From positions 2,341,665 through 2,405,664 of the forward strand of contig NZ_MQWD01000001.1 of NCBI RefSeq assembly GCF_002283365.1: a stretch of 64,000 bases of DNA, in the 5' to 3' direction. The notes under the pieces are model-generated. The model saw only the letters and a program-made list of their open reading frames with translations. It was not told the origin of the DNA and did not search any database. The position numbers and the translations under genes were made by a program. This stretch comes from Rubrivirga marina. GTDB lineage: Bacteria > Bacteroidota > Rhodothermia > Rhodothermales > Rubricoccaceae. Below, piece after piece: positions 1 through 64,000 of this stretch (position 1 is the stretch's first letter; every line of letters begins with the position of its first letter).

Positions 1-2223
1 CGGGCTGCCGTCCAGCGCGACAACTTCGGGTTCAACGAGGACTGGGAGAGCTCCTTCAACGAGGACAACGTCGAGCTCTCGCTCGCCGGCCCCATCGTCC
101 CGGGCAAGGTCCGGTTCTTTACGTCGGGGCAGGGCACGTTCTCGGACGGCTTCGAGCGCTACCTCTCGACGCCCGACTCGACGTTCTACTCGGTCCCCGA
201 CCAGGTGTCGAGCTCGATCGCGTCCGACTTCTGGGCGCCGCGCCGGGGCAACCGCTGGAACGGGCTCGGCAAGCTGGTCTACCTCCCGCGGGCCGGGATG
301 AAGCTCGTCGGCAGCTACCAGCGGTCGCTGGCGGTGAACCAGAACACGCGGATGCTCCAGGTCACGGGCAACGACGCCGTCGTCGCGCCGGGCTTCCAGT
401 ACGCCTTCGCGCTCCAGCCCGACCTCGCCAACACCTACACGCAGGACGCGAACCTCGCCTACCTCCTGTGGACGCACGCCGTCGGCCAGCGGTCGATCTA
501 CGAGGTCCAGGTCTCGCGCCTCTTCACGCGCCTCCGCGCCGACGCCAACGGCCGCGACTGGCGGCCCGAGAACGTCGACTCCGAGCTGGACCCGTTCTCG
601 ATCCCGGGCTTCCCGGGCGACATCTTCGGCAACCCGACGAGCGTCCCGGCCGACACGGCGCTCTTCGTGCTCCCGGGGCCGGGCTTCGTCAACAACGGCG
701 GCGTCGCGACCGACTGGCACGACCACTTCGCCGAGCAGCTCACGGCCCGCGCCGAGTTCACCCGGTTCACCGCCAACGAGTCGTACGAGCTCACGGCCGG
801 CGCGGAGTTCACGCTCAACGACTACCAGTGGATCGACATCGCCCGGCCGTGGGTCGGCGCGCCGATCCAGCTGCCCGACGGGACGTTCACGCAGTCGAAC
901 CGGCTCGGGCAGTCGTCCGACATCTGGCGCGTCAAGCCGCGGCGGAGCGCCTTTTACACGACGCACCGGTTCCGCTACAACGGGCTGATCGCCTCCCTCG
1001 GTGGCCGGTTCGAGGCGTGGGCCGCCGGCCAGTACGTCGACGACCTCGTGGCCGACTCGGCGTTCACGATCCCGACGGCGATCCGCGAGGGCTACGAGTC
1101 CGACACGACGCCGCTCCTCGGGCTCCGCTGGAAGGCCCGGCTCCTGCCGAAGCTCAACGTGAGCTTCCCGATCCGCGACAACCAGGTCCTGTTCTTCTCC
1201 TACGGGCACTCGATGCGGCTCCCGCACCCGACGTACCTGTACACGAACCTCGACCCGTTCTACCAGGACCGCTCGTTCTTCTCGGACCTCGGCAACCCGA
1301 ACCTCGACCCCGAGATCGACATCGCCTACGAGCTCGGCGTCCGGAACCAGATCACGGCCAACGACGCGCTCAACGTCACGGCGTTCTGGCGCGACAAGTT
1401 CGACTTCATCACGGTCGCCTCCGTCACGATCGCCGACCCGACGGGCCGGGAGACGAACCGCGCGCTCCGCGTCAACGGCGACTTCGCCCGCGTCCGCGGC
1501 ATCGAGGTGAGCTACACCAAGCGGGTCGGTGCGTGGTTCTTGGGCCAGTTCTCGGGGAGCTACTCCCGCGCGACCGGCCTCTCGTCGACCAACAACGACG
1601 CGCTCCAGGACCTCATCACGGACGGCAACGCGGACAACACGTTCGAGACGCCGCTCGCCTGGGACCGCCCGCTCGACCTCAAGGCGTCGGTCACGCTCTC
1701 GCACGACGAGGCCGAGCCGTGGCTCGGGATCCCCGGCCTCAACCGCGTCAAGCTGTTCGTCCAGAGCACGTTCCGGAGCGGCCAGCGGTACACGCCGGTC
1801 GAGTTCGTGGGCAACGAGGTCAACCCGTTCACGGGCGAGCGCGACTGGCGGCCGGTCTACGAGACCGTCGACGACCCCGCGCTCCGCTTTTCCGAGACCG
1901 GCAAGCCGTGGTGGTGGTTCGACCTCCGCGCCGAGCGCCGGTTCGGCATCGGCGGGAGCGACCTCATCGCGACGCTCGAGATCGAGAACCTGTTCAACCA
2001 GAAGAACAGCGTGATCGTCAACCCGGTGACGGGCGAGGCCTACCCCGAGATCGAGCCCGGCACGGACCCGACGACGCTCCGCGGCAACCCGGAGTACGAC
2101 GTGCCGACGTACCTCCGCGACCCGCGCTTCGAGGACCCCTCGACGAGCGGCCTCCCGCCGTTCAACCCGGCCCGCTTCCTGACCCCCCGACACGTCGTGC
2201 TCGGGGTGAGCTACAAGTTTTGA
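1..2223 (+). CDS. TonB-dependent receptor, C-terminal part (5' end outside the window)
   Basis: The reading frame is open from base 1 to the TGA at 2221-2223, giving 740 residues of a longer protein. The N-terminal signal, TonB box and most of the plug lie upstream. What is visible is the 22-strand barrel region: many short aromatic-rich segments separated by Asp/Asn-rich loops, then a late segment with the barrel-end pattern (E-N-L-F-N-Q-K near residue 665), ending in YKF, the aromatic C-terminus expected for BAM-dependent outer-membrane insertion. It should import an unidentified large substrate using TonB energy. The next gene (PorV-like) begins 44 bases after the stop, and a lipoprotein follows, so this is probably the first gene of an envelope operon. 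Family is certain; substrate cannot be read from the sequence. Confidence 0.9.
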   Translation, partial: RAAVQRDNFGFNEDWESSFNEDNVELSLAGPIVPGKVRFFTSGQGTFSDGFERYLSTPDSTFYSVPDQVSSSIASDFWAPRRGNRWNGLGKLVYLPRAGMKLVGSYQRSLAVNQNTRMLQVTGNDAVVAPGFQYAFALQPDLANTYTQDANLAYLLWTHAVGQRSIYEVQVSRLFTRLRADANGRDWRPENVDSELDPFSIPGFPGDIFGNPTSVPADTALFVLPGPGFVNNGGVATDWHDHFAEQLTARAEFTRFTANESYELTAGAEFTLNDYQWIDIARPWVGAPIQLPDGTFTQSNRLGQSSDIWRVKPRRSAFYTTHRFRYNGLIASLGGRFEAWAAGQYVDDLVADSAFTIPTAIREGYESDTTPLLGLRWKARLLPKLNVSFPIRDNQVLFFSYGHSMRLPHPTYLYTNLDPFYQDRSFFSDLGNPNLDPEIDIAYELGVRNQITANDALNVTAFWRDKFDFITVASVTIADPTGRETNRALRVNGDFARVRGIEVSYTKRVGAWFLGQFSGSYSRATGLSSTNNDALQDLITDGNADNTFETPLAWDRPLDLKASVTLSHDEAEPWLGIPGLNRVKLFVQSTFRSGQRYTPVEFVGNEVNPFTGERDWRPVYETVDDPALRFSETGKPWWWFDLRAERRFGIGGSDLIATLEIENLFNQKNSVIVNPVTGEAYPEIEPGTDPTTLRGNPEYDVPTYLRDPRFEDPSTSGLPPFNPARFLTPRHVVLGVSYKF

Positions 2224-2267
2224 TGCGTGATCGCCCGACTCTGCTCCCGCATCGCGCCGCCCGCCCC

Positions 2268-3281
2268 ATGACCCACCTCCTCCGCCTCGGGCTCCTCGCC
2301 GGACTGGTCGCCCTGGCCGGGCTGTCGACCGCCGCCTCCGCCCAGATCCTCCCGGCCTACGGCGAGGACCGGGCGGGGACGGCCGGCTTCCAGTTCCTCG
2401 AGGTCCCCGTCGACCCGCGCGGCGCGGCGCTCGGCGGGACGGCCGTGGCCACGGCCTCCGACGCCTCGGCGCTGTTCTGGAACCCCGCCCTCGCCGCCCG
2501 AGGCGGGCGGACCCAGGCCATGGCGGCCACGCTCTCCTACTTCGCCGACATCTCGATGAACTACGCCGCCGTGACCCAGCAGGTCGGCGCGTTCACGATC
2601 GGCGGCCACGTCCAGACGCTCGACTCGGGCGACATGGCGGTCACGACCGAGTTCTCGGGCCCGCAGGGGACGGGCCAGTCGTTCCGCTACCTCGGCGTCG
2701 TCGGCGGGCTCTCGGTGAGCCAGGCGCTCACGGACCTGTTCTCGTACGGCGTGACGGCGAAGGTCGCCCGCGAGTCGGCGGCCGACGTGGCGATGACGGT
2801 CCCGCTCCTCGACCTCGGCGTCCACTACAACGTGGGCTCGACGGGCGCCTCGATCGGCGTAGCGATCCGGAACTTCGGCCTCAACGGCGAGGCCTCGGGC
2901 GAGATCGAGCGGCCGACGGTCGACGGCGGGACGGTGATCGAGGACGAGTTCGAGGACCTCGTGCCGCCGACGACGTTCATGCTCGGCATCGGCTACGACG
3001 TGATCCGCTCGGCCGAGCACGACCTCACGGTCGCCGGCCAGCTCACGAACCCCAACGACAACGCCGAGCAGTTCAACGTCGGCGCGGAGTACGTCTGGAA
3101 CGACCTCCTCTCGCTGAGGGGCGGCTACCGCTTCGGCGTCGAGGAGGCCACGACGCCGACGCTCGGGTTCGGCATCGACGTGCCCGGCCTCGGCGAGCGC
3201 TCGATCCGGGCCGACTACGCCTTCGAGCAGTTCGAACGTCTCGGCCCGACCCACCGGATCGGCGTCTCCCTCCAGTTTTAG
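2268..3281 (+). CDS. PorV/PorQ family outer-membrane protein
   Basis: This 337-residue protein has a clear signal peptide (hydrophobic segment ending A-S-A-Q near residue 26). It then has the family signature: G-F-Q-F-L-E-V-P, D-P-R-G-A-A-L-G-G-T and L-F-W-N-P-A. Families of this kind are FadL-like beta-barrels; PorV is the T9SS component that accepts cargo and PorQ-like paralogues have related roles. The C-terminus LQF fits an outer-membrane barrel. I chose the ATG at 2268 because it directly precedes the signal peptide; an earlier in-frame ATG at 2223 overlaps the receptor stop codon but would add 15 charged residues before the signal. Placed between a TonB receptor and a lipoprotein, it may be a receptor-linked paralogue rather than the general secretion PorV. 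Confidence 0.85.
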   Translation: MTHLLRLGLLAGLVALAGLSTAASAQILPAYGEDRAGTAGFQFLEVPVDPRGAALGGTAVATASDASALFWNPALAARGGRTQAMAATLSYFADISMNYAAVTQQVGAFTIGGHVQTLDSGDMAVTTEFSGPQGTGQSFRYLGVVGGLSVSQALTDLFSYGVTAKVARESAADVAMTVPLLDLGVHYNVGSTGASIGVAIRNFGLNGEASGEIERPTVDGGTVIEDEFEDLVPPTTFMLGIGYDVIRSAEHDLTVAGQLTNPNDNAEQFNVGAEYVWNDLLSLRGGYRFGVEEATTPTLGFGIDVPGLGERSIRADYAFEQFERLGPTHRIGVSLQF

Positions 3282-3302
3282 GACCCGGCGCACCGCCCAG
3301 GA

Positions 3303-4658
3303 ATGACCCAGGACATGACCATGCCCTCCCCCCGGACGATCACCGCCTCGTGGCTCGTCGTGCTCGCCGGGCTGGCCGTCGCCCTCGCCGGGTGCGACGC
3401 CGTGCTCGGCTCGAAGAGCGACCCGACGACCGAGGAGATCTTCGATCAGGGCCAGACCGACCCGACGCTCGTCGACGATGTCGGCTACGTGCCGCTGAAC
3501 CCGTTCTACACGCAGGGCTTCGGCGGCGCGTTCGTCCGCCCGGTCGACGTCTACGTCGGCTACGACGAGTTCGTCTATGTCGCCGATGACCGCGGCGTCC
3601 ACGTGCTCGACCTCGCGGGCCGGCCGCAGTTCCTCCTCTCCGAGGTCGCCGGCCAGCCGCTCCGCGACATCACGGCCATCGTGCAGGACCGCCGGCTCGA
3701 CCTCTACGTCGCCGCCCGCCGCGACACGACCGTCGCCGGCGCTGACTGCCCCTCCGGCGGGAACCCCGAGGCCTGCGACCTCGCCGTCGTCTACCGCATC
3801 TCGGGCCTCACGACCGGGACGCCGCGCGTGGCCGACATCCTGTGGCACCCGTTCGACGACGGGAGCCGCCGGTTCACGCGCTTCGAGACGCCCGACACGT
3901 ACGCGGGCGGGACGAGCGACGAGGACGCCGAGTTCACCGGGGTCGCCGTCCTGGCCGACAACCGGCTCTACGTCACGCGGCGCGGCCCTGTCAACTCGAC
4001 GGCGACGGGCCGGCCGAGCCAGGCCTTCAGCCCGTTCAACGCGTTCCTCCAGTACACCGCCGAGGGCGAGTTCGTCCAGTACATCCGCGCGCTCACGCCC
4101 GACCGGCCGTCCCTGCTCAGCGCCTACTACCCGTCCGACGTCCTGACCTTCGTCGGCCCCCCGCAGCGGGGTTCGGTCGCGCTCAACGAGGACTTTATGA
4201 TCGCCCTCGCGCCGCCGGCGACGCAGCCCGACCCGACCTACGGCGTCGTCTCGGTCCAGGTCGTCGAGACGTCCGACGGGACCGAGTACCGGGTCGACTC
4301 CGGCCGCCTCGGCGCCGCGGGCAACCCGGACGCCGGCGACGGCGCGCTCTTCGAGGCCGGCCAGTTCGTGCGGCCGACGAGCCTCGCCTACGCGGCCGAC
4401 CAGACGGGCTACCTCTTCGTGCTCGACGCCGGGAAAGACAGCCTGTTCGTGTTCAACCAGAACGGAATCGAGGGTGTGGCCCCGCCGCCGGGCGCGGGCT
4501 CGACGCGCCCCGTCCGCGCTTCGTTCGGAGGCTCCGGCGCGGGCCCGCTCCAGTTCGCCGACCCGCAGGGCGTCGCGTACTACCAGGAGGTCGTCTACGT
4601 GGCCGACACGGGCAACAACCGGATCAGCCGCTTCCGCCTGAACACGGACTTCGAGTAG
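3303..4658 (+). CDS. NHL-repeat-like beta-propeller lipoprotein
   Basis: A 451-residue protein with a hydrophobic N-terminus and a lipobox (L-A-G-C near residue 30), so it should be lipid-anchored in the envelope. After a short acidic linker come repeated blade-like segments of the type Y-V-A-D-D-R-G-V-H-V-L-D and, near the end, V-Y-V-A-D-T-G-N-N-R-I, which is the signature of NHL/6-bladed propellers. Its role is probably binding or structural; no catalytic motif is visible. It follows the PorV-like gene by 21 bases and is likely co-transcribed with it and the receptor. In-frame ATGs at 3315 and 3321 are alternative starts that leave the signal sequence intact. Confidence 0.75.
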   Translation: MTQDMTMPSPRTITASWLVVLAGLAVALAGCDAVLGSKSDPTTEEIFDQGQTDPTLVDDVGYVPLNPFYTQGFGGAFVRPVDVYVGYDEFVYVADDRGVHVLDLAGRPQFLLSEVAGQPLRDITAIVQDRRLDLYVAARRDTTVAGADCPSGGNPEACDLAVVYRISGLTTGTPRVADILWHPFDDGSRRFTRFETPDTYAGGTSDEDAEFTGVAVLADNRLYVTRRGPVNSTATGRPSQAFSPFNAFLQYTAEGEFVQYIRALTPDRPSLLSAYYPSDVLTFVGPPQRGSVALNEDFMIALAPPATQPDPTYGVVSVQVVETSDGTEYRVDSGRLGAAGNPDAGDGALFEAGQFVRPTSLAYAADQTGYLFVLDAGKDSLFVFNQNGIEGVAPPPGAGSTRPVRASFGGSGAGPLQFADPQGVAYYQEVVYVADTGNNRISRFRLNTDFE

Positions 4659-4722
4659 AGGCGTGGGGGAAGGGGCATGAGCCATATTGCCCCTCGCCTT
4701 CGGCCCCTTGCCTTGTGCCCTC

Positions 4723-5985
4723 ATGACCCGCCCGCTGCTCGCCGCCGTCGTCCTTCTGTTCCTGGCGGTCGTCGTCGGGCAGTGGCTGCCGGGGTGCGCA
4801 TCGGCTGAGCCGGCCGCCGATGCCGTCGAGGCGGAGGACCCCGCGCTCGTCCTCGTCTCGATCGACGGGTACCGGTGGGACTACCTCGACCGGGCGACGG
4901 TCGACCAGCCGACGCTCCGGTTCATCGCGGAGGGCGTCCGTGCCGAGCGGCTGGCGCCGGAGTTCCCGACCAAGACGTTTCCGAACCACTACTCGCTCGT
5001 CACCGGGCTGTACCCGTCGCAGCACGGGATCGTCGGCAACACGATGCGCGACCCGGAGCGGCTGGTGGACGGCGAGCCCGCCCGGTTCTCCCTCTCGAAC
5101 CGCGAGGCCATCGTCGACGGCCGCTGGTGGGGAGGGGAGCCGATCTGGGCGACCGCCGAGAACCAGGGGCTGACGGCGGCGACGGTCTTCTGGCCCGGCT
5201 CTGAGGCCGAGATCGGGGGCGTCCGGCCGACCCATTGGCTTCCCTACGACGGCGACCTCGCCTACGCCGATCGTATCGACCAGGCGCTCGAGTGGCTCGA
5301 CGACGGGTCCGACCTCGTCACGCTCTACTTCGAGGCCGTCGACACCGCCGGCCACCGCTTCGGCCCGGAAGCCGATGAGACGAACGAGGCCATCGAGCAA
5401 GTCGATGCGGCGCTCGCCCGCCTCGTCGACGGTCTCCGTCAGCGGGGCCGGCTGGAGGCGACGGATCTCGTCATCGTCAGCGACCACGGAATGGCCGCCG
5501 TTTCGCCCGAGCGCGTCGTCCTCTTGGACGACGCCATCGACCTCGACGCCGTCGACGTGGACTGGGGCGAGCCGGTCGGCATCTGGCCGGAGGAAGGGCA
5601 GGACCCGAAGGCGATCGCGGAGGCGATCTCGGCGCTCCCGCACCTCACGGCCTATCCGAAGCCCGACGTGCCGGAGCGGCTCCACTACTCCGACAACGCC
5701 CGTATCCCGCCAGTCGTCGTGTTGGCCGATGAGGGCTGGACGGCGTCGTCCCGCGCGTACGTCGAGCGGAACCCCGACCGGCCGTCGGGCGGGACGCACG
5801 GCTACGACAACCGCGTCGAGTCGATGCACGGCCTCTTCCTCGCGCGTGGGCCGAGCTTCCGCAGCGGCCTCGTCACCGGTCCGATCCGGACGGTCGACGT
5901 GTACGACATCGTCGCCGAGGCGCTCGGACTCGACGCCGCGCCGAACGAGGGCGACCCCGAGGCCGCCGCTCGCGTGCTTCGGTAG
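4723..5985 (+). CDS. Alkaline-phosphatase-superfamily nucleotide pyrophosphatase/phosphodiesterase (NPP/ENPP type), lipoprotein
   Basis: A 420-residue protein whose core matches the ectonucleotide pyrophosphatase/phosphodiesterase family. Asp48 lies in S-I-D-G-Y, the nucleophile Thr85 in P-T-K-T-F-P-N-H-Y, followed by T-G-L-Y-P-S-Q-H-G-I. Later come the metal-binding S-D-H-G-M and T-H-G-Y-D-N. These enzymes hydrolyse nucleotide or phospholipid phosphodiester bonds with two zinc ions. The N-terminus is hydrophobic and ends L-P-G-C (Cys25), so a lipid anchor is likely. I chose ATG 4723 because it starts the signal sequence; an upstream alternative at 4687 adds residues that do not look like a signal. 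It sits 64 bases after the propeller lipoprotein and may belong to the same operon, possibly for phosphorus scavenging (inference). Confidence 0.85.
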   Translation: MTRPLLAAVVLLFLAVVVGQWLPGCASAEPAADAVEAEDPALVLVSIDGYRWDYLDRATVDQPTLRFIAEGVRAERLAPEFPTKTFPNHYSLVTGLYPSQHGIVGNTMRDPERLVDGEPARFSLSNREAIVDGRWWGGEPIWATAENQGLTAATVFWPGSEAEIGGVRPTHWLPYDGDLAYADRIDQALEWLDDGSDLVTLYFEAVDTAGHRFGPEADETNEAIEQVDAALARLVDGLRQRGRLEATDLVIVSDHGMAAVSPERVVLLDDAIDLDAVDVDWGEPVGIWPEEGQDPKAIAEAISALPHLTAYPKPDVPERLHYSDNARIPPVVVLADEGWTASSRAYVERNPDRPSGGTHGYDNRVESMHGLFLARGPSFRSGLVTGPIRTVDVYDIVAEALGLDAAPNEGDPEAAARVLR

Positions 5986-6090
5986 CCGCCTGGTCGGTGG
6001 GCTCACGGTTCCGCCCGCCGGCCTGTACCGAGGTAGGCAGGCCGGTGTCTGGACACGGAGTGGGGCACGGCGGACGGTGAACCCTGCCCG

Positions 6091-7326
6091 CTAGCCGCCC
6101 GAGGTGGGCGGGGCCGCGTTCTCGTCGCGCATCTCGGCCGCGACCCGCTCGGCCTCGGCGAGGACCCGGAGGACGTTGCCGCCCAGGATTTTGCGGACAT
6201 CCGCTTCGGAGAATCCGCGAGCCAGCAGGCCGTGCGTGACGTACGGCAGGCGCGTCGCGTCGCCCAGGCCGACCGGAAGGCGAGGGACGCCGTCGAAGTC
6301 GCTCCCCAGCCCGACGTGGTCGACCCCGGCCACCTCGGCCGCGTGCTGGACATGGTCGAGCACGTCGTCCAGGTCGATCCGCCCGGCGCCGAGGTAGGCG
6401 GCGAAGTAGTTGATCATGATCACGCCGCCGTTGTCGGCCAGTGCGCGGAGCATGTCGTCGGTGACGTTCCGGGCGTGGCGGTGAAGCGCGCGACACGACG
6501 AGTGGCTGAGGATCACGGGCGCGCGCGTCACCGCCAGCGCGTCCTCGAACGCGTCGTCGGAGACGTGGGAGAGGTCGACGAGCACGCCCAGCCGGTTCAT
6601 CTCGGTCACGAGCTCGCGGCCGAGCCGGTTGAGGCCGCCCCAGCGCGGCGCGTCGGTCGAGGCGTCGGCCCAGGCGTTCGTGTTCGAGTGGGTCAGCGTG
6701 ACGTAGCGGATGCCGTTGGCGGCGAGGAGGCGGAGGACCTCGGGCGAGCCCTGGAGCGCGTGGCCTCCTTCGAGCCCGAGGAGGACCGCGGTCTCGCCCC
6801 GCTGGCGGGCGTCGAGCACACCGTCGGCGGTGCGGACGAGCGTGGCGCCGTCGAGCCCGGCCACCTGCCGATTCACAGCCTCGATCATCGCGAGTGCGCG
6901 GTCCGTCGCGGCCTGCCCCTCGCCGTAGCTCCGCGCCACGTAAATGGAGAAGAACGCGCCGTCGAGCCCGCCCTCGGCCATCCTCGGGAGGTCGACGTGG
7001 TCGCTCCGGTGGCGCTCGCCGAACTGGTAGCCGCGGTCGAGCATCAGCGTCGGCGTGTCGACGTGCCCGTCGAGGACGACCGCGTCGTAATGGATGCGGA
7101 GTGCCTCGGCCCAGAGCGGGTCGACGGCGACGAGTCGGTCGACCTCGGCGGGGGGGAGGGGGATGCCGCCGCCGTCAGAGACCGTGGCCGGGTCGAGCGT
7201 GTCGGGCGCGGCGGGGGACGCCGAGGTCGAGTCGGTGGGAGGCTCCGCCGAGGCAGACGAGGCGGGGTCGGTGCAGGCGACGGCCAGCGCCGCGAGGGTG
7301 ACGGCGAGTACGGAGGACGGGCGCAT
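6091..7326 (-). CDS. Membrane dipeptidase, peptidase family M19
   Basis: This 411-residue protein is a renal-dipeptidase-type metallopeptidase, a TIM barrel with two zinc ions that hydrolyses dipeptides. The visible family marks, in order, are D-G-H-V-D-T-P (first zinc His/Asp), L-E-G-G-H-A-L (bridging Glu), T-H-S-N-T-N, V-D-L-S-H-V-S, L-S-H-S-S-C-R-A-L-H-R-H and G-S-D-F-D-G. The N-terminus is hydrophobic and ends in a Cys (A-V-A-C near residue 18), followed by a Ser/Ala/Pro-rich linker, suggesting a lipoprotein. It lies 9 bases after the alpha-hydroxy-acid oxidase gene on the same strand, so the two are probably co-transcribed. The physiological dipeptide is unknown; M19 enzymes also act on D-amino-acid dipeptides. 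Confidence 0.92.
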   Translation of the reverse strand: MRPSSVLAVTLAALAVACTDPASSASAEPPTDSTSASPAAPDTLDPATVSDGGGIPLPPAEVDRLVAVDPLWAEALRIHYDAVVLDGHVDTPTLMLDRGYQFGERHRSDHVDLPRMAEGGLDGAFFSIYVARSYGEGQAATDRALAMIEAVNRQVAGLDGATLVRTADGVLDARQRGETAVLLGLEGGHALQGSPEVLRLLAANGIRYVTLTHSNTNAWADASTDAPRWGGLNRLGRELVTEMNRLGVLVDLSHVSDDAFEDALAVTRAPVILSHSSCRALHRHARNVTDDMLRALADNGGVIMINYFAAYLGAGRIDLDDVLDHVQHAAEVAGVDHVGLGSDFDGVPRLPVGLGDATRLPYVTHGLLARGFSEADVRKILGGNVLRVLAEAERVAAEMRDENAAPPTSGG

Positions 7327-7335
7327 GAGCCCAGT

Positions 7336-8631
7336 CTACGCCGTGGCCGTCGTCAGCATCTCCGGCCCGACGTCGTCGAGCGCGTGGCAGCCGGCGAGCC
7401 CCATCGTCAGGTCCAACTCCGCGACGACGTTCTCGACGACGGTTCGTACCCCCCGCTCGCCGTCGATCGCGAGCCCGTAGACGTACGGCCGGCCGAGGAG
7501 GACGGCGTCGGCCCCCAGCGCGCGGGCCACGAACACGTCGGCGCCATTCCGGATTCCGCTGTCGAACAGGACCGGCATGCGCCCGTCGACGGCCTCGACC
7601 ACGCCCGGCAGCGCGTCGAGGCTGGCCACCTCGGCGTCGATCTGGCGGCCCCCGTGGTTCGACACGACGACCCCGTCGACGCCCGCGTCGAGCGCCCGCC
7701 GCGCGTCGTCGGGGTGGAGGATGCCCTTGAGGACGACGGGGAGCGACGTGGCCTCGCGGAGGAGGCCGAGGTCGTCCCACGTCAGTGACGGGCGGGAGTA
7801 GGTCGCGACGAACCGCTGGACGGCCTTCCTGGCCTTCTGCGAGCGGAGGTTGTCGAGCGTCGCGCCCGGCACGCGCCGCGCCTGCCCCAGCCCGGCGCGG
7901 ACGGTTGCCAGACGGAGGGGCGGGTCCGCCGGCGGGTCCGGCAGCGGGTGGTCGAGCTTCGACACGAACACGGGGTCGCTCGTGTACTGAGCGATCCCCA
8001 TGCCGTGGAGGAAGGGGAGCGAGCCGAGGTCGAGGTCGCGCGGGCGCCACCCCAGGAGTGTCGTGTCGAGCGTGAGGACGATGGCCGAGCACCCGCACGC
8101 CTCCGCGCGGCGGACGAACGAGCGGACGAGGTCGTCGTCGGTGCTCCAGTAGAGCTGGAAGAGGCGCGGCGCGCCGGGGCGGACGGCGTCCATCGCGGCG
8201 GCCGTCGCCTCCATCGGGACGCTGGCCTGGCTCGAGAACACGAACGGGACGCCGAGCGCGGCGGCGGCGCGGGCCACGGCGAGGTCGGCGTCGGGGTGGG
8301 CCATCTCAAGGACGCCGATGGGCGCGAGCATCAGCGGGGCGGGGAGCGCCTGCCCCAGCAACGCCGTCGAGAGGTCGCGTGGCTCGGCACCGCGAAGAAC
8401 GCGCGGGACGATCCGGTGCCGAGCGAACGCCGCCCGGTTGGCGTCCACGGTCCGCTCGGCGCCCGCCTCACCGGCGACGTAGGCCCACGCCTCTTCGGAC
8501 ATCGCGCGGCGGGCGGCGTCTTCGAGCGGGGCGGGGGCGGAGGGGACGGCCGGGGTGCGTCCGGCGAGGCCGTCGAGGTAGACGGCGCGCTGGCGGCGCG
8601 GGCCAGCGCCGGAGAGGTCGGGGGCAGACAC
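7336..8631 (-). CDS. FMN-dependent alpha-hydroxy-acid oxidase (lactate 2-monooxygenase-like)
   Basis: The protein has the TIM-barrel fold motifs of the FMN-dependent alpha-hydroxy-acid dehydrogenase family. These include P-I-G-V in an early strand, [23 protein letters not shown] (seen in the lactate monooxygenase branch), V-V-L-K-G-I and the active-site loop S-N-H-G-G-R-Q. It oxidises a 2-hydroxy acid such as lactate to the keto acid or its decarboxylated product. No ATG is available. I chose the GTG at 8631, which gives 431 residues and starts 11 residues before the conserved R-Q-R-A-V-Y-L-D-G; another GTG at 8733 would add 34 Pro/Arg-rich residues. It faces the T9SS cargo gene at 8766 across a short divergent spacer. 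Confidence 0.85.
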
Positions 8632-8765
8632 AGCGGTGCGGAGAGCGGTCCCTCTCAACGGCTCGGGCGGTGGCGATGGTCCGCTGGCGCGGGGGCGCCG
8701 TTTCACCTCGACACGGCCCCCGGGAGTGTGCACTTTCCGGCCTCCCTTTTCCGACTCGCCAGCGT

Positions 8766-10439
8766 ATGCCCTCGTTGCGCCGCTCCGCCCGCCGCCTCCT
8801 TGCTCTCGCCCTCGCCGGTCTAGCCGCTGGCGTATCCGCCCAGCCGGGCGCGTGCGAACGGGGCGCCGCCGAGGCCTACATCGACGACGGTGACGTCCGG
8901 GCCATGGTTCGGACGGACGGCATGCTGTTCGGCGACGGGATCCGGCCGGGGTACGAGGTCCCGAAGGGGAGCGACGTCACGGCCGTCCACGCAGCCTCGC
9001 TGTGGATCGGCGGCTTGGTCGGGGAGGACCTCCGGATGGCAGCCCACCTCTACGGGGGCGGGGGCACCGAGTACTGGCCCGGCCCGCTGGGGCCGGCTGG
9101 GGCTGCGCCGAGCGCATGGGACTGCGTGGCCTACGATCGCATCTGGTCCGTGACTCTGGCCGACGTCGCGGCCTACAACGCGACGGGCGTCGCTACGCCC
9201 GATCTCGCCGACTGGCCCGCCCATCTTGGCGCGCCAGTCGTGGACGGTGACGGCGACCCGACGACCTACGACCTCGCCGCGGGCGACCGGCCGGCCGTCA
9301 CGGGCACACAGACGCTCTGGTGGATCATGAACGACCTCGGCGGGCCTCACGTCTGGAGTGGGAAGCCGGGTCTCGGCGTCGAGGTCCGCGTGACGGCCTC
9401 GGTCACGTCGGAGGCCTACGCCGCGAGCCGCGTCGACGCGGAAGTGGCCCGGGTCTACGCCGATGCCACGCACTTCCTCTTCGACGTCACGTATCGGGGC
9501 GAGGACCCCGTCTCGGATCTCTACGTCGGCCTCCACGCCGACACCGACCTTGGGGCCTCGTACGACGATTACATCGGGACCGCCCCTGACGCCCGGCTCG
9601 CCTACGTCTACAACGGGGACGACGAAGACGAGGGTGCCCGGGGCTACGGCGTCGACCCGCCGGCGCTCGGGTTCGCGGTCGGCCCGCCGCCGGAGGGGGC
9701 CGAGACCTACCTCACCGCGATCTACAAGAACGGGCCGCCCGAACTCAAGCAGCCGAACTCGCTCTACGAAGACGCGGGCGTCGCGACCTACAACCTCCTT
9801 CAGGGCCGTCTCCGTGATGGATCCCCCTGGACCGAAGGGGGCTACGGGGTCGGCGGGGAGGAGCCGACGCGCGCCACGCTCTCGGGCCTGCCCCCGAACT
9901 ACTGGAGCCTCCACGACCTCGACGGCGTGGGGACCGCTGCGATCCCCGACGACCGCATGCTGATGGTCTCACAGGGACCGCACGCGCTCACGACGGGCGA
10001 GACTGTGACGTTGGAACTGGTTGTGCCTTGGGCGCCTGGCGGCGGCGGGGCCATCGCCGCGGCCCGTGACCTCGCGCTCCGCGTGGCGCCCATCGCCGCG
10101 GGTCTGCCACTCTCTCCCGATCCGAACCTCGCCACGATCCGGCCCGGGAGCCTGCCCACCAACGAGGTCAGCCGGTTCAGCCCCCCCTCGCTGTCCGTCC
10201 GCGCCCTGCCGAACCCAATGCCGGGCGGTGGCTCGCTCCTCGTCCGCCTCGACCGACCGGCCGGCCTCGTGCGGCTCCGAGTCGTTGACGCGCTCGGCCG
10301 GGAGGTCCAGCGGGTCGAGCGGGCCCCGGAGGGGGCCGAGGTTACCGTCGCGCTCGGCCGGCTGGCCGCGGGGGTATACGTCGCGGAGGTGGACGCCGAC
10401 GGGCGGCGCGCGACCGAGACGTTCTCAGTCGTCCGCTAG
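8766..10439 (+). CDS. Secreted protein with T9SS type A C-terminal sorting domain
   Basis: A 557-residue protein with a typical signal peptide (Arg-rich start, hydrophobic core, cleavage after V-S-A-Q). A large central region of no recognised family is rich in Trp, Tyr and Asp ([17 protein letters not shown]). The last 80 residues are a type IX sorting domain: L-P-N-P, then V-D-A-L-G-R-E-V, then L-A-A-G-V-Y and a terminal V-V-R. It should be exported by Sec, moved across the outer membrane by T9SS and anchored or released. Proteins of this layout are often annotated only as hypothetical in Rhodothermota. Its 3' end overlaps the convergent GNAT gene by 15 bases. Confidence 0.8.
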
Positions 10440-10958
10440 CTGCTCGGCCCCGCGCCACATGTGGACAATGGCCACGAACCCGTCGTTCATCCGGATCGCC
10501 TGCGGTTCTGTGCCGAACGCCCGGAAGCCCAGCGAGTCGTAGAGCCGGCGGGCCCGCCGGTTCGTCTCCATCACACGGAGCTGGACGACCCGCGTCTCGG
10601 GCGCCTCGCGAGCGACAGCCAGCACCGCCTCGGTGAGCGCGCGGGCCACCCCACGGCCACGCACCGACGGATCCACGTAGAGGCCATAGAGCAGCGCCTT
10701 ATGCCGAGTCCGCGGGCGCGTCTCGAAGCGGAGCCCGGCCGCGCCGACCAAGCGCTCGCCCTCGAACGCGCCGACGACGAGTTCCGGAGCGTCGGGCGCG
10801 TCCGACACACGCTTTTCCCACCACGTCGGCGGGAGCGCCTCGCGCTCGGAGACCGTCGAGGTGAAGGCCTCTGAGGCGTCGGCGTAGGCCCGGAGCATGA
10901 GCGCCCTGTAGGCGGGCGCGTCGGCCGGCCCGAGGCGGCGGAGCACCGGGGGCGCCAC
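10425..10958 (-). CDS. GNAT-family N-acetyltransferase
   Basis: The 177-residue product carries the GNAT fold marks. There is an N-terminal strand (V-L-R-R-L-G-P-A-D), a central L-Y-V-D-P strand followed by the acetyl-CoA pyrophosphate loop R-G-R-G-V-A, and the late motif N-R-R-A-R-R-L-Y-D-S-L-G-F. It acetylates an amine of an unidentified substrate. I chose the GTG at 10958, which places the conserved first strand near the N-terminus and lies only four bases after the korB stop codon; the longer form would extend 27 Arg/Ser-rich residues into korB. It is thus probably translated from the korAB message, though no functional link to the oxidoreductase is evident. Confidence 0.82.
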   Translation of the reverse strand: MAPPVLRRLGPADAPAYRALMLRAYADASEAFTSTVSEREALPPTWWEKRVSDAPDAPELVVGAFEGERLVGAAGLRFETRPRTRHKALLYGLYVDPSVRGRGVARALTEAVLAVAREAPETRVVQLRVMETNRRARRLYDSLGFRAFGTEPQAIRMNDGFVAIVHMWRGAEQLADD

Positions 10959-10962
10959 CGGG

Positions 10963-12372
<1,410 letters not shown>

Positions 12373-12378
12373 GGTGCG

Positions 12379-14259
12379 TTAGCTGTCGTCGGGGTCGTCC
12401 GCCAGCGAGAGGATCGAGGCCTCCACCTCGCGCGCCGTGAACGGCAGGCCCTGGACTTTGCTCAGGCCGCGGGCCGGCACGAGGAAGCGGTCGCGGAGGA
12501 CGTGGACGAGCTGGCCGTTGTTGAGCTCGGGGACGAGGACGTGGTCGAAGCGACCGAAGGCCTCGCCGAGGCCGGGGGGGAGCGGGTTCAGCCAGCGGAG
12601 GTGCGCGTGGCCGACGGAGAGCCCGCGCGCGCGGGCGCTCTGGACCGCCTTCTTGATGGCGCCGTACGTCGAGCCCCAGCCGACCACGAGCACGTCGCCG
12701 GCCTCGTCGCCCTCGAGCTCGACCGGGCCGAAGGACGCGGCGATCCGAGCCACCTTCTCGGCGCGCGTTTCGGTCATCCGCTGGTGGTTCTCCGGGTCGT
12801 AGCTCACGCCGCCCGTGCGGCTGTCCTTCTCGAGCCCGCCGATCCGGTGCTCCAGCCCGGCCGTGCCCGGCGTGGCCCAGCCGCGCGCCAGCGTCGCCTC
12901 GTCGCGGACGTAGGGGAGGAACTGGCCGTCGTCGGTGCGCGCGGCCGTGCCCGCCTCGGCGAGGCCGACGGGGATGTCGGGGAGCGCGTCGGCGTCGGGC
13001 AGCTTCCACGGCTCGGAGCCGTTGCCGAGGTAGCCGTCGGAGAGGACGATGACCGGCGTCATGTACTTCAGCGCGACCCGGGCGGCGTGGTAGGCCGCGA
13101 GGAAGCACTCGCCGGGTGTCTTCGGCGCGAGGACGGGCGTGGGCGCGTCGCCGTTGCGGCCGTAGAGGGCCATCAGGAGGTCGCTCTGCTCCGTCTTGGT
13201 CGGCATCCCCGTGCTGGGCCCGGCCCGCTGGACGTCGATCACGACGAGCGGGAGCTCGACCATCGTCGCGAGGCCGAGGAACTCGCCCTTGAGGGCCATC
13301 CCCGGCCCGGACGTCGCGGTGACGCCGAGCGCGCCGCCGAAGCTGGCGCCGATCGCGCTGCCGATCGCCGCGATCTCGTCCTCGGCCTGGAAGGTCTTGA
13401 TGCCGAAGTTCTTGTACTTCGACAGCGCGTGGAGGAGGTCCGAGGCCGGCGTGATGGGGTACGTCCCGTAGAACACGTCGAGGCCGGACTTCGACGCCGC
13501 GGCGGCCAGCCCGAGCGCGAGCGCCTCGTTCCCCGTGATGGCGCGGTACGTGCCCGGCGGGAGGTCGGCCGGGGCCACCTCGTAGCGGGCGACGAAGCTC
13601 TCGGAGATGTCGCCGTAGTGGTAGCCCGTGTCGAGCGCGCGGAGGTTCGCGTCGCGGATCTCGGGGACCCGCTCGAACTTCCGCCGGATCCAGGCGCGGG
13701 CCGGCTCGATGGGCCGCGTGTAGAGCCACAGCGCGAGCCCGAGGGCGAACATGTTCTTCGCCCGGTCGATCTCCTGCTTGCTGAGGCCGGTCGCGTCGAG
13801 CGCCTCGTGCGTCAGCCGCGTGAGTTCGACGTCATGGCGCTCGAAGCCGTCGAGCGTGCCGTCGTCGAGGGGGTTGCTCTCATAGCCGGCGAGGCTCAGG
13901 TCGCGGTCGGTGAACCCATTCGTGTTGACGAGGACGGCGCCGCCGGGGCGGACGCGGCCGAGGTTCACCTTCAGCGCCGCCGGGTTCATCGCCACGAGGA
14001 GGTCCACCTCGTCCCCCGGCGTGTGGACGGCCGTCGAGCCGAAGTGGAGCTGGAAGCCGGAGACGCCGTAGAGCGTGCCGGCGGGCGCGCGGATCTCGGC
14101 CGGGAAGTCCGGGAGCGTCGAGAGGTCGTTCCGCGCGTGGGCCGTCGCGATCGTGAACTGCGACCCCGTCAGCTGCATCCCGTCGCCGGAGTCGCCGGCG
14201 AACAGGACGACGACCTCGTCGAGCGCGGTCGTGGGGACGGCGGGGGGGAGCTCGGACAT
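12379..14259 (-). CDS. korA: 2-oxoacid:ferredoxin oxidoreductase alpha subunit (gamma-alpha fusion)
   Basis: A 626-residue protein of the fused gamma-alpha type. Residues 1-190 form the gamma domain (F-A-G-D-S-G-D-G near the start, then A-M-N-P-A-A-L). The rest is the alpha or pyrimidine-binding domain, with T-G-N-E-A, Y-P-I-T-P-A-S, Q-A-E-D-E-I-A, T-S-G-P-G and P-S-T-G-M-P-T-K-T-E-Q. This arrangement is typical of KorA in aerobic bacteria that use a ferredoxin-linked step in the TCA cycle. I chose ATG 14259 (M-S-E-L-P-P) because it directly precedes the conserved strand. It is the first gene of korA-korB-GNAT and is divergent from the BtpA-family gene. Confidence 0.93.
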   Translation of the reverse strand: MSELPPAVPTTALDEVVVLFAGDSGDGMQLTGSQFTIATAHARNDLSTLPDFPAEIRAPAGTLYGVSGFQLHFGSTAVHTPGDEVDLLVAMNPAALKVNLGRVRPGGAVLVNTNGFTDRDLSLAGYESNPLDDGTLDGFERHDVELTRLTHEALDATGLSKQEIDRAKNMFALGLALWLYTRPIEPARAWIRRKFERVPEIRDANLRALDTGYHYGDISESFVARYEVAPADLPPGTYRAITGNEALALGLAAAASKSGLDVFYGTYPITPASDLLHALSKYKNFGIKTFQAEDEIAAIGSAIGASFGGALGVTATSGPGMALKGEFLGLATMVELPLVVIDVQRAGPSTGMPTKTEQSDLLMALYGRNGDAPTPVLAPKTPGECFLAAYHAARVALKYMTPVIVLSDGYLGNGSEPWKLPDADALPDIPVGLAEAGTAARTDDGQFLPYVRDEATLARGWATPGTAGLEHRIGGLEKDSRTGGVSYDPENHQRMTETRAEKVARIAASFGPVELEGDEAGDVLVVGWGSTYGAIKKAVQSARARGLSVGHAHLRWLNPLPPGLGEAFGRFDHVLVPELNNGQLVHVLRDRFLVPARGLSKVQGLPFTAREVEASILSLADDPDDS

Positions 14260-14446
14260 GGGAAGACGGCAGGGGAGGGCAACGTACGCGACCCGGGTGC
14301 GTGGGCTTCCCGGCGCGCGTGCCCTCCGTGTCAACGTGGAACGAAAACGGGCGGAACCGATCCCCGCGGTCGCTCCCGAAGGCCCGGTTATTCATGGAAC
14401 AGCGCGGGCCGGGGCCCGGGTATCACCCCAGTCCTCGGCTCCCACC

Positions 14447-15226
14447 ATGTCCTCCGACTTCCTGTCGTTGTTCTCGCGTCCCAAGCCGGTGGTGGCCGTC
14501 ATTCACGCCGGCCCATCCCCCGGCGTGCCCGGGTCGTTCGGCGTCGCCGCGGCCGTGGACCGGGCCGTGGCTGAAACGCGGCTTTTGGTCGAGTTAGGGG
14601 TCGACGGGCTCCTCGTCGAGAACGCCCACGACGCGCCCGCTCTGCGGGACGAGGAGACGGGCCCGGAGGTCGTGGCCTACATGACGCGCGTCGCCGTGGC
14701 CGTCCGCCGCAACGCGGACCGGCTGCCCGTCGGCGTCCGGGTGCTCCACGCCGACCGCGCGGCGCTCGCCGTCGCGCACGCCTCCGGCTGCCACTTCGTC
14801 CGGGTCGACGGGTGGGCCCAGGCACCGGACGCGGCCGGCCGGTTCCACCGCTACCGCCAGGCGCTCGGGGCGGATCTCCCCGTCCTCGCCGACCTCCGCC
14901 CGCCTACGGCCGACGAGGTCCCGGCGCTCGTCGCCGCGACGGAGGCCGCGCGCCCCGACGCGCTCGTCGTGCTCGGGCCGGCCGTCGGCCACCCCTCGGC
15001 GCCGGGCGTCGTGGACGCGGCCTGTGAGGCGGCCGGGCTTCCGCTCTTCTGCGGCGGCGGCCTCGACGGCGACAACCTCCTCGACTACGTCGACGCGGCC
15101 GACGGCTTCCTCGTGGGGAGCGGCCTCAAGGAGGCGCGCCGCTGGCAGGCCCCGGTCTGCGAGTCGCGCGTCCGCCGGCTCATCGGGGCCGTCGAGTACG
15201 CCCGGGGCCAGGAGGTCCGCCAGTAA
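14447..15226 (+). CDS. BtpA/SgcQ family TIM-barrel protein
   Basis: The 259-residue protein resembles the BtpA family. It has V-A-V-I-H-A-G-P-S-P-G at the N-terminus, E-L-G-V-D-G-L-L-V-E-N, G-V-R-V-L, F-V-R-V-D-G-W, A-D-L-R-P and a C-terminal G-S-G-L-K segment. In cyanobacteria BtpA is needed for stable photosystem I accumulation, but homologues are widespread in non-photosynthetic organisms and their reaction is unknown; the fold is a phosphate-binding-type TIM barrel. ATG 14447 was chosen as the first start before the conserved first strand. apaG follows 61 bases downstream. Family membership is fairly sure; function here is not known. Confidence 0.82.
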   Translation: MSSDFLSLFSRPKPVVAVIHAGPSPGVPGSFGVAAAVDRAVAETRLLVELGVDGLLVENAHDAPALRDEETGPEVVAYMTRVAVAVRRNADRLPVGVRVLHADRAALAVAHASGCHFVRVDGWAQAPDAAGRFHRYRQALGADLPVLADLRPPTADEVPALVAATEAARPDALVVLGPAVGHPSAPGVVDAACEAAGLPLFCGGGLDGDNLLDYVDAADGFLVGSGLKEARRWQAPVCESRVRRLIGAVEYARGQEVRQ

Positions 15227-15287
15227 CCGGACGGAGCCGGACCCCCGCACGCCGGGGCTCGTCCCACGGCTGTCAGCCCCCGCCCCC

Positions 15288-15671
15288 ATGGTCTCCTACG
15301 ACGCCACAACCGAGACCGTCCGGATCACCGTCCGCCCGGCCTACCTCGACGGCAAGTCCGACGCGATGGCGCGCCAGTTCGTGTTCGCCTACTTCGTCCG
15401 CGTCGAGAACCACGGCGGCGACGACGTCCAACTCCTGCGGCGCCACTGGACCATCACCGACGCGGACGGCCACGTCCAGAACGTTGAGGGCGCGGGCGTC
15501 GTGGGGCAGCAGCCGACGATCCCGCCCGGCGAGGCCCACGAGTACCACTCGGTCTGCGTCCTCCGCACGTTCGAGGGCACGATGGAGGGGACGTACCTCA
15601 TGCAGCGCGAGTCCGGCTCCCGGTTTCGCGCCCGGATCCCGCGGTTCCACCTCGTCGCGCTCGGCAACTGA
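15288..15671 (+). CDS. apaG: ApaG protein
   Basis: A 127-residue protein covering the whole ApaG (DUF525) domain, with F-A-Y-F-V-R-V-E-N, L-L-R-R-H-W, I-T-D-A-D-G, G-V-V-G-Q-Q-P and G-T-Y-L-M-Q. ApaG is an immunoglobulin-like fold protein originally linked to cobalt/magnesium resistance and diadenosine tetraphosphate metabolism; its molecular role is still unsettled. Length matches the family (about 125). A GC palindrome follows a few bases after the stop, then a larger inverted repeat. Confidence 0.92.
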   Translation: MVSYDATTETVRITVRPAYLDGKSDAMARQFVFAYFVRVENHGGDDVQLLRRHWTITDADGHVQNVEGAGVVGQQPTIPPGEAHEYHSVCVLRTFEGTMEGTYLMQRESGSRFRARIPRFHLVALGN

Positions 15672-15677
15672 CCCGGC

Positions 15678-15697
15678 CCGCCTCGGCGCCGAGGTGG
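15678..15697. repeat. GC palindrome after apaG
   Basis: Near-perfect CCGCCTCGG-CG-CCGAGGTGG stem (one G-T mismatch), six bases after the apaG stop and followed by AGGGA. A member of the recurrent palindrome family described in the findings. Confidence 0.7.
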
Positions 15698-15760
15698 AGG
15701 GAATGGACGACCTACGGGAAGTCCGCCTTCCCCGCCAGGATCGTCGATCGGGTCACGGCC

Positions 15761-15880
15761 TGTCGTCCTGAGCCCAGCGAAGGATCTCGCTGGACGTGAC
15801 CGGTTCGTCGTTCGAAGCGCCGAGGCGGGCAGATGCGAGACCCTTCACTCCGGCGCTGCGCGACTCCGCTCAGGATGACG
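15761..15880. repeat. REP-like inverted repeat pair (CCTGAGC/GCTCAGG arms)
   Basis: The left arm at 15761-15790 carries TCGTCCTGAGC then AGCGAAGGATCTCGC. The right arm at 15835-15880 is its inverted, longer counterpart, with GCGAGACCCTTC and GCTCAGGATGACG at its outer end. Together they form a two-armed composite of about 120 bases between apaG and the small gene at 15910. The core (TC-A/G-TCCTGAGC...GAAGG-ATCTCGC) resembles short dispersed repeats common in Bacteroidota-like genomes. No coding sequence is seen across it. Confidence 0.65.
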
Positions 15881-15909
15881 TCTGGTGGGCGTCGGTGCCG
15901 ACTGCTGAG

Positions 15910-16173
15910 CTACCCCGCCTGGATGCGGACGAGCGTCCCGTCCTGCACCTGGAGCTGGATCTCCGAGCGGTCGTCGCTCATCCGGTAGCTCTCGATGGCG
16001 TCGGGGAAGACCTCCGGCGGCGTGTCCATGTGGAAGAACGCGTCCGCCACGACGCCCCAGTCTTCGGGCGTGAGCGCAACGGTCGCCTCGCCGCCGTCGG
16101 CGACGTACGGGTAGTAGGCCAGGACCTTGTTGAGGTGGTTGATCGCTTGCTTGACGTGGAGGCCGGGATCCAT
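15910..16173 (-). CDS. Small conserved-looking protein of unknown function (87 aa)
   Basis: The 87-residue product starts M-D-P-G-L-H-V-K-Q-A-I-N-H-L-N-K and has a helical N-terminal half, an acidic middle (L-T-P-E-D-W-G) and a strand-like C-terminus with Q-L-Q-V-Q-D-G-T. It has no signal or membrane segment, so it is probably cytoplasmic. The amino-acid composition is normal for a real protein, unlike the Arg-rich product of the much longer open frame that runs on past this ATG toward 17907 opposite thyA and folA; hence the start at 16173. It diverges from thyA. I do not recognise the family. Confidence 0.65.
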   Translation of the reverse strand: MDPGLHVKQAINHLNKVLAYYPYVADGGEATVALTPEDWGVVADAFFHMDTPPEVFPDAIESYRMSDDRSEIQLQVQDGTLVRIQAG

Positions 16174-16314
16174 GGGACGCGGTGAGGTTCGAGTACAAGG
16201 TCCGACCAGATCGCGGAAGGGAGGAGGGACGTCGTGGACAGGTTGTGGGAAACCGCGACTGGCGATCCGGCGCGGCGCGGGGCATCTTCCGTTGTCCCCC
16301 GCCCACGCGTTGCC

Positions 16315-17247
16315 ATGCCCGTCGTCGACACCCTGCCCGCCACGACGGCCGCCGCCGAAGAGGCCTACCTCGGCGTCGTCGAGCGCGTGCTGGCGACGGG
16401 CGTCCGCAAGACGAACCGGACGGGGACCGACACGATCGCCTCGTTCGCCGAGCACTACAGCGTCGACCTCGCCGAGGGCTACCCGCTGCTCACGACGAAG
16501 AAGGTTTACTTCGGGTCGATGCTCCGCGAAGTGCTCTGGTACCTCTCCGGGGCCGACCACATCCGCGAGCTCCGCCAGCACACCAAGATCTGGGACGCGT
16601 GGGCCGACGACGCGGGCGATCTCCAGACGGCGTACGGCCGGTTCTGGAGGCGCTTCCCGGTCCCCGAGGCCGGCGTCGCCCTCGGCGGCGAGGTCTGGGC
16701 CGACGCCGGCCACCCGAACGTCCGCCGCGAGGCCGACGGGTCGCTCTCGTTCGACCAGATCGGGTACGTCCTCGACACGCTCCGACACGACCCGATGAGC
16801 CGGCGGCTCGTCGTCACGGCGTGGCACCCGGCGAACGCGGCCGTCAGCCGGCTCCCGCCGTGCCACTACACGTTCGCGTTTCAGGTCACGCCGGCCGAGG
16901 ACGGGCCGGACCTCCTCAACTGCCACCTCACGCAGCGCTCGGCCGACCTCGCCCTCGGCGTCCCGTTCAACCTCGCCTGCTACGCCCTCCTCACGCAGGT
17001 CCTCGCCAATGCCGCCGGCCTCCGCCCGGGCCGCTTCGCCCACACCCTCGTCGACGCGCACGTCTACGTCGACCACGTCGAGGGGCTGGAGGAGCAACTC
17101 TCGCGGACGCCCGTGCCCGCCCCGCGCCTCACGATTGCTCGCCACGCCGACGGCCGCGCAAAGGACCCCGACGAGCTCACGTTCGAGGACTTCGCGCTGG
17201 TGGGCTACGACCCGCAGCCGGCCATCCGCTTCCCCGTCGCCGTCTAG
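16315..17247 (+). CDS. thyA: Thymidylate synthase (ThyA)
   Basis: The 310-residue enzyme converts dUMP to dTMP with methylene-tetrahydrofolate, producing dihydrofolate. Visible family marks are R-T-G-T near residue 36, the W-Y-L-S-G and I-W-D-W-like segment, the catalytic Cys183 in L-P-P-C-H, Q-R-S-A-D, N-L-A-C-Y and D-A-H-V-Y. An insert around residues 115-145 makes it longer than the 264-residue E. coli enzyme, as in many long-form ThyA. The start M-P-V-V-D at 16315 follows a GCATCTTCC promoter-like stretch (16282-16290). folA lies 57 bases downstream and recycles the dihydrofolate made here. Confidence 0.96.
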   Translation: MPVVDTLPATTAAAEEAYLGVVERVLATGVRKTNRTGTDTIASFAEHYSVDLAEGYPLLTTKKVYFGSMLREVLWYLSGADHIRELRQHTKIWDAWADDAGDLQTAYGRFWRRFPVPEAGVALGGEVWADAGHPNVRREADGSLSFDQIGYVLDTLRHDPMSRRLVVTAWHPANAAVSRLPPCHYTFAFQVTPAEDGPDLLNCHLTQRSADLALGVPFNLACYALLTQVLANAAGLRPGRFAHTLVDAHVYVDHVEGLEEQLSRTPVPAPRLTIARHADGRAKDPDELTFEDFALVGYDPQPAIRFPVAV

Positions 17248-17253
17248 CCCCGC

Positions 17254-17288
17254 CCGCCTCGGTGCCTCTGTGGACCGGCCGAGGCGGA
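17254..17288. repeat. Extended-loop GC palindrome between thyA and folA
   Basis: CCGCCTCGG at 17254-17262 pairs with CCGAGGCGG at 17280-17288 around a 17-base loop. It fills most of the 57-base thyA-folA spacer, so here it lies inside a likely operon rather than at its end. Confidence 0.65.
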
Positions 17289-17304
17289 GGGAGCCGCCCT
17301 CCTC

Positions 17305-17862
17305 ATGAGCCCTGAGATCGTCGTCATCGCTGCCGTGGCCGAGGCGCCCGGGACGCCGTCGGACCGGCTCATCGGCGACGGGATGGACCTCCCGTGGCAC
17401 CTCCCGGCCGACCTCAAGCGGTTCAAGGCGCTCACGTCGGGCTGGCCGCTCGTGATGGGGCGAAAAACGTTCGAGAGCCTGCTCCACCAGTTCGGCGGTC
17501 CGTTGCCGAACCGCGAGAACGTCGTCCTCACACGCCACCCGACGCACGTCGACCACCCGGGCATCCATGTCTACGGCGGACTCGCCGACGTGCTGGACGC
17601 GTTCGCCGACCGCGAGCGGATCTTCATCGGCGGCGGCGCGGGCGTCTACGGCTCGGTCCTCGACCCCGCCGGGCCCGTCCAGGCTGACCGGCTGGAGCTG
17701 ACGTTCGTCGAGGGCACGTTCGAGGGGGACACGTACTTCCCCGAATACCGGCACCTGCTGGCCGAGAACGGCGGCCCGTTCCGCCTCGACGCGCGGGAGG
17801 AGCACCCCGCGGAGGACGGCCGGCCGGCGTTCCGGTTCGACACGTACGTCCGCGCTGCGTAA
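17305..17862 (+). CDS. folA: Dihydrofolate reductase
   Basis: A 185-residue protein with the DHFR signature: I-G-D-G-M-D-L-P-W-H-L-P-A-D-L-K-R-F-K near residues 23-41 and V-M-G-R-K-T-F-E-S. Later come N-V-V-L-T-R, the G-G-G-A-G-V-Y cofactor loop and the C-terminal strand with Y-F-P-E. It reduces dihydrofolate to tetrahydrofolate with NADPH. The active-site carboxylate is the Asp in the W-H-L-P-A-D-L stretch. It follows thyA, the usual pairing for thymidylate synthesis. The product is slightly longer than the 160-residue norm because of an insertion after the first strand. Confidence 0.95.
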   Translation: MSPEIVVIAAVAEAPGTPSDRLIGDGMDLPWHLPADLKRFKALTSGWPLVMGRKTFESLLHQFGGPLPNRENVVLTRHPTHVDHPGIHVYGGLADVLDAFADRERIFIGGGAGVYGSVLDPAGPVQADRLELTFVEGTFEGDTYFPEYRHLLAENGGPFRLDAREEHPAEDGRPAFRFDTYVRAA

Positions 17863-17863
17863 G

Positions 17864-17886
17864 CCCGCCTCGGCGCCGAGGCGGGG
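17864..17886. repeat. GC palindrome after folA
   Basis: CCCGCCTCGG-CG-CCGAGGCGGGG, a perfect stem beginning one base after the folA stop codon; it could end the thyA-folA transcript, though no T-tract follows. Confidence 0.7.
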
Positions 17887-17914
17887 GGAGTCGGCAGGGC
17901 GGCCCAAACGAGAA

Positions 17915-17944
17915 ACGGCCCCCTCGCCTGAGCGAGGGGGCCGT
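17915..17944 (-). terminator. Intrinsic terminator of tRNA-Pro
   Basis: A 12-bp perfect stem (ACGGCCCCCTCG paired with CGAGGGGGCCGT) with a 6-base loop. Read on the minus strand it lies 6 bases after the tRNA 3' end and is followed by TTTCTCGTTT, the U-rich tail expected of a factor-independent terminator. It is the most canonical terminator in the window. Confidence 0.88.
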
Positions 17945-17949
17945 CGGAG

Positions 17950-18023
17950 TCGGGATGGCGGGATTTGAACCCACGACCTCCTCGTCCCGAACGAGGCGCG
18001 CTACCGGGCTGCGCCACATCCCG
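17950..18023 (-). tRNA. tRNA-Pro(CGG)
   Basis: Read on the minus strand this is a 74-base cloverleaf. The acceptor is CGGGATG paired with CATCCCG, and the D arm follows with GCGCAGCCCGGTAGCGC. The anticodon stem CTCGT/ACGAG has loop TTCGGGA (anticodon CGG, proline), and the T arm has GGTTCAAAT. Discriminator base A; the CCA end is not encoded. A TACCTTGG promoter-like box lies 26 bases upstream and a strong terminator 6 bases downstream, so it is probably transcribed alone. Confidence 0.95.
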
Positions 18024-18048
18024 AGGTCCAGCGGAAAACCGCCGGGCC

Positions 18049-18056
18049 CCAAGGTA
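18049..18056 (-). promoter_or_regulatory. Candidate -7 promoter box of tRNA-Pro
   Basis: On the minus strand this reads TACCTTGG, matching the TAnnTTTG-like box seen before several genes in the window; it ends 26 bases before the mature tRNA, leaving room for a short 5' leader. Confidence 0.5.
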
Positions 18057-18134
18057 CGACGTCCGACCGGGGCTGCCCACCCCCCCAAGCCGTGAAGCCG
18101 TCGCGAACCCTCCGGGCAGGCCGCTCGAAGCGGG

Positions 18135-20015
18135 CTACCGGTCGCGCTCGTACATCGACTCCACGAGGTCGGCGTAGTGGGCCTCGATGGCGCGGCGCTT
18201 GAGCTTCATCGTCGGCGTGAGGAGGTCGTTCTCGACCGTGAACGGCTCGGCGACGAACCGGAAGTCGCGGACCTTCTCGTGGCTCGGCGCGGCCCGGTTG
18301 TAGTCGGCGAGCGTCTGCTCGACCGCCGCGCGGAGCTCGGGGGCCGCCAGCAACTCCGCCTCGGTGGACGCGCCGAGGCCGAGGGCCCCCGCCTCCTGCC
18401 GGAGCCCGTCGAGGTCGGGCGCGACGAGCGCCGTGAGGTACGGCCGGCCCTCGCCGACGACCATGAGCTGCGAGACGAGTGGCGAGGTCGAGAGCGTGCT
18501 CTCGATGGGGCCGGGGTAGACGTTCTTCCCGCCGCCCGTCACGATCATGTGCTTGAGCCGGTCGGTGATGCGGAGGTAGCCGCCTTCGAAACGCCCCACG
18601 TCGCCGGTCCGGAACCAGCCGTCGGCGTCGAACGCGGCGGCGCTCTCCTCAGGGCGCTCCCAGTAGCCGGCCATCACGTTCGGTCCCTTGGCGAGGATCT
18701 CGCCTGGCCCCGTCGTCACGTCCGTCGGGTAGTCGTCGCCCTCCACCTCGGCGAGGATCCGGCCGGAGTCGAGCGCGCGGATGGCGACCGTGACGCCCGG
18801 CATCACCCAGCCGACGGTCCCGTAGATCGGCGCGTCGAACGGGTTGGCGGCGAGGACCGGGGCCGTCTCGCTGAGCCCGTAGCCCTCGATGAGGCGGATG
18901 CCGGCGGCCTCGAAGAACGTCCCAATCTCCTCCGGCAACGCGGCTCCGCCGCTGATGGCGAACCGGACGCGCCCGCCCAGCTTCTCGTGGAGCGTCGAGA
19001 ACACGAGCCGATGGGCGAGGGCGTGCTGCGCGCGGAGGGGCGGCCAGATCGTCTTCCCGGCTTTCGTCCGCTGGGCCACCTTGCTCCCGACCTCGACGGC
19101 CCACGCGAACAGGCCACGCTTGACGACCGAGCCCTCGGCCACGGACCGCTGGATCGTCGAGTAGACCCGCTCGAACAGCCGGGGCACCGACACCATCACC
19201 GTCGGACGGACTTCCGGGAGGTTCTTCGAGACGGCGTCGATCGACTCGGCGTAGACGATCTGGCCGCCGGCCGCGAGGATCGTCGTGTAGCCGGCCGTCC
19301 GCTCGAAGGCGTGGCTGAGGGGGAGGAACGAGAGGTGGACGTCGCTCTCGTGGATGTCGTACCGGTCGAGCGCCGCGTGGACGTTCGACATGAGGTTCCG
19401 GTGCGTCATTCGGACGCCCTTCGGGTCGCCGGTCGTGCCGGAGGTGTAGATGAGCGCCGAGAGGTCGTCGGGGCCGACCTCGTCCGAGAGCGCGTCGAGG
19501 TCGAGGGACTGCCGCTCGCCTTCCGAGAGGGCGTCGTCCCAGGTCACGACGGGGACGTCAGGACGGGCCTTCCGCGGCGCGGCCATCGACACGATCGAGC
19601 GGAGGTCGGGGCAGTCGTCGAAGGCGCGGTCGGCCTTGCGGAGCTGGAGGCCGGTCGAGACCACGAGCACGGTCGCGCCGCTGTCGCGGAGGACGTACGC
19701 GACCTGGCTGGCCGGCGTCGTGGTGTAGAGGGCGACGGTCACGGCGCCGAGCTGCTGCGCCGCCATGTCGGCCACGGCCCACTCGGGCCGGTTCTCGCTG
19801 AGGATCGCGACCCGGTCGCCTTTGCCAACGCCTCGGGCGTGGAGGAAGCCGGCGAACGCACGGACCTGCGCGTCGAGGTCGTCCCAGGTGAGGTCGGTCC
19901 ACGCCTTCGTGGCCTTGTCCTTGTGGCCGAGCGCGGCCTTGCCGGTGCCGGCGTAGTGCTCCGCGAGGCGGCGGAGGAGCTGCGGGGCGGTCTCGAACGG
20001 GACGACGGCGGGCAT
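18135..20015 (-). CDS. AMP-dependent long-chain acyl-CoA synthetase
   Basis: The 626-residue enzyme activates a fatty acid with ATP to an acyl-adenylate and then to acyl-CoA. Marks of the adenylate-forming superfamily are Y-T-S-G-T-T-G-D-P-K-G-V (P-loop, near residue 190), the long-chain-specific F-L-P-L-S-H-A-F-E-R, G-Y-G-L-S-E-T, W-F-R-T-G-D and the hinge and Lys region D-R-L-K-H-M-I-V-T-G-G-G-K-N. The size and the L-P-L-S-H-A-F-E-R motif place it with the FadD/FAA1-type rather than acetate enzymes. It is monocistronic as far as can be seen and divergent from the sensor kinase gene at 20254. A predicted role is fatty-acid uptake or degradation. Confidence 0.93.
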   Translation of the reverse strand: MPAVVPFETAPQLLRRLAEHYAGTGKAALGHKDKATKAWTDLTWDDLDAQVRAFAGFLHARGVGKGDRVAILSENRPEWAVADMAAQQLGAVTVALYTTTPASQVAYVLRDSGATVLVVSTGLQLRKADRAFDDCPDLRSIVSMAAPRKARPDVPVVTWDDALSEGERQSLDLDALSDEVGPDDLSALIYTSGTTGDPKGVRMTHRNLMSNVHAALDRYDIHESDVHLSFLPLSHAFERTAGYTTILAAGGQIVYAESIDAVSKNLPEVRPTVMVSVPRLFERVYSTIQRSVAEGSVVKRGLFAWAVEVGSKVAQRTKAGKTIWPPLRAQHALAHRLVFSTLHEKLGGRVRFAISGGAALPEEIGTFFEAAGIRLIEGYGLSETAPVLAANPFDAPIYGTVGWVMPGVTVAIRALDSGRILAEVEGDDYPTDVTTGPGEILAKGPNVMAGYWERPEESAAAFDADGWFRTGDVGRFEGGYLRITDRLKHMIVTGGGKNVYPGPIESTLSTSPLVSQLMVVGEGRPYLTALVAPDLDGLRQEAGALGLGASTEAELLAAPELRAAVEQTLADYNRAAPSHEKVRDFRFVAEPFTVENDLLTPTMKLKRRAIEAHYADLVESMYERDR

Positions 20016-20225
20016 GCGGCGTGCGGTGAGGGCGCCGCAAGCCTACGCACGGCCGCTTCGTCCGTCTCCCGGGTCGAAGCGCGCAGCGACGCGAAACGTG
20101 GCCTCACCCTGCCCCACGACGAGCCGTCGCCCGGTGGAGTCGTCGCTCCCACCGCCGAGGCCCATTCCGCGGAGGGGACGCGCCCGACGACCGGCCCCCG
20201 TGCCGGCCGTTCGGAGGGGGCCGCC

Positions 20226-20233
20226 TACCTTGC
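20226..20233 (+). promoter_or_regulatory. Candidate -7 promoter box of the propeller kinase gene
   Basis: TACCTTGC, 20 bases before the ATG at 20254; the short distance implies a very short leader, common in this lineage. Confidence 0.45.
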
Positions 20234-20253
20234 CCCGGCTCCCGATTCCCGTC

Positions 20254-23088
20254 ATGCGCGCGGTCTGGCTCTTCCTGTTGCTCGGGGCGCCCACGTCGGC
20301 GCCCGCGCAGCCGTGGTCGTTCGAGCGGGTCGGGGACCTCCCGCACAGCACCGTGATGGCGCTCCGGCAGGACGACCGCGGGTTCCTATGGGCCGGGACG
20401 CCGGACGGGCTCACACGGTACGACGGCCGGCGGGTCGCCGTCTTCCGCGCTCGGCCGGGTCAGGCGGGGTCGCTCCCGTCCTCGACCGTCCAGGCCCTCG
20501 CCCTGGATGCGGAAGGCGCGCTCTGGGTCGGGACCCCGGCCGGGGCGTGCCGGCTGGCGGACGAGGCGCACGGCCGCTTCGTGTGTCCCGGCCCCCGGCT
20601 CGACGTGCTCGACCTGTTCGAGGCCGAGGGGACCCTGTGGGCCGTCGATCGCGAAGCGCTGTGGCGGCTTGACGGCGGGTCGTTCCGTCGTGTCCGGGGG
20701 AGCCCCGCGGAGGAGAGCGGGGCCGTCCGCGTGCACGGCGCCCGGGACGGGGCGGTCTGGACGCTCCGGGCGACCGCCGGGAGCCCGACCGTGCGGTGGC
20801 TCCGCTACGACGTCGCGCGGGGGCGCCTCGTGGAGCGGGCGGCCGAGCGAGTCCCGGATCAGGCGGTCGGGATCGTGACGGCGACGGGACGCCTCCTCAC
20901 GGTGCCGGCCGACCGGATCCAAGCGCTCGGGTGGGGGGCCGAGAGGCCGGCGGTCCTCGGCACGGTCTCTACGGCCGTGGCCGAGGACGGTGCGGTCTGG
21001 GTCGGCTCGGGGCGGGGCCTGCTTCGCTGGACGACTGGGGCGGTCGAGGCCGTGCCGCTCCCGGGCGGCTCGCCGCTGAGCCAAGCGGTGCTCGCGATCG
21101 TCGTGGACCGGGCCGGCGCGGTGTGGGTGGGCACGCGGAGCGGCCTGTTCGTCCACGACCCGGCGCGGGCCCGGTTCTCGCACCTCGATCCGTCCGACGT
21201 CGGCGCCGCCGCTCCCGTCATGGCGGCGACGACCTCGACCGACGGGGCGCTCTGGATCGGGACCTTCGGCGGTGGCCTCGTCCGCCAGCGGCCGGGGCGC
21301 CCGCCCGAGGCCGCGCCGGGGGCGCCCGAGGACGCGCTCGTCTGGGCGCTCCGGCCGGCCCCCGACGGCGGCCTCTGGGTCGGGACCGACAACGGCGTGT
21401 GCCGCCGTGACGTCGGAGGGCGCTCGACGTGCCTCCGGGCGCCACTCGCGCGGTCCGACGGGGACGCCTTCGTCTACGCGCTCGAGGGCGACGGGGCGGG
21501 CGGCGTCTGGGCCGCGGGGTCGTCGCTGGTCCGCCTCGACGGGCGCTCGGGCGCGATCGTCCGCCGGGTCGAGACGGAGCCGGTCGGGACGCCGACGGCG
21601 CTCCACCGGGACCGCGGGGGGCGCCTCTGGGTCGCGGTGGAGAAGCGCGGCCTGTGGCGGCTCGATGAGAGGGCCGGCCGGCTCCGGCCCGTCGCGGTCC
21701 CCGCGCTCGCCGCGGCCTCGGTGTGGGCGATCCACGAGGCGGCCGACGGCGCCCTGTGGCTGGGCACGTCGGACGGCCTGCTCCGCCTCGACCCCGAGGC
21801 GGCGCGGGGGGAGGCGCACGCGCCCGGCCTCGGCGGCTCCACCGTTTACGGCGTCGTCCCCGACGGCGACCGTCTCTGGCTGACGACCGCCCGCGGGCTC
21901 GTGCGGTACCGCCCGGCCGACGGCGCGCTCCGCCGGTTCGGGGCCGACGAGGGCGTCCGCAACGTCGAATTCAACCGGCGGGCCGTCCACCGGGCGCCCG
22001 ACGGGCGCGTCCACCTCGGCGGGATGGCCGGCCTGACGACGTTCGACCCCGCGGCGTTCGGCGACGACGGCGCCCTGCCAACGGCCGTCGTGACCCGGCT
22101 CCGGGTCGATGGCCCGGGTGGGACGGAGGTCTATGGAGGGGCGGCGGTCCGCCTCGGGCCGTCGGCGCGGGCGCTCACGTTCGAGGTGGCCGCGCCGCTC
22201 CCGTCGGGCGGCTCGGCGCTCCGCTACGCGTACCGCCTGGGCCCGCTCGACGCCGACTGGGTCGAGATCGAGGGCGAGCCGGTCGTCCGCCTCGCCGGGC
22301 TCCCCCCGGGGGCGTACAGGTTCGAGGCGCGGGCCTCGCGCGGCGACGGCGTGTGGGGCGCGCCGGCCGCGGTCGCCGTCACGCTCGACCCGCCGTGGTA
22401 CCGGACGGGCTGGTTCCGCTTCGTCGCGGCGGCCCTGCTGGCGGCGCTCGTCGTCGGCGCGGTGCAGCTCCGGGTCCGGGCCGTCCGACGCGAGGAGCGG
22501 ATGCGGTGGCGGATCGCGAGCGACCTCCACGACGACGTGGGGAGCCGGTTGGCGTCGGTGGCGCTCCTGGCCGAGCACGTCCGCGACCAGGGCGCCCTCG
22601 ACCCGCCCGAGGCGAGCCAGCTCACCGCCGTCGCCCAGGCCGCGCGGGGGATGGTCGAGAGCCTCCGCGAGATCGTCTGGTTCGTCGACCCGTCGCACGA
22701 GCGGCCGGGGTCGTTCGCCGCGCGCACGCGGGAGGCCGCCGCGTCGCTCGTCGGCCCGCGCGCGACCGTCGAGGCGCCCGACCGGAGCCGGCTCGACGCG
22801 GCCCCGTTGGCCGTCCGCCGCGACGTGTTCCTGATCCTCAAGGAGGCCCTCCACAACGCCGCGAGGCACGCCGGCGGGGCGACGGTCGCGGTGCGGATCG
22901 AGGAGTCGGGCCGGGAGCTCGTGCTGTCCGTCCGCGACGAGGGGCCGGGGTTCGACCCGGCCGCGGCGCGATCGGGTACCGGGCTCCGGAGCCTCCGCCG
23001 CCGCGCCGAGGCCCTCGGCGGCACCCTCGACGTCGCCAGCGCGCCGGGGGAGGGCACGGCCGTCACGCTCCGCGCCCCGCTCCCATGA
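20254..23088 (+). CDS. Two-component sensor kinase with periplasmic beta-propellers and Y_Y_Y domain (HisKA_3 type)
   Basis: This 944-residue protein has a signal peptide, then about 13 propeller repeats of the form G-x-L-W-V/A-G-T (two seven-bladed propellers, residues about 25-600). A Y_Y_Y domain follows (Y-R-L-G-P-L-D-A-D-W-V), then one transmembrane helix around residues 725-745. The HisKA_3 dimerisation domain carries the phospho-acceptor His759 (S-D-L-H-D-D-V-G-S-R-L), and a HATPase domain ends the protein (A-L-H-N-A-A-R-H-A, D-E-G-P-G-F-D, G-T-G-L-R-S-L). It resembles hybrid regulators that sense polysaccharide breakdown products in Bacteroidota, but the output is a separate regulator gene overlapping its stop codon by four bases. 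The start at 20254 precedes the signal sequence. Confidence 0.92.
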   Translation: MRAVWLFLLLGAPTSAPAQPWSFERVGDLPHSTVMALRQDDRGFLWAGTPDGLTRYDGRRVAVFRARPGQAGSLPSSTVQALALDAEGALWVGTPAGACRLADEAHGRFVCPGPRLDVLDLFEAEGTLWAVDREALWRLDGGSFRRVRGSPAEESGAVRVHGARDGAVWTLRATAGSPTVRWLRYDVARGRLVERAAERVPDQAVGIVTATGRLLTVPADRIQALGWGAERPAVLGTVSTAVAEDGAVWVGSGRGLLRWTTGAVEAVPLPGGSPLSQAVLAIVVDRAGAVWVGTRSGLFVHDPARARFSHLDPSDVGAAAPVMAATTSTDGALWIGTFGGGLVRQRPGRPPEAAPGAPEDALVWALRPAPDGGLWVGTDNGVCRRDVGGRSTCLRAPLARSDGDAFVYALEGDGAGGVWAAGSSLVRLDGRSGAIVRRVETEPVGTPTALHRDRGGRLWVAVEKRGLWRLDERAGRLRPVAVPALAAASVWAIHEAADGALWLGTSDGLLRLDPEAARGEAHAPGLGGSTVYGVVPDGDRLWLTTARGLVRYRPADGALRRFGADEGVRNVEFNRRAVHRAPDGRVHLGGMAGLTTFDPAAFGDDGALPTAVVTRLRVDGPGGTEVYGGAAVRLGPSARALTFEVAAPLPSGGSALRYAYRLGPLDADWVEIEGEPVVRLAGLPPGAYRFEARASRGDGVWGAPAAVAVTLDPPWYRTGWFRFVAAALLAALVVGAVQLRVRAVRREERMRWRIASDLHDDVGSRLASVALLAEHVRDQGALDPPEASQLTAVAQAARGMVESLREIVWFVDPSHERPGSFAARTREAAASLVGPRATVEAPDRSRLDAAPLAVRRDVFLILKEALHNAARHAGGATVAVRIEESGRELVLSVRDEGPGFDPAAARSGTGLRSLRRRAEALGGTLDVASAPGEGTAVTLRAPLP

Positions 23089-23798
23089 CCCGAATACCCC
23101 GTTCACGGGAGGCCGCCGCGCGTGCCGCGTGCGATCCTACGCCCGTGCTCGCCCCGGCCACCGTCTGGATCGTCGAGGACGACCCCCTGTACCGGGAGGC
23201 CGTCGCCGTGGTGCTGGCGGACGCCCCCGACGTGATCGCCGTCGAGGCGTTCGAGGCGGTCGAGGACGCGCTCGAGGCGCTCGACGCCGGCGGGGCGCCG
23301 GACGTCGTCCTCACGGACCTCCAACTGCCCGGCCTGAGCGGGCTCGACGGGCTCCGCCAGTTCCGGGCCCGCGCGGCCGGGGCGCACCTCGTGGTCCTGA
23401 CGGTCTTCGAGGACGAGGACCGGATCGTCGAGGCGATCGCGGCCGGCGCGGGCGGGTACCTCCTCAAGCCGTCGTCCGCCGAGGCCATCGCCGAGGCGGT
23501 CCGGACCGCCCGGCGAGGTGGGGCCCCCATCACGCCGCGCATCGCGGCCCGCGTGCTCGACGTGTTCGGCCGGCTCGTCCGCCCCGGCCTCGAGCCCGAC
23601 GACTACGGCCTGACCGACCGCGAGCGCGAGGTGCTCCAACTCCTCGTCGACGGCGCGACGAAGGGGGCCGTCGCCGACGCCCTGTTCCTCAGCCCGCACA
23701 CCGTCGACGTCCACGTCCGCAACATCTACGGGAAGCTCCAGGTCCACTCGCGCGGCGGGGCCGTGGCGAAGGCGCTCCGCGAGGGGCTGGCGACCTGA
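23085..23798 (+). CDS. NarL/FixJ-type response regulator
   Basis: A receiver domain (V-E-D-D-P-L-Y near the N-terminus, phospho-acceptor Asp in V-L-T-D-L-Q-L-P-G, L-T-V-F, and Lys in L-L-K-P-S) is followed by a LuxR-type HTH. The HTH has L-T-D-R-E-R-E-V-L-Q-L-L, K-G-A-V-A-D-A-L-F-L-S and T-V-D-V-H-V-R-N-I-Y-G-K-L. It is the partner of the preceding kinase: its ATG overlaps the kinase TGA (ATGA), indicating translational coupling. From this start it has 237 residues; a GTG at 23145 would give 217 and a more usual N-terminus, and would leave the repeated upstream motif at 23092-23110 outside the coding region. Both remain possible. Confidence 0.92.
   Translation: MTRIPRSREAAARAACDPTPVLAPATVWIVEDDPLYREAVAVVLADAPDVIAVEAFEAVEDALEALDAGGAPDVVLTDLQLPGLSGLDGLRQFRARAAGAHLVVLTVFEDEDRIVEAIAAGAGGYLLKPSSAEAIAEAVRTARRGGAPITPRIAARVLDVFGRLVRPGLEPDDYGLTDREREVLQLLVDGATKGAVADALFLSPHTVDVHVRNIYGKLQVHSRGGAVAKALREGLAT
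23092..23110 (+). promoter_or_regulatory. Repeated upstream motif, copy 1
   Basis: GAATACC then CCGTTCACGGGA. It is very similar to the copies at 23838 and 27081; here it overlaps the first codons of the regulator gene if the ATG at 23085 is used. Confidence 0.4.
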
Positions 23799-23803
23799 CC
23801 CGG

Positions 23804-23828
23804 CCCGCCTCGGCGCCGAGGCCGGGGG
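23804..23828. repeat. GC palindrome after the regulator gene
   Basis: CCCGCCTCGG-CG-CCGAGGCCGGGGG, five bases after the regulator stop. The last pairs are interrupted (GGCC for GGCG). It separates the two-component pair from the beta-helix gene. Confidence 0.65.
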
Positions 23829-23837
23829 AGCGGGCCG

Positions 23838-23856
23838 GAATACCTCGTTCGCGTGA
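23838..23856 (+). promoter_or_regulatory. Repeated upstream motif, copy 2
   Basis: GAATACC then TCGTTCGCGTGA, 70 bases before the ATG of the beta-helix gene. Similarity to copy 1 continues weakly downstream (GCGTGC...CCTACGC...CGTG). Confidence 0.45.
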
Positions 23857-23907
23857 GGAGGGCGGCCAGCGTGCGGCCTACGCTGACCGTGACTCGCCGC
23901 CGCACAC

Positions 23908-26604
23908 ATGGACGCCCCGTCGCTGCGCCTCTCCGTGCCCCCGTTTGGCTCCCGGACCTCTCGCCGATCCCGCTTCTGGCGGTGGGCCGGGACCGTCGTC
24001 GTCGCGGCGTTCGCCGCCGGCGCCTCGTCCCAGATCGTCGTCGACGACGTGGCCGAGCGCTGGGACGACGACCTCTCGGACGGCGTCTGCCGGACGTGCG
24101 CCGAGTACGACGATCAGGGCAACTGTGTCGCCGCCGGAGGGTGCACGCTGTTCGCGGCGATCCAGAACGCGAACCTGACGCCGGGTTCAGAGACCCTCAC
24201 GTTCGCGGTCTCGCCCGTCCCGGTCGTCGAACTCGAGCTCCCCTGGATCGAGTCCCCCCTCATCATCGACGGGACGGTGGGGACGAGCCGGGTCCAGATC
24301 GTCGGGGAGGGCGGTGAGGACGGGCTCCGCGGCCTCCTGTTCGTGGGCGCCCCCGGCTCGGAGGTCCGCAACGTCGACCTGTCGGGGCTCAGCTTCCCCC
24401 TCCAGTTTGACGACAGCCCTGGCGCCCGGGTCCAGGGCTGTGTCCTCCGCGACAACACGGGCAGCGCGATCCTGATGCAGAACTCGGAGGGCGCCGTCAT
24501 CGGAGGCGACCGGAGCGACCCCCATCTTCGCAACGTGATCATCGGCAACCACACGGGGATCTCTCTCCAGGGGGCGGGAGGGCATTCGGTCCTCGGCAAC
24601 CTGATCGGCGTCGACGAGACGGGGCAACCGCGCGGCAACCGGACCGGGATCACGATCGGGGCGGGAGGCGGCGACGGGACCGTCATCGGGAGCGACGACC
24701 CCGACTTCCGCAACGTGATCTCGAACAGCGAGGGCACGGGGGTCAACGTGTCCGGGACCGGCTTGGGCACGAGCGAGCCCGTCCGCGACGTCACGATCCT
24801 GGGCAACTACATCGGGACCGACCCGACCGGCCGGGTCGCCGCGGGGAACGGCCGGGGTATTGTCATCGGGAGGTCTGTGGGGATCGTCGTCGGGAGGCTG
24901 GCGGAGGGCGGGGGCAACCTGATCTCGGGCAACGGCGACGGGATCTGGCTCAACCACCTCGCGGCCAGTGCCACCGTCCAGGGCAACACCGTCGGCCTCG
25001 GCGTCGACGGCGAGCCGGTCCCGAACGAGAACGGCGTGGTGATCCGGGGAGAGGCGGTCCGGAGCCTGGTCTGGTTCAACCTGATCGCGGGCAACCGCGG
25101 CGACGGCGTGGTCGTGACGAAGGTCAACGACCTTGTCCCGGACGACAACGAGATCCGGAACAACGAGATCGGGGGCGACACTCTCCGCGCCGCCGCGCCC
25201 GGAAACGGCGGCGTGGGCGTCCGGATCGTCGACGCCTCCGCGACGACCGTGTCCGAGAACCACATCGAGGCGAACGGGGAGCACGGCGTCGTGGTCGAGG
25301 GGCTCTCGACCAGGACCGTCATCGCCTCGAACCACATCTGGCGGAGCGCGAAGGACGGCGTCCGCATTCGGCCGTTCGAGGACCGCGAGCCGAGCGCGAC
25401 CGTGATCCGGCGCAACGGGATCGGCGTCGACACGACCGGAGCCCGGGACGGGGTGGGCAACGGCGAGTCCGGCGTGCGGGTCCAGGACGTGTCGTCTCAG
25501 ACGGTCGAGAACAACGAGATCGGGAGGAACGCCGAGTATGGGATCGCGCTGGTCGGTGGCGGCGCTCACGAGGTCCGGTTCAACACCATCGGCCTCGACC
25601 GGGACTTCACCCCCGTGCCCAACGGGGAGTCGGGCATCATCGTCGTCAGTTCGGACGACAACATCATCCACGAGAACATGATCGCGGCCAACGCCGAGCA
25701 CGGCGTCCACGTCCGGGCCTCTGAAAATGTTTGGGTCGCGGCGAACGGCTTCCGCTACCCCAACGCGCCCTTCTCCGCGCGCAACGGACGGGTGGACGTG
25801 ATGCTGGATCAGGGGGCGTCCCGGAACCGGATCGGGAACGACCTCGCCTCGGCCCAGACCGAGGGGGGCAACGCGTTCTACGCTGTCGAGGCCGCCGTCG
25901 TCGTCGCGTCCGGCGACCGGAACACACTCTCGGGCAATCAGATGCCCGCCGGTCCCATCGACCTGGGCGACGACGGGATCGACTCATGGGACCCCGGCGA
26001 CGTCGACATTGGGCCCAACCTCTACCAGAACAGCCCGTTCGTCAACGAGGTCGCCGTCTTCCCAGGCTCGGACGGGACGGCCGTCGTGATCGTGAACGGC
26101 GAGCTGATCTCGGCCCCGTCGGCGACGTACCGCGTCGAGGTGTTCTCGGACCGCACGTTCGACCGCCCGACGCTGTACCCACGCGCCGACGCCTACCTGG
26201 GCGCCGTCGAGGTGACCACGGACGCCGACGGAAACGCCGCGTTCGAGTTCATTAGCGAGCCGCTCGCGGGGTTCCCAGAACGGATGTGGGTGAGCGCGAC
26301 GGCGACGGACGCCGACGGCAACACGTCGGAGCTGTCGGGCCTGAACAGCGACGCCGACGCCGTGATCGCGTTCGCGCTCCGCGGGCTGTTCGAGGACCCG
26401 CCCGGCGGGGAGGAACTGGAGCTCCCGTTCGACCTCCGGCAGTGGACGGGCGGCACGCTCCGCGACGTCCAACTCCGGGTCGAGGCCGAGGGCGCCCGGC
26501 TCCTCGGCGCCGAGGCTCCGAGGCTACCTCGCCCATCGAGTGCGAGGGGGAGGTGCCGGTCTGCTCGCTCGGCGACCTCGACGACGAGAGTGGGCGCCGG
26601 CTAA
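23908..26604 (+). CDS. Right-handed parallel beta-helix secreted protein (frameshifted before its T9SS domain)
   Basis: The reading frame gives a signal peptide, a Cys-rich opening with C-T-L-F-A-A-I-Q-N-A-N (a motif found at the start of many beta-helix surface proteins), then about 550 residues of PbH1-type repeats. These repeats contain I-x-G-N, N-x-I-G and G-I-x-I and form a right-handed parallel beta-helix. After residue about 700 there is a beta-sandwich-like region. The helix is typical of carbohydrate-binding or carbohydrate-lyase folds, but no catalytic cluster is evident. The frame runs into an Arg/Ser-rich tail and stops at 26604, while the natural continuation, including a complete T9SS sorting domain, lies in another frame from about 26514 to 27053. 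A one-base loss near 26502-26530 explains this. Confidence 0.8.
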   Translation: MDAPSLRLSVPPFGSRTSRRSRFWRWAGTVVVAAFAAGASSQIVVDDVAERWDDDLSDGVCRTCAEYDDQGNCVAAGGCTLFAAIQNANLTPGSETLTFAVSPVPVVELELPWIESPLIIDGTVGTSRVQIVGEGGEDGLRGLLFVGAPGSEVRNVDLSGLSFPLQFDDSPGARVQGCVLRDNTGSAILMQNSEGAVIGGDRSDPHLRNVIIGNHTGISLQGAGGHSVLGNLIGVDETGQPRGNRTGITIGAGGGDGTVIGSDDPDFRNVISNSEGTGVNVSGTGLGTSEPVRDVTILGNYIGTDPTGRVAAGNGRGIVIGRSVGIVVGRLAEGGGNLISGNGDGIWLNHLAASATVQGNTVGLGVDGEPVPNENGVVIRGEAVRSLVWFNLIAGNRGDGVVVTKVNDLVPDDNEIRNNEIGGDTLRAAAPGNGGVGVRIVDASATTVSENHIEANGEHGVVVEGLSTRTVIASNHIWRSAKDGVRIRPFEDREPSATVIRRNGIGVDTTGARDGVGNGESGVRVQDVSSQTVENNEIGRNAEYGIALVGGGAHEVRFNTIGLDRDFTPVPNGESGIIVVSSDDNIIHENMIAANAEHGVHVRASENVWVAANGFRYPNAPFSARNGRVDVMLDQGASRNRIGNDLASAQTEGGNAFYAVEAAVVVASGDRNTLSGNQMPAGPIDLGDDGIDSWDPGDVDIGPNLYQNSPFVNEVAVFPGSDGTAVVIVNGELISAPSATYRVEVFSDRTFDRPTLYPRADAYLGAVEVTTDADGNAAFEFISEPLAGFPERMWVSATATDADGNTSELSGLNSDADAVIAFALRGLFEDPPGGEELELPFDLRQWTGGTLRDVQLRVEAEGARLLGAEAPRLPRPSSARGRCRSARSATSTTRVGAG

Positions 26605-27053
26605 CGCTCCGGTTCGGGCCCGCCGCGGTCGGTCGCCCGCCGGGCGCGTCGTGGGCCGGCGTCCCGTACGAGATCCGGATCGTCGCGCGCGGGAACCTCG
26701 ACGGTGAGACCATCGAGTCCAACGAGGTTCTGGTCACCGGCGACCTCCCGGTCGAGGGAGAGGAGGCGCCGGCCGAGGCCGCGACCGCCCTCGAGCCGCC
26801 CTACCCGAACCCGTCGCACAACGCGGTGACCGTCCCGTTCCGACTTCGAGAGGCCGGCCCCGTCCGCCTCGTGCTCCTCGACGCGCTGGGCCGGGACGTC
26901 GCGACGCTCGCCGACGGGCCGTTTGGGTCGGGTGCGCACCACGTGCGCGTAGACGCCACCGGGCTCCCGTCCGGCGTCTACGTGGTCCGCCTCTCGGCCG
27001 AGGCCGGCGGGGACGTCGTGACGGCAACCCGACGGCTGTCGGTGGTCCGGTAG
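26514..27053 (+). pseudogene. Displaced 3' part of the beta-helix gene, encoding the T9SS sorting domain
   Basis: This frame continues the protein of the preceding entry: an acidic segment (I-E-C-E-G-E-V-P-V-C), a beta domain with E-I-R-I-V-A-R-G-N-L-D-G, and a full type IX sorting domain (P-Y-P-N-P, L-D-A-L-G-R-D-V, L-P-S-G-V-Y-V-V-R, terminal V-V-R). It has no start codon of its own near the join. Moving from the upstream frame to this one needs one extra base, that is, one base seems missing in the sequence. Either the gene is inactivated or phase-variable, or the assembly lost a base in a GC-rich hairpin. Confidence 0.75.
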
Positions 27054-27080
27054 CCGCCGAGCCGGTCCGCGGACAGGCCG

Positions 27081-27100
27081 GATATACCGCGTTCGCGTGA
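27081..27100 (+). promoter_or_regulatory. Repeated upstream motif, copy 3
   Basis: GATATACC then GCGTTCGCGTGA, 72 bases before the ATG of the GEVED gene; it matches copies 1 and 2 apart from one inserted base near the start. Confidence 0.45.
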
Positions 27101-27152
27101 TGTGGGGGGGCGGGGTGCCGGATAGGTTGCTCGTGACCTGCCCCCTACGGCC

Positions 27153-30032
27153 ATGCGTGTTGTTCTCGCCCTCCTGTTCGTCGTTGTGGCGGCCCCGGCT
27201 CAGGCCGCCGTCGTACCCGCCGAGGGTCCCGGGAGGTCGGTTGTCGAGATCTCGGACCCGGTCTCTCTCGATGGGGAGCCTTCCGCGGGGCTCCGCAGCG
27301 ACGCGCTGATCGCGTTCCTGCTGACGGGCGTCGACCTCTACGTTCTCCGGCGGGTGGTCTTCCTCCTGCTCCTCAGCAACACGAGCACAGCGGGGGGGGG
27401 GCCGCTGGACGTCACCAACGCGCTCGTCGTCCTCCGGCTCGTCCAGCAGGCGAACTTGATCGCGGCCCTCCTCGTGGTCCGCGTCAACGGCCGTGAGGTC
27501 CCAGTCACGTATACACCGTGTTCAGGGGAGGGCGTCGCGAGCGGAGCGACGGGCCCCGGTGGGGACGAGGAGAACTGTGGGGCGTCGCTGGAGATCGGGG
27601 ACGTCGCCGCGAACGAGGAGCTCGAGATCGAGATCGAGGTGGTCGGCCTCGCGCCCGGCACGGCGACCCTGGAGGCCACCTACTCGCAGGCCGAGTTCGA
27701 CCCGGTCCCGTCGAACAACACGGCGAGCATCGCCATCGAGGTCGCCGCGCCGCCGACCCTCTCAGGGCAGAAGTGGCTCGACCTCGACGGCGACGGCGGC
27801 CGCGACGACGACGAGGGGCCCGTCGACGGCGTCCCCATCGCGCTGGCGGACGCGACGGGCACGACCGTAGCCGAGACCCTCACCGGCCCCGTCGACCTCG
27901 ACGCGGATGGGGCCATCGACCCGATCGCCGAGCGCGGGATCTATCGGTTCGATCTGCCCGAGACGCCCGGCGCCTACACGGTCGCGGAGCCCGTGCCCGA
28001 TGGGTGGACCGCGATCCCTTCCGGCGGCGTCCACGAGGTCGACGTCGGTGAGATGGCCATCGACGGGCTCGACTTCTACAACCGCCCGCCGCCCGACCTC
28101 GACCTCGACTTCGGCGACGCGCCCGACTCGTACCGCACGCTCTGGCCGGCCGGGCCGAGTCATTTCGTGTTCCTCGGCCAACTCATCCTCGGAGCGGAGA
28201 TCGACGTCGAGGACGACGGCGTCCCGACCCTCGACGCCTCGGGCGATGACCTGTTCATCCCGCCCCCGATCGACCAAGTCGATGACGAGGACGGGCTGGT
28301 CGGCATCTCGTTCGGCGACGGCGGGCAGGGCCAGCTCACCGTGCGCACCAACGCGGCCGGCGTGCTCGACGCGTGGTTCGACTTCGACGGCGACGGCACC
28401 TTCCTCCCGCCGCCGTTCGCGGCGGACGACGACCACATCGTAGTGGCCGCGCCGATCCCGTCCGCGGGCGAGCACACGGTGACGTTCGACGTGCCGAGCG
28501 GCGGGCGCCGCGCCGGGCCGCTCCGGCTCCGGTTCCACGAGGTCCCCGGCGGGCTCGGCGTGGGCGGGCTCGCCTGGGACGGCGAGGTCGAGGACCACCT
28601 CGTCGCCGGGCTCGACCTCGGCGACGCGAACCAGGACCCGCTCGAGATCATTCCCGGCATGCCATTCGGCTACCCGGTCCGGATCTCGGCCGACGGCGCG
28701 CGCCACCTCGTCGACGACCTCGTCAAGCTGGGTGAGAACGTGGACGCGGAGACCGACCTCAACGTGGCCCTGGCGTCCGAGACCGGCCTCGCGTCGAACA
28801 CGGCGACCGGCGACGACAACGACCCCGACGACAACCGGAACGACGGTCCGCGCGACGACGAGGACGGCGTGGCCTTCGGCGAGGGGTTTGTCCCGTTCAC
28901 CATCCAACTGCCGGTGGGCAGCACGGACCCGTCGGCTCCGAACCCGCTCACGCGCTACGGCCTGGTGGCCGGGACGACGGGCACGCTCACGTTCTTCCCG
29001 AACGTCGACGGCGGCCTCGACGCGTGGTTTGACTGGAACCGCGACGGCGACTGGGAGGACGACGGCGAGCACGTCTTCGCGAACGAACGGATGGGCCCGT
29101 CGACCCCGCCGCCGTCGCTGGACCTCCAGGCGCCGCCGAACGCGTCCGTCGGCTACTACCACGCCCGGTTCCGATTCAGTCGCAACGGTGCGCTCAACGC
29201 GACCGGGGTCGCGCCCGACGGCGAGGTCGAGGACTACCTCATGGCCACGTTCCCGCCGCTCGACTACGGCGACGCCCCCGCCCCGTACCCCTCGGCCGTG
29301 ACCGATGGCGGTGCCCGTCACGGCGTCGGCCTCGTCCGCCTCGGCGCCGAGGCGGACCCGGAGGTCGATCCCGACGCCGACGACAGCGACGACGGCGTGG
29401 CGCTCCCCGACGAGCTGTACCGCGGGGCCGACATGGCCGTCCCCGTGACGACGGCCGGCGACGCGCCCGCCGCGCTCTACGCCTGGGTCGACTGGAACGC
29501 CGACGGCGACTGGGACGACGACGGGGAGCAGGCCGTCGCGGGCGAGGTGCTCAGCCCCGGCTCCCACGTCGTGACGATCACGCCGCCGGCCGACGCCACG
29601 CCGGGCACGACGTGGGCGCGGTTCCGGCTCAGCCGCGTGGCGCTGCCGTTTGTCGCGGGCGCCGAGGTCGACCCGCTCGTCGTCCCGTTCGTGACCGAGG
29701 GCGAGGTCGAGGATTACCCCGTCGAGATTGCCGCCAACGGCGTCGCGGCCGAGGACGACGTCGCGCCACCCGAGACCGCGATAGAGTCCGTCGGCCCGAA
29801 CCCGGCGCGGGCGTCGCTCTCCATCCGCGTCGCGCTCGCGGAGCGGGCCGAGACGACAGTCCGCCTCGTCGACGCGCTCGGCCGCGAGGTGCTGGCGATG
29901 CCGCTCGGCGCGCTCCCCGCCGGCCGGCACGCGGTCCCGTTCGACGTCGCCGCGCTGCCCGCGGGTCTCTACGTGGTCGTCGTCGACGCCGGCGCTCATC
30001 GTCTCACGCGCCCGATCGCCGTCGCTCGCTAG
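27153..30032 (+). CDS. GEVED-domain secreted protein with T9SS sorting domain
   Basis: A 959-residue protein with a signal peptide (cleavage after A-Q-A-A near residue 22), an unusual hydrophobic stretch at residues 55-115, then a SdrD-B-like domain (W-L-D-L-D-G-D-G). Three GEVED repeats follow, each marked by D-Y/F-G-D-A-P, a W-F/V-D-W/F-N-x-D-G-D-W/G segment and G-E-V-E-D-H/Y. Each probably binds calcium through its Asp-rich loops. The C-terminal 80 residues are a type IX sorting domain ([22 protein letters not shown]). It is likely a surface adhesin or matrix protein. It follows the frameshifted beta-helix gene and shares its upstream motif. Confidence 0.85.
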   Translation: MRVVLALLFVVVAAPAQAAVVPAEGPGRSVVEISDPVSLDGEPSAGLRSDALIAFLLTGVDLYVLRRVVFLLLLSNTSTAGGGPLDVTNALVVLRLVQQANLIAALLVVRVNGREVPVTYTPCSGEGVASGATGPGGDEENCGASLEIGDVAANEELEIEIEVVGLAPGTATLEATYSQAEFDPVPSNNTASIAIEVAAPPTLSGQKWLDLDGDGGRDDDEGPVDGVPIALADATGTTVAETLTGPVDLDADGAIDPIAERGIYRFDLPETPGAYTVAEPVPDGWTAIPSGGVHEVDVGEMAIDGLDFYNRPPPDLDLDFGDAPDSYRTLWPAGPSHFVFLGQLILGAEIDVEDDGVPTLDASGDDLFIPPPIDQVDDEDGLVGISFGDGGQGQLTVRTNAAGVLDAWFDFDGDGTFLPPPFAADDDHIVVAAPIPSAGEHTVTFDVPSGGRRAGPLRLRFHEVPGGLGVGGLAWDGEVEDHLVAGLDLGDANQDPLEIIPGMPFGYPVRISADGARHLVDDLVKLGENVDAETDLNVALASETGLASNTATGDDNDPDDNRNDGPRDDEDGVAFGEGFVPFTIQLPVGSTDPSAPNPLTRYGLVAGTTGTLTFFPNVDGGLDAWFDWNRDGDWEDDGEHVFANERMGPSTPPPSLDLQAPPNASVGYYHARFRFSRNGALNATGVAPDGEVEDYLMATFPPLDYGDAPAPYPSAVTDGGARHGVGLVRLGAEADPEVDPDADDSDDGVALPDELYRGADMAVPVTTAGDAPAALYAWVDWNADGDWDDDGEQAVAGEVLSPGSHVVTITPPADATPGTTWARFRLSRVALPFVAGAEVDPLVVPFVTEGEVEDYPVEIAANGVAAEDDVAPPETAIESVGPNPARASLSIRVALAERAETTVRLVDALGREVLAMPLGALPAGRHAVPFDVAALPAGLYVVVVDAGAHRLTRPIAVAR

Positions 30033-30138
30033 CGGGCGACCACGACGGGCACGGCGGCCCGGTCCGCCTCGGGGGTCGATGCGGCCGAGGCCGGCGGGGA
30101 GGGGGGCACGCTTCACCGGCTCTCCCCGCCCGCCTCGG

Positions 30139-30146
30139 TAGCTTGG
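30139..30146 (+). promoter_or_regulatory. Candidate -7 promoter box of valS
   Basis: TAGCTTGG, 39 bases before the valS ATG. It lies inside a partial copy of the GC palindrome (CCCGCCTCGG...GGCGGGC). Confidence 0.4.
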
Positions 30147-30185
30147 CGGGCTCACGCCCGCCGCGCCGCCGCGGCCCGATCGAGC

Positions 30186-32933
30186 ATGCCCGAGACCCCG
30201 GAGATCCCCCGCGACCGGAACCGCCAGACCGACACGCCGGCCACGCCCGACCCGGCCCCGACCGGCTCCGCCTACGAGCCCGAGGCCGTCGAGGCCAAGT
30301 GGTACCACTATTGGGAGGACGGCGGCTTCTTCGACGCCGAGCCCGACGCGGTCCTCGAAGGCGGCAAGGAGCCGTTCGTGATCCCGATGCCGCCGCCGAA
30401 CGTGACCGGCCGGCTCCACATGGGCCACGCGCTTCAGGACACGGTCCAGGACCTCCTCGTCCGGTTCAAGCGGATGCAGGGCTTCGAGGCGCTATGGATC
30501 CCCGGCATGGACCACGCCGGGATCGCGACGCAGAACGTCGTCGAGCGGGAGCTCCGGAAGGACGGCGTCGACCGGAAGGCGATCGGGCGCGAGGCGTTCC
30601 TCCGGCACGTCTGGGCGTGGAAGGAGGAGTACGGCGGGATCATCCTCCAGCAGAAGCGCCGCCTCGGCGACTCGTGCGACTGGCGCTACGAGCGGTTCAC
30701 GATGGACGACGGGCTCAGCCGCGCCGTCCAAGACGTGTTCGTGACGCTCTACGAGCAGGGCCTCGTCTACCGCGGCGACTACCTCGTCAACTGGGACCCC
30801 GACAACCAGACGGTGATCTCGAACAAGGAGGTCGACAACGTCGAGCGGCCCGGCCACCTGTGGACCGTCCGCTACCCGGTCGTCGACGCGGACGGGGTCG
30901 AGACGGGCGAGCACATCGAGATCGCGACGACGCGGCCGGAGACGATCCCGGCCGACACCGCCATCGCCGTCCACCCGGACGACGAGCGGTACCAGTCGCT
31001 CGTCGGCAAGACCGTGAAGGTCCCGGCCGTCGGTCGCATCGTGCCCATCATCGCCGACGACTACGTCAAGATGGACTTCGGCGCCGGCGCGCTGAAGGTC
31101 ACGCCGGGCCACGACGAGAACGACTTCCAGATCGGCAAGCGACACGACCTGGAGTCGGTCTCGCTGATGAACCTGGACGGGACGCTCAACGAGGAGGGCG
31201 GGCCGTACGCCGGGCTCGACCGGTTCGAGGCCCGCGAGCGGATCGTCGAGGACCTCACCGAGGCGGGCCAACTCGTCAAGACGGAGGACTACCCGCACAC
31301 GGTCCCGATCTCGTCGCGGTCGAAGGCCGTCATCGAGCCGCTGCTCTCGCCGCAGTGGTACGTGGCGATGGAGCCGCTAGCGGAAAAGGCCCTCGCGGTC
31401 GTCAACGACGGGACCGTCACGTTCCACCCGAGCCGGTGGGCCAACGAGTACCGCCGCTGGCTGGAGGACATCCGCGACTGGCCGATCTCGCGCCAGCTGT
31501 GGTGGGGCCACCGGATCCCGGTGTGGTACCCCGTCGACCCGGAGACCGGCGAGCGGGACGAGGCCAACTTCGTCGTCTCCGTCGATTCGCCGGGGGAGGG
31601 GTACGTGCAGGACGAGGACGTTCTCGACACGTGGTTCTCGTCGTGGCTGTGGCCGTTCGCGACGCTGGGGTGGCCCGCCTCGACGGACGCGTTGAAGGCG
31701 TTCTACCCCGGCTCCGTCCTCGTCTCGGGCTACGACATCCTCTTTTTCTGGATCGCCCGGATGATCATGGCCGGCACGCACTTCCTCGACAGGGTGCCGT
31801 ACACGGACGTGTTCGTCACCGGCATGATCAAGGACAAGCAGGGCCGGTGGATGTCGAAGTCACTGGGCAACGGGATCGACCCGCTCGACATGATCGAGCA
31901 GTACGGCGCCGACGCGGTCCGCTACACGCTCGGCGTGCTCTGCGCGCAGGGCCAGGACATCAAGCTCGACCCGGCCAAGTTCGAGGGCGGCCGGAACATC
32001 GCCAACAAGATCTGGAACGCGAGCCGCGTGTTCGGCCGGTTCGTCGAGCGCGACGACGAGGGGCGGCCGACGGAGGACCTCCGCCGCGAGCGGGGCTTCG
32101 CCGACCTCGACCTCGCCGAGCGCTGGCTCCTCACGCGGCTCCACGACACGGTCGAGGCCGTGACCGATGCGCTCAACAGCTACCGGATTTCGGAAGCCGC
32201 GCACCTCGCCTACGACTTCGTCTGGCGCGACTTCTGCGACTGGTACCTCGAGGTCTCGAAGGCGCCGTTCGGCGAGACGCCGTCACGTGAGACCCTCGCC
32301 CTGTCCACGGAGGTCTTCGAACAGATCCTCCAACTGCTCCACCCGTTCATGCCGTTCGTCACGGAGGAGCTGTGGTGGACGCTCCGCCCGCGCGAGGCCG
32401 GCGACGCGCTCATCGCGTCGACGTGGCCCACCCCCGACTCGGCCGAGACCGACGCCGAGGCGGCCCAGACGTTCAGCACGGTCCAGGACCTCGTGACGGC
32501 GATTCGCCAGGTGCGGGCGCAGTACAACGTGCCGCCGTCGCAGGAGGTCCGTACCGTGATCGTGGCCGGCGACGCCGACACGGCCGCGGCCGTCGAGGGC
32601 GCCCGCGAGTACGTCGAGCGGCTGGCCGGGCTGTCGGCTCTCACGATCGGGTCGGACCTCGAGAAGCCGTCGGCCAGCGCGGCGGTCGTGGTCGGGGCGC
32701 ACGTCGTGTACGTCCCGCTCGAAGGGATGATCGACCTCGACGTGGAGCGCCAGCGGCTCCAGAAGGAGATCGACGGGAAGCGCGGGTTCCTCACGGGCGT
32801 CGAGAAGAAGCTCCAGAACGAGGCGTTCGTGTCGCGCGCCCCGGAGGCCGTCGTCACCAAGGAGCGCCAGAAGGCGGAGGATGCGAAGGCCGAGATCGCG
32901 GCCCTCGAGGCCAACCTCGCCGACCTCGGGTGA
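30186..32933 (+). CDS. valS: Valine--tRNA ligase
   Basis: A 915-residue class I aminoacyl-tRNA synthetase. The HIGH-type motif is H-M-G-H at residues 78-81 (P-P-P-N-V-T-G-R-L-H-M-G-H is the ValS form) and the KMSKS-type motif reads W-M-S-K-S-L-G-N (residues 555-562). The CP1 editing domain lies between about 210 and 430 (T-T-R-P-E-T-I, D-F-G-A-G-A-L-K-V-T-P-G-H). The anticodon-binding domain and a C-terminal coiled-coil arm (residues about 845-915, Lys/Glu/Gln heptads) complete the ValS architecture. First Lys of KMSKS replaced by Trp is unusual. The N-terminal 30 residues form a Pro/Thr-rich extension. Monocistronic as judged by flanking spacers. Confidence 0.97.
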   Translation: MPETPEIPRDRNRQTDTPATPDPAPTGSAYEPEAVEAKWYHYWEDGGFFDAEPDAVLEGGKEPFVIPMPPPNVTGRLHMGHALQDTVQDLLVRFKRMQGFEALWIPGMDHAGIATQNVVERELRKDGVDRKAIGREAFLRHVWAWKEEYGGIILQQKRRLGDSCDWRYERFTMDDGLSRAVQDVFVTLYEQGLVYRGDYLVNWDPDNQTVISNKEVDNVERPGHLWTVRYPVVDADGVETGEHIEIATTRPETIPADTAIAVHPDDERYQSLVGKTVKVPAVGRIVPIIADDYVKMDFGAGALKVTPGHDENDFQIGKRHDLESVSLMNLDGTLNEEGGPYAGLDRFEARERIVEDLTEAGQLVKTEDYPHTVPISSRSKAVIEPLLSPQWYVAMEPLAEKALAVVNDGTVTFHPSRWANEYRRWLEDIRDWPISRQLWWGHRIPVWYPVDPETGERDEANFVVSVDSPGEGYVQDEDVLDTWFSSWLWPFATLGWPASTDALKAFYPGSVLVSGYDILFFWIARMIMAGTHFLDRVPYTDVFVTGMIKDKQGRWMSKSLGNGIDPLDMIEQYGADAVRYTLGVLCAQGQDIKLDPAKFEGGRNIANKIWNASRVFGRFVERDDEGRPTEDLRRERGFADLDLAERWLLTRLHDTVEAVTDALNSYRISEAAHLAYDFVWRDFCDWYLEVSKAPFGETPSRETLALSTEVFEQILQLLHPFMPFVTEELWWTLRPREAGDALIASTWPTPDSAETDAEAAQTFSTVQDLVTAIRQVRAQYNVPPSQEVRTVIVAGDADTAAAVEGAREYVERLAGLSALTIGSDLEKPSASAAVVVGAHVVYVPLEGMIDLDVERQRLQKEIDGKRGFLTGVEKKLQNEAFVSRAPEAVVTKERQKAEDAKAEIAALEANLADLG

Positions 32934-33052
32934 CGTCCGGGCGGGGTCGGGGCACGCGACCGACGTGTCCCGATTCTGTCCCGCACGTGCGCGGCACCGA
33001 CGAAACCGGCCGCCGTACACGTTCTCCCGCCCGTCCCCCTTCTGCCGCCCCG

Positions 33053-33553
33053 ATGCTGCGCACCTCCCTTCTCGCCCTCGCCCTTCTCCTCCTCGCGGGG
33101 TGTCCCTCGCCCGCTCAGGTCGACGCCGGTGGCGAGCTCCCCAGCGGCCCCGTCTTCTCGGGCAGCGGCGAGCCGTCCGACCCGTCGCCCGAGTTCGAGG
33201 CCGCGCGCGAACTCTGGGCCGAGGCCGGGCTCGACGCCTACCAGATGACGCTCCAGCGCATCTGCTTCTGCCCGATGCCTGACTACACCGGCCCGTTCGA
33301 GGTCGTGGTGCGGGACGGCGCGATCGAGACCGTGACGCTCGACGGCGCGACGGTCGACGCCGAGCGCGGCGAGACGGTCGCGGCCCTCTTCGAGCTCATC
33401 GCCGAGGCCTACGAGCGCGGCGCCGAAGAGATCGCCGTCGAGTACGACCCGGAGTGGGGCTACCCCACGAGCGTCGGCATCGACTACAGCACGCAGATGG
33501 CGGACGAGGAGATCGCCTACCGCGTCTCCGACCTCCGCCCGGCCGATCGCTAG
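33053..33553 (+). CDS. DUF6174-type lipoprotein (first of a tandem pair)
   Basis: A 166-residue product with a short signal ending L-A-G-C (lipobox near residue 17) and then an acidic linker. A domain matching DUF6174 follows: E-L-W-A-E-A-G-L-D-A-Y-Q-M-T, the paired cysteines C-F-C-P, F-E-V-V-V-R-D-G and E-Y-D-P-E-W-G-Y-P. The family is found in envelope lipoproteins and has no known function. It is followed two bases later by a diverged copy of itself. The start at 33053 precedes the signal sequence. Confidence 0.8.
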   Translation: MLRTSLLALALLLLAGCPSPAQVDAGGELPSGPVFSGSGEPSDPSPEFEAARELWAEAGLDAYQMTLQRICFCPMPDYTGPFEVVVRDGAIETVTLDGATVDAERGETVAALFELIAEAYERGAEEIAVEYDPEWGYPTSVGIDYSTQMADEEIAYRVSDLRPADR

Positions 33554-33555
33554 CC

Positions 33556-34008
33556 ATGCGCCAGATCGCTCTCGTCGTCGTCATCTCGCTCGTCGCCGGG
33601 TGCGACTCCGTCGGCCCCGAGGCGGGCGAGGTCGACCTCGGCGCGTCCGTCGAGGTGGCCGACCGGGAGGCGCTGGAGGAGGCCCGCGACCGGTGGCGGG
33701 CGTCCGGGCCGGACGCGTACACGATGCGCTACGAGGTCCGCTGCTACTGCGCGCCCGTCACGGTCGAGGTGACCGTCGAGGACGGGCGGATCGTGGCGAG
33801 CGAGACGACGGGCGGGCCGGCGACGGCGCTCGACGTGGACGGTCTCTATCGTGTGGCGCTCGAGGCGTACGCGCAGCGCGCCGCCTCCGTGGAGGCCCGC
33901 GTCACGGAGCGCGGACCGCCGGTCCTCGTCGACCTGTACGTCGACTACAGCGAGAGGATCGCTGACGAGGAGGTCGGGTACGCCGTCGTCGCGTTCGAGG
34001 CCCGCTAG
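33556..34008 (+). CDS. DUF6174-type lipoprotein (second of a tandem pair)
   Basis: A 150-residue lipoprotein (L-V-A-G-C, lipobox near residue 16) with the same plan as its neighbour: R-W-R-A-S-G-P-D-A-Y-T-M-R-Y, the pair C-Y-C-A, V-E-V-T-V-E-D-G-R and a C-terminal V-D-Y-S-E-R-I-A-D-E-E. The two end sections (D-Y-S-x-x-x-A-D-E-E) align closely, so this is an old tandem duplication. The ATG lies two bases after the first gene's stop, so the two are co-translated. Confidence 0.78.
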   Translation: MRQIALVVVISLVAGCDSVGPEAGEVDLGASVEVADREALEEARDRWRASGPDAYTMRYEVRCYCAPVTVEVTVEDGRIVASETTGGPATALDVDGLYRVALEAYAQRAASVEARVTERGPPVLVDLYVDYSERIADEEVGYAVVAFEAR

Positions 34009-34103
34009 GCGGTCCATCGGCCATTCTTCAACACTTCCGCAGGCTCTCGACGGACCGATGGGAGCGGTCATCCCGTTCCTCGTCGGTTCCCGCCCCCGCT
34101 GCC

Positions 34104-34424
34104 GTGTCTCGCTTCCTCCTCCTCGCGCTCGCCGCCGTCCTCGCCGCCTGCGGGGGAGAGGTGCCCGAGTACGACGTCGCCGACCTCCGCCTGCAGAGCG
34201 AGGGGGGTGGCTACCCGACGCTCACGGGCGTCCTCGTCAACAGCGGCGCGACGCCGATCACCTCGGCCGACGTGTTCGTCACGTTGTACGACGATCAGAA
34301 CCGGCCGCTCGAGGACGTGCTCGTCCAGGTGCGGAACGTGGCGTCGGGCGACTCAGCGCGGTTCGAGCAGCGGCTCGACCTCCAGGCGGGCGCGGCGAAG
34401 CTGAAGTACGTCGGGGTGAACTGA
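34104..34424 (+). CDS. Small FxLYD-like lipoprotein
   Basis: A 106-residue product beginning at a GTG, with a signal peptide ending L-A-A-C (lipobox near residue 16). The mature part resembles an FxLYD domain: G-V-L-V-N-S-G, a central strand with F-V-T-L-Y-D-D, and V-R-N-V-A-S-G-D-S-A-R-F. Such domains are small immunoglobulin-like beta-sandwiches found in envelope proteins, without a defined role. It stands 95 bases after the DUF6174 pair and may share its transcript. A small TGTCAG/CTGACA hairpin follows the stop. Confidence 0.65.
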   Translation: MSRFLLLALAAVLAACGGEVPEYDVADLRLQSEGGGYPTLTGVLVNSGATPITSADVFVTLYDDQNRPLEDVLVQVRNVASGDSARFEQRLDLQAGAAKLKYVGVN

Positions 34425-34433
34425 CGGCCCCGG

Positions 34434-34452
34434 TGTCAGGGAAGGGCTGACA
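34434..34452 (+). terminator. Possible weak terminator hairpin
   Basis: TGTCAG and CTGACA pair around a 7-base loop, 9 bases after the preceding stop. Stem is only 6 bp and no long T-run follows, so the call is tentative. Confidence 0.3.
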
Positions 34453-34514
34453 TTCGCCCTGTAGGCACCCGCGATGGAGGCGGGGCGTTGGGAGACGCAC
34501 CGAGCCTTCCGCCC

Positions 34515-35708
34515 ATGACTCCCCGCGCCTACCTCTCCGTCCGCCCGCTCCCGTTCGGCCACACCGTGGCCCAGGAGGAGGGGATCGGGTGGATGAAGGC
34601 CGCCCTCCGACGCGCCGCCCAGTCGGGCGCGCTCCCCGACGTCGACCGGGCGATCCGGTTCTACGACCTCCTCGCCCGGAAGTCGGCCGTCGAGACGCGG
34701 GTGACGGCGCTCGACGACTACACGCACCAGGACTGGGACCGGATGCGGCTCCACGCCCCGCCGGCGCTCGGCGACGGCCAGTCCGGCCCGGAGCCGCCCG
34801 GCGTGTGGCACCAGGCGCCCCTCGAGCGTCGGATGGATCTCTTCGCTGAAACCGCGGAGGCCGTCGCTCGCGACGCCTTCGCCGACGACGCCGGACCGCC
34901 GGACGCCATCGTCCAGGTCTCGTGCACCGGCTACGACAGCCCGAGCGCCGTCCAGCGCGTGGCCGTCGAGCATGGGTGGGGCGAGCGGACGCGGATCCTG
35001 AGTGTCGGCCACATGGGCTGCTACGCCGCGCTCCCGGCCCTCGCGACCGCCGCCGACGTCGTCCGTGCCGAGTCCGCCCGCCTCGGCGTCACGGCCGGCA
35101 CGCCCGACGACGCGCCCGAGGCGGACGCCCGCGCGGCCGTGCTTCTGGTGGAGCTCTGCACGCTCCACCACCACCCGGCGACGACGGACCCCGAGCAGAT
35201 CGTCCAGCAGTGCCTCTTCGCCGACGGTGCCGCCCGTCTCGACGTGACGGCGGGGCCCGACGGTTCCCAGTTTGCCCTGCTCGATCACATCGAAGCGCTC
35301 GTCCCCGACACGCTCGACGAGATGACGTGGCGCCCGGCCTCCGTCGCGTTCCAGATGACGCTGAGCCGGCGCGTGCCGGACCACATCCGCGAGAACGTCG
35401 CTGGCGTGCTGGAGCGGTTCCTCGCGCGCCACGGGCTCGCGGTCGCCGACGTCGACGTGTGGGCCATTCACCCCGGCGGCCCACGCGTGATCGAGAGCAC
35501 GACCGAGGCCCTCGGCGTCGACGACGACCGCGCGCGCCACAGCCACGCCGTCCTCCGCGACCGCGGCAACATGTCGTCGACGACGCTCCCGCACATCTGG
35601 GACCGGATCGCCCGCGACGAGTCCGTGCCCGACGGCGCGCTCGTGGCGTCCGTCGCCTTCGGCCCGGGCCTGACGGTCGCTGCGAACCTGATGCGGAAGG
35701 GGGAGTGA
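34515..35708 (+). CDS. Type III polyketide synthase (chalcone-synthase fold)
   Basis: The 397-residue protein has the complete type III PKS catalytic triad: Cys137 in V-S-C-T-G-Y-D-S-P, His319 in A-I-H-P-G-G and Asn352 in G-N-M-S-S-T-T. It also has L-V-E-L-C-T-L-H and a C-terminal A-F-G-P-G-L-T segment in the usual G-F-G-P-G position. Such enzymes extend an acyl-CoA starter with malonyl-CoA and cyclise it to pyrones or resorcinols. The starter-pocket residues do not let me name the product. A UbiG-like methyltransferase follows within 62 bases, consistent with O-methylation of an aromatic or pyrone product, perhaps an alkyl-quinone or pigment precursor (inference). Start 34515 matches the family N-terminus. 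Confidence 0.9.
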   Translation: MTPRAYLSVRPLPFGHTVAQEEGIGWMKAALRRAAQSGALPDVDRAIRFYDLLARKSAVETRVTALDDYTHQDWDRMRLHAPPALGDGQSGPEPPGVWHQAPLERRMDLFAETAEAVARDAFADDAGPPDAIVQVSCTGYDSPSAVQRVAVEHGWGERTRILSVGHMGCYAALPALATAADVVRAESARLGVTAGTPDDAPEADARAAVLLVELCTLHHHPATTDPEQIVQQCLFADGAARLDVTAGPDGSQFALLDHIEALVPDTLDEMTWRPASVAFQMTLSRRVPDHIRENVAGVLERFLARHGLAVADVDVWAIHPGGPRVIESTTEALGVDDDRARHSHAVLRDRGNMSSTTLPHIWDRIARDESVPDGALVASVAFGPGLTVAANLMRKGE

Positions 35709-35769
35709 GGCCGGGGTGCCCCGTACACCGCCCCCCTGGGTACACTTGCTGTCCCACTCTCTCGGCTCT

Positions 35770-36507
35770 GTGAAGCAGGTCAACAACGCGTTTTACGACG
35801 ACCTCGGCGCGCGGTGGTTTGAGGGCGACGACCACGCTATCGCGCTGCTCCGCGCCGAGAGCCGGCTGAAGCTCGACTACACGCTCGGCGTCCTCGACCG
35901 CTACGGGATCGAGCCCGGCGCACGTGTGCTCGACGTAGCGTGCGGGGCCGGGCTCCTGTCGCTCCCTCTCGCCGAGCGCGGCTACCGCGTCGAGGGCGTC
36001 GACCTGTCCGAGCCGTCGCTCGACGAGGCCCGCCGCCGCGTGCCCGACGGAGCCGACGCCACGTTCCGCGTCGGAGACGCGACGGCGCTCGACGCCGACG
36101 ACGGCGCGTACGACGCCGTCCTCCTCTACGACATGCTGGAGCACGTCGAGGACCAGCGGGGCGTGATCGCCGAGGCCGCGCGCGTCGTCCGTCCCGGCGG
36201 CGTGGTCCTGTTCAGCACGTTCAACCGGACGCCACTCGCGTGGCTCATCGCCATCCAGGGTTTCCGGTTCGTCGTCCGCGAGGCGCCCGATCACATCCAC
36301 GTCCTCCGTCTCTTTCTGCCTCCCAGCGTCCTCGAAGAAATGGCCGAGGCCGAAGGGCTGATGGTGGAAGAGGTCGTCGGATCCCGACCCGAGTTGAACG
36401 GCCCCTTTTTCCGCTCGATCGCCCGTCGTCGCGTCGACCCCGGCTTCTCGTTCACCACGAGCCGGTCGCTCGCCGTCGGGTACATGGGCGTGGCCGTCAA
36501 GCGCTGA
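35770..36507 (+). CDS. Class I SAM-dependent methyltransferase, UbiG-like
   Basis: A 245-residue Rossmann methyltransferase. Motif I is V-L-D-V-A-C-G-A-G-L-L-S, the motif II acidic residue is in V-E-G-V-D-L-S, motif post-II is V-L-L-Y-D-M-L-E-H-V and motif III is V-V-R-P-G-G-V-V-L-F. The region before motif I (N-N-A-F-Y-D-D-L-G-A-R-W, L-L-R-A-E-S-R-L) resembles 3-demethylubiquinone O-methyltransferases. Because it sits directly after the type III polyketide synthase it probably methylates that enzyme's product rather than ubiquinone. I chose the GTG at 35770, just before the conserved V-N-N-A-F-Y; an earlier GTG at 35716 would add 18 residues. Confidence 0.82.
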   Translation: MKQVNNAFYDDLGARWFEGDDHAIALLRAESRLKLDYTLGVLDRYGIEPGARVLDVACGAGLLSLPLAERGYRVEGVDLSEPSLDEARRRVPDGADATFRVGDATALDADDGAYDAVLLYDMLEHVEDQRGVIAEAARVVRPGGVVLFSTFNRTPLAWLIAIQGFRFVVREAPDHIHVLRLFLPPSVLEEMAEAEGLMVEEVVGSRPELNGPFFRSIARRRVDPGFSFTTSRSLAVGYMGVAVKR

Positions 36508-36513
36508 CCCCGT

Positions 36514-36533
36514 CCGCCTCGGCCCCGAGGCGG
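36514..36533. repeat. GC palindrome between convergent genes
   Basis: Perfect CCGCCTCGG-CC-CCGAGGCGG stem lying between the methyltransferase stop (36507) and the dinB stop (36540), where it could terminate both transcripts. Confidence 0.7.
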
Positions 36534-36539
36534 AGGGAG

Positions 36540-37073
36540 CTACGCCCCGATCGTCTCGCGGACGCGAGTGATCTGCTGCTCGTGGCCGAGGTCGTGCGCC
36601 GCCAGCAACGTCGCGATGCGGCGGACGCTCTCCTGACCGCGCTCGCTGTGGAATCCGAACCGCTCCCACTCGTCGGCGTCGAGCGAGCGGAGGAAGGCGA
36701 CCGTCATCCGGCGGCCCGCGGCGTAGTCGGCGAGGGCGTCGGCGACGGTGCCGCGGTGATAGTGGAGCGCGCCGGCCCACGCCTCCTGGTCGTAGCCGGG
36801 GATCTCGGGCCGGTCGGCGGCGACGATGAGGCGGAGGCGGTAGCCGTAGACGACCTCCGAGTCGGCGAGGTGGCGGAGGACCTGGAGGACGGACCACGCG
36901 CCGTCGGACTCGGGCTGGCGGGCGCCGTTCTCGGAGAGCCCGGCGACGGCCTCGGCGACGCGCTCGGGCGCACCCTCGAGGAGCGGGAGCGGGTCGCGGT
37001 CGCCGACGAGCGCCAGCCGCGAGGCGACGTACGCAGCGGGGTCCGAGGCGTCGTAGGCGGGGAGCGGGGGCAT
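36540..37073 (-). CDS. DinB-family protein
   Basis: The 177-residue product looks like the four-helix DinB/YfiT fold. It has a metal-ligand His in L-R-H-L-A-D-S-E at about residue 69, then A-L-H-Y-H-R-G, and a C-terminal second ligand in A-A-H-D-L-G-H-E-Q-Q-I. The family includes thiol-dependent metalloenzymes (for example bacillithiol S-transferases), so a glutathione-like thiol transferase role is possible but not shown. Its ATG overlaps the stop codon of the upstream lipoprotein gene by one base, so it is translated as the third gene of lipA-lipoprotein-dinB. Confidence 0.85.
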   Translation of the reverse strand: MPPLPAYDASDPAAYVASRLALVGDRDPLPLLEGAPERVAEAVAGLSENGARQPESDGAWSVLQVLRHLADSEVVYGYRLRLIVAADRPEIPGYDQEAWAGALHYHRGTVADALADYAAGRRMTVAFLRSLDADEWERFGFHSERGQESVRRIATLLAAHDLGHEQQITRVRETIGA

Positions 37074-37597
37074 CAGCGGCCGGGGATCCGGGGGATGGAG
37101 GCGTCAGGAGTGAGCGTCTCCGGCAGCGGCCCGCAGAGCTCGACGATCCGCTCGGAGCCCGCTTCGAGGTCGAGCCGGACCGCGTCCACCTCGGCGACGA
37201 GGTCGATCGGCCCGGCCTCCCACGTCTCGGACGCCTCCGTCGGGATGTAGCGGAACACGACCTCGCCCGTCCGCACCGGCCCCTCGAAGACGCCCGTTTC
37301 CTCGACGGGCATCCGGAGGAGGGGCGGAGGGGCGTCCACGCCCTCGGGAGCGCCGCCGGGCGTCAGGACCGTGTAGCCGTGGCTGATCGTCCGCGCGAGG
37401 AGCGTCGGGCAGTCGGGCCGGATCCGGTACACCACGTGCGCATCGACCACGTTGCCCACGTCGCCGGGCCCGAACACGGCCGCGACACCGTCGAGCACGG
37501 TCGAGCAGCCGGAGAGGGCGAGGGGCATGAGGCATGTGACCAGGGGCACGACGACCCTCTTGCCCCACCCCCCGTGGCCCTTGCCGTGATCAAACAT
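37073..37597 (-). CDS. Lipoprotein of unknown function
   Basis: The product has 174 residues, a basic N-terminus, a hydrophobic stretch and a lipobox L-S-G-C near residue 31, so an envelope lipoprotein is likely. The mature part is beta-rich with one internal Cys in R-P-D-C-P-T-L and one late Cys in E-L-C-G-P-L, which could form a disulfide. I recognise no domain. It overlaps the 3' end of lipA by 8 bases and hands over to dinB by a one-base overlap. Normal codon use and tight packing support it as a real gene. Confidence 0.65.
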
Positions 37598-38576
37598 GCC
37601 GCTCGGCGTGGTAGGAGCTACGTACGAGCGGGCCGCTCTCGACGTGCTCGATCCCCAGCGCCTCGCCCTGCTCCTTGTACCACGCGAACACGTCGGGGTG
37701 GACGAACTCCTCGACCGGCAGGTGGTGGCGCGTCGGCTGGAGGTACTGGCCGATCGTCATGACATCCACGCCGTGCGCGGCGAAGTCGGCCATGAGCTCG
37801 ACGACCTCCTCCTTCCGCTCGCCGAGGCCGACCATGATGCCGGACTTCGTGCGGAGGCCGTACTCCGTCTTCGCCAGTTGGATCACGTCGAGCGACCGCT
37901 GGTAGTCCGCCTGGGGGCGGACGCGGCGGTACAGCCGCGGGACCGTCTCGACGTTGTGGTTGAGGACCTCCGGCCGGGCCTCGAAGACCGTCTCCAGAGC
38001 GCTCCGCTCGCCCTTCATGTCGGGGATCAGAACCTCGATGGTCTGGTCCTGGGCGTGGACGAGGCGGATGACCTCGGCGAAGATGGGCGCCCCCCCGTCT
38101 TTCCGATCGTCGCGGTTGATGCTCGTCACGACGACGTGCTTCAGCCCCATCAGCTTGGCCGCCTCGGCGACGCGGCGGGGCTCGTCGTAGTCGAGCTCTT
38201 TCTGCTCGGGCCGGCCCGTGAGCACGGCGCAGAACGAGCACCCGCGCGTGCAGACGTTCCCGAGGATCATGAACGTCGCCGTGCCCGCGCTCCAGCACTC
38301 GCCCATGTTCGGGCAGCGCGCCGACGAGCACACCGTGTGGAGGTCGTAGTCCTCGATCGTCTGCTGGATGCCGCGGAACGTCTCGCCGTAGGGGAGCTTG
38401 GCGCGGAGCCACGTCGGCCGGCCGCCGGGGCGGTTGGCGACGGACGGCTTCTGGACGACCGGGAGTTCGAGGGCGAAGCCGTCGCCCTCGGTGTCGACCG
38501 CCAAGTCGGAGCCGGCGGGGGCTTTCTTGAGGGCGACCTCGCCGGGGCGGCGGGGGGCGGTGCGGGGCGTGTCCAT
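37590..38576 (-). CDS. lipA: Lipoyl synthase
   Basis: A 328-residue radical-SAM enzyme that inserts two sulfur atoms into protein-bound octanoyl groups. The auxiliary cluster cysteines are [12 protein letters not shown] (CX4CX5C), the radical-SAM cysteines C-T-R-G-C-S-F-C (CX3CX2C), and the protein ends with the R-S-S-Y-H-A motif that supplies the auxiliary cluster Ser. I chose ATG 38576 (M-D-T-P-R-T); the frame extends upstream but those residues are Arg/Ala-rich. The N-terminus has an extra 55 residues before the conserved P-T-W-L-R. A TACCTTCG box lies 55 bases upstream. It shares a divergent region with the lysine aminotransferase gene. Confidence 0.96.
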
Positions 38577-38631
38577 CGGGGGGAGAGCGTCGTTCGAGGA
38601 GAGGACGCGGGCGGCGTGCGAATCCGTACGT

Positions 38632-38639
38632 CGAAGGTA
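38632..38639 (-). promoter_or_regulatory. Candidate -7 promoter box of lipA
   Basis: On the minus strand this reads TACCTTCG, 55 bases before the lipA start. Confidence 0.5.
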
Positions 38640-38695
38640 CGCCGCGGGTCTCCGCGCCCGTGTGAGGCCCGCGTGCACGCCGAGCGCCCACTCCG

Positions 38696-38717
38696 CCCGC
38701 CTCGGCCCCGAGGCGGG
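38696..38717. repeat. GC palindrome in the lipA-lat divergent region
   Basis: Perfect CCCGCCTCGG-CC-CCGAGGCGGG stem midway between two divergent promoters. Here it cannot be a terminator for either gene, which argues for a REP-like element. Confidence 0.7.
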
Positions 38718-38752
38718 CCGGTCGAGGCCGCTTCGGGGAACGGGGCCGCCGT

Positions 38753-38760
38753 TATCTTCG
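38753..38760 (+). promoter_or_regulatory. Candidate -7 promoter box of the lysine aminotransferase gene
   Basis: TATCTTCG, 76 bases before the ATG at 38837. Confidence 0.5.
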
Positions 38761-38836
38761 AATCGCGCAGGACGTGGCGCGTGAGCATCCGCCCGGTCCG
38801 CCTTCCCCTGCGCCCCACGACCCCCGACCCACGCTC

Positions 38837-40183
38837 ATGCAGATCACCGCCCCCGACGCTCGGAAAGCGCTTCCGGACACGCTCGCCGTCCGCGACATCC
38901 TCGGCCGCCACATCCTGACCGACGGGTTCCCCATCGTCCTCGACATGGAGGGGAGCCGCGGCGCACGCCTCCGCGACCAGGTCACGGGCCGCGACTACAT
39001 CGACTTCTTCACGTTCTACGCCTCGAACCCGCTCGGGATGAACCACCCCGGGCTGGCGGGCGACTCCGACGCGGCGGTCGGCTTCCGCGAGCGGCTCATG
39101 GACGCGGCGCTCAACAAGGTGGCCAACTCGGACGTCTACACGCCGCACTTCGCGCGCTTCGTCGAGACGTTCGGCCGCGTCGGGATCCCGGAGGAGCTGC
39201 CCCACGCCTTCTTCGTGTCGGGCGGCGCGCTCGCGGTCGAGAACGCCCTCAAGGTGGCGTTCGACTGGAAGGTGCGGAAGAACAAGCTGAAGGGCTACTC
39301 CGGCGACCGCGGCCAGATTGTTCTCCACTTCAAAGAGGCGTTCCACGGGCGGAGCGGCTACACGATGTCGCTCACGAACACCGACCCGAACAAGGTCGCC
39401 CACTACCCGAAGTTCGACTGGCCCCGGATCTCGAACCCCAAGATCCGCGGCGGTGACGTCGAGGAGCGCGAGGCCGCGGCGCTGGCCGAGGCCAAGCAGG
39501 CCTTTATCGACCACCCCGACGAGATCGCCGCCATCCTCATCGAGCCGATCCAGGGGGAGGGCGGCGACAACCACTTCCGCCCGGCGTTCCTCCAGGCCCT
39601 CCGCCACCTCGCCGACGAGGAGGAGGCGCTGCTCGTGTTCGACGAGGTCCAGACGGGCGTCGGCCTCACGGGTGCGTTCTGGGCGTGGCAGAGCCTCGGC
39701 GTGACGCCCGACGTGATCGCCTTCGGCAAGAAGACCCAGGTCTGCGGCATCCTCGCCGGCCCGCGCGTCGACGAGGTCGACGACAACGTCTTCCAGAAGT
39801 CGAGCCGGATCAACTCGACGTGGGGCGGCAACCTCGTCGACATGGTCCGCTTCGACCGGATCCTCGAGGTCATCGAGGCGGAGGACCTCATTGGCAACGT
39901 CAACCGGCAGGGCGCGCACCTCATGGCCAAGCTCCGCGAGATGGAGAGCCGCTTCGACGGCGTCACCGACGCCCGCGGCCGGGGTCTCTTCTGCGCGTTC
40001 GACCTGCCCGACACCGAGACGCGCAACGCCGTCCGCCAGGCCGCCTACGACGACGGGCTGATGGCGCTCGGCTGCGGCCCGCGCTCGATCCGCTTCCGCC
40101 CGGCCCTCACGATCACCGAGGCCGACCTCGACGAGGGGCTGGCGATCCTGGAGGGCGCGCTCGAGAAGACGCTCGGCGCCTAG
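38837..40183 (+). CDS. lat: L-lysine 6-aminotransferase
   Basis: A 448-residue fold-type I PLP enzyme of class-III aminotransferases. Marks specific to the lysine-epsilon enzymes are F-T-F-Y-A-S-N-P-L-G-M-N-H near residue 60, F-V-S-G-G-A-L-A-V-E-N-A-L-K, F-H-G-R-S-G-Y-T and D-E-V-Q-T-G-V. The A-F-G-K-K-T-Q-V-C-G loop holds the Schiff-base lysine (Lys298 or 299). It transfers the epsilon-amino group of L-lysine to 2-oxoglutarate, giving allysine/piperideine-6-carboxylate, used for aminoadipate catabolism. Its end faces the cyanophycin genes; a link to Lys released from a cyanophycin-like polymer is possible but not shown. Start 38837 is the first ATG before the conserved N-terminal segment. 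Confidence 0.92.
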   Translation: MQITAPDARKALPDTLAVRDILGRHILTDGFPIVLDMEGSRGARLRDQVTGRDYIDFFTFYASNPLGMNHPGLAGDSDAAVGFRERLMDAALNKVANSDVYTPHFARFVETFGRVGIPEELPHAFFVSGGALAVENALKVAFDWKVRKNKLKGYSGDRGQIVLHFKEAFHGRSGYTMSLTNTDPNKVAHYPKFDWPRISNPKIRGGDVEEREAAALAEAKQAFIDHPDEIAAILIEPIQGEGGDNHFRPAFLQALRHLADEEEALLVFDEVQTGVGLTGAFWAWQSLGVTPDVIAFGKKTQVCGILAGPRVDEVDDNVFQKSSRINSTWGGNLVDMVRFDRILEVIEAEDLIGNVNRQGAHLMAKLREMESRFDGVTDARGRGLFCAFDLPDTETRNAVRQAAYDDGLMALGCGPRSIRFRPALTITEADLDEGLAILEGALEKTLGA

Positions 40184-40194
40184 CGGCCACTCCG

Positions 40195-40234
40195 CCCGCC
40201 TCGGTGACCCTGACCAGAGGGGCGCCGAGGCGGG
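40195..40234. repeat. Extended-loop GC palindrome after lat
   Basis: CCCGCCTCGG at 40195-40204 and CCGAGGCGGG at 40225-40234 flank a 20-base insert. It lies between the lat stop and the stop of the 34-codon reading frame on the opposite strand. Confidence 0.65.
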
Positions 40235-40235
40235 C

Positions 40236-40340
40236 TCAGTCGGCGCCCCGGTCCTTGAAGGAGGCCCAGGCGAGGAAGCCGACGAGGAAGAGCGAGACGA
40301 CTCCGAGGAGGACGTAGAGGACGGCGCCGAACGACATCAT
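40236..40340 (-). CDS. Predicted 34-residue single-pass membrane protein
   Basis: On the minus strand ATG ATG at 40335-40340 opens a 34-codon frame. It has a short start (M-M-S-F-G), a 20-residue hydrophobic helix (V-L-Y-V-L-L-G-V-V-S-L-F), then an aromatic edge (W-A-S-F) and a charged tail (K-D-R-G-A-D) before TGA. The layout is that of small accessory membrane subunits; the tail after the helix is basic then acidic. It begins 87 bases after the cphB stop on the same strand, so it could be read from the cyanophycin operon. Length is too small for a family call. The tidy hydrophobic/charged pattern in a gap otherwise without genes is the main support. Confidence 0.5.
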   Translation of the reverse strand: MMSFGAVLYVLLGVVSLFLVGFLAWASFKDRGAD

Positions 40341-40427
40341 GGTGTGGGGGAGGGACCGATGTACGGCCCCGCTCCACCCATCGCTCCGGATTGAGATCCA
40401 CTCAGGGAGCTCCGCAGCCGCCCCGCG

Positions 40428-41294
40428 TCAGCTCTCGTCCGGCACCGGGTCCTCGTCCTCATCCAAGTACGGGACCCGGGCCGGGGCGGCGGCGGTGCGC
40501 GCCTCGGTGTCGTAGGTGCACCCGGCCGCGAGCACATGCACGCGCAGGCCGATGAGCGAGACCGGTTGGTTGCGCCGCGCCGAGTCCATCGACGAGTACG
40601 TCAGCTCCGACGGATCCACGACCGTGACCGTCCCGCTGCCGATGACCTCGAACACGTTGTCGGGCCCGAGCACGAGCGCCGTGTCCTCGTCGATGCCGAC
40701 GCCGGTCGCGAACGGGTTGTAGGAGACGGCCGTGAGGAGCCGGCCCAGCCGGTCGCGCTGGCGGAAGTGCTGGTCGATGACGAGCCGGTTGGTCAGCCCC
40801 ATGCCGGGCGCGAGCGTGACCTTCTCGGTCGTCGGCGTGGGGCCTGTCGCGCCGGCGGCGATCATGTGCTCCGGGATGACGGCGGCGCCGGCTGAGGTCC
40901 CGGCGACCACGGTGCCCGCCGCGTTCTGTCGGCGGATGGCCTGCGCGAGGGGCGTCCCGCCGAGGATCGTCGACAGGCGGAGCTGGTTGCCGCCCGTCAT
41001 GAAGATGCCCGTCGCCCGCTCGACCGTCTCGACGGCGCCGGGGACGTGGGCGTGCTCGCGCTCGGTGATCTCCAGCACGTCGACGTGGGCGGCGCCGAGG
41101 TCGTGGAACAGCTTCGCGTAGCGGTCGCCGGTGTCGGCCAGCTCCGAGGCCGTCGGGATGACCGCGATCCGGGCGTCGGGGCCGCCGGCGAGGGCGAGCA
41201 CGCGGGTGAGGATGTCGCGCGTGCCGGTCTTGGCCTCGGCGCCCCCGATGGGGATGATGGGGCCGCGAGGGGCGTCGGTTTCAGGGGAGGGCAT
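40428..41294 (-). CDS. cphB: Cyanophycinase, peptidase family S51
   Basis: A 288-residue Ser exopeptidase that degrades cyanophycin to beta-Asp-Arg dipeptides. Visible marks are I-P-I-G-G-A-E at the start, I-P-T-A-S, F-M-T-G-G-N-Q-L-R-L and the nucleophile Ser134 in A-G-T-S-A-G-A. Further on come T-N-R-L-V-I-D-Q-H-F-R-Q-R-D-R-L-G-R-L and G-I-D-E-D-T-A. The absence of a signal peptide makes it the intracellular type. It starts 11 bases after the iadA stop, so the two form one unit: depolymerise, then split the dipeptide. Confidence 0.95.
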   Translation of the reverse strand: MPSPETDAPRGPIIPIGGAEAKTGTRDILTRVLALAGGPDARIAVIPTASELADTGDRYAKLFHDLGAAHVDVLEITEREHAHVPGAVETVERATGIFMTGGNQLRLSTILGGTPLAQAIRRQNAAGTVVAGTSAGAAVIPEHMIAAGATGPTPTTEKVTLAPGMGLTNRLVIDQHFRQRDRLGRLLTAVSYNPFATGVGIDEDTALVLGPDNVFEVIGSGTVTVVDPSELTYSSMDSARRNQPVSLIGLRVHVLAAGCTYDTEARTAAAPARVPYLDEDEDPVPDES

Positions 41295-41305
41295 TCAGCG
41301 GAGAT

Positions 41306-42466
41306 TCAGTCGGAAGTCTCGAACGTGCCCCGGACGACGGGCCGGCTGTCGCGGACGTGCCACCGGCCGCGGGCCATCACCTCGGTGGGCCGGTCGTCGC
41401 CGAGGACGACGAGATCGGCGTCGCCGCCCTCCACGATCTCGCCCTTGTTCGGCAAGCGGAGGTAGTGGGCCGGCGTCGCGGTGAACGGCGGGAGCGCGTC
41501 CTCGAGCGGGACGCCCCGGCCGAGGAGGTCCGCCAGCAGGTCGGCGAGGGCCCCCGAGGTGGCGAAGTCCATCCGCACGAGCTCGCCGTCGCGGAAGTGC
41601 GGGAGGCAGCCGCCGCCGTCGGACGACACCGTCAGCCGCGCGAGGTGGCCCGCCTCGATGAACCGCTCGACGGCCTTGGCCGCGAGTACCTCGTCGTCGG
41701 TGGCGAACGCCGGAGGGAAGGCCGTCACGTCGATCGTCACACCGCGGGCGGCGAGGTCGAGCGCCTCGTCGAGCAGGCCCGACCGGCGGTTGACGTGCGT
41801 CGGGTGGAACGTCCGCGCCGGGAGCTCGGTCGTGTCGAGGAGGTCCCGGATCATGCCGAGGCCGCGGGCGCCGTCGCCGAGGTGGAGGTGGAGCACGCCG
41901 GCCTTGCCGGTCATCAGACCGGCCACGTGGCAGTCGGCGGCCACCCGGGCGACTTCGTGCATCGTCGGCTGCGACGAGCGGTGGTCGGAGATCGCCAGCT
42001 CGCCAAAGCCGAGGATCGGCTCGACGGTCGCGATGTCGGTGCGGACCGCGCCCGTCAGCGTGGTGGGGGGGAGGTGGTAGCCGCCGGTCCAGGCCCACGC
42101 GCTGAGGCCCTGGCGGCGGAGGGCGTAGACTTGGCGGAGCAGGCCGGCCGTCGTCCGCGTCGTGTCGTCGGTGCCGAGGAGCCCGACGACGCTCGTCACG
42201 CCGGCCGTCGTGTAGCGCGAGAGCGCGGGCGCGGGCGCGGCCGTCTCCGGCCCCGCCTCGCCGCCTCCCCCCGTCACGTGGACGTGCGCGTCGATGAAGC
42301 CGGGCACCAGCCGCCGCCCGCCGAGGTCGACCACGTCGATGGGGACGCCCGTGATCTCGGGAACGCGTTTCGTTATTGAAACGATCGATCCACCGGCCAC
42401 GAGCACGTGGCGCCGCCCGAGCGGGGCGGGCGCGTACACGTCGGCGTTGGTGAGGAGGGTGAGCAC
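41306..42466 (-). CDS. iadA: Isoaspartyl dipeptidase (beta-aspartyl peptidase)
   Basis: A 386-residue amidohydrolase-superfamily enzyme. It has the first metal motif in F-I-D-A-H-V-H-V, the T-T-A-G-V-T-S-V-V-G segment, L-H-L-H-L-G-D-G, H-P-T-H-V-N-R and the late S-S-D-G-G-G metal/base Asp. The pattern matches the isoaspartyl dipeptidases that hydrolyse beta-Asp-X. Next to cphB its natural substrate is presumably beta-Asp-Arg from cyanophycin, releasing free Asp and Arg. It lies upstream of cphB on the same strand with an 11-base gap. A convergent or separate promoter between it and the 42633 gene is likely. Confidence 0.92.
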   Translation of the reverse strand: MLTLLTNADVYAPAPLGRRHVLVAGGSIVSITKRVPEITGVPIDVVDLGGRRLVPGFIDAHVHVTGGGGEAGPETAAPAPALSRYTTAGVTSVVGLLGTDDTTRTTAGLLRQVYALRRQGLSAWAWTGGYHLPPTTLTGAVRTDIATVEPILGFGELAISDHRSSQPTMHEVARVAADCHVAGLMTGKAGVLHLHLGDGARGLGMIRDLLDTTELPARTFHPTHVNRRSGLLDEALDLAARGVTIDVTAFPPAFATDDEVLAAKAVERFIEAGHLARLTVSSDGGGCLPHFRDGELVRMDFATSGALADLLADLLGRGVPLEDALPPFTATPAHYLRLPNKGEIVEGGDADLVVLGDDRPTEVMARGRWHVRDSRPVVRGTFETSD

Positions 42467-42632
42467 GGGCGTCCGGGGGGAGCTTGGAAGCTACCCGGGT
42501 TCCGGTGAAGCGACCGCGACGGGACGACGGAGAGAGCACGCGGGCGGTCCGAACGGATCGCGTCGGGTGGTCCGAACGGATCATCCGGGAGCGACCCAGT
42601 CGGAGGACGTTGTCGACCCCCCCGACCCACCG

Positions 42633-43157
42633 ATGCGCGCCCTCCTCCTCGCCCTGCTGGCCATCTCCGCCACCGCCCAGCCCGTCGCCTCCCTCCGCCT
42701 CGGCGCGCCGCTCCCCGAGGCGGACGTTTCTCCCGGTCTGAGGGCCACGGCCGGCACGCTCTTCGGCACGACCGGCGCGTTCGTCGGCGGCGGGTCGGCC
42801 GCGCTCGGCGTGGTGATGGTCGGGTTCGTCGCCGGCGACTGCAGCCCGTTCGGCTGTGCCGGCACCGTCCCGGATCTGACCGTCCCCCTCGTCGTCGCGT
42901 TCGCCTCGGGGGGCGCCCTCGGGAGCGCCGTCGCCGTCCACCTCATCGCGACCGACGCCGGGCGGCGGTACGGCACCCGGGCCGCCGACGTCGGATTCCG
43001 ACGCGACGACTGGGCGCGCGCGCTGGCCGGCGCCCTCGTCGGGACCGTCCCGGAGCTGCTGGCCGTGGCGCTGATCGGCCCGAGCGAGGGCGGTGGCGAG
43101 TGGATCGCCGTCCCCATCGCGCAGGGGCTCGGTACGGGGCTCGCCCTGGCCCTCTAG
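42633..43157 (+). CDS. Predicted membrane protein of unknown function
   Basis: The 174-residue product has a signal peptide (M-R-A-L-L-L-A-L-L-A, cleavage after A-T-A-Q) and three hydrophobic segments rich in Gly and Ala, at about residues 40-65, 80-105 and 130-150, ending in A-L-A-L. I recognise no family. It stands on the plus strand in the middle of the minus-strand cyanophycin genes and overlaps the Mur ligase 3' end by four bases. Its signal and membrane segments are consistent in one frame, so a real envelope protein is likely. A palindrome-like CCGCCTCGG...CCGAGGCGG pair at about 42695-42723 lies in its coding region. Confidence 0.6.
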   Translation: MRALLLALLAISATAQPVASLRLGAPLPEADVSPGLRATAGTLFGTTGAFVGGGSAALGVVMVGFVAGDCSPFGCAGTVPDLTVPLVVAFASGGALGSAVAVHLIATDAGRRYGTRAADVGFRRDDWARALAGALVGTVPELLAVALIGPSEGGGEWIAVPIAQGLGTGLALAL

Positions 43158-44848
43158 CCCGCGGCCTCTCGGAGCAGGCCGAGTACGGCGTCGCGCTGCG
43201 CGAGGGTGAGGAGGAGCGCGAGGTCGTCGGGCCCGGCCCAGTCGAGGGCATGGCGTGTGCCGGCCGTCGGGTCGGCCTCGAAGGCGAGGGCCTCCTCGGG
43301 CACGCCGCGCTCGCGCAGGAGGTCGGCGAGGCGGGCCGGCGTCTCGCCCTCGGCGCGTCCGCGGAGGTAGCCGGGGATCTCCACGAGGACGTAGCGGTCG
43401 GCCCCGAGGCCGGCGAGGACGTCGCACATGGCCGCGAGGTCGGCGTCGGACCGGTCGCCGGCACTGCCGGTCATGACGAGGCGACGGCGGGCGGGGACGT
43501 GTTCCGCGAGGGACGCCAGCGCCTGGAGGCCGTGCGCGTTGTGGGCGTAGTCGACGAGGACCGTGGCGCCGCCGACGTCGAAGCGGTTGGCCCGGCCCGG
43601 GTTGTCGATGTCGTCGCTCCTGAACGACCGGAGGCCGGCCGCGATCGCGGCGTCGTCGAGGCCGAGCGCCTCGGCCAGCGCGGCGGCCGTGAGCGCGTTG
43701 CGGACGACGTGCCGGGCGGCCCCGCCGAGCGCGGCCGGGATGTCCGCGACGTCGCAGATGGGACGCCAGTCCACGTTGCCACGCAACGAGATCGCTCCGT
43801 CGACCACGGACGCTTGAAGCCGGCCCGGCGCCCCGGGATCGGGGGCGACCGCCGTCCACGCGATGCGCACGCCGCGTGCCTCGAGCGCCTCCCGGTGGCG
43901 GACGACGGCGGCCGTCGCCTCGGGCTCGTCGGCGGGCGCCACGAGCGTGCCCCTGGCCCCGAGGGCCTTCGCCACGACCAGCTTCGCCTCGGCGAGGGCG
44001 GGGACCGTCTCGACGCCGTAGTCGCCGAGGTGGTCGGCCGCGACGTTCGTGAGCGCCGCCGCCGTCACGAGCGGGACGGGCACCCCCCGCCGCAGCAGCC
44101 CCCCTCGCGCGGACTCGCAGACGGCCATGCTCACCCGCCCGTCTCGCATGACGGCGCGCGCGCCGAGCGGGCCCGAGAAGTCGCCGCGCTCGACGACCTC
44201 GTCGCCCACCGTCACGGCGTCCGTCGTCGAGAAGCCGACGGTGTGGCCGGCCGCGTGGCCCATCGCCGCCAAGAGCCGCACCGTCGTCGATTTGCCGTTG
44301 GTGCCCGTCACGAGCGCCGTCGGAATCGGGCCGACGGCGTCCCAGTCGACGGCGTCCGGGTCGGGGAGGGCGTCCGGGGCGAAGGTCTGCCCCCGCGCCC
44401 CGAGGCCGACGGTGAGGGCGTCGTCGTCCCAGACGAGCGGGACGCCGCGGCGCTCGGCGGCGGCGACGAGCGCCGCCAGCGGCGGGTCCGATTCCCTCCG
44501 GGCCTCCGCCTGAAGTCGGCCGACGGTCTCCCCGAGGTCGGGGGGCTCGCGGCCTTCGATCTCGGCGCGCGCGCGGGCCCACGCCGCCTCGTTCACCTCG
44601 GTCGCCGTGTAGAGGAGGTCGACGGGGGAGCCGAGGGCGAGCGAGAGTCCGCGGGGGAACGGGCGGACGACGAGCGGGGCGTCGGTCCAGCCCACGCCGT
44701 CGCAGAGGGCGCGGGCGTGCGTTCGCCAGCGTCGTTCGGCGTCGGGCCGAAGCGGCTCGGGCACGAGCACTTCGAGCGCGGCGCCGGGGCCGTCGAGGAG
44801 GAAGCCCGCGCCGGTCTGGCGTCGGCTGTCGATCGGGTCAGAAAGCAC
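43154..44848 (-). CDS. Orphan Mur-ligase-family protein, CphA-M-domain-like, no ATP-grasp domain
   Basis: The 564-residue protein has an N-terminal 170 residues of no recognised family, then a complete Mur-ligase core: P-loop G-T-N-G-K-S-T-T at residues 182-189, G-P-L-G-A-R-A-V-M-R-D, the A-R-G-G-L-L-R-R-G segment, T-N-V-A-A-D-H-L-G-D, R-N-A-L-T-A, N-P-G-R-A-N-R-F and D-Y-A-H-N-A-H-G. The A-R-G-G-L and A-D-H-L-G parts are closer to the Mur-like M domain of cyanophycin synthetase than to MurE or MurC. It lacks the ATP-grasp domain that adds Asp in CphA. It starts at a GTG 76 bases after cphA, so it is likely co-expressed. It probably ligates an amino acid to an Asp- or peptide-containing acceptor (inference). 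Confidence 0.85.
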   Translation of the reverse strand: MLSDPIDSRRQTGAGFLLDGPGAALEVLVPEPLRPDAERRWRTHARALCDGVGWTDAPLVVRPFPRGLSLALGSPVDLLYTATEVNEAAWARARAEIEGREPPDLGETVGRLQAEARRESDPPLAALVAAAERRGVPLVWDDDALTVGLGARGQTFAPDALPDPDAVDWDAVGPIPTALVTGTNGKSTTVRLLAAMGHAAGHTVGFSTTDAVTVGDEVVERGDFSGPLGARAVMRDGRVSMAVCESARGGLLRRGVPVPLVTAAALTNVAADHLGDYGVETVPALAEAKLVVAKALGARGTLVAPADEPEATAAVVRHREALEARGVRIAWTAVAPDPGAPGRLQASVVDGAISLRGNVDWRPICDVADIPAALGGAARHVVRNALTAAALAEALGLDDAAIAAGLRSFRSDDIDNPGRANRFDVGGATVLVDYAHNAHGLQALASLAEHVPARRRLVMTGSAGDRSDADLAAMCDVLAGLGADRYVLVEIPGYLRGRAEGETPARLADLLRERGVPEEALAFEADPTAGTRHALDWAGPDDLALLLTLAQRDAVLGLLREAAG

Positions 44849-44924
44849 GGGACAGGGTGCGCGGTACGAGGTACGTCGGATGGGGCGGGGTCCGGGACCT
44901 CGTACCCGGTACCCCGTGCCCGCA

Positions 44925-47783
44925 TCAGTCCGCCTCCTCGTCCGTCACGAGGTGGACGCCGCGGCGGTCGCGGACGAGGCGCTGGCCGCGGCTCACCTCG
45001 AACGCGGTGGGCTCGTCGCTGTCGTCCTCGTCGATCGGGCTCGTCACGCGGGGCGCGGGTGGGGCCGCCTCGGTGGGGCGGGGCGCAGGGGTCGCTTGCC
45101 CGTCGCCGGAGGCCGCGCCGAAGTGGATGATCTGGTCCCAGCACCGCTCTATGTGGTCTCCGAACACGACGACGAGGTCGCCCGGACCCGCTTGCCTGAG
45201 GGCGTGGAGGACGGCCGCCTCTTCCTCGGGGACCACGTCGATGGCGCCTTCGGCCACGCCCGCGTCGAGGAGGCAGCGGCGGAGCATCTCGGGGATCTCG
45301 GTCTCGCCGCGCCCCCGCAGCCGGTCGTCGCGCTTGCAGACGTAGTGGTCGAAGTGGCCGGCCGCCGCGCGCGCCATCGCGTCGACGTCCTCGTCGCGCC
45401 GGTCGCCGGGCGCCGCGAGGGCGAGGATCCGCCGGCCCTGCACGTCGAGCCGGTCCACCAGCGACGCCATCGCCTCGACGGCCGCCGGGTTGTGGGCGTA
45501 GTCGAGGATGACGCGGAAGGGGTGCCCGTCGAACACGTTGAGCCGGCCGGGCGCCTCGTAGAAGCTGGTCGAGAACGTCTGGAGGCCGTGGCGGATCTGG
45601 TCGAGCGTGAGCTCGACGGGCCCGTTGCCGAGCGCGTAGGCGATCCCCGCCGCGAACATCGCGTTCTGGACGTTGTGCGACGCTTTCCCGTCGATCGTCG
45701 CGGGGATGAGGTGGGTCCAGACGAGCGGGAGGTGCCGGCCGCCGTCGTGGATCGTGATCATCTCGCCCGCGATGCCGCGCTCCAGCACCACGGCCCGCCC
45801 GCCCTCGCGGACGTGCTCGCGGACGAGCGCGTGCTCGGCATTCATCGTCACGTAGCAGAGGTGCTCGGCGTCGGCGTGCTCGGCCATCGCCAGCACCCGC
45901 GGGTCGTCGGCGTTGAGGACGACGGTGTCGGTCGCGACCTCGATCGGGATCCGCTTGATCTCGGCGAGCTCGTCGAGCGTGTTGATCCGGCCCAGCCCGA
46001 GGTGGTCGGCCGAGACGTTGAGGCACGCGGCGACGTCGCAGCGGCGGACGCCGAGGCCGGCGCGGACGAGCCCGCCCCGGGCCACCTCCAGCACGGCCGC
46101 GTCGACCGACGGGTCGCGCAGGACGGTCCGCGCGCCGACGGGCCCTGTCATGTCGCCCTTCACCGAGAGCCGCCCGTCGACGAACACGCCGTCGGTGCTC
46201 GTCATGCCGGGCATGAACCCGGCCATCTGGAGGATGTGGGAGACCATCCGCGTCGTCGTCGTCTTCCCGTTCGTCCCGGTGACGATGGCGACGGGGATCC
46301 GCGACGGCGTGTTGGGCGGGAACAGCATGTCCATGACCGGCCCGGCCACGTCGCGCGGCGTCCCCTCGCTGGGCGCGACGTGCATCCGGAAGCCCGGCGC
46401 CGCGTTGACTTCGACGATGGCCCCGCCCACCTCGCGCCAGCTCTGGGTGATGTCGTCGGTCAAGAAGTCGACGCCGCCCACGTCGAGTCCGACGGCGCGG
46501 ACGGCGCGCTCGGCCATGTCGCGGTTGTCGGGGTGGACCACGTCGGTCAGGTCGATGGCCGTGCCGCCCGTCGAGAGGTTGGCCGTCGAGCGGAGGTAGA
46601 ACGTCTCGCCCTCCGGCAAGACCGTCTCGGCCGTGTAGCCGGCGCGCGCCAGGAGCCGCTCGGCCTGCGCGTCGAACTCCAGCCGGGTGAGCACCTTCTC
46701 GTGCCCCACGCCGCGCCGCGGGTCTTGGTTGACGATCTCGACCAGCTCCTCGATCGTGTGCTCGCCGTCGCCGACGACGTGCCCCGGCACGCGCTTGGCG
46801 ACCGCCACGAGGTGCCCGTTCACGACGAGCATCCGGTGGTCGAAGCCCGAGACGAAGCTCTCGACGAGCACGGCCCGGCTCGTCCCGTGCTTCTGGGCGT
46901 GCTCGAAGCCGGTCTCGACCTGGTCGGGCTCCGTCAGCCGGATCGAGACGCCGCGCCCGTGGTTCGCGTTGAGCGGCTTCGTCACGACGGGATACCCGAT
47001 CCGCCGCGCCGCGCGGACGGCGTCGGACGGCCCGTAGACGAGCTCCTGCTTGGGGACCGGCAGACCGAGCGACTCGAGGAGCGCCCGCGTGTCCTCCTTG
47101 TCGCTCGCGATCTCGACGGCGATGTGCTTCGTCTGGCCCGTGACCGTCGCCTGGATCCGCTGCTGGTAGGTCCCGTGGCCGAGCTGGACGAGCGAGTACT
47201 TGTTGAGCCGGATCCACGGGACGTCGCGCGCCTCGGCGGCGTCGATGATCGACTGGGTGCTCGGGCCGAACGCGAGCCGCTGGGCCCGCTTGATGAACGC
47301 GTCGCGCTCCTCCTCCCAGTCGTAGTCGGCCTCCTTCTCCTCGTCGATGAGGGCCTGGACGTCGTCCGGCAGGAGCCGGAGGATGATCCGCCGCGCGAGC
47401 TCCGAGGCCTCCAGGCCGACGTCCTTCTGCTGGTACTGGAAGACCATGTCGTACTCGCCCACGGCTCGGCCCGTCGAGCGCGTCTTGCCGAACGTCACGT
47501 CGTGGCCGGCGATGCCCTGGAGCTCGAGGGCGACGTGCTCCCAGACGTGGCCGAGCCAGGTCCCCTCGTCCTCGGTCATCCGCCGGATGAACCCACCGGG
47601 CTCGCGGTACGAGCACCCGTGCTCGTGGAGCCCGGGGAGCACCTCGCAGAGCCGGTCGACGAACCCGTCCAGCTTCTGCGTCGGGTAGTCCTCCAGCGGC
47701 CCGAGGTCGATGGTGTGGCGGATGACCGGGAAGTGGGCGTACTGGTTGGGACCGACGTAGACGTTGGTCGAGACGACGCGCAT
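44925..47783 (-). CDS. cphA: Cyanophycin synthetase
   Basis: A 952-residue enzyme with the three CphA domains: an N domain (residues 1-200, with W-E-H-V-A-L-E-L-Q), an ATP-grasp domain (about 210-490, with K-P-L-N-A-N-H-G-R-G-V-S) that adds Asp to the backbone, and a Mur-ligase-like domain. The last has P-loop G-T-N-G-K-T-T-T-T at 503-511, L-E-V-A-R-G-G-L, N-V-S-A-D-H-L-G and D-Y-A-H-N-P-A-A, and adds Arg to the Asp side chain. The product is the nitrogen-storage polymer multi-L-arginyl-poly-L-aspartate. It is longer than the usual 870-900 residues owing to a Pro/Ala/Asp-rich C-terminal tail of about 60 residues. It is the first gene of the minus-strand group. Confidence 0.96.
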   Translation of the reverse strand: MRVVSTNVYVGPNQYAHFPVIRHTIDLGPLEDYPTQKLDGFVDRLCEVLPGLHEHGCSYREPGGFIRRMTEDEGTWLGHVWEHVALELQGIAGHDVTFGKTRSTGRAVGEYDMVFQYQQKDVGLEASELARRIILRLLPDDVQALIDEEKEADYDWEEERDAFIKRAQRLAFGPSTQSIIDAAEARDVPWIRLNKYSLVQLGHGTYQQRIQATVTGQTKHIAVEIASDKEDTRALLESLGLPVPKQELVYGPSDAVRAARRIGYPVVTKPLNANHGRGVSIRLTEPDQVETGFEHAQKHGTSRAVLVESFVSGFDHRMLVVNGHLVAVAKRVPGHVVGDGEHTIEELVEIVNQDPRRGVGHEKVLTRLEFDAQAERLLARAGYTAETVLPEGETFYLRSTANLSTGGTAIDLTDVVHPDNRDMAERAVRAVGLDVGGVDFLTDDITQSWREVGGAIVEVNAAPGFRMHVAPSEGTPRDVAGPVMDMLFPPNTPSRIPVAIVTGTNGKTTTTRMVSHILQMAGFMPGMTSTDGVFVDGRLSVKGDMTGPVGARTVLRDPSVDAAVLEVARGGLVRAGLGVRRCDVAACLNVSADHLGLGRINTLDELAEIKRIPIEVATDTVVLNADDPRVLAMAEHADAEHLCYVTMNAEHALVREHVREGGRAVVLERGIAGEMITIHDGGRHLPLVWTHLIPATIDGKASHNVQNAMFAAGIAYALGNGPVELTLDQIRHGLQTFSTSFYEAPGRLNVFDGHPFRVILDYAHNPAAVEAMASLVDRLDVQGRRILALAAPGDRRDEDVDAMARAAAGHFDHYVCKRDDRLRGRGETEIPEMLRRCLLDAGVAEGAIDVVPEEEAAVLHALRQAGPGDLVVVFGDHIERCWDQIIHFGAASGDGQATPAPRPTEAAPPAPRVTSPIDEDDSDEPTAFEVSRGQRLVRDRRGVHLVTDEEAD

Positions 47784-47858
47784 GGGCGGGCGGGGCGAGG
47801 GGAGGCCAAAGGTGCCCTACGCTCGCTTCCCGCGCAAGCTCCGTGCGGCCGACCGGTT

Positions 47859-47888
47859 CCGCCTCGGCGGCCCGCCGGTCGAGGCGGG
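47859..47888. repeat. GC palindrome upstream of cphA
   Basis: CCGCCTCGG is followed by a modified inner part (CGGCCCGCCGGT) and CGAGGCGGG. The stem is imperfect. Located 76-105 bases upstream of the cphA start. Confidence 0.5.
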
Positions 47889-47902
47889 CGGGCCCAACCC
47901 GA

Positions 47903-47935
47903 ACGCCCCGCCCAGGCTAGACCCGGGCGGGGCGT
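47903..47935 (-). terminator. Strong hairpin, probable terminator of the 50177-48202 operon
   Basis: ACGCCCCGCCC (47903-47913) pairs perfectly with GGGCGGGGCGT (47925-47935) around an 11-base loop. Read on the minus strand the stem is followed by TCGGGTTGGG. A hairpin with the same core arms is found at 54805-54838. Confidence 0.5.
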
Positions 47936-48201
47936 GACGTGCCGGGAGTGTCCTGGCGCTCGTCAGGCCTGCCCTTCGCGTCCACGCATGCGGGGCGCGG
48001 GGGCCAGTCGGCGAGGTGCGGGCCGCGGCTGGGGGGAAGTCCGAACCGCCGCAAGCGGTGACGAGAAGGGAGGCCTCGAATCCTAGTCAAGACATGTGCC
48101 AAACCGGAGGCGCCCCTCGGGACACATCGGCGACCCGTTGGGAGGAGAAGGCGTCCGCCGTGCGCACGGCCTGCGGGTCCCGCGCACCGCGTGCGCACCC
48201 C

Positions 48202-48972
48202 CTAAAACGAGGCCCGAAGGCGGAGCCCGGTGCCCTCCTCGGCCGTTGTCACCGAGACGCGGCGGACGGGCTCCGGGCCGCCCGTCAGGAGCGCGTCGAG
48301 CATCGACGCCCCCCACACCACGGCCGCCCCGCGTACGAGCGCGCTGCTGAGCCGGTACCTCTGGTCGTACTCCTCGTAGAGCTGGGCGATGACCTCTTCA
48401 CCGGTCGCCTCGAGGTAGGCGTCGCGGGCCTCGGCACGGCGGAGGTCGGCGACGACGGTGGCGGCGCCACCGGCGAGGGCGAAGACGAAGCCTTTCGCGC
48501 GGTCGCCCTTGTAGAACTGGCCCCAGCCGGGGAGGATCATGGACCGCAGCGCACCGGCCGTCCGGCGGTCCTCGATCAGGACGTAGCGGAGCTCCGGGGG
48601 AGCGGCGCTCGCGCCGTCGGTCGAGGTCGTCGCGCGGACCTCGTCGAAGAACTCGACGGTCTTGGGCGAGACGAGGACGGGGTCGAGCGAGAGCGTGGGG
48701 TCGATGGAGAGCGCGGCCTCGAACTGGCGGCGGGCCTCCACGGGCTCGTCCTTGGCGTGGAGGAGGATGCCGAGCGTCGAGTGGACCGTCACGAGTTGGT
48801 CCGGCGAGAGCGCGTCGAAGCGGGAGAGGGCCTCGCGGGCGCGGTCCTCGGCCGTCTCGTAGTCGAACCGCGCGACGGCGGCCTCCATCGCGACCAGGAG
48901 GTCGGCCGGGGTCGTGCCGGGCTGTGCGGCGGCCGACGCCGCCATCATCAGAGCGAGCAGGAACGCCCTCAT
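48202..48972 (-). CDS. DUF5683-type protein with N-terminal helical repeat
   Basis: The 256-residue product begins with a signal peptide (M-R-A-F-L-L-A-L-M-M, cleavage after A-A-A-Q). A TPR-like helical region follows (A-R-E-A-L-S-R-F-D, L-G-I-L-L-H-A-K-D-E-P-V-E-A). The C-terminal half matches DUF5683, marked by I-L-P-G-W-G-Q-F-Y-K-G-D-R-A-K-G-F and later hydrophobic segments. Such proteins are envelope-associated and of unknown function. It overlaps the Kelch gene 3' end by four bases (ATGA), so both are translated from one message. Confidence 0.75.
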   Translation of the reverse strand: MRAFLLALMMAASAAAQPGTTPADLLVAMEAAVARFDYETAEDRAREALSRFDALSPDQLVTVHSTLGILLHAKDEPVEARRQFEAALSIDPTLSLDPVLVSPKTVEFFDEVRATTSTDGASAAPPELRYVLIEDRRTAGALRSMILPGWGQFYKGDRAKGFVFALAGGAATVVADLRRAEARDAYLEATGEEVIAQLYEEYDQRYRLSSALVRGAAVVWGASMLDALLTGGPEPVRRVSVTTAEEGTGLRLRASF

Positions 48973-50177
48973 CGCGCGACGGTGAGGGGAACGCTGACTG
49001 TGCCGTCGGGCCCGTCGAGGCGGACGACGTAGACGCCTGCAGGAACGCGGGCGCCCCAGGCCACGCGGGTGGGGCCCCCGCCCAGGTCGCCGTCGTGGAG
49101 CACGGCGACCTCGCGACCGAGCACGTCGAACACGGTCACACGGGCCGATCCAGGCCGACCGAGACGGAGTTCCAGCGTCGTGCCGGCCCGGCTCGGGTTG
49201 GGGCCGACGACGGCGATCGCCGGCGACGAGGCCGGGCCGTCCTCCGTCGGCACGTTGACGGGGAAGAGGGACAGCACGCGGACGGCGTCGAGCGCGCCCC
49301 CGAACGCGTCGGCGCCGCCGAGGACGTAGAGGGAGTCGCCGAGGACGGCGGCCACGGCGGCCTCGACGGGCTGAGGGAGCTGCGGCTGGGGCTCCCAGAC
49401 CCGGTCGATCCCCGCGATGAGCTCGTAGACGTTGGCGGTGACGACGTCGTTGTCGTCGCGCCCGCCGACCACCCAGATCGTCTCGCCATCCGTCGTTGCG
49501 GCGACGCCGCCGCGGGGGAACGGGAGCGGGTCGAGCGCCCGCATGAGGCCGGTCTCCGGGTCGAACTCGGTGGCCCGGCGGAGCGGCCCGACGGCGCTGA
49601 ACCCGCCGGCCGTGACGAGGAACCCGCCGCGCGCCACCATCCCGAAGCCCGCGCGCGGCGGGTCGAGGGTCCAGGGCGGCGTGAGCGCGGACCACGTGTC
49701 GCCGAACTTCTCGGCGCTCGCGAAGAGGACGCCGTCCGCTCCGGTCCCGCCCGTCACGTAGAGCGTGCCGTCGAGGACGGCCGCGCCCAGGCCCTCCCGG
49801 GGAGCCGGGAGGTCGGGGAGGGCCATCCACTCGTTCGCCGCCGGGTCGTAGGCCTCGACGCTGCTCAGCGGCTCGCCCTCAGGCCCCCGCCCTCCGACCA
49901 CGACGATCCGCCCGCCGAGGACGGCCGAGGCGGCAAACGAGCGGGCCACGCGCAGCGGGGAGAGCGTCGTCCACCCCTCGTCCGGGTCGAATGCCTCGAC
50001 GGTCGACAGGGCCTCGCCCGTCGTCGTCTGGCCGCCGATCACGACGATCCGCCCGTCGAGGACGACGCCAGTCGCGCCGGCGCGCGCCGTCGGCATGGGC
50101 GGCCCCTCGTCCCAGGTCTGGGCAGAGGCCGTGGCCACGAGGGCCAGGAGGAGGACGGGTGCGAACAAGGTGCGCAT
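48969..50177 (-). CDS. Kelch-repeat secreted protein with T9SS sorting domain
   Basis: The 402-residue protein has a signal peptide (cleavage after A-S-A-Q), about six Kelch blades (each with a G-G doublet preceded by V/Y-V-x-G-G, for example I-V-V-I-G-G-Q, I-V-V-V-G-G-R, L-Y-V-T-G-G-T) and a C-terminal type IX sorting domain (V-G-P-N-P-S-R-A-G, V-F-D-V-L-G-R-E-V, V-P-A-G-V-Y-V-V-R). A six-bladed propeller could bind sugars or act as a surface scaffold. A start at 50177 directly precedes the signal; the upstream extension is a 13-codon tail into the neighbouring hairpin. The DUF5683 gene overlaps its 3' end. Confidence 0.85.
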   Translation of the reverse strand: MRTLFAPVLLLALVATASAQTWDEGPPMPTARAGATGVVLDGRIVVIGGQTTTGEALSTVEAFDPDEGWTTLSPLRVARSFAASAVLGGRIVVVGGRGPEGEPLSSVEAYDPAANEWMALPDLPAPREGLGAAVLDGTLYVTGGTGADGVLFASAEKFGDTWSALTPPWTLDPPRAGFGMVARGGFLVTAGGFSAVGPLRRATEFDPETGLMRALDPLPFPRGGVAATTDGETIWVVGGRDDNDVVTANVYELIAGIDRVWEPQPQLPQPVEAAVAAVLGDSLYVLGGADAFGGALDAVRVLSLFPVNVPTEDGPASSPAIAVVGPNPSRAGTTLELRLGRPGSARVTVFDVLGREVAVLHDGDLGGGPTRVAWGARVPAGVYVVRLDGPDGTVSVPLTVAR

Positions 50178-50201
50178 CGCGCAGGAGGATAGGCAGATCT
50201 G

Positions 50202-50235
50202 AGACGGATCGGACAAAGGGCGTACCGATCCGTCT
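50202..50235 (-). terminator. Hairpin overlapping the kinase stop codon
   Basis: AGACGGATCGG (50202-50212) pairs perfectly with CCGATCCGTCT (50225-50235) over a 12-base loop. The stem includes part of the kinase stop codon region, so it probably ends the kinase operon before the Kelch gene's start. Confidence 0.6.
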
Positions 50236-52024
50236 AGTCCTCATCCATGCGCACGCGAATGGTCCGCCGCTCGCCCGCGGCCACGCGGATCGTCCGAACG
50301 ATGGGGGCGGGGAACGCCGGGTTCGTGAACGTGAGGGTGTGGCTGCCGGGCGCGAGGATGAGCGGCCTGTCTTGCGGCGGGACCGTGTCCCACAGCTCGC
50401 CGTCGACCGTGACATCGGCCCAGGGGAAGACCTCGACGTCGATCCGGCCGACCCGCTCCCACAGGGACACCGAGGCGGCCGTCCGCTCGCCGGGCGCGAT
50501 GCGAACGCGGACGGTCTGGGGCGGGAACTCGGGATTGACCAGCGTCAGCGCGTGCTCGCCGGCCGGGAGCGACACGGCCGAGACGGGCGTCGTCCCGAGG
50601 TCGCGGTCGCCGAGGCGGACGCGCGCCCACGGTTGGGCCGAGACGGTGAGCGTCCCCATCTGGGCCGGCGCGGGCACGTCCGGCTCGTCGGTCGACGCCA
50701 CGGGCGGCGTCGGTTGGGACCTTGCGGGCGGATCGTCGTCGGGAAGCGTCGGGCTCGGCCGCGGACTCGGTGTCCGCGCAGGGTCGGCCGCGGGTGGAGC
50801 GTCGGGCACCGACGCGTCGTCGAGGGGCTCGTCGGCGGTCGAGAACTCGTCATCCGGTGTCACGAGCTCGCCGTCGGCCGAGAGGGGAGAGGGCGGCCCC
50901 GACTCGATCTCGACGGGGACGGGCGTCGGCTCCTCCGCGACCGCCGCGGGCTCACTGCCGGGACGGTTGAGCAGCACCACCGCGGCGACGAACGCGACGA
51001 CGCCACTGACGGCCAGCGCCGCTGGCCAGCGCGGGCGCCGGCGGGACGAGCGCGCGGGCCGGCGCGACATGCCGACCGGCGCCGCCTCGGTGGGCTCGTC
51101 GGGGGAGTGGGCTGGAGGTGGGGCGGGAGCAGGGCGGGCGGGCGGCTCGTAGGCCGAGGGATCCGCGAGGAACGCCGCGAGGGCCTCGCCGTCGGGCGTG
51201 CCGAGCGCGTCGAGGGCCGCGGAGAGCCGGTCGGCGGCGTCGGCCGCGCTCGGCGGCCGGGCGGCCGGGTCCTTGGCGAGCAGCGCCGCCGCGACGCCCG
51301 TGAGCGCGTCCGGGACGCGCGGGTCGGCGGCGAGCGCGGCGGTGGGATCGTCGTGAAGGACCGCGTCGAGCGTGTCGGAGGCGCCGTCGCCCGCAAACGG
51401 CGCGCGGCCGCTGAGCGCGTGGACGAGGACGGCCCCGAGCGAGAACAGGTCGGACCGCGCGTCGGCCGTCTCGCCGCGGACGATCTCCGGCGCGAGCGTC
51501 CCGAGCGTCCCCCGGACCTCGTCGTCCCGGGCGTCGGCGAGCGAGGCGAGCCCGAAGTCGGTCAGCTTGACCGCCCCCTCGGTGCCGACCATCACGTTCC
51601 GCGCCGAGACGTCGCGGTGAAGCACGCCGGCCGCGTGGACGGCGTCCAGCCCGAGCGCCGCCTCCCGCGCCACGAGCGCCGCCAACTCGGGCGGCAGCGC
51701 GCCGCAGCGGGCGACGACGCCGGCGAGGTCCTCGCCCTCGACCCACTCGGCCACGAGCTGGTCGTCGCCGGCGTGGAGCACGCGGACGACGTTGGGGTGG
51801 TCCACCTCGGCCGCGAGGCGGGCCTCCTCGGCGAACCGCGCCCGCCGCTCGGGGTCAGCCGCGTGGAGCCGCTTGAGGAGCACCATCGACCCGGACGCCT
51901 TGTCGAACGCCTTGTACACGGTCGCCACCGGACCGCGGGCGATCTCGGCGAACGGGCGGACGTCGGGGGCGTCGGTGACGATGGCAGGGGGGGCGGGGCG
52001 ACCGAAACGTACGCGTGCGCGCAC
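50234..52024 (-). CDS. Serine/threonine protein kinase with transmembrane segment and PEGA domains
   Basis: The N-terminal half is a Hanks-type kinase domain: glycine-loop region I-A-R-G-P-V-A-T-V, catalytic Lys in V-L-L-K-R-L, catalytic loop H-R-D-V-S-A-R-N-V and D-F-G-L-A. A linker follows, then a Pro/Arg stretch and a single transmembrane helix near residue 365. The C-terminus, after a long Pro/Asp/Glu-rich region, carries PEGA-type beta domains (V-R-L-G-D-R-D-L-G-T-T-P, V-T-V-D-G-E-L-W-D-T). The start is unclear because no ATG is available; the GTG at 52024 gives 596 residues. It follows the sigma-54 activator gene by 56 bases and belongs to the same minus-strand set. Confidence 0.82.
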   Translation of the reverse strand: MRARVRFGRPAPPAIVTDAPDVRPFAEIARGPVATVYKAFDKASGSMVLLKRLHAADPERRARFAEEARLAAEVDHPNVVRVLHAGDDQLVAEWVEGEDLAGVVARCGALPPELAALVAREAALGLDAVHAAGVLHRDVSARNVMVGTEGAVKLTDFGLASLADARDDEVRGTLGTLAPEIVRGETADARSDLFSLGAVLVHALSGRAPFAGDGASDTLDAVLHDDPTAALAADPRVPDALTGVAAALLAKDPAARPPSAADAADRLSAALDALGTPDGEALAAFLADPSAYEPPARPAPAPPPAHSPDEPTEAAPVGMSRRPARSSRRRPRWPAALAVSGVVAFVAAVVLLNRPGSEPAAVAEEPTPVPVEIESGPPSPLSADGELVTPDDEFSTADEPLDDASVPDAPPAADPARTPSPRPSPTLPDDDPPARSQPTPPVASTDEPDVPAPAQMGTLTVSAQPWARVRLGDRDLGTTPVSAVSLPAGEHALTLVNPEFPPQTVRVRIAPGERTAASVSLWERVGRIDVEVFPWADVTVDGELWDTVPPQDRPLILAPGSHTLTFTNPAFPAPIVRTIRVAAGERRTIRVRMDED

Positions 52025-52080
52025 TGGTGCCGGCACTCCGGGGATCGGCTTCGTCGACGCTCCGCCCGAGGCGGGCCGGG

Positions 52081-53597
<1,517 letters not shown>

Positions 53598-53598
<1 letters not shown>

Positions 53599-54599
53599 TA
53601 CAGGACGACGCTGAAGCCGGCCTCCTTCGACCGGCTCCGGTTGCCGGCCGCGTCGACGATCCAGACCGTCCAGTAGTAGTTGCCCTCGCCGAGCGTCCGC
53701 GTCACGTCGTAGCTCGTGACCGAGGCGTCGATCCCCGACTCGCTCTCGAGGAGGCGCGGGATGCCGGCCCCGTCGACCTGGTAGAGGTCGACGCGGTACG
53801 TGAACGTGAACGGGATCTGGGCCGGGCGCCACACGAGCGTGGGCGACGGGTCGGAGATGGTCTCCGTCCCCTGGGGCGAGGCCGTGAGCGGCGTCTGCTC
53901 GACGACGCGGACGAGCGTCATCGGTGCCCCGGTGCCGACGTTGCCGTTCACGTCCGTGACCTCGATGCGGAGCGGGCGGCCGAGGAACGCCTGGACCTGG
54001 CCGCCGGGCAGCTGCGCGGCGTCGAACTTGCCCTCGTAATGCCCTGGGGCCACCTGCGTGAGCGCGATGCGGAAGCCGATGTCGTCGACGACGAGCTCGA
54101 CGCCGTTCACGTCCGTCGCGCGGTCCCTGTCGGTCACGATGGCCTCGACCTCGAGCTGGAACAGGGACGACTCCTGGACCCACTGCTCGATGTGGACCGT
54201 CCGGGCGTTCTGAGTCAGGATCACCGGGAGCGCGTCGAGACGGAAGTCGACCCTCGCCGTCTGGCCGGCGCGCACCGAGACCGTGTCCGTCTCGGTGCGG
54301 AGCCCCTCCCCCTCAGCCATGACCACGTACTCCCCCTTCGGGACGCGGTCGATCATGAACTCGCCCATCGCGTTGCTCGCCGTCATTCGCTCGATCCCCC
54401 CCCCGCCGAGGGGACGGACGCGCACGCTAACGCCCTCCCGCGCGGGCGTCGATGGGTAGATCCCCCCCACGGAGCCAAGAACCGCGCCCTCGTCCTCGTA
54501 GCGCTCGGACTCCGGGTCGAACGGATTGTCGTGCGGCGCCGAGTCCATGCAGCCGGCGAGGGCCAGGATCAGCAGGAGGGCGGTCGGGTAGCGAAGCAC
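53598..54599 (-). CDS. Carboxypeptidase-regulatory-like lipoprotein
   Basis: The 333-residue product starts at a GTG and has a signal peptide ending L-A-G-C (lipobox near residue 17). An N-terminal domain resembles carboxypeptidase-regulatory (CarboxypepD_reg) modules (M-G-E-F-M-I-D-R-V-P-K-G-E-Y-V-V). The middle is beta-sandwich-like with I-V-T-D-R-D-R-A-T-D-V-N-G. The final part looks fibronectin type III-like (Y-R-V-D-L-Y-Q-V, Y-Y-W-T-V-W-I-V-D-A-A-G-N). It is the first gene of the lipoprotein / sigma-54 activator / kinase set; the stop TAG overlaps the activator GTG by one base. A TATCTTCG promoter-like box lies 21 bases upstream on this strand. Confidence 0.8.
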
Positions 54600-54620
54600 G
54601 GATGCGACGTCGGGGGGTGT

Positions 54621-54628
54621 CGAAGATA
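54621..54628 (-). promoter_or_regulatory. Candidate -7 promoter box of the lipoprotein / sigma-54 activator / kinase set
   Basis: On the minus strand this reads TATCTTCG, 21 bases before the GTG start at 54599. Confidence 0.5.
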
Positions 54629-54640
54629 GGTGCGAGTGGG

Positions 54641-54666
54641 CCCGCCTCGGCGCCGGGGTGGGCGGG
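54641..54666. repeat. Degenerate GC palindrome upstream of the lipoprotein gene
   Basis: CCCGCCTCGGCGCCGGGGTGGGCGGG: the outer arms pair but the inner part is altered. It lies about 15 bases upstream of the promoter box. Confidence 0.5.
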
Positions 54667-54804
54667 ACCGTGGGTGTGGCGTCAACGTCTTCGAGGACGT
54701 GAGCGTACCGCGGAGGTGTCGAGCCTCTGCGAAGCCCGTCGACGGGCGGCGACGCACGCTCGGTGCGCGGGGGTGCGCACCGACTGCGCGGGGCCCGAAC
54801 ACGG

Positions 54805-54838
54805 AGCGCCCCGCCGGGCCGAGGCCGGGCGGGGCGCT
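54805..54838 (-). terminator. Strong hairpin with arms like those at 47903-47935
   Basis: AGCGCCCCGCC (54805-54815) pairs perfectly with GGCGGGGCGCT (54828-54838). On the minus strand it stands 40 bases after the stop of the small frame at 54879 and is followed by CCGTGTTCGG. Orientation is not certain. Confidence 0.45.
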
Positions 54839-54878
54839 GGGGGGACGACTGGGGCGTCGCGACCGGGGCGCTCGTCGG

Positions 54879-54971
54879 TCAGCTCCGCGTGCGGGACCGC
54901 TCGGGGCGGGCGGCCAAGAGTAGGAGCGCGAGGAGAGCCGCCGGCACCGCGAGTTGAAGCGCAAGAACCAT
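54879..54971 (-). CDS. Possible 30-residue membrane peptide
   Basis: On the minus strand ATG at 54971 opens a 30-codon frame: M-V-L-A-L-Q, then an Ala/Leu helix (A-A-L-L-A-L-L-L-L), then A-A-R-P-E-R-S and a basic tail before TGA. The pattern is that of a tiny single-pass membrane protein. A hairpin of terminator type stands 40 bases beyond the stop. Composition bias in GC-rich DNA (Ala/Leu/Arg) makes a chance frame quite possible. Confidence 0.3.
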   Translation of the reverse strand: MVLALQLAVPAALLALLLLAARPERSRTRS

Positions 54972-55163
54972 GACGTGCGGCGGCTGGTGAACGGGGACAG
55001 GGGGACATTCGTAAAGACGCCCTTCGAGTTGCGGAGCGTCGACGAAACCGCCCCATCTGTCGGAGGCATCTGTCGAACGGGCCGACTGGAGCAGTCAATC
55101 GCTTCGGGTAACCGCAACAATGGTGCCGCCGGTAACCTCCGCTCCCCCCTTCACCGCCCCCTC

Positions 55164-55523
55164 ATGCCCCGACACGTCACCGCCCCCACCCGCATCCCCG
55201 TTCCCGGCGACAAGACCATCAAGGAACACGTCGGCCGGGTGAACACCGGGACCTCGAGCCTCTCGGTCGCCCACATGATCGCGCCGCCGGGATGGCAAGA
55301 GCCGGCCCAAGCGCCTGCGTTCGACGAGGTCACGATCGTCGTCCGCGGGACGATGCGCGTCGAGTACGACGGTGGCCACCTGGATGTCGAGGCGGGCGAG
55401 ACGGTCCTCTGCGAGGCGGGCGAGCGGATCCGGTATCTGAATCCGTCGGAGGCGGACGAGTGCGAGTACTGGGCCATCTGCACCCCCGCCTTCTCGCCGG
55501 ACGCCGTACACCGCGAGGCGTAG
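55164..55523 (+). CDS. Small cupin-domain protein
   Basis: The 119-residue product is a single cupin barrel: I-A-P-P-G-W, T-I-V-V-R-G-T-M-R-V-E-Y-D-G-G, V-E-A-G-E-T-V-L-C-E-A-G-E-R-I-R-Y, and a C-terminal E-Y-W-A-I-C-T-P. The usual first-motif histidines of metal-binding cupins (H-x-H) are not seen, so it may bind a ligand or lack a metal. It has no signal peptide. The DUF3095 gene starts 61 bases after it. Start at 55164 fits the first conserved strand. Confidence 0.85.
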   Translation: MPRHVTAPTRIPVPGDKTIKEHVGRVNTGTSSLSVAHMIAPPGWQEPAQAPAFDEVTIVVRGTMRVEYDGGHLDVEAGETVLCEAGERIRYLNPSEADECEYWAICTPAFSPDAVHREA

Positions 55524-55584
55524 GACGCGACCGACGGGGAGGTCCGTCGGGCACTCGCCACCGTGGGCCCGCGTTCGGCCGGAG

Positions 55585-56742
55585 ATGTCCACAGACTTCT
55601 ACGCCCGCCTCCTCCCTGTCGATCGCTTCGAGCAACTCGTCGAAGACGCGGCATACACCCCGCTCCCCGCTGACTGGTCCGTCGTGCTGACCGACGTCGT
55701 CGGGTCGACCGAGGCCGTCCGGGCCGGCCGCTACCGCGAGGTCAACTACGTCGGGGCGGCGTCGATCGCGGCCGTCCTCAACGCTGCCGGCCGGGCCGAC
55801 CTCCCGTTCGTGTTCGGCGGCGACGGCGCGACGCTCGTGGTCCCGCCCGAGCACGTCGGCGCCGGGCTCGCCGCGCTGGCCGCCCTCCAGGAGCACGCCC
55901 GCGACCGCCTCAACCTTGGTCTCCGCGTCGGGACGGTGCCCCTCCACGCGGTCCGCGCAGCGGGGCACGAGGTGGCCGTCGCCCGGTACCAAGCGTCGGA
56001 GAACTACGCGCAGGCGCTCTTCCGCGGGACCGGCCTGGGGTGGGCGGAGGACCAGGTCAAGGACCCCTCGACGTCCGATCGGTGGGCGAGCCGGGCCTCG
56101 CCGCGGGAGAGCGACGGGGACCCGTACGAGGGGCTCGAGTGCCGGTGGCAGGACGTCAAGAGCCCGCGAGGCGAGACCGTCTCCCTCCTCATCGAGGCCG
56201 TCAGCGATGACCGTGACGTGACGTACCGCGAGGTGCTCGGCCTCATCGGCGAGGTCTACGGCGCCGACTCGGCGCACCCCGTCGCGCTCGACCGGCTCCG
56301 GCTGGCGACGACACCGGCCAAGTTCGGCCCCGAGGTCCGCCTTCGGCACCCCGACCGGCCGCTCCGCCGGCGCGCGACGCTGTGGGCGCTCAACGTGATC
56401 GGCCGCGTCCTCATTCGGTTCGGCATCGAGACGTCCGAGACCGACTGGGAGCGGTATCCCAAGCTGTTCCGCGCCTCGACCGACTACCGCAAGTTCGATG
56501 GCGTCCTGCGGATGGTTCTTGCGGGCGGGCCCGAGGAGCGAGCGCGGCTCGAGGCCGCTCTCGACCGACTGTACGAGGAAGGCCGGCTGGCGTACGGCCT
56601 CCACGTCTCCGACCGCGCCGTCCTCACGTGCCTCGTCTACCGGCGGATGGGCCAGCAGGTCCACTTCGTGGATGGGGCCGGCGGCGGCTACACGAGCGCG
56701 GCCGTCGGCTTCAAGCGCCGCCGCAAGGCGCTCGCCGGCTGA
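55585..56742 (+). CDS. DUF3095 (nucleotide-cyclase-like) protein
   Basis: The 385-residue protein starts F-Y-A-R-L-L-P-V and matches DUF3095. Its N-terminal half has V-V-L-T-D-V-V-G-S-T-E-A-V (compare the D-x-x-G-S-T metal-binding start of class III cyclases) and F-V-F-G-G-D-G-A-T (position of the cyclase G-D-E loop). The C-terminal half is helical with Y-R-K-F-D-G-V-L-R-M. The family is poorly studied; a cyclase-like fold is suggested by these motifs, while catalysis is not proved because the second acidic residue of the GDE loop is replaced. It probably belongs to one transcript with the cupin gene. Confidence 0.85.
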   Translation: MSTDFYARLLPVDRFEQLVEDAAYTPLPADWSVVLTDVVGSTEAVRAGRYREVNYVGAASIAAVLNAAGRADLPFVFGGDGATLVVPPEHVGAGLAALAALQEHARDRLNLGLRVGTVPLHAVRAAGHEVAVARYQASENYAQALFRGTGLGWAEDQVKDPSTSDRWASRASPRESDGDPYEGLECRWQDVKSPRGETVSLLIEAVSDDRDVTYREVLGLIGEVYGADSAHPVALDRLRLATTPAKFGPEVRLRHPDRPLRRRATLWALNVIGRVLIRFGIETSETDWERYPKLFRASTDYRKFDGVLRMVLAGGPEERARLEAALDRLYEEGRLAYGLHVSDRAVLTCLVYRRMGQQVHFVDGAGGGYTSAAVGFKRRRKALAG

Positions 56743-56774
56743 CCGCCTCCACCTCGGCGCCGAGGCGGGCGGGG
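56743..56774. repeat. GC palindrome between DUF3095 gene and kinase gene
   Basis: CCGCCTC-CA-CCTCGGCGCCGAGG-CGGGCGGGG; the left arm has an inserted CCA relative to other members. Confidence 0.55.
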
Positions 56775-56838
56775 CCGGCCCGCGCTTGATGTCGCGCCCG
56801 TGGGGGCCGATACCCCTCGCGCGCCCACTCGACCCCCG

Positions 56839-58086
56839 ATGGTCCTCACAGAGACCACCCCGCTCGGCCGGCCAGCCGAGTCGCCCGAGACGACCCTCGC
56901 CCGGCTCCGCCGCCTCCTCGACGTCAGCGTCGCGCTCAACGCCTACGGCGACACGTCCCGGCTGCTCGACTACATCGCCCAGACGACGACCGACGTCCTC
57001 GACTGCGAGGCCGCCTCGATCCTCCTGTTCGACGAGGTCACGGGTGCGCTCCGGTTCGAGGCCGCGACGGGGGTCGCCGGGTCGACGCTCGTCGGAACCG
57101 AGGTCCCGCTTCTCGGCAGCTTGGCCGGCACGACGTTCCGAGAGAACCGGATCCTCTACGCCGCCGACACCGACGCCGATGCCCGCCACCACAAGGCGAC
57201 CGACCGGCGCACCGGCTTCGCCACGCGCTCGCTGGTCGGCGTCCCGATGCGGATCGACGGGAGTCCCGTCGGCGTGCTCCAGGCGCTGAATCCCCGCCGC
57301 GAGGCGTTCGACCGGGCCGACGCCGAGGCCCTCCTCATCGTCGCGTCTCAGGCGGCCGTCGCGATCCGGAACGCGCGCCACGAGGCGGCGCTCCGCCGGG
57401 CCCACGACCGGCTTTCCGAGCTCGACCGGCTCAAGACCGACTTCATGGCCATCGCCTCCCACGAGCTCCGGACGCCGATCACGGCGGTCCAGGGCTTCGG
57501 GGCGATCCTCGCCGAGGAGGTCCGCGGCGACCTCCACGGGTTCGCCGCCGCCGTCGTCAAGGCCGGCGACCGGATGATGGACGTCGTCGAGACCATCGAC
57601 GTGATGGCCGAGCTCCGCGCGAGGACGGGCGTCCACCCCGGCGCGCTGACGTCCCTGGCGGGCGTCCTGCGGGACGCCGCCGCCGAGTGGGCGCCGCACG
57701 CCGAGATCGCCCTCCCGCCCGGACCGCTCCTCGTGGAGGGCGACGGCCGCCGACTCCGGCTCGCGTTCCGCAACCTCCTCCGCAACGCCGTGCAGTTCTC
57801 GGCCCCCGACGGCCCCGTCCGCCTCGGCGCCGAGGTGGCCCACGCCGAGGTCCGTGTCGCCGTCGCCGACGAGGGGCGTGGCCTTGACACCCGCGACCTC
57901 GAGCGGGTCTTCGAGGCGTACGTCCAGGTCTCGGACCCCGACCACCGCGACCACGAGGGGCTCGGCGTCGGGCTGACGGTCGCCCGCGCGGTCGTGCTCC
58001 AGCACGGGGGGCGGCTCTGGGCGGAGAGCCCAGGGCCCGGCCGCGGCGCCACGTTCCACGCCCGGCTCCCGCTGGCCGCCGCCTAG
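56839..58086 (+). CDS. GAF-domain histidine kinase
   Basis: A 415-residue cytoplasmic sensor kinase. The GAF domain covers residues 30-175 (A-S-I-L-L-F-D-E, L-V-G-V-P-M-R-I-D-G-S-P-V-G-V-L-Q), then a short coiled coil leads to HisKA with phospho-acceptor His208 (A-S-H-E-L-R-T-P-I). HATPase follows with N-L-L-R-N-A-V-Q-F-S, D-E-G-R-G-L and G-L-G-V-G-L-T-V-A-R. No transmembrane segment. The response regulator partner is not adjacent; the NarL-type regulator at 62662 is not an obvious match because HisKA kinases normally pair with OmpR-type regulators. ATG 56839 was preferred over an earlier in-frame start at 56800. A decayed kinase end of the same type follows downstream. Confidence 0.9.
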   Translation: MVLTETTPLGRPAESPETTLARLRRLLDVSVALNAYGDTSRLLDYIAQTTTDVLDCEAASILLFDEVTGALRFEAATGVAGSTLVGTEVPLLGSLAGTTFRENRILYAADTDADARHHKATDRRTGFATRSLVGVPMRIDGSPVGVLQALNPRREAFDRADAEALLIVASQAAVAIRNARHEAALRRAHDRLSELDRLKTDFMAIASHELRTPITAVQGFGAILAEEVRGDLHGFAAAVVKAGDRMMDVVETIDVMAELRARTGVHPGALTSLAGVLRDAAAEWAPHAEIALPPGPLLVEGDGRRLRLAFRNLLRNAVQFSAPDGPVRLGAEVAHAEVRVAVADEGRGLDTRDLERVFEAYVQVSDPDHRDHEGLGVGLTVARAVVLQHGGRLWAESPGPGRGATFHARLPLAAA

Positions 58087-58559
58087 TTCGGGCTCTCGCG
58101 GGGAGTCTCGCAGGCAGAAAAGGGGGGGCGCCTGCGTGCAACGTTGGACAGGCACGGCAAACTCGCCCTGCCGTGCACGGAATCGGAGCGGGTCGAAGAC
58201 GGCGAGGGAAGGGCGTCGGGAGGAACGGACGCCCACGTCATCGACGCTCTCGGTCTCTCGCGACGGAATCCCAACGACCCCGACGCGGTCCTCCGGTGGG
58301 TCGACGGCGCCGCGCCCTCGACCCCTCGGCCACATCGCTGGCTCGCTGGGGGATCGTCCACCACCGCGGTCAGCTGTGGGCCGAGTGCCCCGGCCTCGGG
58401 AAGGGGACGACGTTCCACCTGTCGCTCCCGCTCCTGGGGTCGTCCGCCTCGGCGTCTCGCCGGGGGGGCGGAGCTTGCGAGCCGAGGCCGCCCGTCCTCG
58501 CTGGAGGTGGGACCGGCCCCGCACGGCCGCGCGTAGGCCCCGGCCCGCCCTGCCGTCTC
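58087..58559. other. Spacer with kinase remnant and hairpins
   Basis: Besides the remnant at 58335-58445 the stretch contains a GCAGGC/GCCTGC hairpin near 58112-58132 that could end the kinase transcript, a GCACGGC/GCCGTGC inverted repeat near 58152-58176 and a palindrome-like CCGCCTCGG...CCGAGGC pair near 58444-58488. I see no other gene. Confidence 0.45.
58335..58445 (+). pseudogene. Remnant of a histidine kinase C-terminus
   Basis: One plus-strand frame reads S-L-A-R-W-G-I-V-H-H-R-G-Q-L-W-A-E-C-P-G-L-G-K-G-T-T-F and then H-L-S-L-P-L-L, which is the end of an HATPase domain (normal form: A-R-x-V-V-x-x-H-G-G-x-L-W-A-E-S-P-G-x-G-x-G-T-T-F). The residues before it do not look like a kinase, and nothing upstream in any frame restores the rest. 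It is probably a degraded duplicate of the adjacent kinase, or a fragment left by a deletion. Confidence 0.65.
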
Positions 58560-59684
58560 GTGCCGAACCCGTTCCTCTCCGCGCTCGTCGCCGCCGAGCG
58601 TGCCGTCGACCATTCCGTCTCTCGCATCCGCCGCCGCTTCGGACTCTGGGACGACCTCCACGTCCTCCCGTACCACGGCCTCGGCAGGCCCGACCGCGTC
58701 CGCCTGCTCGGCCGCGTCCTCGACGACGAGGAGGTCGACCACGAAGGAGCGCTGACCCGGTGGGAGAGCGTCCGTCTGAACGCCCGCCGGTTCCTCAGCG
58801 ACGAGGTGCCCCACGCCCGGCTGGCCGTCACCCTCGGCCGCCGGACCGTCGAGGTGACGACGGACGACGACGGGTTCTACGACCTCGACCTCGCCGCCGA
58901 TCTCCCCGACGGTCCCCTCTGGCGGGAGGCCGTCGTCCGCCTCCTCGAGCCCGCCGAGGCCGACCGCCCTGCGCCCGAGGTGGTCCACCGTTTCCAGGTG
59001 CCGCCTCCCGGCGCCCGGTTCGTCCTCGTCTCCGACCTCGACGACACCGTCGTGCGGACCGGCGCCACCGACAAGATCCGGTTCGCGCGCGTGGTGATGC
59101 TCAACAACGCCACCACGCGCGAGGTCTTCCCCGGTGTCGGCGCGTGGTACCGGGCGCTGGGGGAGGAGGGCGGCGTGGCGACGAACCCCGTCGTCTACCT
59201 GTCGTCGTCGCCGTGGAACCTGTACCGCCAGTTCGTCGGGACGCTGGAGCACCGCGACGTGCCGCCGGGCGCCGTGTACCTCAAGAACTTCGGCGTCGAC
59301 CCCGGGGTGTTCATCAAGTCCGGCCACCTCGACCACAAGCTCGCCCGGATCCGCGAGGTGCTGAGCTTCTACCCCGACCTTCCCGCCGTCCTCGTTGGCG
59401 ACAGCGGGCAGGAGGACGCCGAGATCTACCAGCAGGCCGTCGCCCGGTACCCGGGCCGCGTCCGGGCCGTGTTCATCCGGGACGTGGGCGACCCGGCGCG
59501 GACGCGGGAGGTCGACCGGATCGCCCGCGACGTTGAGGCCCGCGGCGTCCCGATGCGCAGGATCGAGACCACGGCCGAGGCCGCCGAGGCCGCCGCCGAG
59601 CTGGGGCTGATCGAGGCCCGGGCCGTCGAGCGCGTCCGCGAGGCCGCCGCTCGCGAACGGGGCGAGGTCGACGGGAGCGCCTGA
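58560..59684 (+). CDS. DUF2183 (App1-like phosphatidate phosphatase) protein
   Basis: The 374-residue product has V-L-P-Y-H-G-L-G-R-P-D-R-V-R-L-L-G-R-V-L near the N-terminus, and the catalytic L-V-S-D-L-D-D-T-V motif (DxDxT/V phosphatase signature) near residue 160. Then come V-Y-L-S-S-S-P-W-N-L-Y, F-I-K-S-G-H-L-D-H-K and L-V-G-D-S-G-Q-E-D. This is the App1/DUF2183 family of HAD-like phosphatidate phosphatases. I chose a GTG at 58560 because the conserved domain begins soon after; an open frame extends upstream through the kinase remnant. It converges with gyrA across a palindrome. Confidence 0.88.
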   Translation: MPNPFLSALVAAERAVDHSVSRIRRRFGLWDDLHVLPYHGLGRPDRVRLLGRVLDDEEVDHEGALTRWESVRLNARRFLSDEVPHARLAVTLGRRTVEVTTDDDGFYDLDLAADLPDGPLWREAVVRLLEPAEADRPAPEVVHRFQVPPPGARFVLVSDLDDTVVRTGATDKIRFARVVMLNNATTREVFPGVGAWYRALGEEGGVATNPVVYLSSSPWNLYRQFVGTLEHRDVPPGAVYLKNFGVDPGVFIKSGHLDHKLARIREVLSFYPDLPAVLVGDSGQEDAEIYQQAVARYPGRVRAVFIRDVGDPARTREVDRIARDVEARGVPMRRIETTAEAAEAAAELGLIEARAVERVREAAARERGEVDGSA

Positions 59685-59689
59685 CCCGG

Positions 59690-59712
59690 CCCGCCTCGGC
59701 GCCGAGGCGGGC
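59690..59712. repeat. GC palindrome between convergent DUF2183 gene and gyrA
   Basis: Perfect CCCGCCTCGG-CG-CCGAGGCGGG stem filling the whole 28-base space between the two stop codons. It is well placed as a bidirectional terminator. Confidence 0.75.
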
Positions 59713-62448
59713 CTACTCGTCCGCCTCGGGCGCGTCGTCCGCGGCTTCGGTGGGGACCGCGTCGCCGTCGGTCGCGAGGATCGCGACGTCCTCCTCGTCC
59801 TCGATCACCACGCGGGCCACGTCGGCGATCGCGTCGTGGTCCTTGAGCCGGAGGATGCGGACGCCCTGCGTGTTGCGGCCGTACGTCGAGATGTCCGAGA
59901 CGGCCATCCGGATCATGATGCCGGCCTCCGTCGCGATCATCAGCTGGTCGTCGTCGAGCACGCTCTTGAGCGCCACGAGGGGGCCCGTCTTCGCCGTCGT
60001 CTTCTGCGCGAGGACGCCCTTGCCGCCGCGGCTCTGGAGGCGGAACGTGTAGTTCGAGTTCGTCTCGCCGTCCTCGCCGCCTTCTTTCAGCGTCTCGACC
60101 GGCGTCCGCTTGCCGAAGCCGTTCTGCGAGATCGTCAGCACCTGGGCGCCGTCGCGGCGCACGGCGATCATCCCGACGATCTGCTCGCCGTCGGGGAGCT
60201 TCATGCCGCGCACGCCGCGGCTCTTCCGGCCCATCGACCGGACGTCCGACTCGTGGAACCGGATGGCCTGGCCCTCTGACGACCCCAGGAGGATCTCCGT
60301 GCCGCCATCCGTGAGGTGCGCCTCGATGAGCTGGTCGCCGTCGACGATGTCGATCGCGATGATGCCGGTCACGAGCGGCCGCTTGAACGCGCTGAGCGCC
60401 GTCTTCTTGACGAGCCCCTGCTTCGTCGCCATCGTGACGAAGTGGTTCTCGAGGAAGTCGTCGTCGCGGAAGTCCTCCTTCTTGAGCGCGATGACGGCGC
60501 GGACGCGGTCCTCGGCGTCGATCTGGATGAGGTTCCGGATCGAGCGGCCCTTCGCCGTCCGCGAGCCCTCCGGCACGTTGTAGACCCGGAGCCAGTAGCA
60601 CTGGCCGTGGTCGGTAAAGAAGAGGAGGTAGTCGTGGGCGCCGGCCGTGAACAGGTGTTCCACGAAGTCCTCGTCGCGCGTCCCCGTCCCGCGGTGCCCG
60701 GTCCCGCCGCGGTTCTGCGACCGGTACTCGTCGATGGCCGTCCGCTTGATGAGGCCCTGGTTCGTGATCGTCACCACGACGTGCTCGTCCTCGATGAGGT
60801 CCTCGAGGTCGATGTCCCCGCCGCCCATGATGTCGATCTCCGTCCGTCGCGGGTCGGCGTACTTCTCGGCGACCTCGCGGAGCTCGTCCGCGATGATCTG
60901 CATGCGGAGGTCGCGGGAGGCGAGGATGGCCTGGAGCCGCTCGACCTCTTGGAGGATGTCGCGGTACTCGGCGGCGATCTTGTCGCGCTCCAGCCCGGTG
61001 AGGCGGCTGAGGCGGAGGGCGAGGATGGCGTCGGCCTGGGCCGAGCTGAGCCACGGCTGCGGCGTGAAGTCCTCCCGCGAGAGCGCGTAGCCCGTCGCCT
61101 CGCGCTCGCCGGTGATCTCCACCGGCGACCGCTCCGGCAGCCCGAGGCGGTCGCGCTGCTCGGCCGAGAGCCGCTGCGGGTAGACGCCCCGCATGAGGTT
61201 GACCTTGGCCGCGTCGGTGTCGGCGGAGTGGCGGATGATCGAGATGACCGCGTCGAGGTGGTCGAGCGCGATCGTCAGGCCCTCCAGGATGTGCGCCCGC
61301 TCCTCGGCCTTGCGGAGCTCGAACTCCGTCCGCCGGACGACGATCTCGTGACGATGATCGACGTAGTGCCGAATCATGTCCTTCAGCCCCAGCGTCTTCG
61401 GCCGACCGCCCACCAGGGCGATCATGTTCATGCCGAAGGTCTGCTGGAGCTGGGTGTACTTGAACAGCTGGTTCTTCGTGACCTCCGGGACCGCGTCACG
61501 GCGGAGCTCCATCACGATCCGCATCCCGTCGCGGTCCGACTCGTCGCGGAGGTCGGCGATGCCGTCGACCTTCTTGTCGCGGACGGCGTGGGCGATCTTC
61601 TCGATTAGTGTCGACTTGTTGACCTGGTACGGGATCTCGGTCACCACGAGCGCCTCGCGCCCGACGCCGTCGCCGCCGCGGCGCTTGATCTCCTCCTCGT
61701 GCATCTTGGCGCGCATCACCACGCGCCCGCGGCCCGTCCGGTACGCCTCGCGCACGCCGCCGACGCCGTAGATCACGCCGCCCGTCGGGAAGTCGGGGGC
61801 CGGGATGTGCTCCATGAGCACGTCGAGCTCGACCTCCGGGTCCTCGATGTACGCCACGATCCCGTCGACGAGCTCGCCGAGGTTGTGCGGCGGGATGTTC
61901 GTCGCCATCCCGACCGCGATGCCGGAGGCCCCGTTCAGGAGGAGGTTCGGGAGCGCCGCCGGCAGGACCGACGGCTCGTTCAGCGACCCGTCGAAGTTGG
62001 GCGTGTAGTCGACGGTCTCCTTGTCGAGGTCGCGGAGCAGTTCCTCCGAGAGCCGCGTCAGGCGGGCCTCGGTGTAGCGCATGGCCGCCGCCGAGTCGCC
62101 GTCGATCGAGCCGAAGTTGCCCTGCCCGTCGACGAGCGGCCCGCGGACGTTGAAGTCCTGGGCCATCCGGACGAGCGCGTCGTAGACCGACTGGTCGCCG
62201 TGCGGGTGGTACTTGCCGAGGACCTCGCCGACGATGCGCGCCGACTTCTTGTGGGCCCGACCGGCGGCCAGCCCCAGCTCCTGCATGCCGTAGAGCACGC
62301 GCCGCTGGACCGGCTTGAGCCCATCGCGGACGTCGGGCAGCGCCCGGCTCACGATCACCGACATCGAGTAGTCGATGTAGGAGGACTTCATCTCCTCCTC
62401 GATGTTGATCGGGATGATGCGCGAGGCGCTGTCGGGGATCTCAGCCAT
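59713..62448 (-). CDS. gyrA: DNA gyrase subunit A
   Basis: A 911-residue type IIA topoisomerase subunit. The catalytic Tyr125 lies in [10 protein letters not shown]. The quinolone region reads [10 protein letters not shown], so the position of E. coli Ser83 is Gln86 and that of Asp87 is Asp90. The C-terminal domain has six-bladed pinwheel repeats (G-Y/F-G-K-R-T, V-R-G-M-K-L) and a GyrA-box-like Q-N-R-G-G-T-G, altered from the usual Q-R-R-G-G-K-G. The tail is acidic. I chose ATG 62448 (M-A-E-I-P-D) because the conserved I-I-P-I-N-I-E follows; the frame extends upstream without likeness to gyrA. A TATCTTCG box lies 30 bases upstream. Confidence 0.97.
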
Positions 62449-62478
62449 GGGGCGAAAACAGGGGCGGGGGGATCTCGG

Positions 62479-62486
62479 CGAAGATA
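62479..62486 (-). promoter_or_regulatory. Candidate -7 promoter box of gyrA
   Basis: On the minus strand this reads TATCTTCG, 30 bases before the gyrA ATG. Confidence 0.5.
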
Positions 62487-62661
62487 CCGAAAGCCAGCGA
62501 CGCCGACCTGTCACAGGGCACCCTCTGACCTGCCTCGGCGGGGACTTCGACGGCACCTCACGGACCGCCCTTGGGGGAAACCCTCACGCACTTTCGGCGC
62601 GGATGGCTGCGGCTCCGCCTCGAAGCTGTGGTACCCTTTTCCCCCGCTTCTCCTGCTCGCC

Positions 62662-63345
62662 ATGGATTCCGCCCCGACGAACGGCGCTCGCGTCCGCATC
62701 CTCATCGTCGACGATCACCCCATCGTCCGCCAGGGGCTCGAGCGGCTCGTCGAGCGCGAGCCCGACCTCGAGATCGTCGCCGAGGCCGCCACGGCCGACG
62801 AGGCGCTGGGGGTGATCGACTCGGAGGAGGTCGACTTCGTCGTGCTCGACATCGGGCTCAAGCAGGGGTCGGGCCTCGACGTGATCGGCCAGATCCGCGC
62901 GCGCCGCGACGACCTGCCCGTCCTCGTCCTGTCGATGCACCAGGAGCGGTTCTACGCCGAGCGGGTGCTCCGCAACGGGGCCCAGGGCTACGTCATGAAG
63001 CAGGGCGACCCGAGCGAGATCATCCCGGCCATCCGGCGGATCCTGTCCGGGGACCTCTACCTCAGCCCGGCCCTCGCCGACGAACTCGTGCGCCGGGCCG
63101 TCGAGGGCCCCGAAGAGAGCCGCCCGCCCGCCGAGCAGTTGTCCGATCGCGAGGCCGAGGTCGTTCGCCTCATCGGTGGCGGGATGTCGACGCGTGAGAT
63201 CGCGGGGGAGCTCAACCTCTCGGTCAAGACCATCGAGAGCTACCGCGCCAACGTCAAACGGAAGCTGGGGCTCCGGAGCGGCGCCGAGCTGGCCCGCTTC
63301 GCCTACGACTGGACGAGCCGGTCGATGGGCGTCACGGCGGGGTAG
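62662..63345 (+). CDS. NarL/FixJ-type response regulator
   Basis: A 227-residue regulator with a receiver domain (I-V-D-D-H-P-I-V-R-Q-G, phospho-acceptor Asp63 in V-V-L-D-I-G-L-K-Q-G, L-S-M-H-Q-E and Lys in V-M-K-Q-G-D) and a LuxR HTH (L-S-D-R-E-A-E-V-V-R-L-I, S-T-R-E-I-A-G-E-L-N-L-S, T-I-E-S-Y-R-A-N-V-K-R-K-L). The Y-R-A-N-V-K-R-K-L end is typical of NarL-family regulators. No kinase is adjacent, so the partner is elsewhere or it acts as an orphan. It is divergent from gyrA and followed by a GC palindrome. Confidence 0.95.
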   Translation: MDSAPTNGARVRILIVDDHPIVRQGLERLVEREPDLEIVAEAATADEALGVIDSEEVDFVVLDIGLKQGSGLDVIGQIRARRDDLPVLVLSMHQERFYAERVLRNGAQGYVMKQGDPSEIIPAIRRILSGDLYLSPALADELVRRAVEGPEESRPPAEQLSDREAEVVRLIGGGMSTREIAGELNLSVKTIESYRANVKRKLGLRSGAELARFAYDWTSRSMGVTAG

Positions 63346-63360
63346 GGCGAGCGACAGCGT

Positions 63361-63413
63361 CCGCCTCGGCGCGGCGTCGGTCCGAGCGGTTCGGCCCGGA
63401 CGACCGAGGCGGG
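63361..63413. repeat. Extended-loop GC palindrome after the response regulator gene
   Basis: CCGCCTCGG (63361-63369) and CCGAGGCGG (63404-63412) enclose a 34-base interior that has its own TCCGAG/CGGCCCGGA pairing. The stem begins 15 bases after the stop. Confidence 0.6.
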
Positions 63414-63470
63414 CGGAGTTGAGGCCGCGTCCCCGCCGGCCGATACCCCGGCGGAACTCCTCGCACCGCC

Positions 63471-63977
63471 ATGCGCCTCCTCGGCCTTCTCGTCGCCCTC
63501 GCCGCCGTTGCGGCGCCCGCCTCCGCCCAGCAGCGGTTCGTCCAGGCCTGCGCCGCGTCGCCCGACGTCCAGCAGGTTGAGGGGATCGACGCCGGCCAAC
63601 TCTGCGGCTGCGTCGCCGAGCGGACGATCGCCCGCGGCATCCCGGCCGCCGACCTCGACCGGAGCATCGAGTACTCCTCCGCCGACCTCGCCTCCGCGCC
63701 GGACGAGATCCGCGCCGTCGCCGAGGCGGCGATGGAGGCGACCGTGCCGTGCGCGCTGGCACAGGCCGGAGTCACCGAGGCGATGATGGACGGCGTTGCA
63801 GCGGCTTCCCCGGCTCCGGAGGCCCCCGCGGCCTCGGCCGTGACGGGGACGCCCGTGCCGATGCCCGCCGAGCCCGCGCCGACGGTGTACTCGGGCCTCC
63901 GCACGGGGGACGGGACGGGCTCCGTCCGCGTCGAGCAGGAGGGGAAGGGCGGCGCCATCCGGATCCTCGGCGAGTGA
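63471..63977 (+). CDS. Small secreted protein with conserved cysteines
   Basis: The 168-residue product starts with a signal peptide (M-R-L-L-G-L-L-V-A-L, cleavage after A-S-A-Q). The mature N-terminal half is helical, with four cysteines (A-C-A-A, L-C-G-C-V, P-C-A-L) that could form two disulfides or bind a metal; the C-terminal half is Pro/Ala-rich and then ends in a short polar region. I recognise no family. A GATACCCC stretch lies about 30 bases upstream, similar to that before the kinase gene at 56839. A periplasmic location is likely. Confidence 0.7.
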   Translation: MRLLGLLVALAAVAAPASAQQRFVQACAASPDVQQVEGIDAGQLCGCVAERTIARGIPAADLDRSIEYSSADLASAPDEIRAVAEAAMEATVPCALAQAGVTEAMMDGVAAASPAPEAPAASAVTGTPVPMPAEPAPTVYSGLRTGDGTGSVRVEQEGKGGAIRILGE

Positions 63978-64000
63978 GCGGGGGGCACCCCGCCGTGTCA

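What the first reader, a model, noticed from the sequence alone, without database searches (positions are those of the whole stretch)
43154..44848. An extra CphA-like Mur ligase without ATP-grasp sits inside a complete cyanophycin locus
Seen: a 564-residue protein has the Mur P-loop G-T-N-G-K-S-T-T and the A-R-G-G-L and A-D-H-L-G signatures of the cyanophycin synthetase M domain, but no ATP-grasp domain and an unrecognised N-terminal 170 residues. It follows cphA by 76 bases and lies upstream of iadA and cphB on the same strand. Known: CphA1 needs both ATP-grasp (adds Asp) and Mur (adds Arg) domains; the CphA2 type re-polymerises dipeptides. Inference: this protein may add a different amino acid to the polymer side chains, cap chains or recycle beta-Asp-Arg, so the locus could make a modified cyanophycin. 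No described cyanophycin enzyme that I know of matches this layout.
Basis: partly seen in the sequence, partly recalled or inferred. Interest (0 to 1): 0.8.

Follow-up and report, generated by a model that had tools for sequence, protein, structure and literature searches.

The report
Cyanophycin synthetase partner lacking ATP-grasp domain
Next to the gene that makes the bacterial nitrogen-storage polymer cyanophycin sits a shortened sister enzyme that keeps the side-chain-attaching half but has lost the backbone-making half; it recurs with a matching, specially tailed synthetase in unrelated bacteria, so these microbes may finish or decorate the polymer in a way not yet described.

Summary
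The 564-aa protein is real, lies 76 bp after cphA and has no ATP-grasp domain. Its 'unrecognised' N-terminus is a divergent CphA N domain: modelled alone, its 11 best PDB matches are all CphA1/CphA2; the whole model aligns along full-length CphA1 (TMq 0.80) with the ATP-grasp (G) domain skipped. It is a cyanophycin-synthetase-like N-M protein, the mirror of CphA2, which lost M. All ATP, Mg and catalytic residues of the CphA1 M site are kept. It is one clade, outside MurE and the sampled CphAs. I found it in 43 species' genomes (Rhodothermales, Sphingomonadales, other Pseudomonadota), every one with a CphA, mostly in the order cphB-cphA-companion; never without CphA. Partner CphAs form their own clade and carry a C-terminal tail motif (LVRDeRGVRL...EEAD; 30 of 30) absent from 75 of 75 other CphAs. 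Most likely an active side-chain ligase docked to CphA. Residues at the presumed amino-acid pocket differ from CphA, so a side chain other than Arg is plausible but unproven; a primer-making or Arg-boosting role remains open. No description was found in the searchable open literature. New variant of a known kind.

The parts
43154..44848 (-). Companion gene: 564-aa CphA-like N-M ligase lacking the ATP-grasp (G) domain
   Evidence: ORF and translation; family profiles; AF2 model and Foldseek; phylogeny
44381..44848 (-). Companion aa 1-156: diverged CphA N domain plus the first hairpin of the G domain; W41 invariant, no HxxEH zinc motif
   Evidence: Model of aa 1-175 alone (pLDDT 89.4): all 11 best PDB hits are CphA1/CphA2; hhalign of the hairpin to the CphA N/G linker, P 0.002, and to the D. 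deserti G-less CphA, P 1e-4
43205..44323 (-). Companion aa 176-548: Mur (M) domain; K186, S187, T209, E245, D272, H273, K289, R419, H436 (ATP, Mg and catalytic positions) conserved
   Evidence: 41-sequence conservation; correspondence with TeCphA1 K499/T500/T522/E558/R731/H748 (PMC9427784) and SuCphA1 D585/H586 (PMC9262961)
44925..47783 (-). Partner cphA (CphA1, 952 aa): N domain with C57...H79xxE82H83, G domain, M domain
   Evidence: TIGR02068 and PF18921 above cut-off; member of the companion-associated CphA clade
44928..44987 (-). C-terminal tail motif of partner CphA, GQRLVRDRRGVHLVTDEEAD (aa 933-952), after a variable linker; putative docking peptide
   Evidence: Present in 30 of 30 companion-type CphAs, absent in 75 of 75 others
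41306..42466 (-). iadA, isoaspartyl dipeptidase
   Evidence: TIGR01975 above cut-off
40428..41294 (-). cphB, cyanophycinase
   Evidence: TIGR02069 above cut-off

Best explanation
The protein is an active, ATP-dependent Mur-type amide ligase of cyanophycin metabolism: a CphA-family enzyme with N and M domains and no ATP-grasp domain. It works in trans with the CphA encoded next to it. CphA extends the poly-Asp backbone with its G domain and normally attaches Arg with its own M domain. The companion, probably held near CphA by the conserved C-terminal tail of CphA, holds the polymer with its N domain (which lacks the primer-making zinc site) and joins an amino acid to an Asp beta-carboxylate of the same polymer or its starter. 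Because residues at the presumed amino-acid pocket and near the acceptor differ from all CphAs, the amino acid is more likely than not something other than Arg, which would give a modified cyanophycin. Shown: architecture, conserved catalytic residues, family, strict co-occurrence, gene order, tail association. Inferred: enzyme activity, docking, substrate.
For: Architecture: the whole model's best PDB hits are CphA1 chains (TMq 0.80, E 2e-31) against about 0.5 for MurE; the N part alone hits only CphA1/CphA2. Active site: all contacts mapped in PMC9427784 and PMC9262961 are invariant or nearly so in 41 members. Cyanophycin link: 43 of 43 companion genomes have CphA; order cphB-cphA-companion with gaps mostly of 3-100 bp, in several loci overlapping; paired distances correlate, r 0.88 over 23 pairs. 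Tail: 30/30 versus 0/75. Changed specificity: CphA R796 (GDRRDED) becomes S/T467 in 39 of 41; the acidic pair in RDDxLRGR becomes [ED]xx..YLRGR with a 2-aa insertion; G532 becomes Y/F/W in 32 of 41; R254, Y277, N416 and R552 are new and (nearly) invariant. A promiscuous dipeptidase gene is nearby in 16 of 22 companion loci versus 5 of 43 other cphA loci; IadA/IaaA accept many beta-Asp-X dipeptides (PMC10206079).
Against: No biochemistry exists. The amino-acid pocket is assigned by analogy with the MurE DNPR region, recalled rather than tested, and no coordinates could be inspected. A divergent pocket may still bind Arg. Tail and companion are each one clade-like group, so their association is not many independent events. 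G008 keeps the tail but no companion was found there (88% complete genome). The two sets used for the dipeptidase comparison differ in taxonomy.
Confidence: 0.45

Rival explanations
1. Primer-maker or auxiliary Arg ligase: it uses Arg like CphA but acts where CphA is slow, making beta-Asp-Arg starters from free Asp or re-charging bare Asp side chains. The polymer stays ordinary cyanophycin.
For: The first steps from free Asp and Arg are slow in CphA1 (PMC9262961). The acceptor loop GD-x-SGP is kept and an extra invariant Arg (R254) sits in the ARGGLLRRG segment, which could suit a more acidic acceptor such as free Asp.
Against: Partner CphAs keep the H79xxE82H83 zinc motif that makes primers, so an extra primer source looks unnecessary. 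The R796 and acidic-pair changes are hard to explain if Arg is still bound.
Confidence: 0.27
2. Regulatory or structural subunit: it binds CphA and polymer and controls assembly, chain length or granules, with little or no ligase activity.
For: Conserved CphA tail; faster evolution than CphA, slope 1.9.
Against: Every ATP, Mg and catalytic residue is conserved in 41 members, unlike CphA2, which lost P-loop M and M-lid when it lost M activity (PMC9427784).
Confidence: 0.14
3. Recycling or capping ligase: it re-ligates degradation products or blocks chain ends.
For: Sits with cphB and iadA/iaaA.
Against: Known dipeptide re-polymerisation (CphA2) uses the G domain, which is absent here; in the window it directly follows cphA, while iadA/cphB lie beyond a convergent ORF.
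Confidence: 0.08
4. Not a cyanophycin enzyme: a peptidoglycan (MurE/MurC) or folate (FolC) ligase beside cphA by chance.
For: Distant Mur-family scores exist.
Against: Phylogeny, CphA-type N domain, 43 of 43 co-occurrence. The own genome holds eight Mur_ligase_M matches in all, six outside this locus.
Confidence: 0.02

Closest known systems
Cyanophycin synthetase 1 (CphA1; TIGR02068, PDB 7lg5, 7wae)
   Same: N and M domains in the same order; same ATP, Mg and D-H catalytic residues in M; whole-model TMq 0.80
   Different: No G (ATP-grasp) domain, no HxxEH zinc site in N, altered pocket residues; only about 37% identity to the partner CphA over M; outside the CphA clade in the trees
Cyanophycin synthetase 2 (CphA2; PDB 8fxh)
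   Same: A reduced CphA with one synthetic site; its N domain is among the best hits for this N domain and also lacks the zinc motif (PMC9262961)
   Different: CphA2 kept G and lost P-loop M and M-lid (PMC9427784); this family kept M and lost G
Deinococcus deserti WP_012695043 (724 aa, 'Mur ligase family protein')
   Same: N domain (PF18921, E 6e-35) plus Mur, no ATP-grasp
   Different: Falls among CphAs close to Deinococcus CphA, a separate G loss; no cph genes beside it
Actinomycetota CphA-like Mur protein (L049 1046-2782, L098)
   Same: CphA-like Mur domain without ATP-grasp in a genome with a CphA
   Different: Different N-terminal region and separate branch
MurE
   Same: Mur ligase chemistry and fold
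   Different: N-terminal domain is of CphA type; MurE is a separate branch with support 100

Membership tests
CphA1 (cyanophycin synthetase 1) | N domain of CphA fold | tested here: met
   Foldseek of the N-only model: all 11 best hits are CphA1/CphA2
CphA1 (cyanophycin synthetase 1) | ATP-grasp G domain that adds Asp | tested here: not met
   No ATP-grasp match; about 20 aa between the N/G hairpin and the M domain, so no room
CphA1 (cyanophycin synthetase 1) | M domain with intact ATP and catalytic residues | tested here: met
   against PMC9427784 and PMC9262961
[quoted passage not shown]
   Needs enzyme assay
CphA1 (cyanophycin synthetase 1) | Scores above TIGR02068 cut-off (850 bits) | tested here: not met
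   279.9 bits
CphA2 | G domain present, M domain without P-loop and lid | tested here: not met
   G absent, P-loop present, lid residues R419 and H436 present
MurE / MurC / FolC | Groups with MurE in phylogeny | tested here: not met
   MurE split off with support 100; MurC and FolC were not put in the tree
MurE / MurC / FolC | Score above the family cut-off in NCBIfam | tested here: not met
   murE 74 of 257, murC 42 of 335, folC 37 of 163 bits

The most novel reading that the evidence does not exclude
A two-enzyme cyanophycin pathway: a dedicated CphA with a docking tail recruits a second, G-less ligase that attaches an amino acid other than Arg, so these bacteria store a naturally modified cyanophycin.
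Probability: 0.38. Interest if true: 0.8.

Novelty: new variant of a known kind. Interest (0 to 1): 0.66.

Why it matters
CphA1 is described as a single enzyme that makes cyanophycin by itself. A conserved partner ligase found only with a special, tailed CphA in two distant phyla means that a whole branch of cyanophycin-makers has an extra step nobody has assayed. If it attaches another amino acid, the natural polymer there is chemically different, which bears on nitrogen storage in marine bacteria and on making tailored polyamides. It also completes a simple picture of how CphA gets split: CphA2 lost M, this family and a Deinococcus protein lost G.

Tried and rejected
(1) MurE/MurC/FolC membership: rejected by trees and scores. 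(2) Recent duplicate of the neighbouring CphA: companion plus partner CphA as one clade costs 25.6 lnL, AU p 0.03; rejected, moderately. (3) A novel N-terminal domain: Pfam, PDB sequence search and hhalign over most of it were negative, but the fold search showed a CphA N domain. (4) Lysine idea from the L-lysine 6-transaminase gene next to cphB: not found beside cph genes even in a same-genus genome, so dropped; Ruegeria AD91A has a saccharopine dehydrogenase-like gene near cphB, not pursued. (5) Further conserved neighbours: all-against-all search of 23 loci gave only cphA, companion, cphB, iadA, iaaA and antisense frames as broadly shared families. (6) Literature: searches combining cyanophycin with Mur ligase, bioinformatics or taxon names found no description; subscription papers are largely not held, so this is not proof of absence. 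(7) Companion-CphA complex prediction was not possible with the tool (single chains only); the models used only the five sequences clearly allowed.

Full report
The reverse strand at 43154-44848 encodes a 564-aa protein starting with GTG, 76 bp after the cphA stop codon, followed further down by iadA and cphB on the same strand. Profiles find only the Mur middle and C-terminal domains; the best family is cyanophycin synthetase TIGR02068, but only its M part (positions 478-848 of 862, 280 bits against a cut-off of 850). cphA itself is a complete CphA1 (1104 bits).

What the N-terminus is. Sequence methods were nearly blind to it: no Pfam family above chance, no PDB match. hhalign linked only residues 120-160 to the N/G junction of CphA (P 0.002). 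Structure prediction settled it. The full protein modelled at pLDDT 82.9 from five sequences; its best PDB matches are CphA1 chains, with alignments running along the whole CphA1 chain and TMq 0.80 (7wae, 7lg5), against about 0.5 for MurE. Residues 1-175 modelled alone (pLDDT 89.4) hit CphA1 and CphA2 in all 11 first places (E 2e-5 to 2e-3), and the next hit is a designed peptide trap at 5e-3. So the protein is N domain, first hairpin of the G domain, then directly the M domain. The N domain lacks the HxxEH zinc motif that makes primers in CphA1 (motif from PMC9262961), as CphA2 N domains do.

The active site looks alive. Residues shown to bind ATP and Mg in TeCphA1 (K499, T500, T522, E558, R731, H748; PMC9427784) fall by spacing on K186, S187, T209, E245, R419 and H436, and the catalytic pair D585-H586 of SuCphA1 (PMC9262961) on D272-H273. 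All are invariant or nearly so in 41 members (S or T at 187). Six gene pairs show pN/pS of 0.10-0.42. This is a selected enzyme, not a decaying copy.

Who has it. Profile searches over whole genomes, one per species, found the companion in 17 genomes of the window's order (Rhodothermales by its named relatives), 20 genomes of the order of the Sphingomonadaceae MAG, 4 other alphaproteobacterial genomes and 2 further Pseudomonadota: 43 in all. Every one also has a CphA. No companion was seen without CphA, in about 1,440 genome searches (some genomes counted more than once). Many CphA genomes lack it, for example 12 in other orders of the same class. Plasmid records from Shinella, Roseateles and two Ruegeria carry it too, annotated 'Mur ligase family protein'. 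In Shinella zoogloeoides and Ruegeria sp. AD91A the order is cyanophycinase, cphA, companion. The same order recurs in the Rhodothermales and alphaproteobacterial loci, with iadA upstream or a convergent iaaA downstream; the window and its close relative G001 differ in having iadA and cphB after the companion.

A special partner CphA. CphAs beside a companion form one clade (support 83 in the first tree, 100 in the second). They end in a variable linker and a conserved tail, consensus L-[VI]-R-D-x-R-G-V-R-L followed by an acidic end. The D and G are invariant, R/K and V/I fill their positions in all 30. The tail occurs in 30 of 30 such CphAs and in 0 of 75 other closed CphAs (Fisher p 6e-27, not corrected for kinship). 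Shinella and Ruegeria show it as well. One exception to the pairing is G008, where CphA keeps the tail but a stretch with a displaced tail copy follows and no companion was found; that genome is 88% complete. Pairwise distances of companion and partner correlate at r 0.88 over 23 loci (Mantel p 0.0002), the companion changing about 1.9 times faster. A short tail after a variable linker, kept across phyla only where the companion exists, is best read as a docking peptide; that is inference.

Family history. In two trees the companion is one clade (99-100) outside a CphA clade of support 91-93, with MurE split off at 100. Holding companion and partner CphA together costs 25.6 log units (AU p 0.03), so it is probably not a copy of its neighbour. 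Deinococcus deserti carries a 724-aa protein with a clear CphA N domain (PF18921) and a Mur domain but no ATP-grasp. It groups among CphAs near the Deinococcus CphA, so G loss has happened at least twice.

What it may do. Comparing 41 companions with 108 CphA rows shows consistent changes: CphA R796 of GDRRDED becomes S/T; E798 is lost; G532 becomes Y, F or W; the RDDxLRGR acidic pair becomes one acidic residue, hydrophobic residues and a two-residue insertion before LRGR; R254, Y277, N416 and R552 are new and nearly invariant. By analogy with MurE, recalled and not tested here, the GDRxD and DNPR-like segments hold the incoming amino acid. A weaker acidic cluster argues against simple redundancy with the Arg-adding site. 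The frequent nearby genes for promiscuous isoaspartyl dipeptidases (16 of 22 loci against 5 of 43; promiscuity from PMC10206079) would suit a polymer with mixed side chains but do not prove one.

Verdict. A conserved, undescribed (in the literature that could be searched) N-M member of the cyanophycin synthetase family that almost certainly belongs to cyanophycin metabolism, very likely is an active ligase, and probably acts on the same polymer as its tailed CphA partner. The amino acid it adds is the open question, and one set of assays would answer it.

Noticed in passing
L210 6023-8197 (Deinococcus deserti plasmid 3, NC_012528.1): 724-aa 'Mur ligase family protein' is a CphA with N and M domains and a deleted ATP-grasp, near ddrOP3 and spore photoproduct lyase genes; D. 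taeanensis has a similar hit (H11). A separate loss of the G domain.
   Followed up: partly
L049 1046-2782; L098: Two Actinomycetota MAGs carry another CphA-like Mur protein without ATP-grasp and with a different N-terminal region, in genomes that also have a CphA.
   Followed up: partly
L021 2760-3110 (G008 contig C121): Downstream of a tailed cphA a second, out-of-place copy of the tail-coding segment lies where the companion would be expected; companion not found in this genome.
   Followed up: partly
window 38774-40183 (+): L-lysine 6-transaminase (TIGR03251 above cut-off) lies convergent to cphB; not found near cph genes in other companion loci.
   Followed up: partly
window 42573-43157 (+): Convergent ORF of 194 aa with hydrophobic stretches between companion and iadA; no Pfam match.
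   Followed up: partly
L161, L164, L155, L156-L158, L166-L168: Companion-bearing loci use iadA in Rhodothermales but mostly a convergent iaaA in Sphingomonadales: two unrelated dipeptidases fill the same slot.
   Followed up: partly
L207 6114-11403 (G1028): Tandem pair of full-length cphA genes in a Pseudomonadota genome, a different kind of duplication without G loss.
   Followed up: no
L208 1-1685 (Shinella zoogloeoides plasmid): The cphB-cphA-companion set sits beside a Tn3-family transposase and a recombinase, a possible route for its spread between lineages.
   Followed up: no
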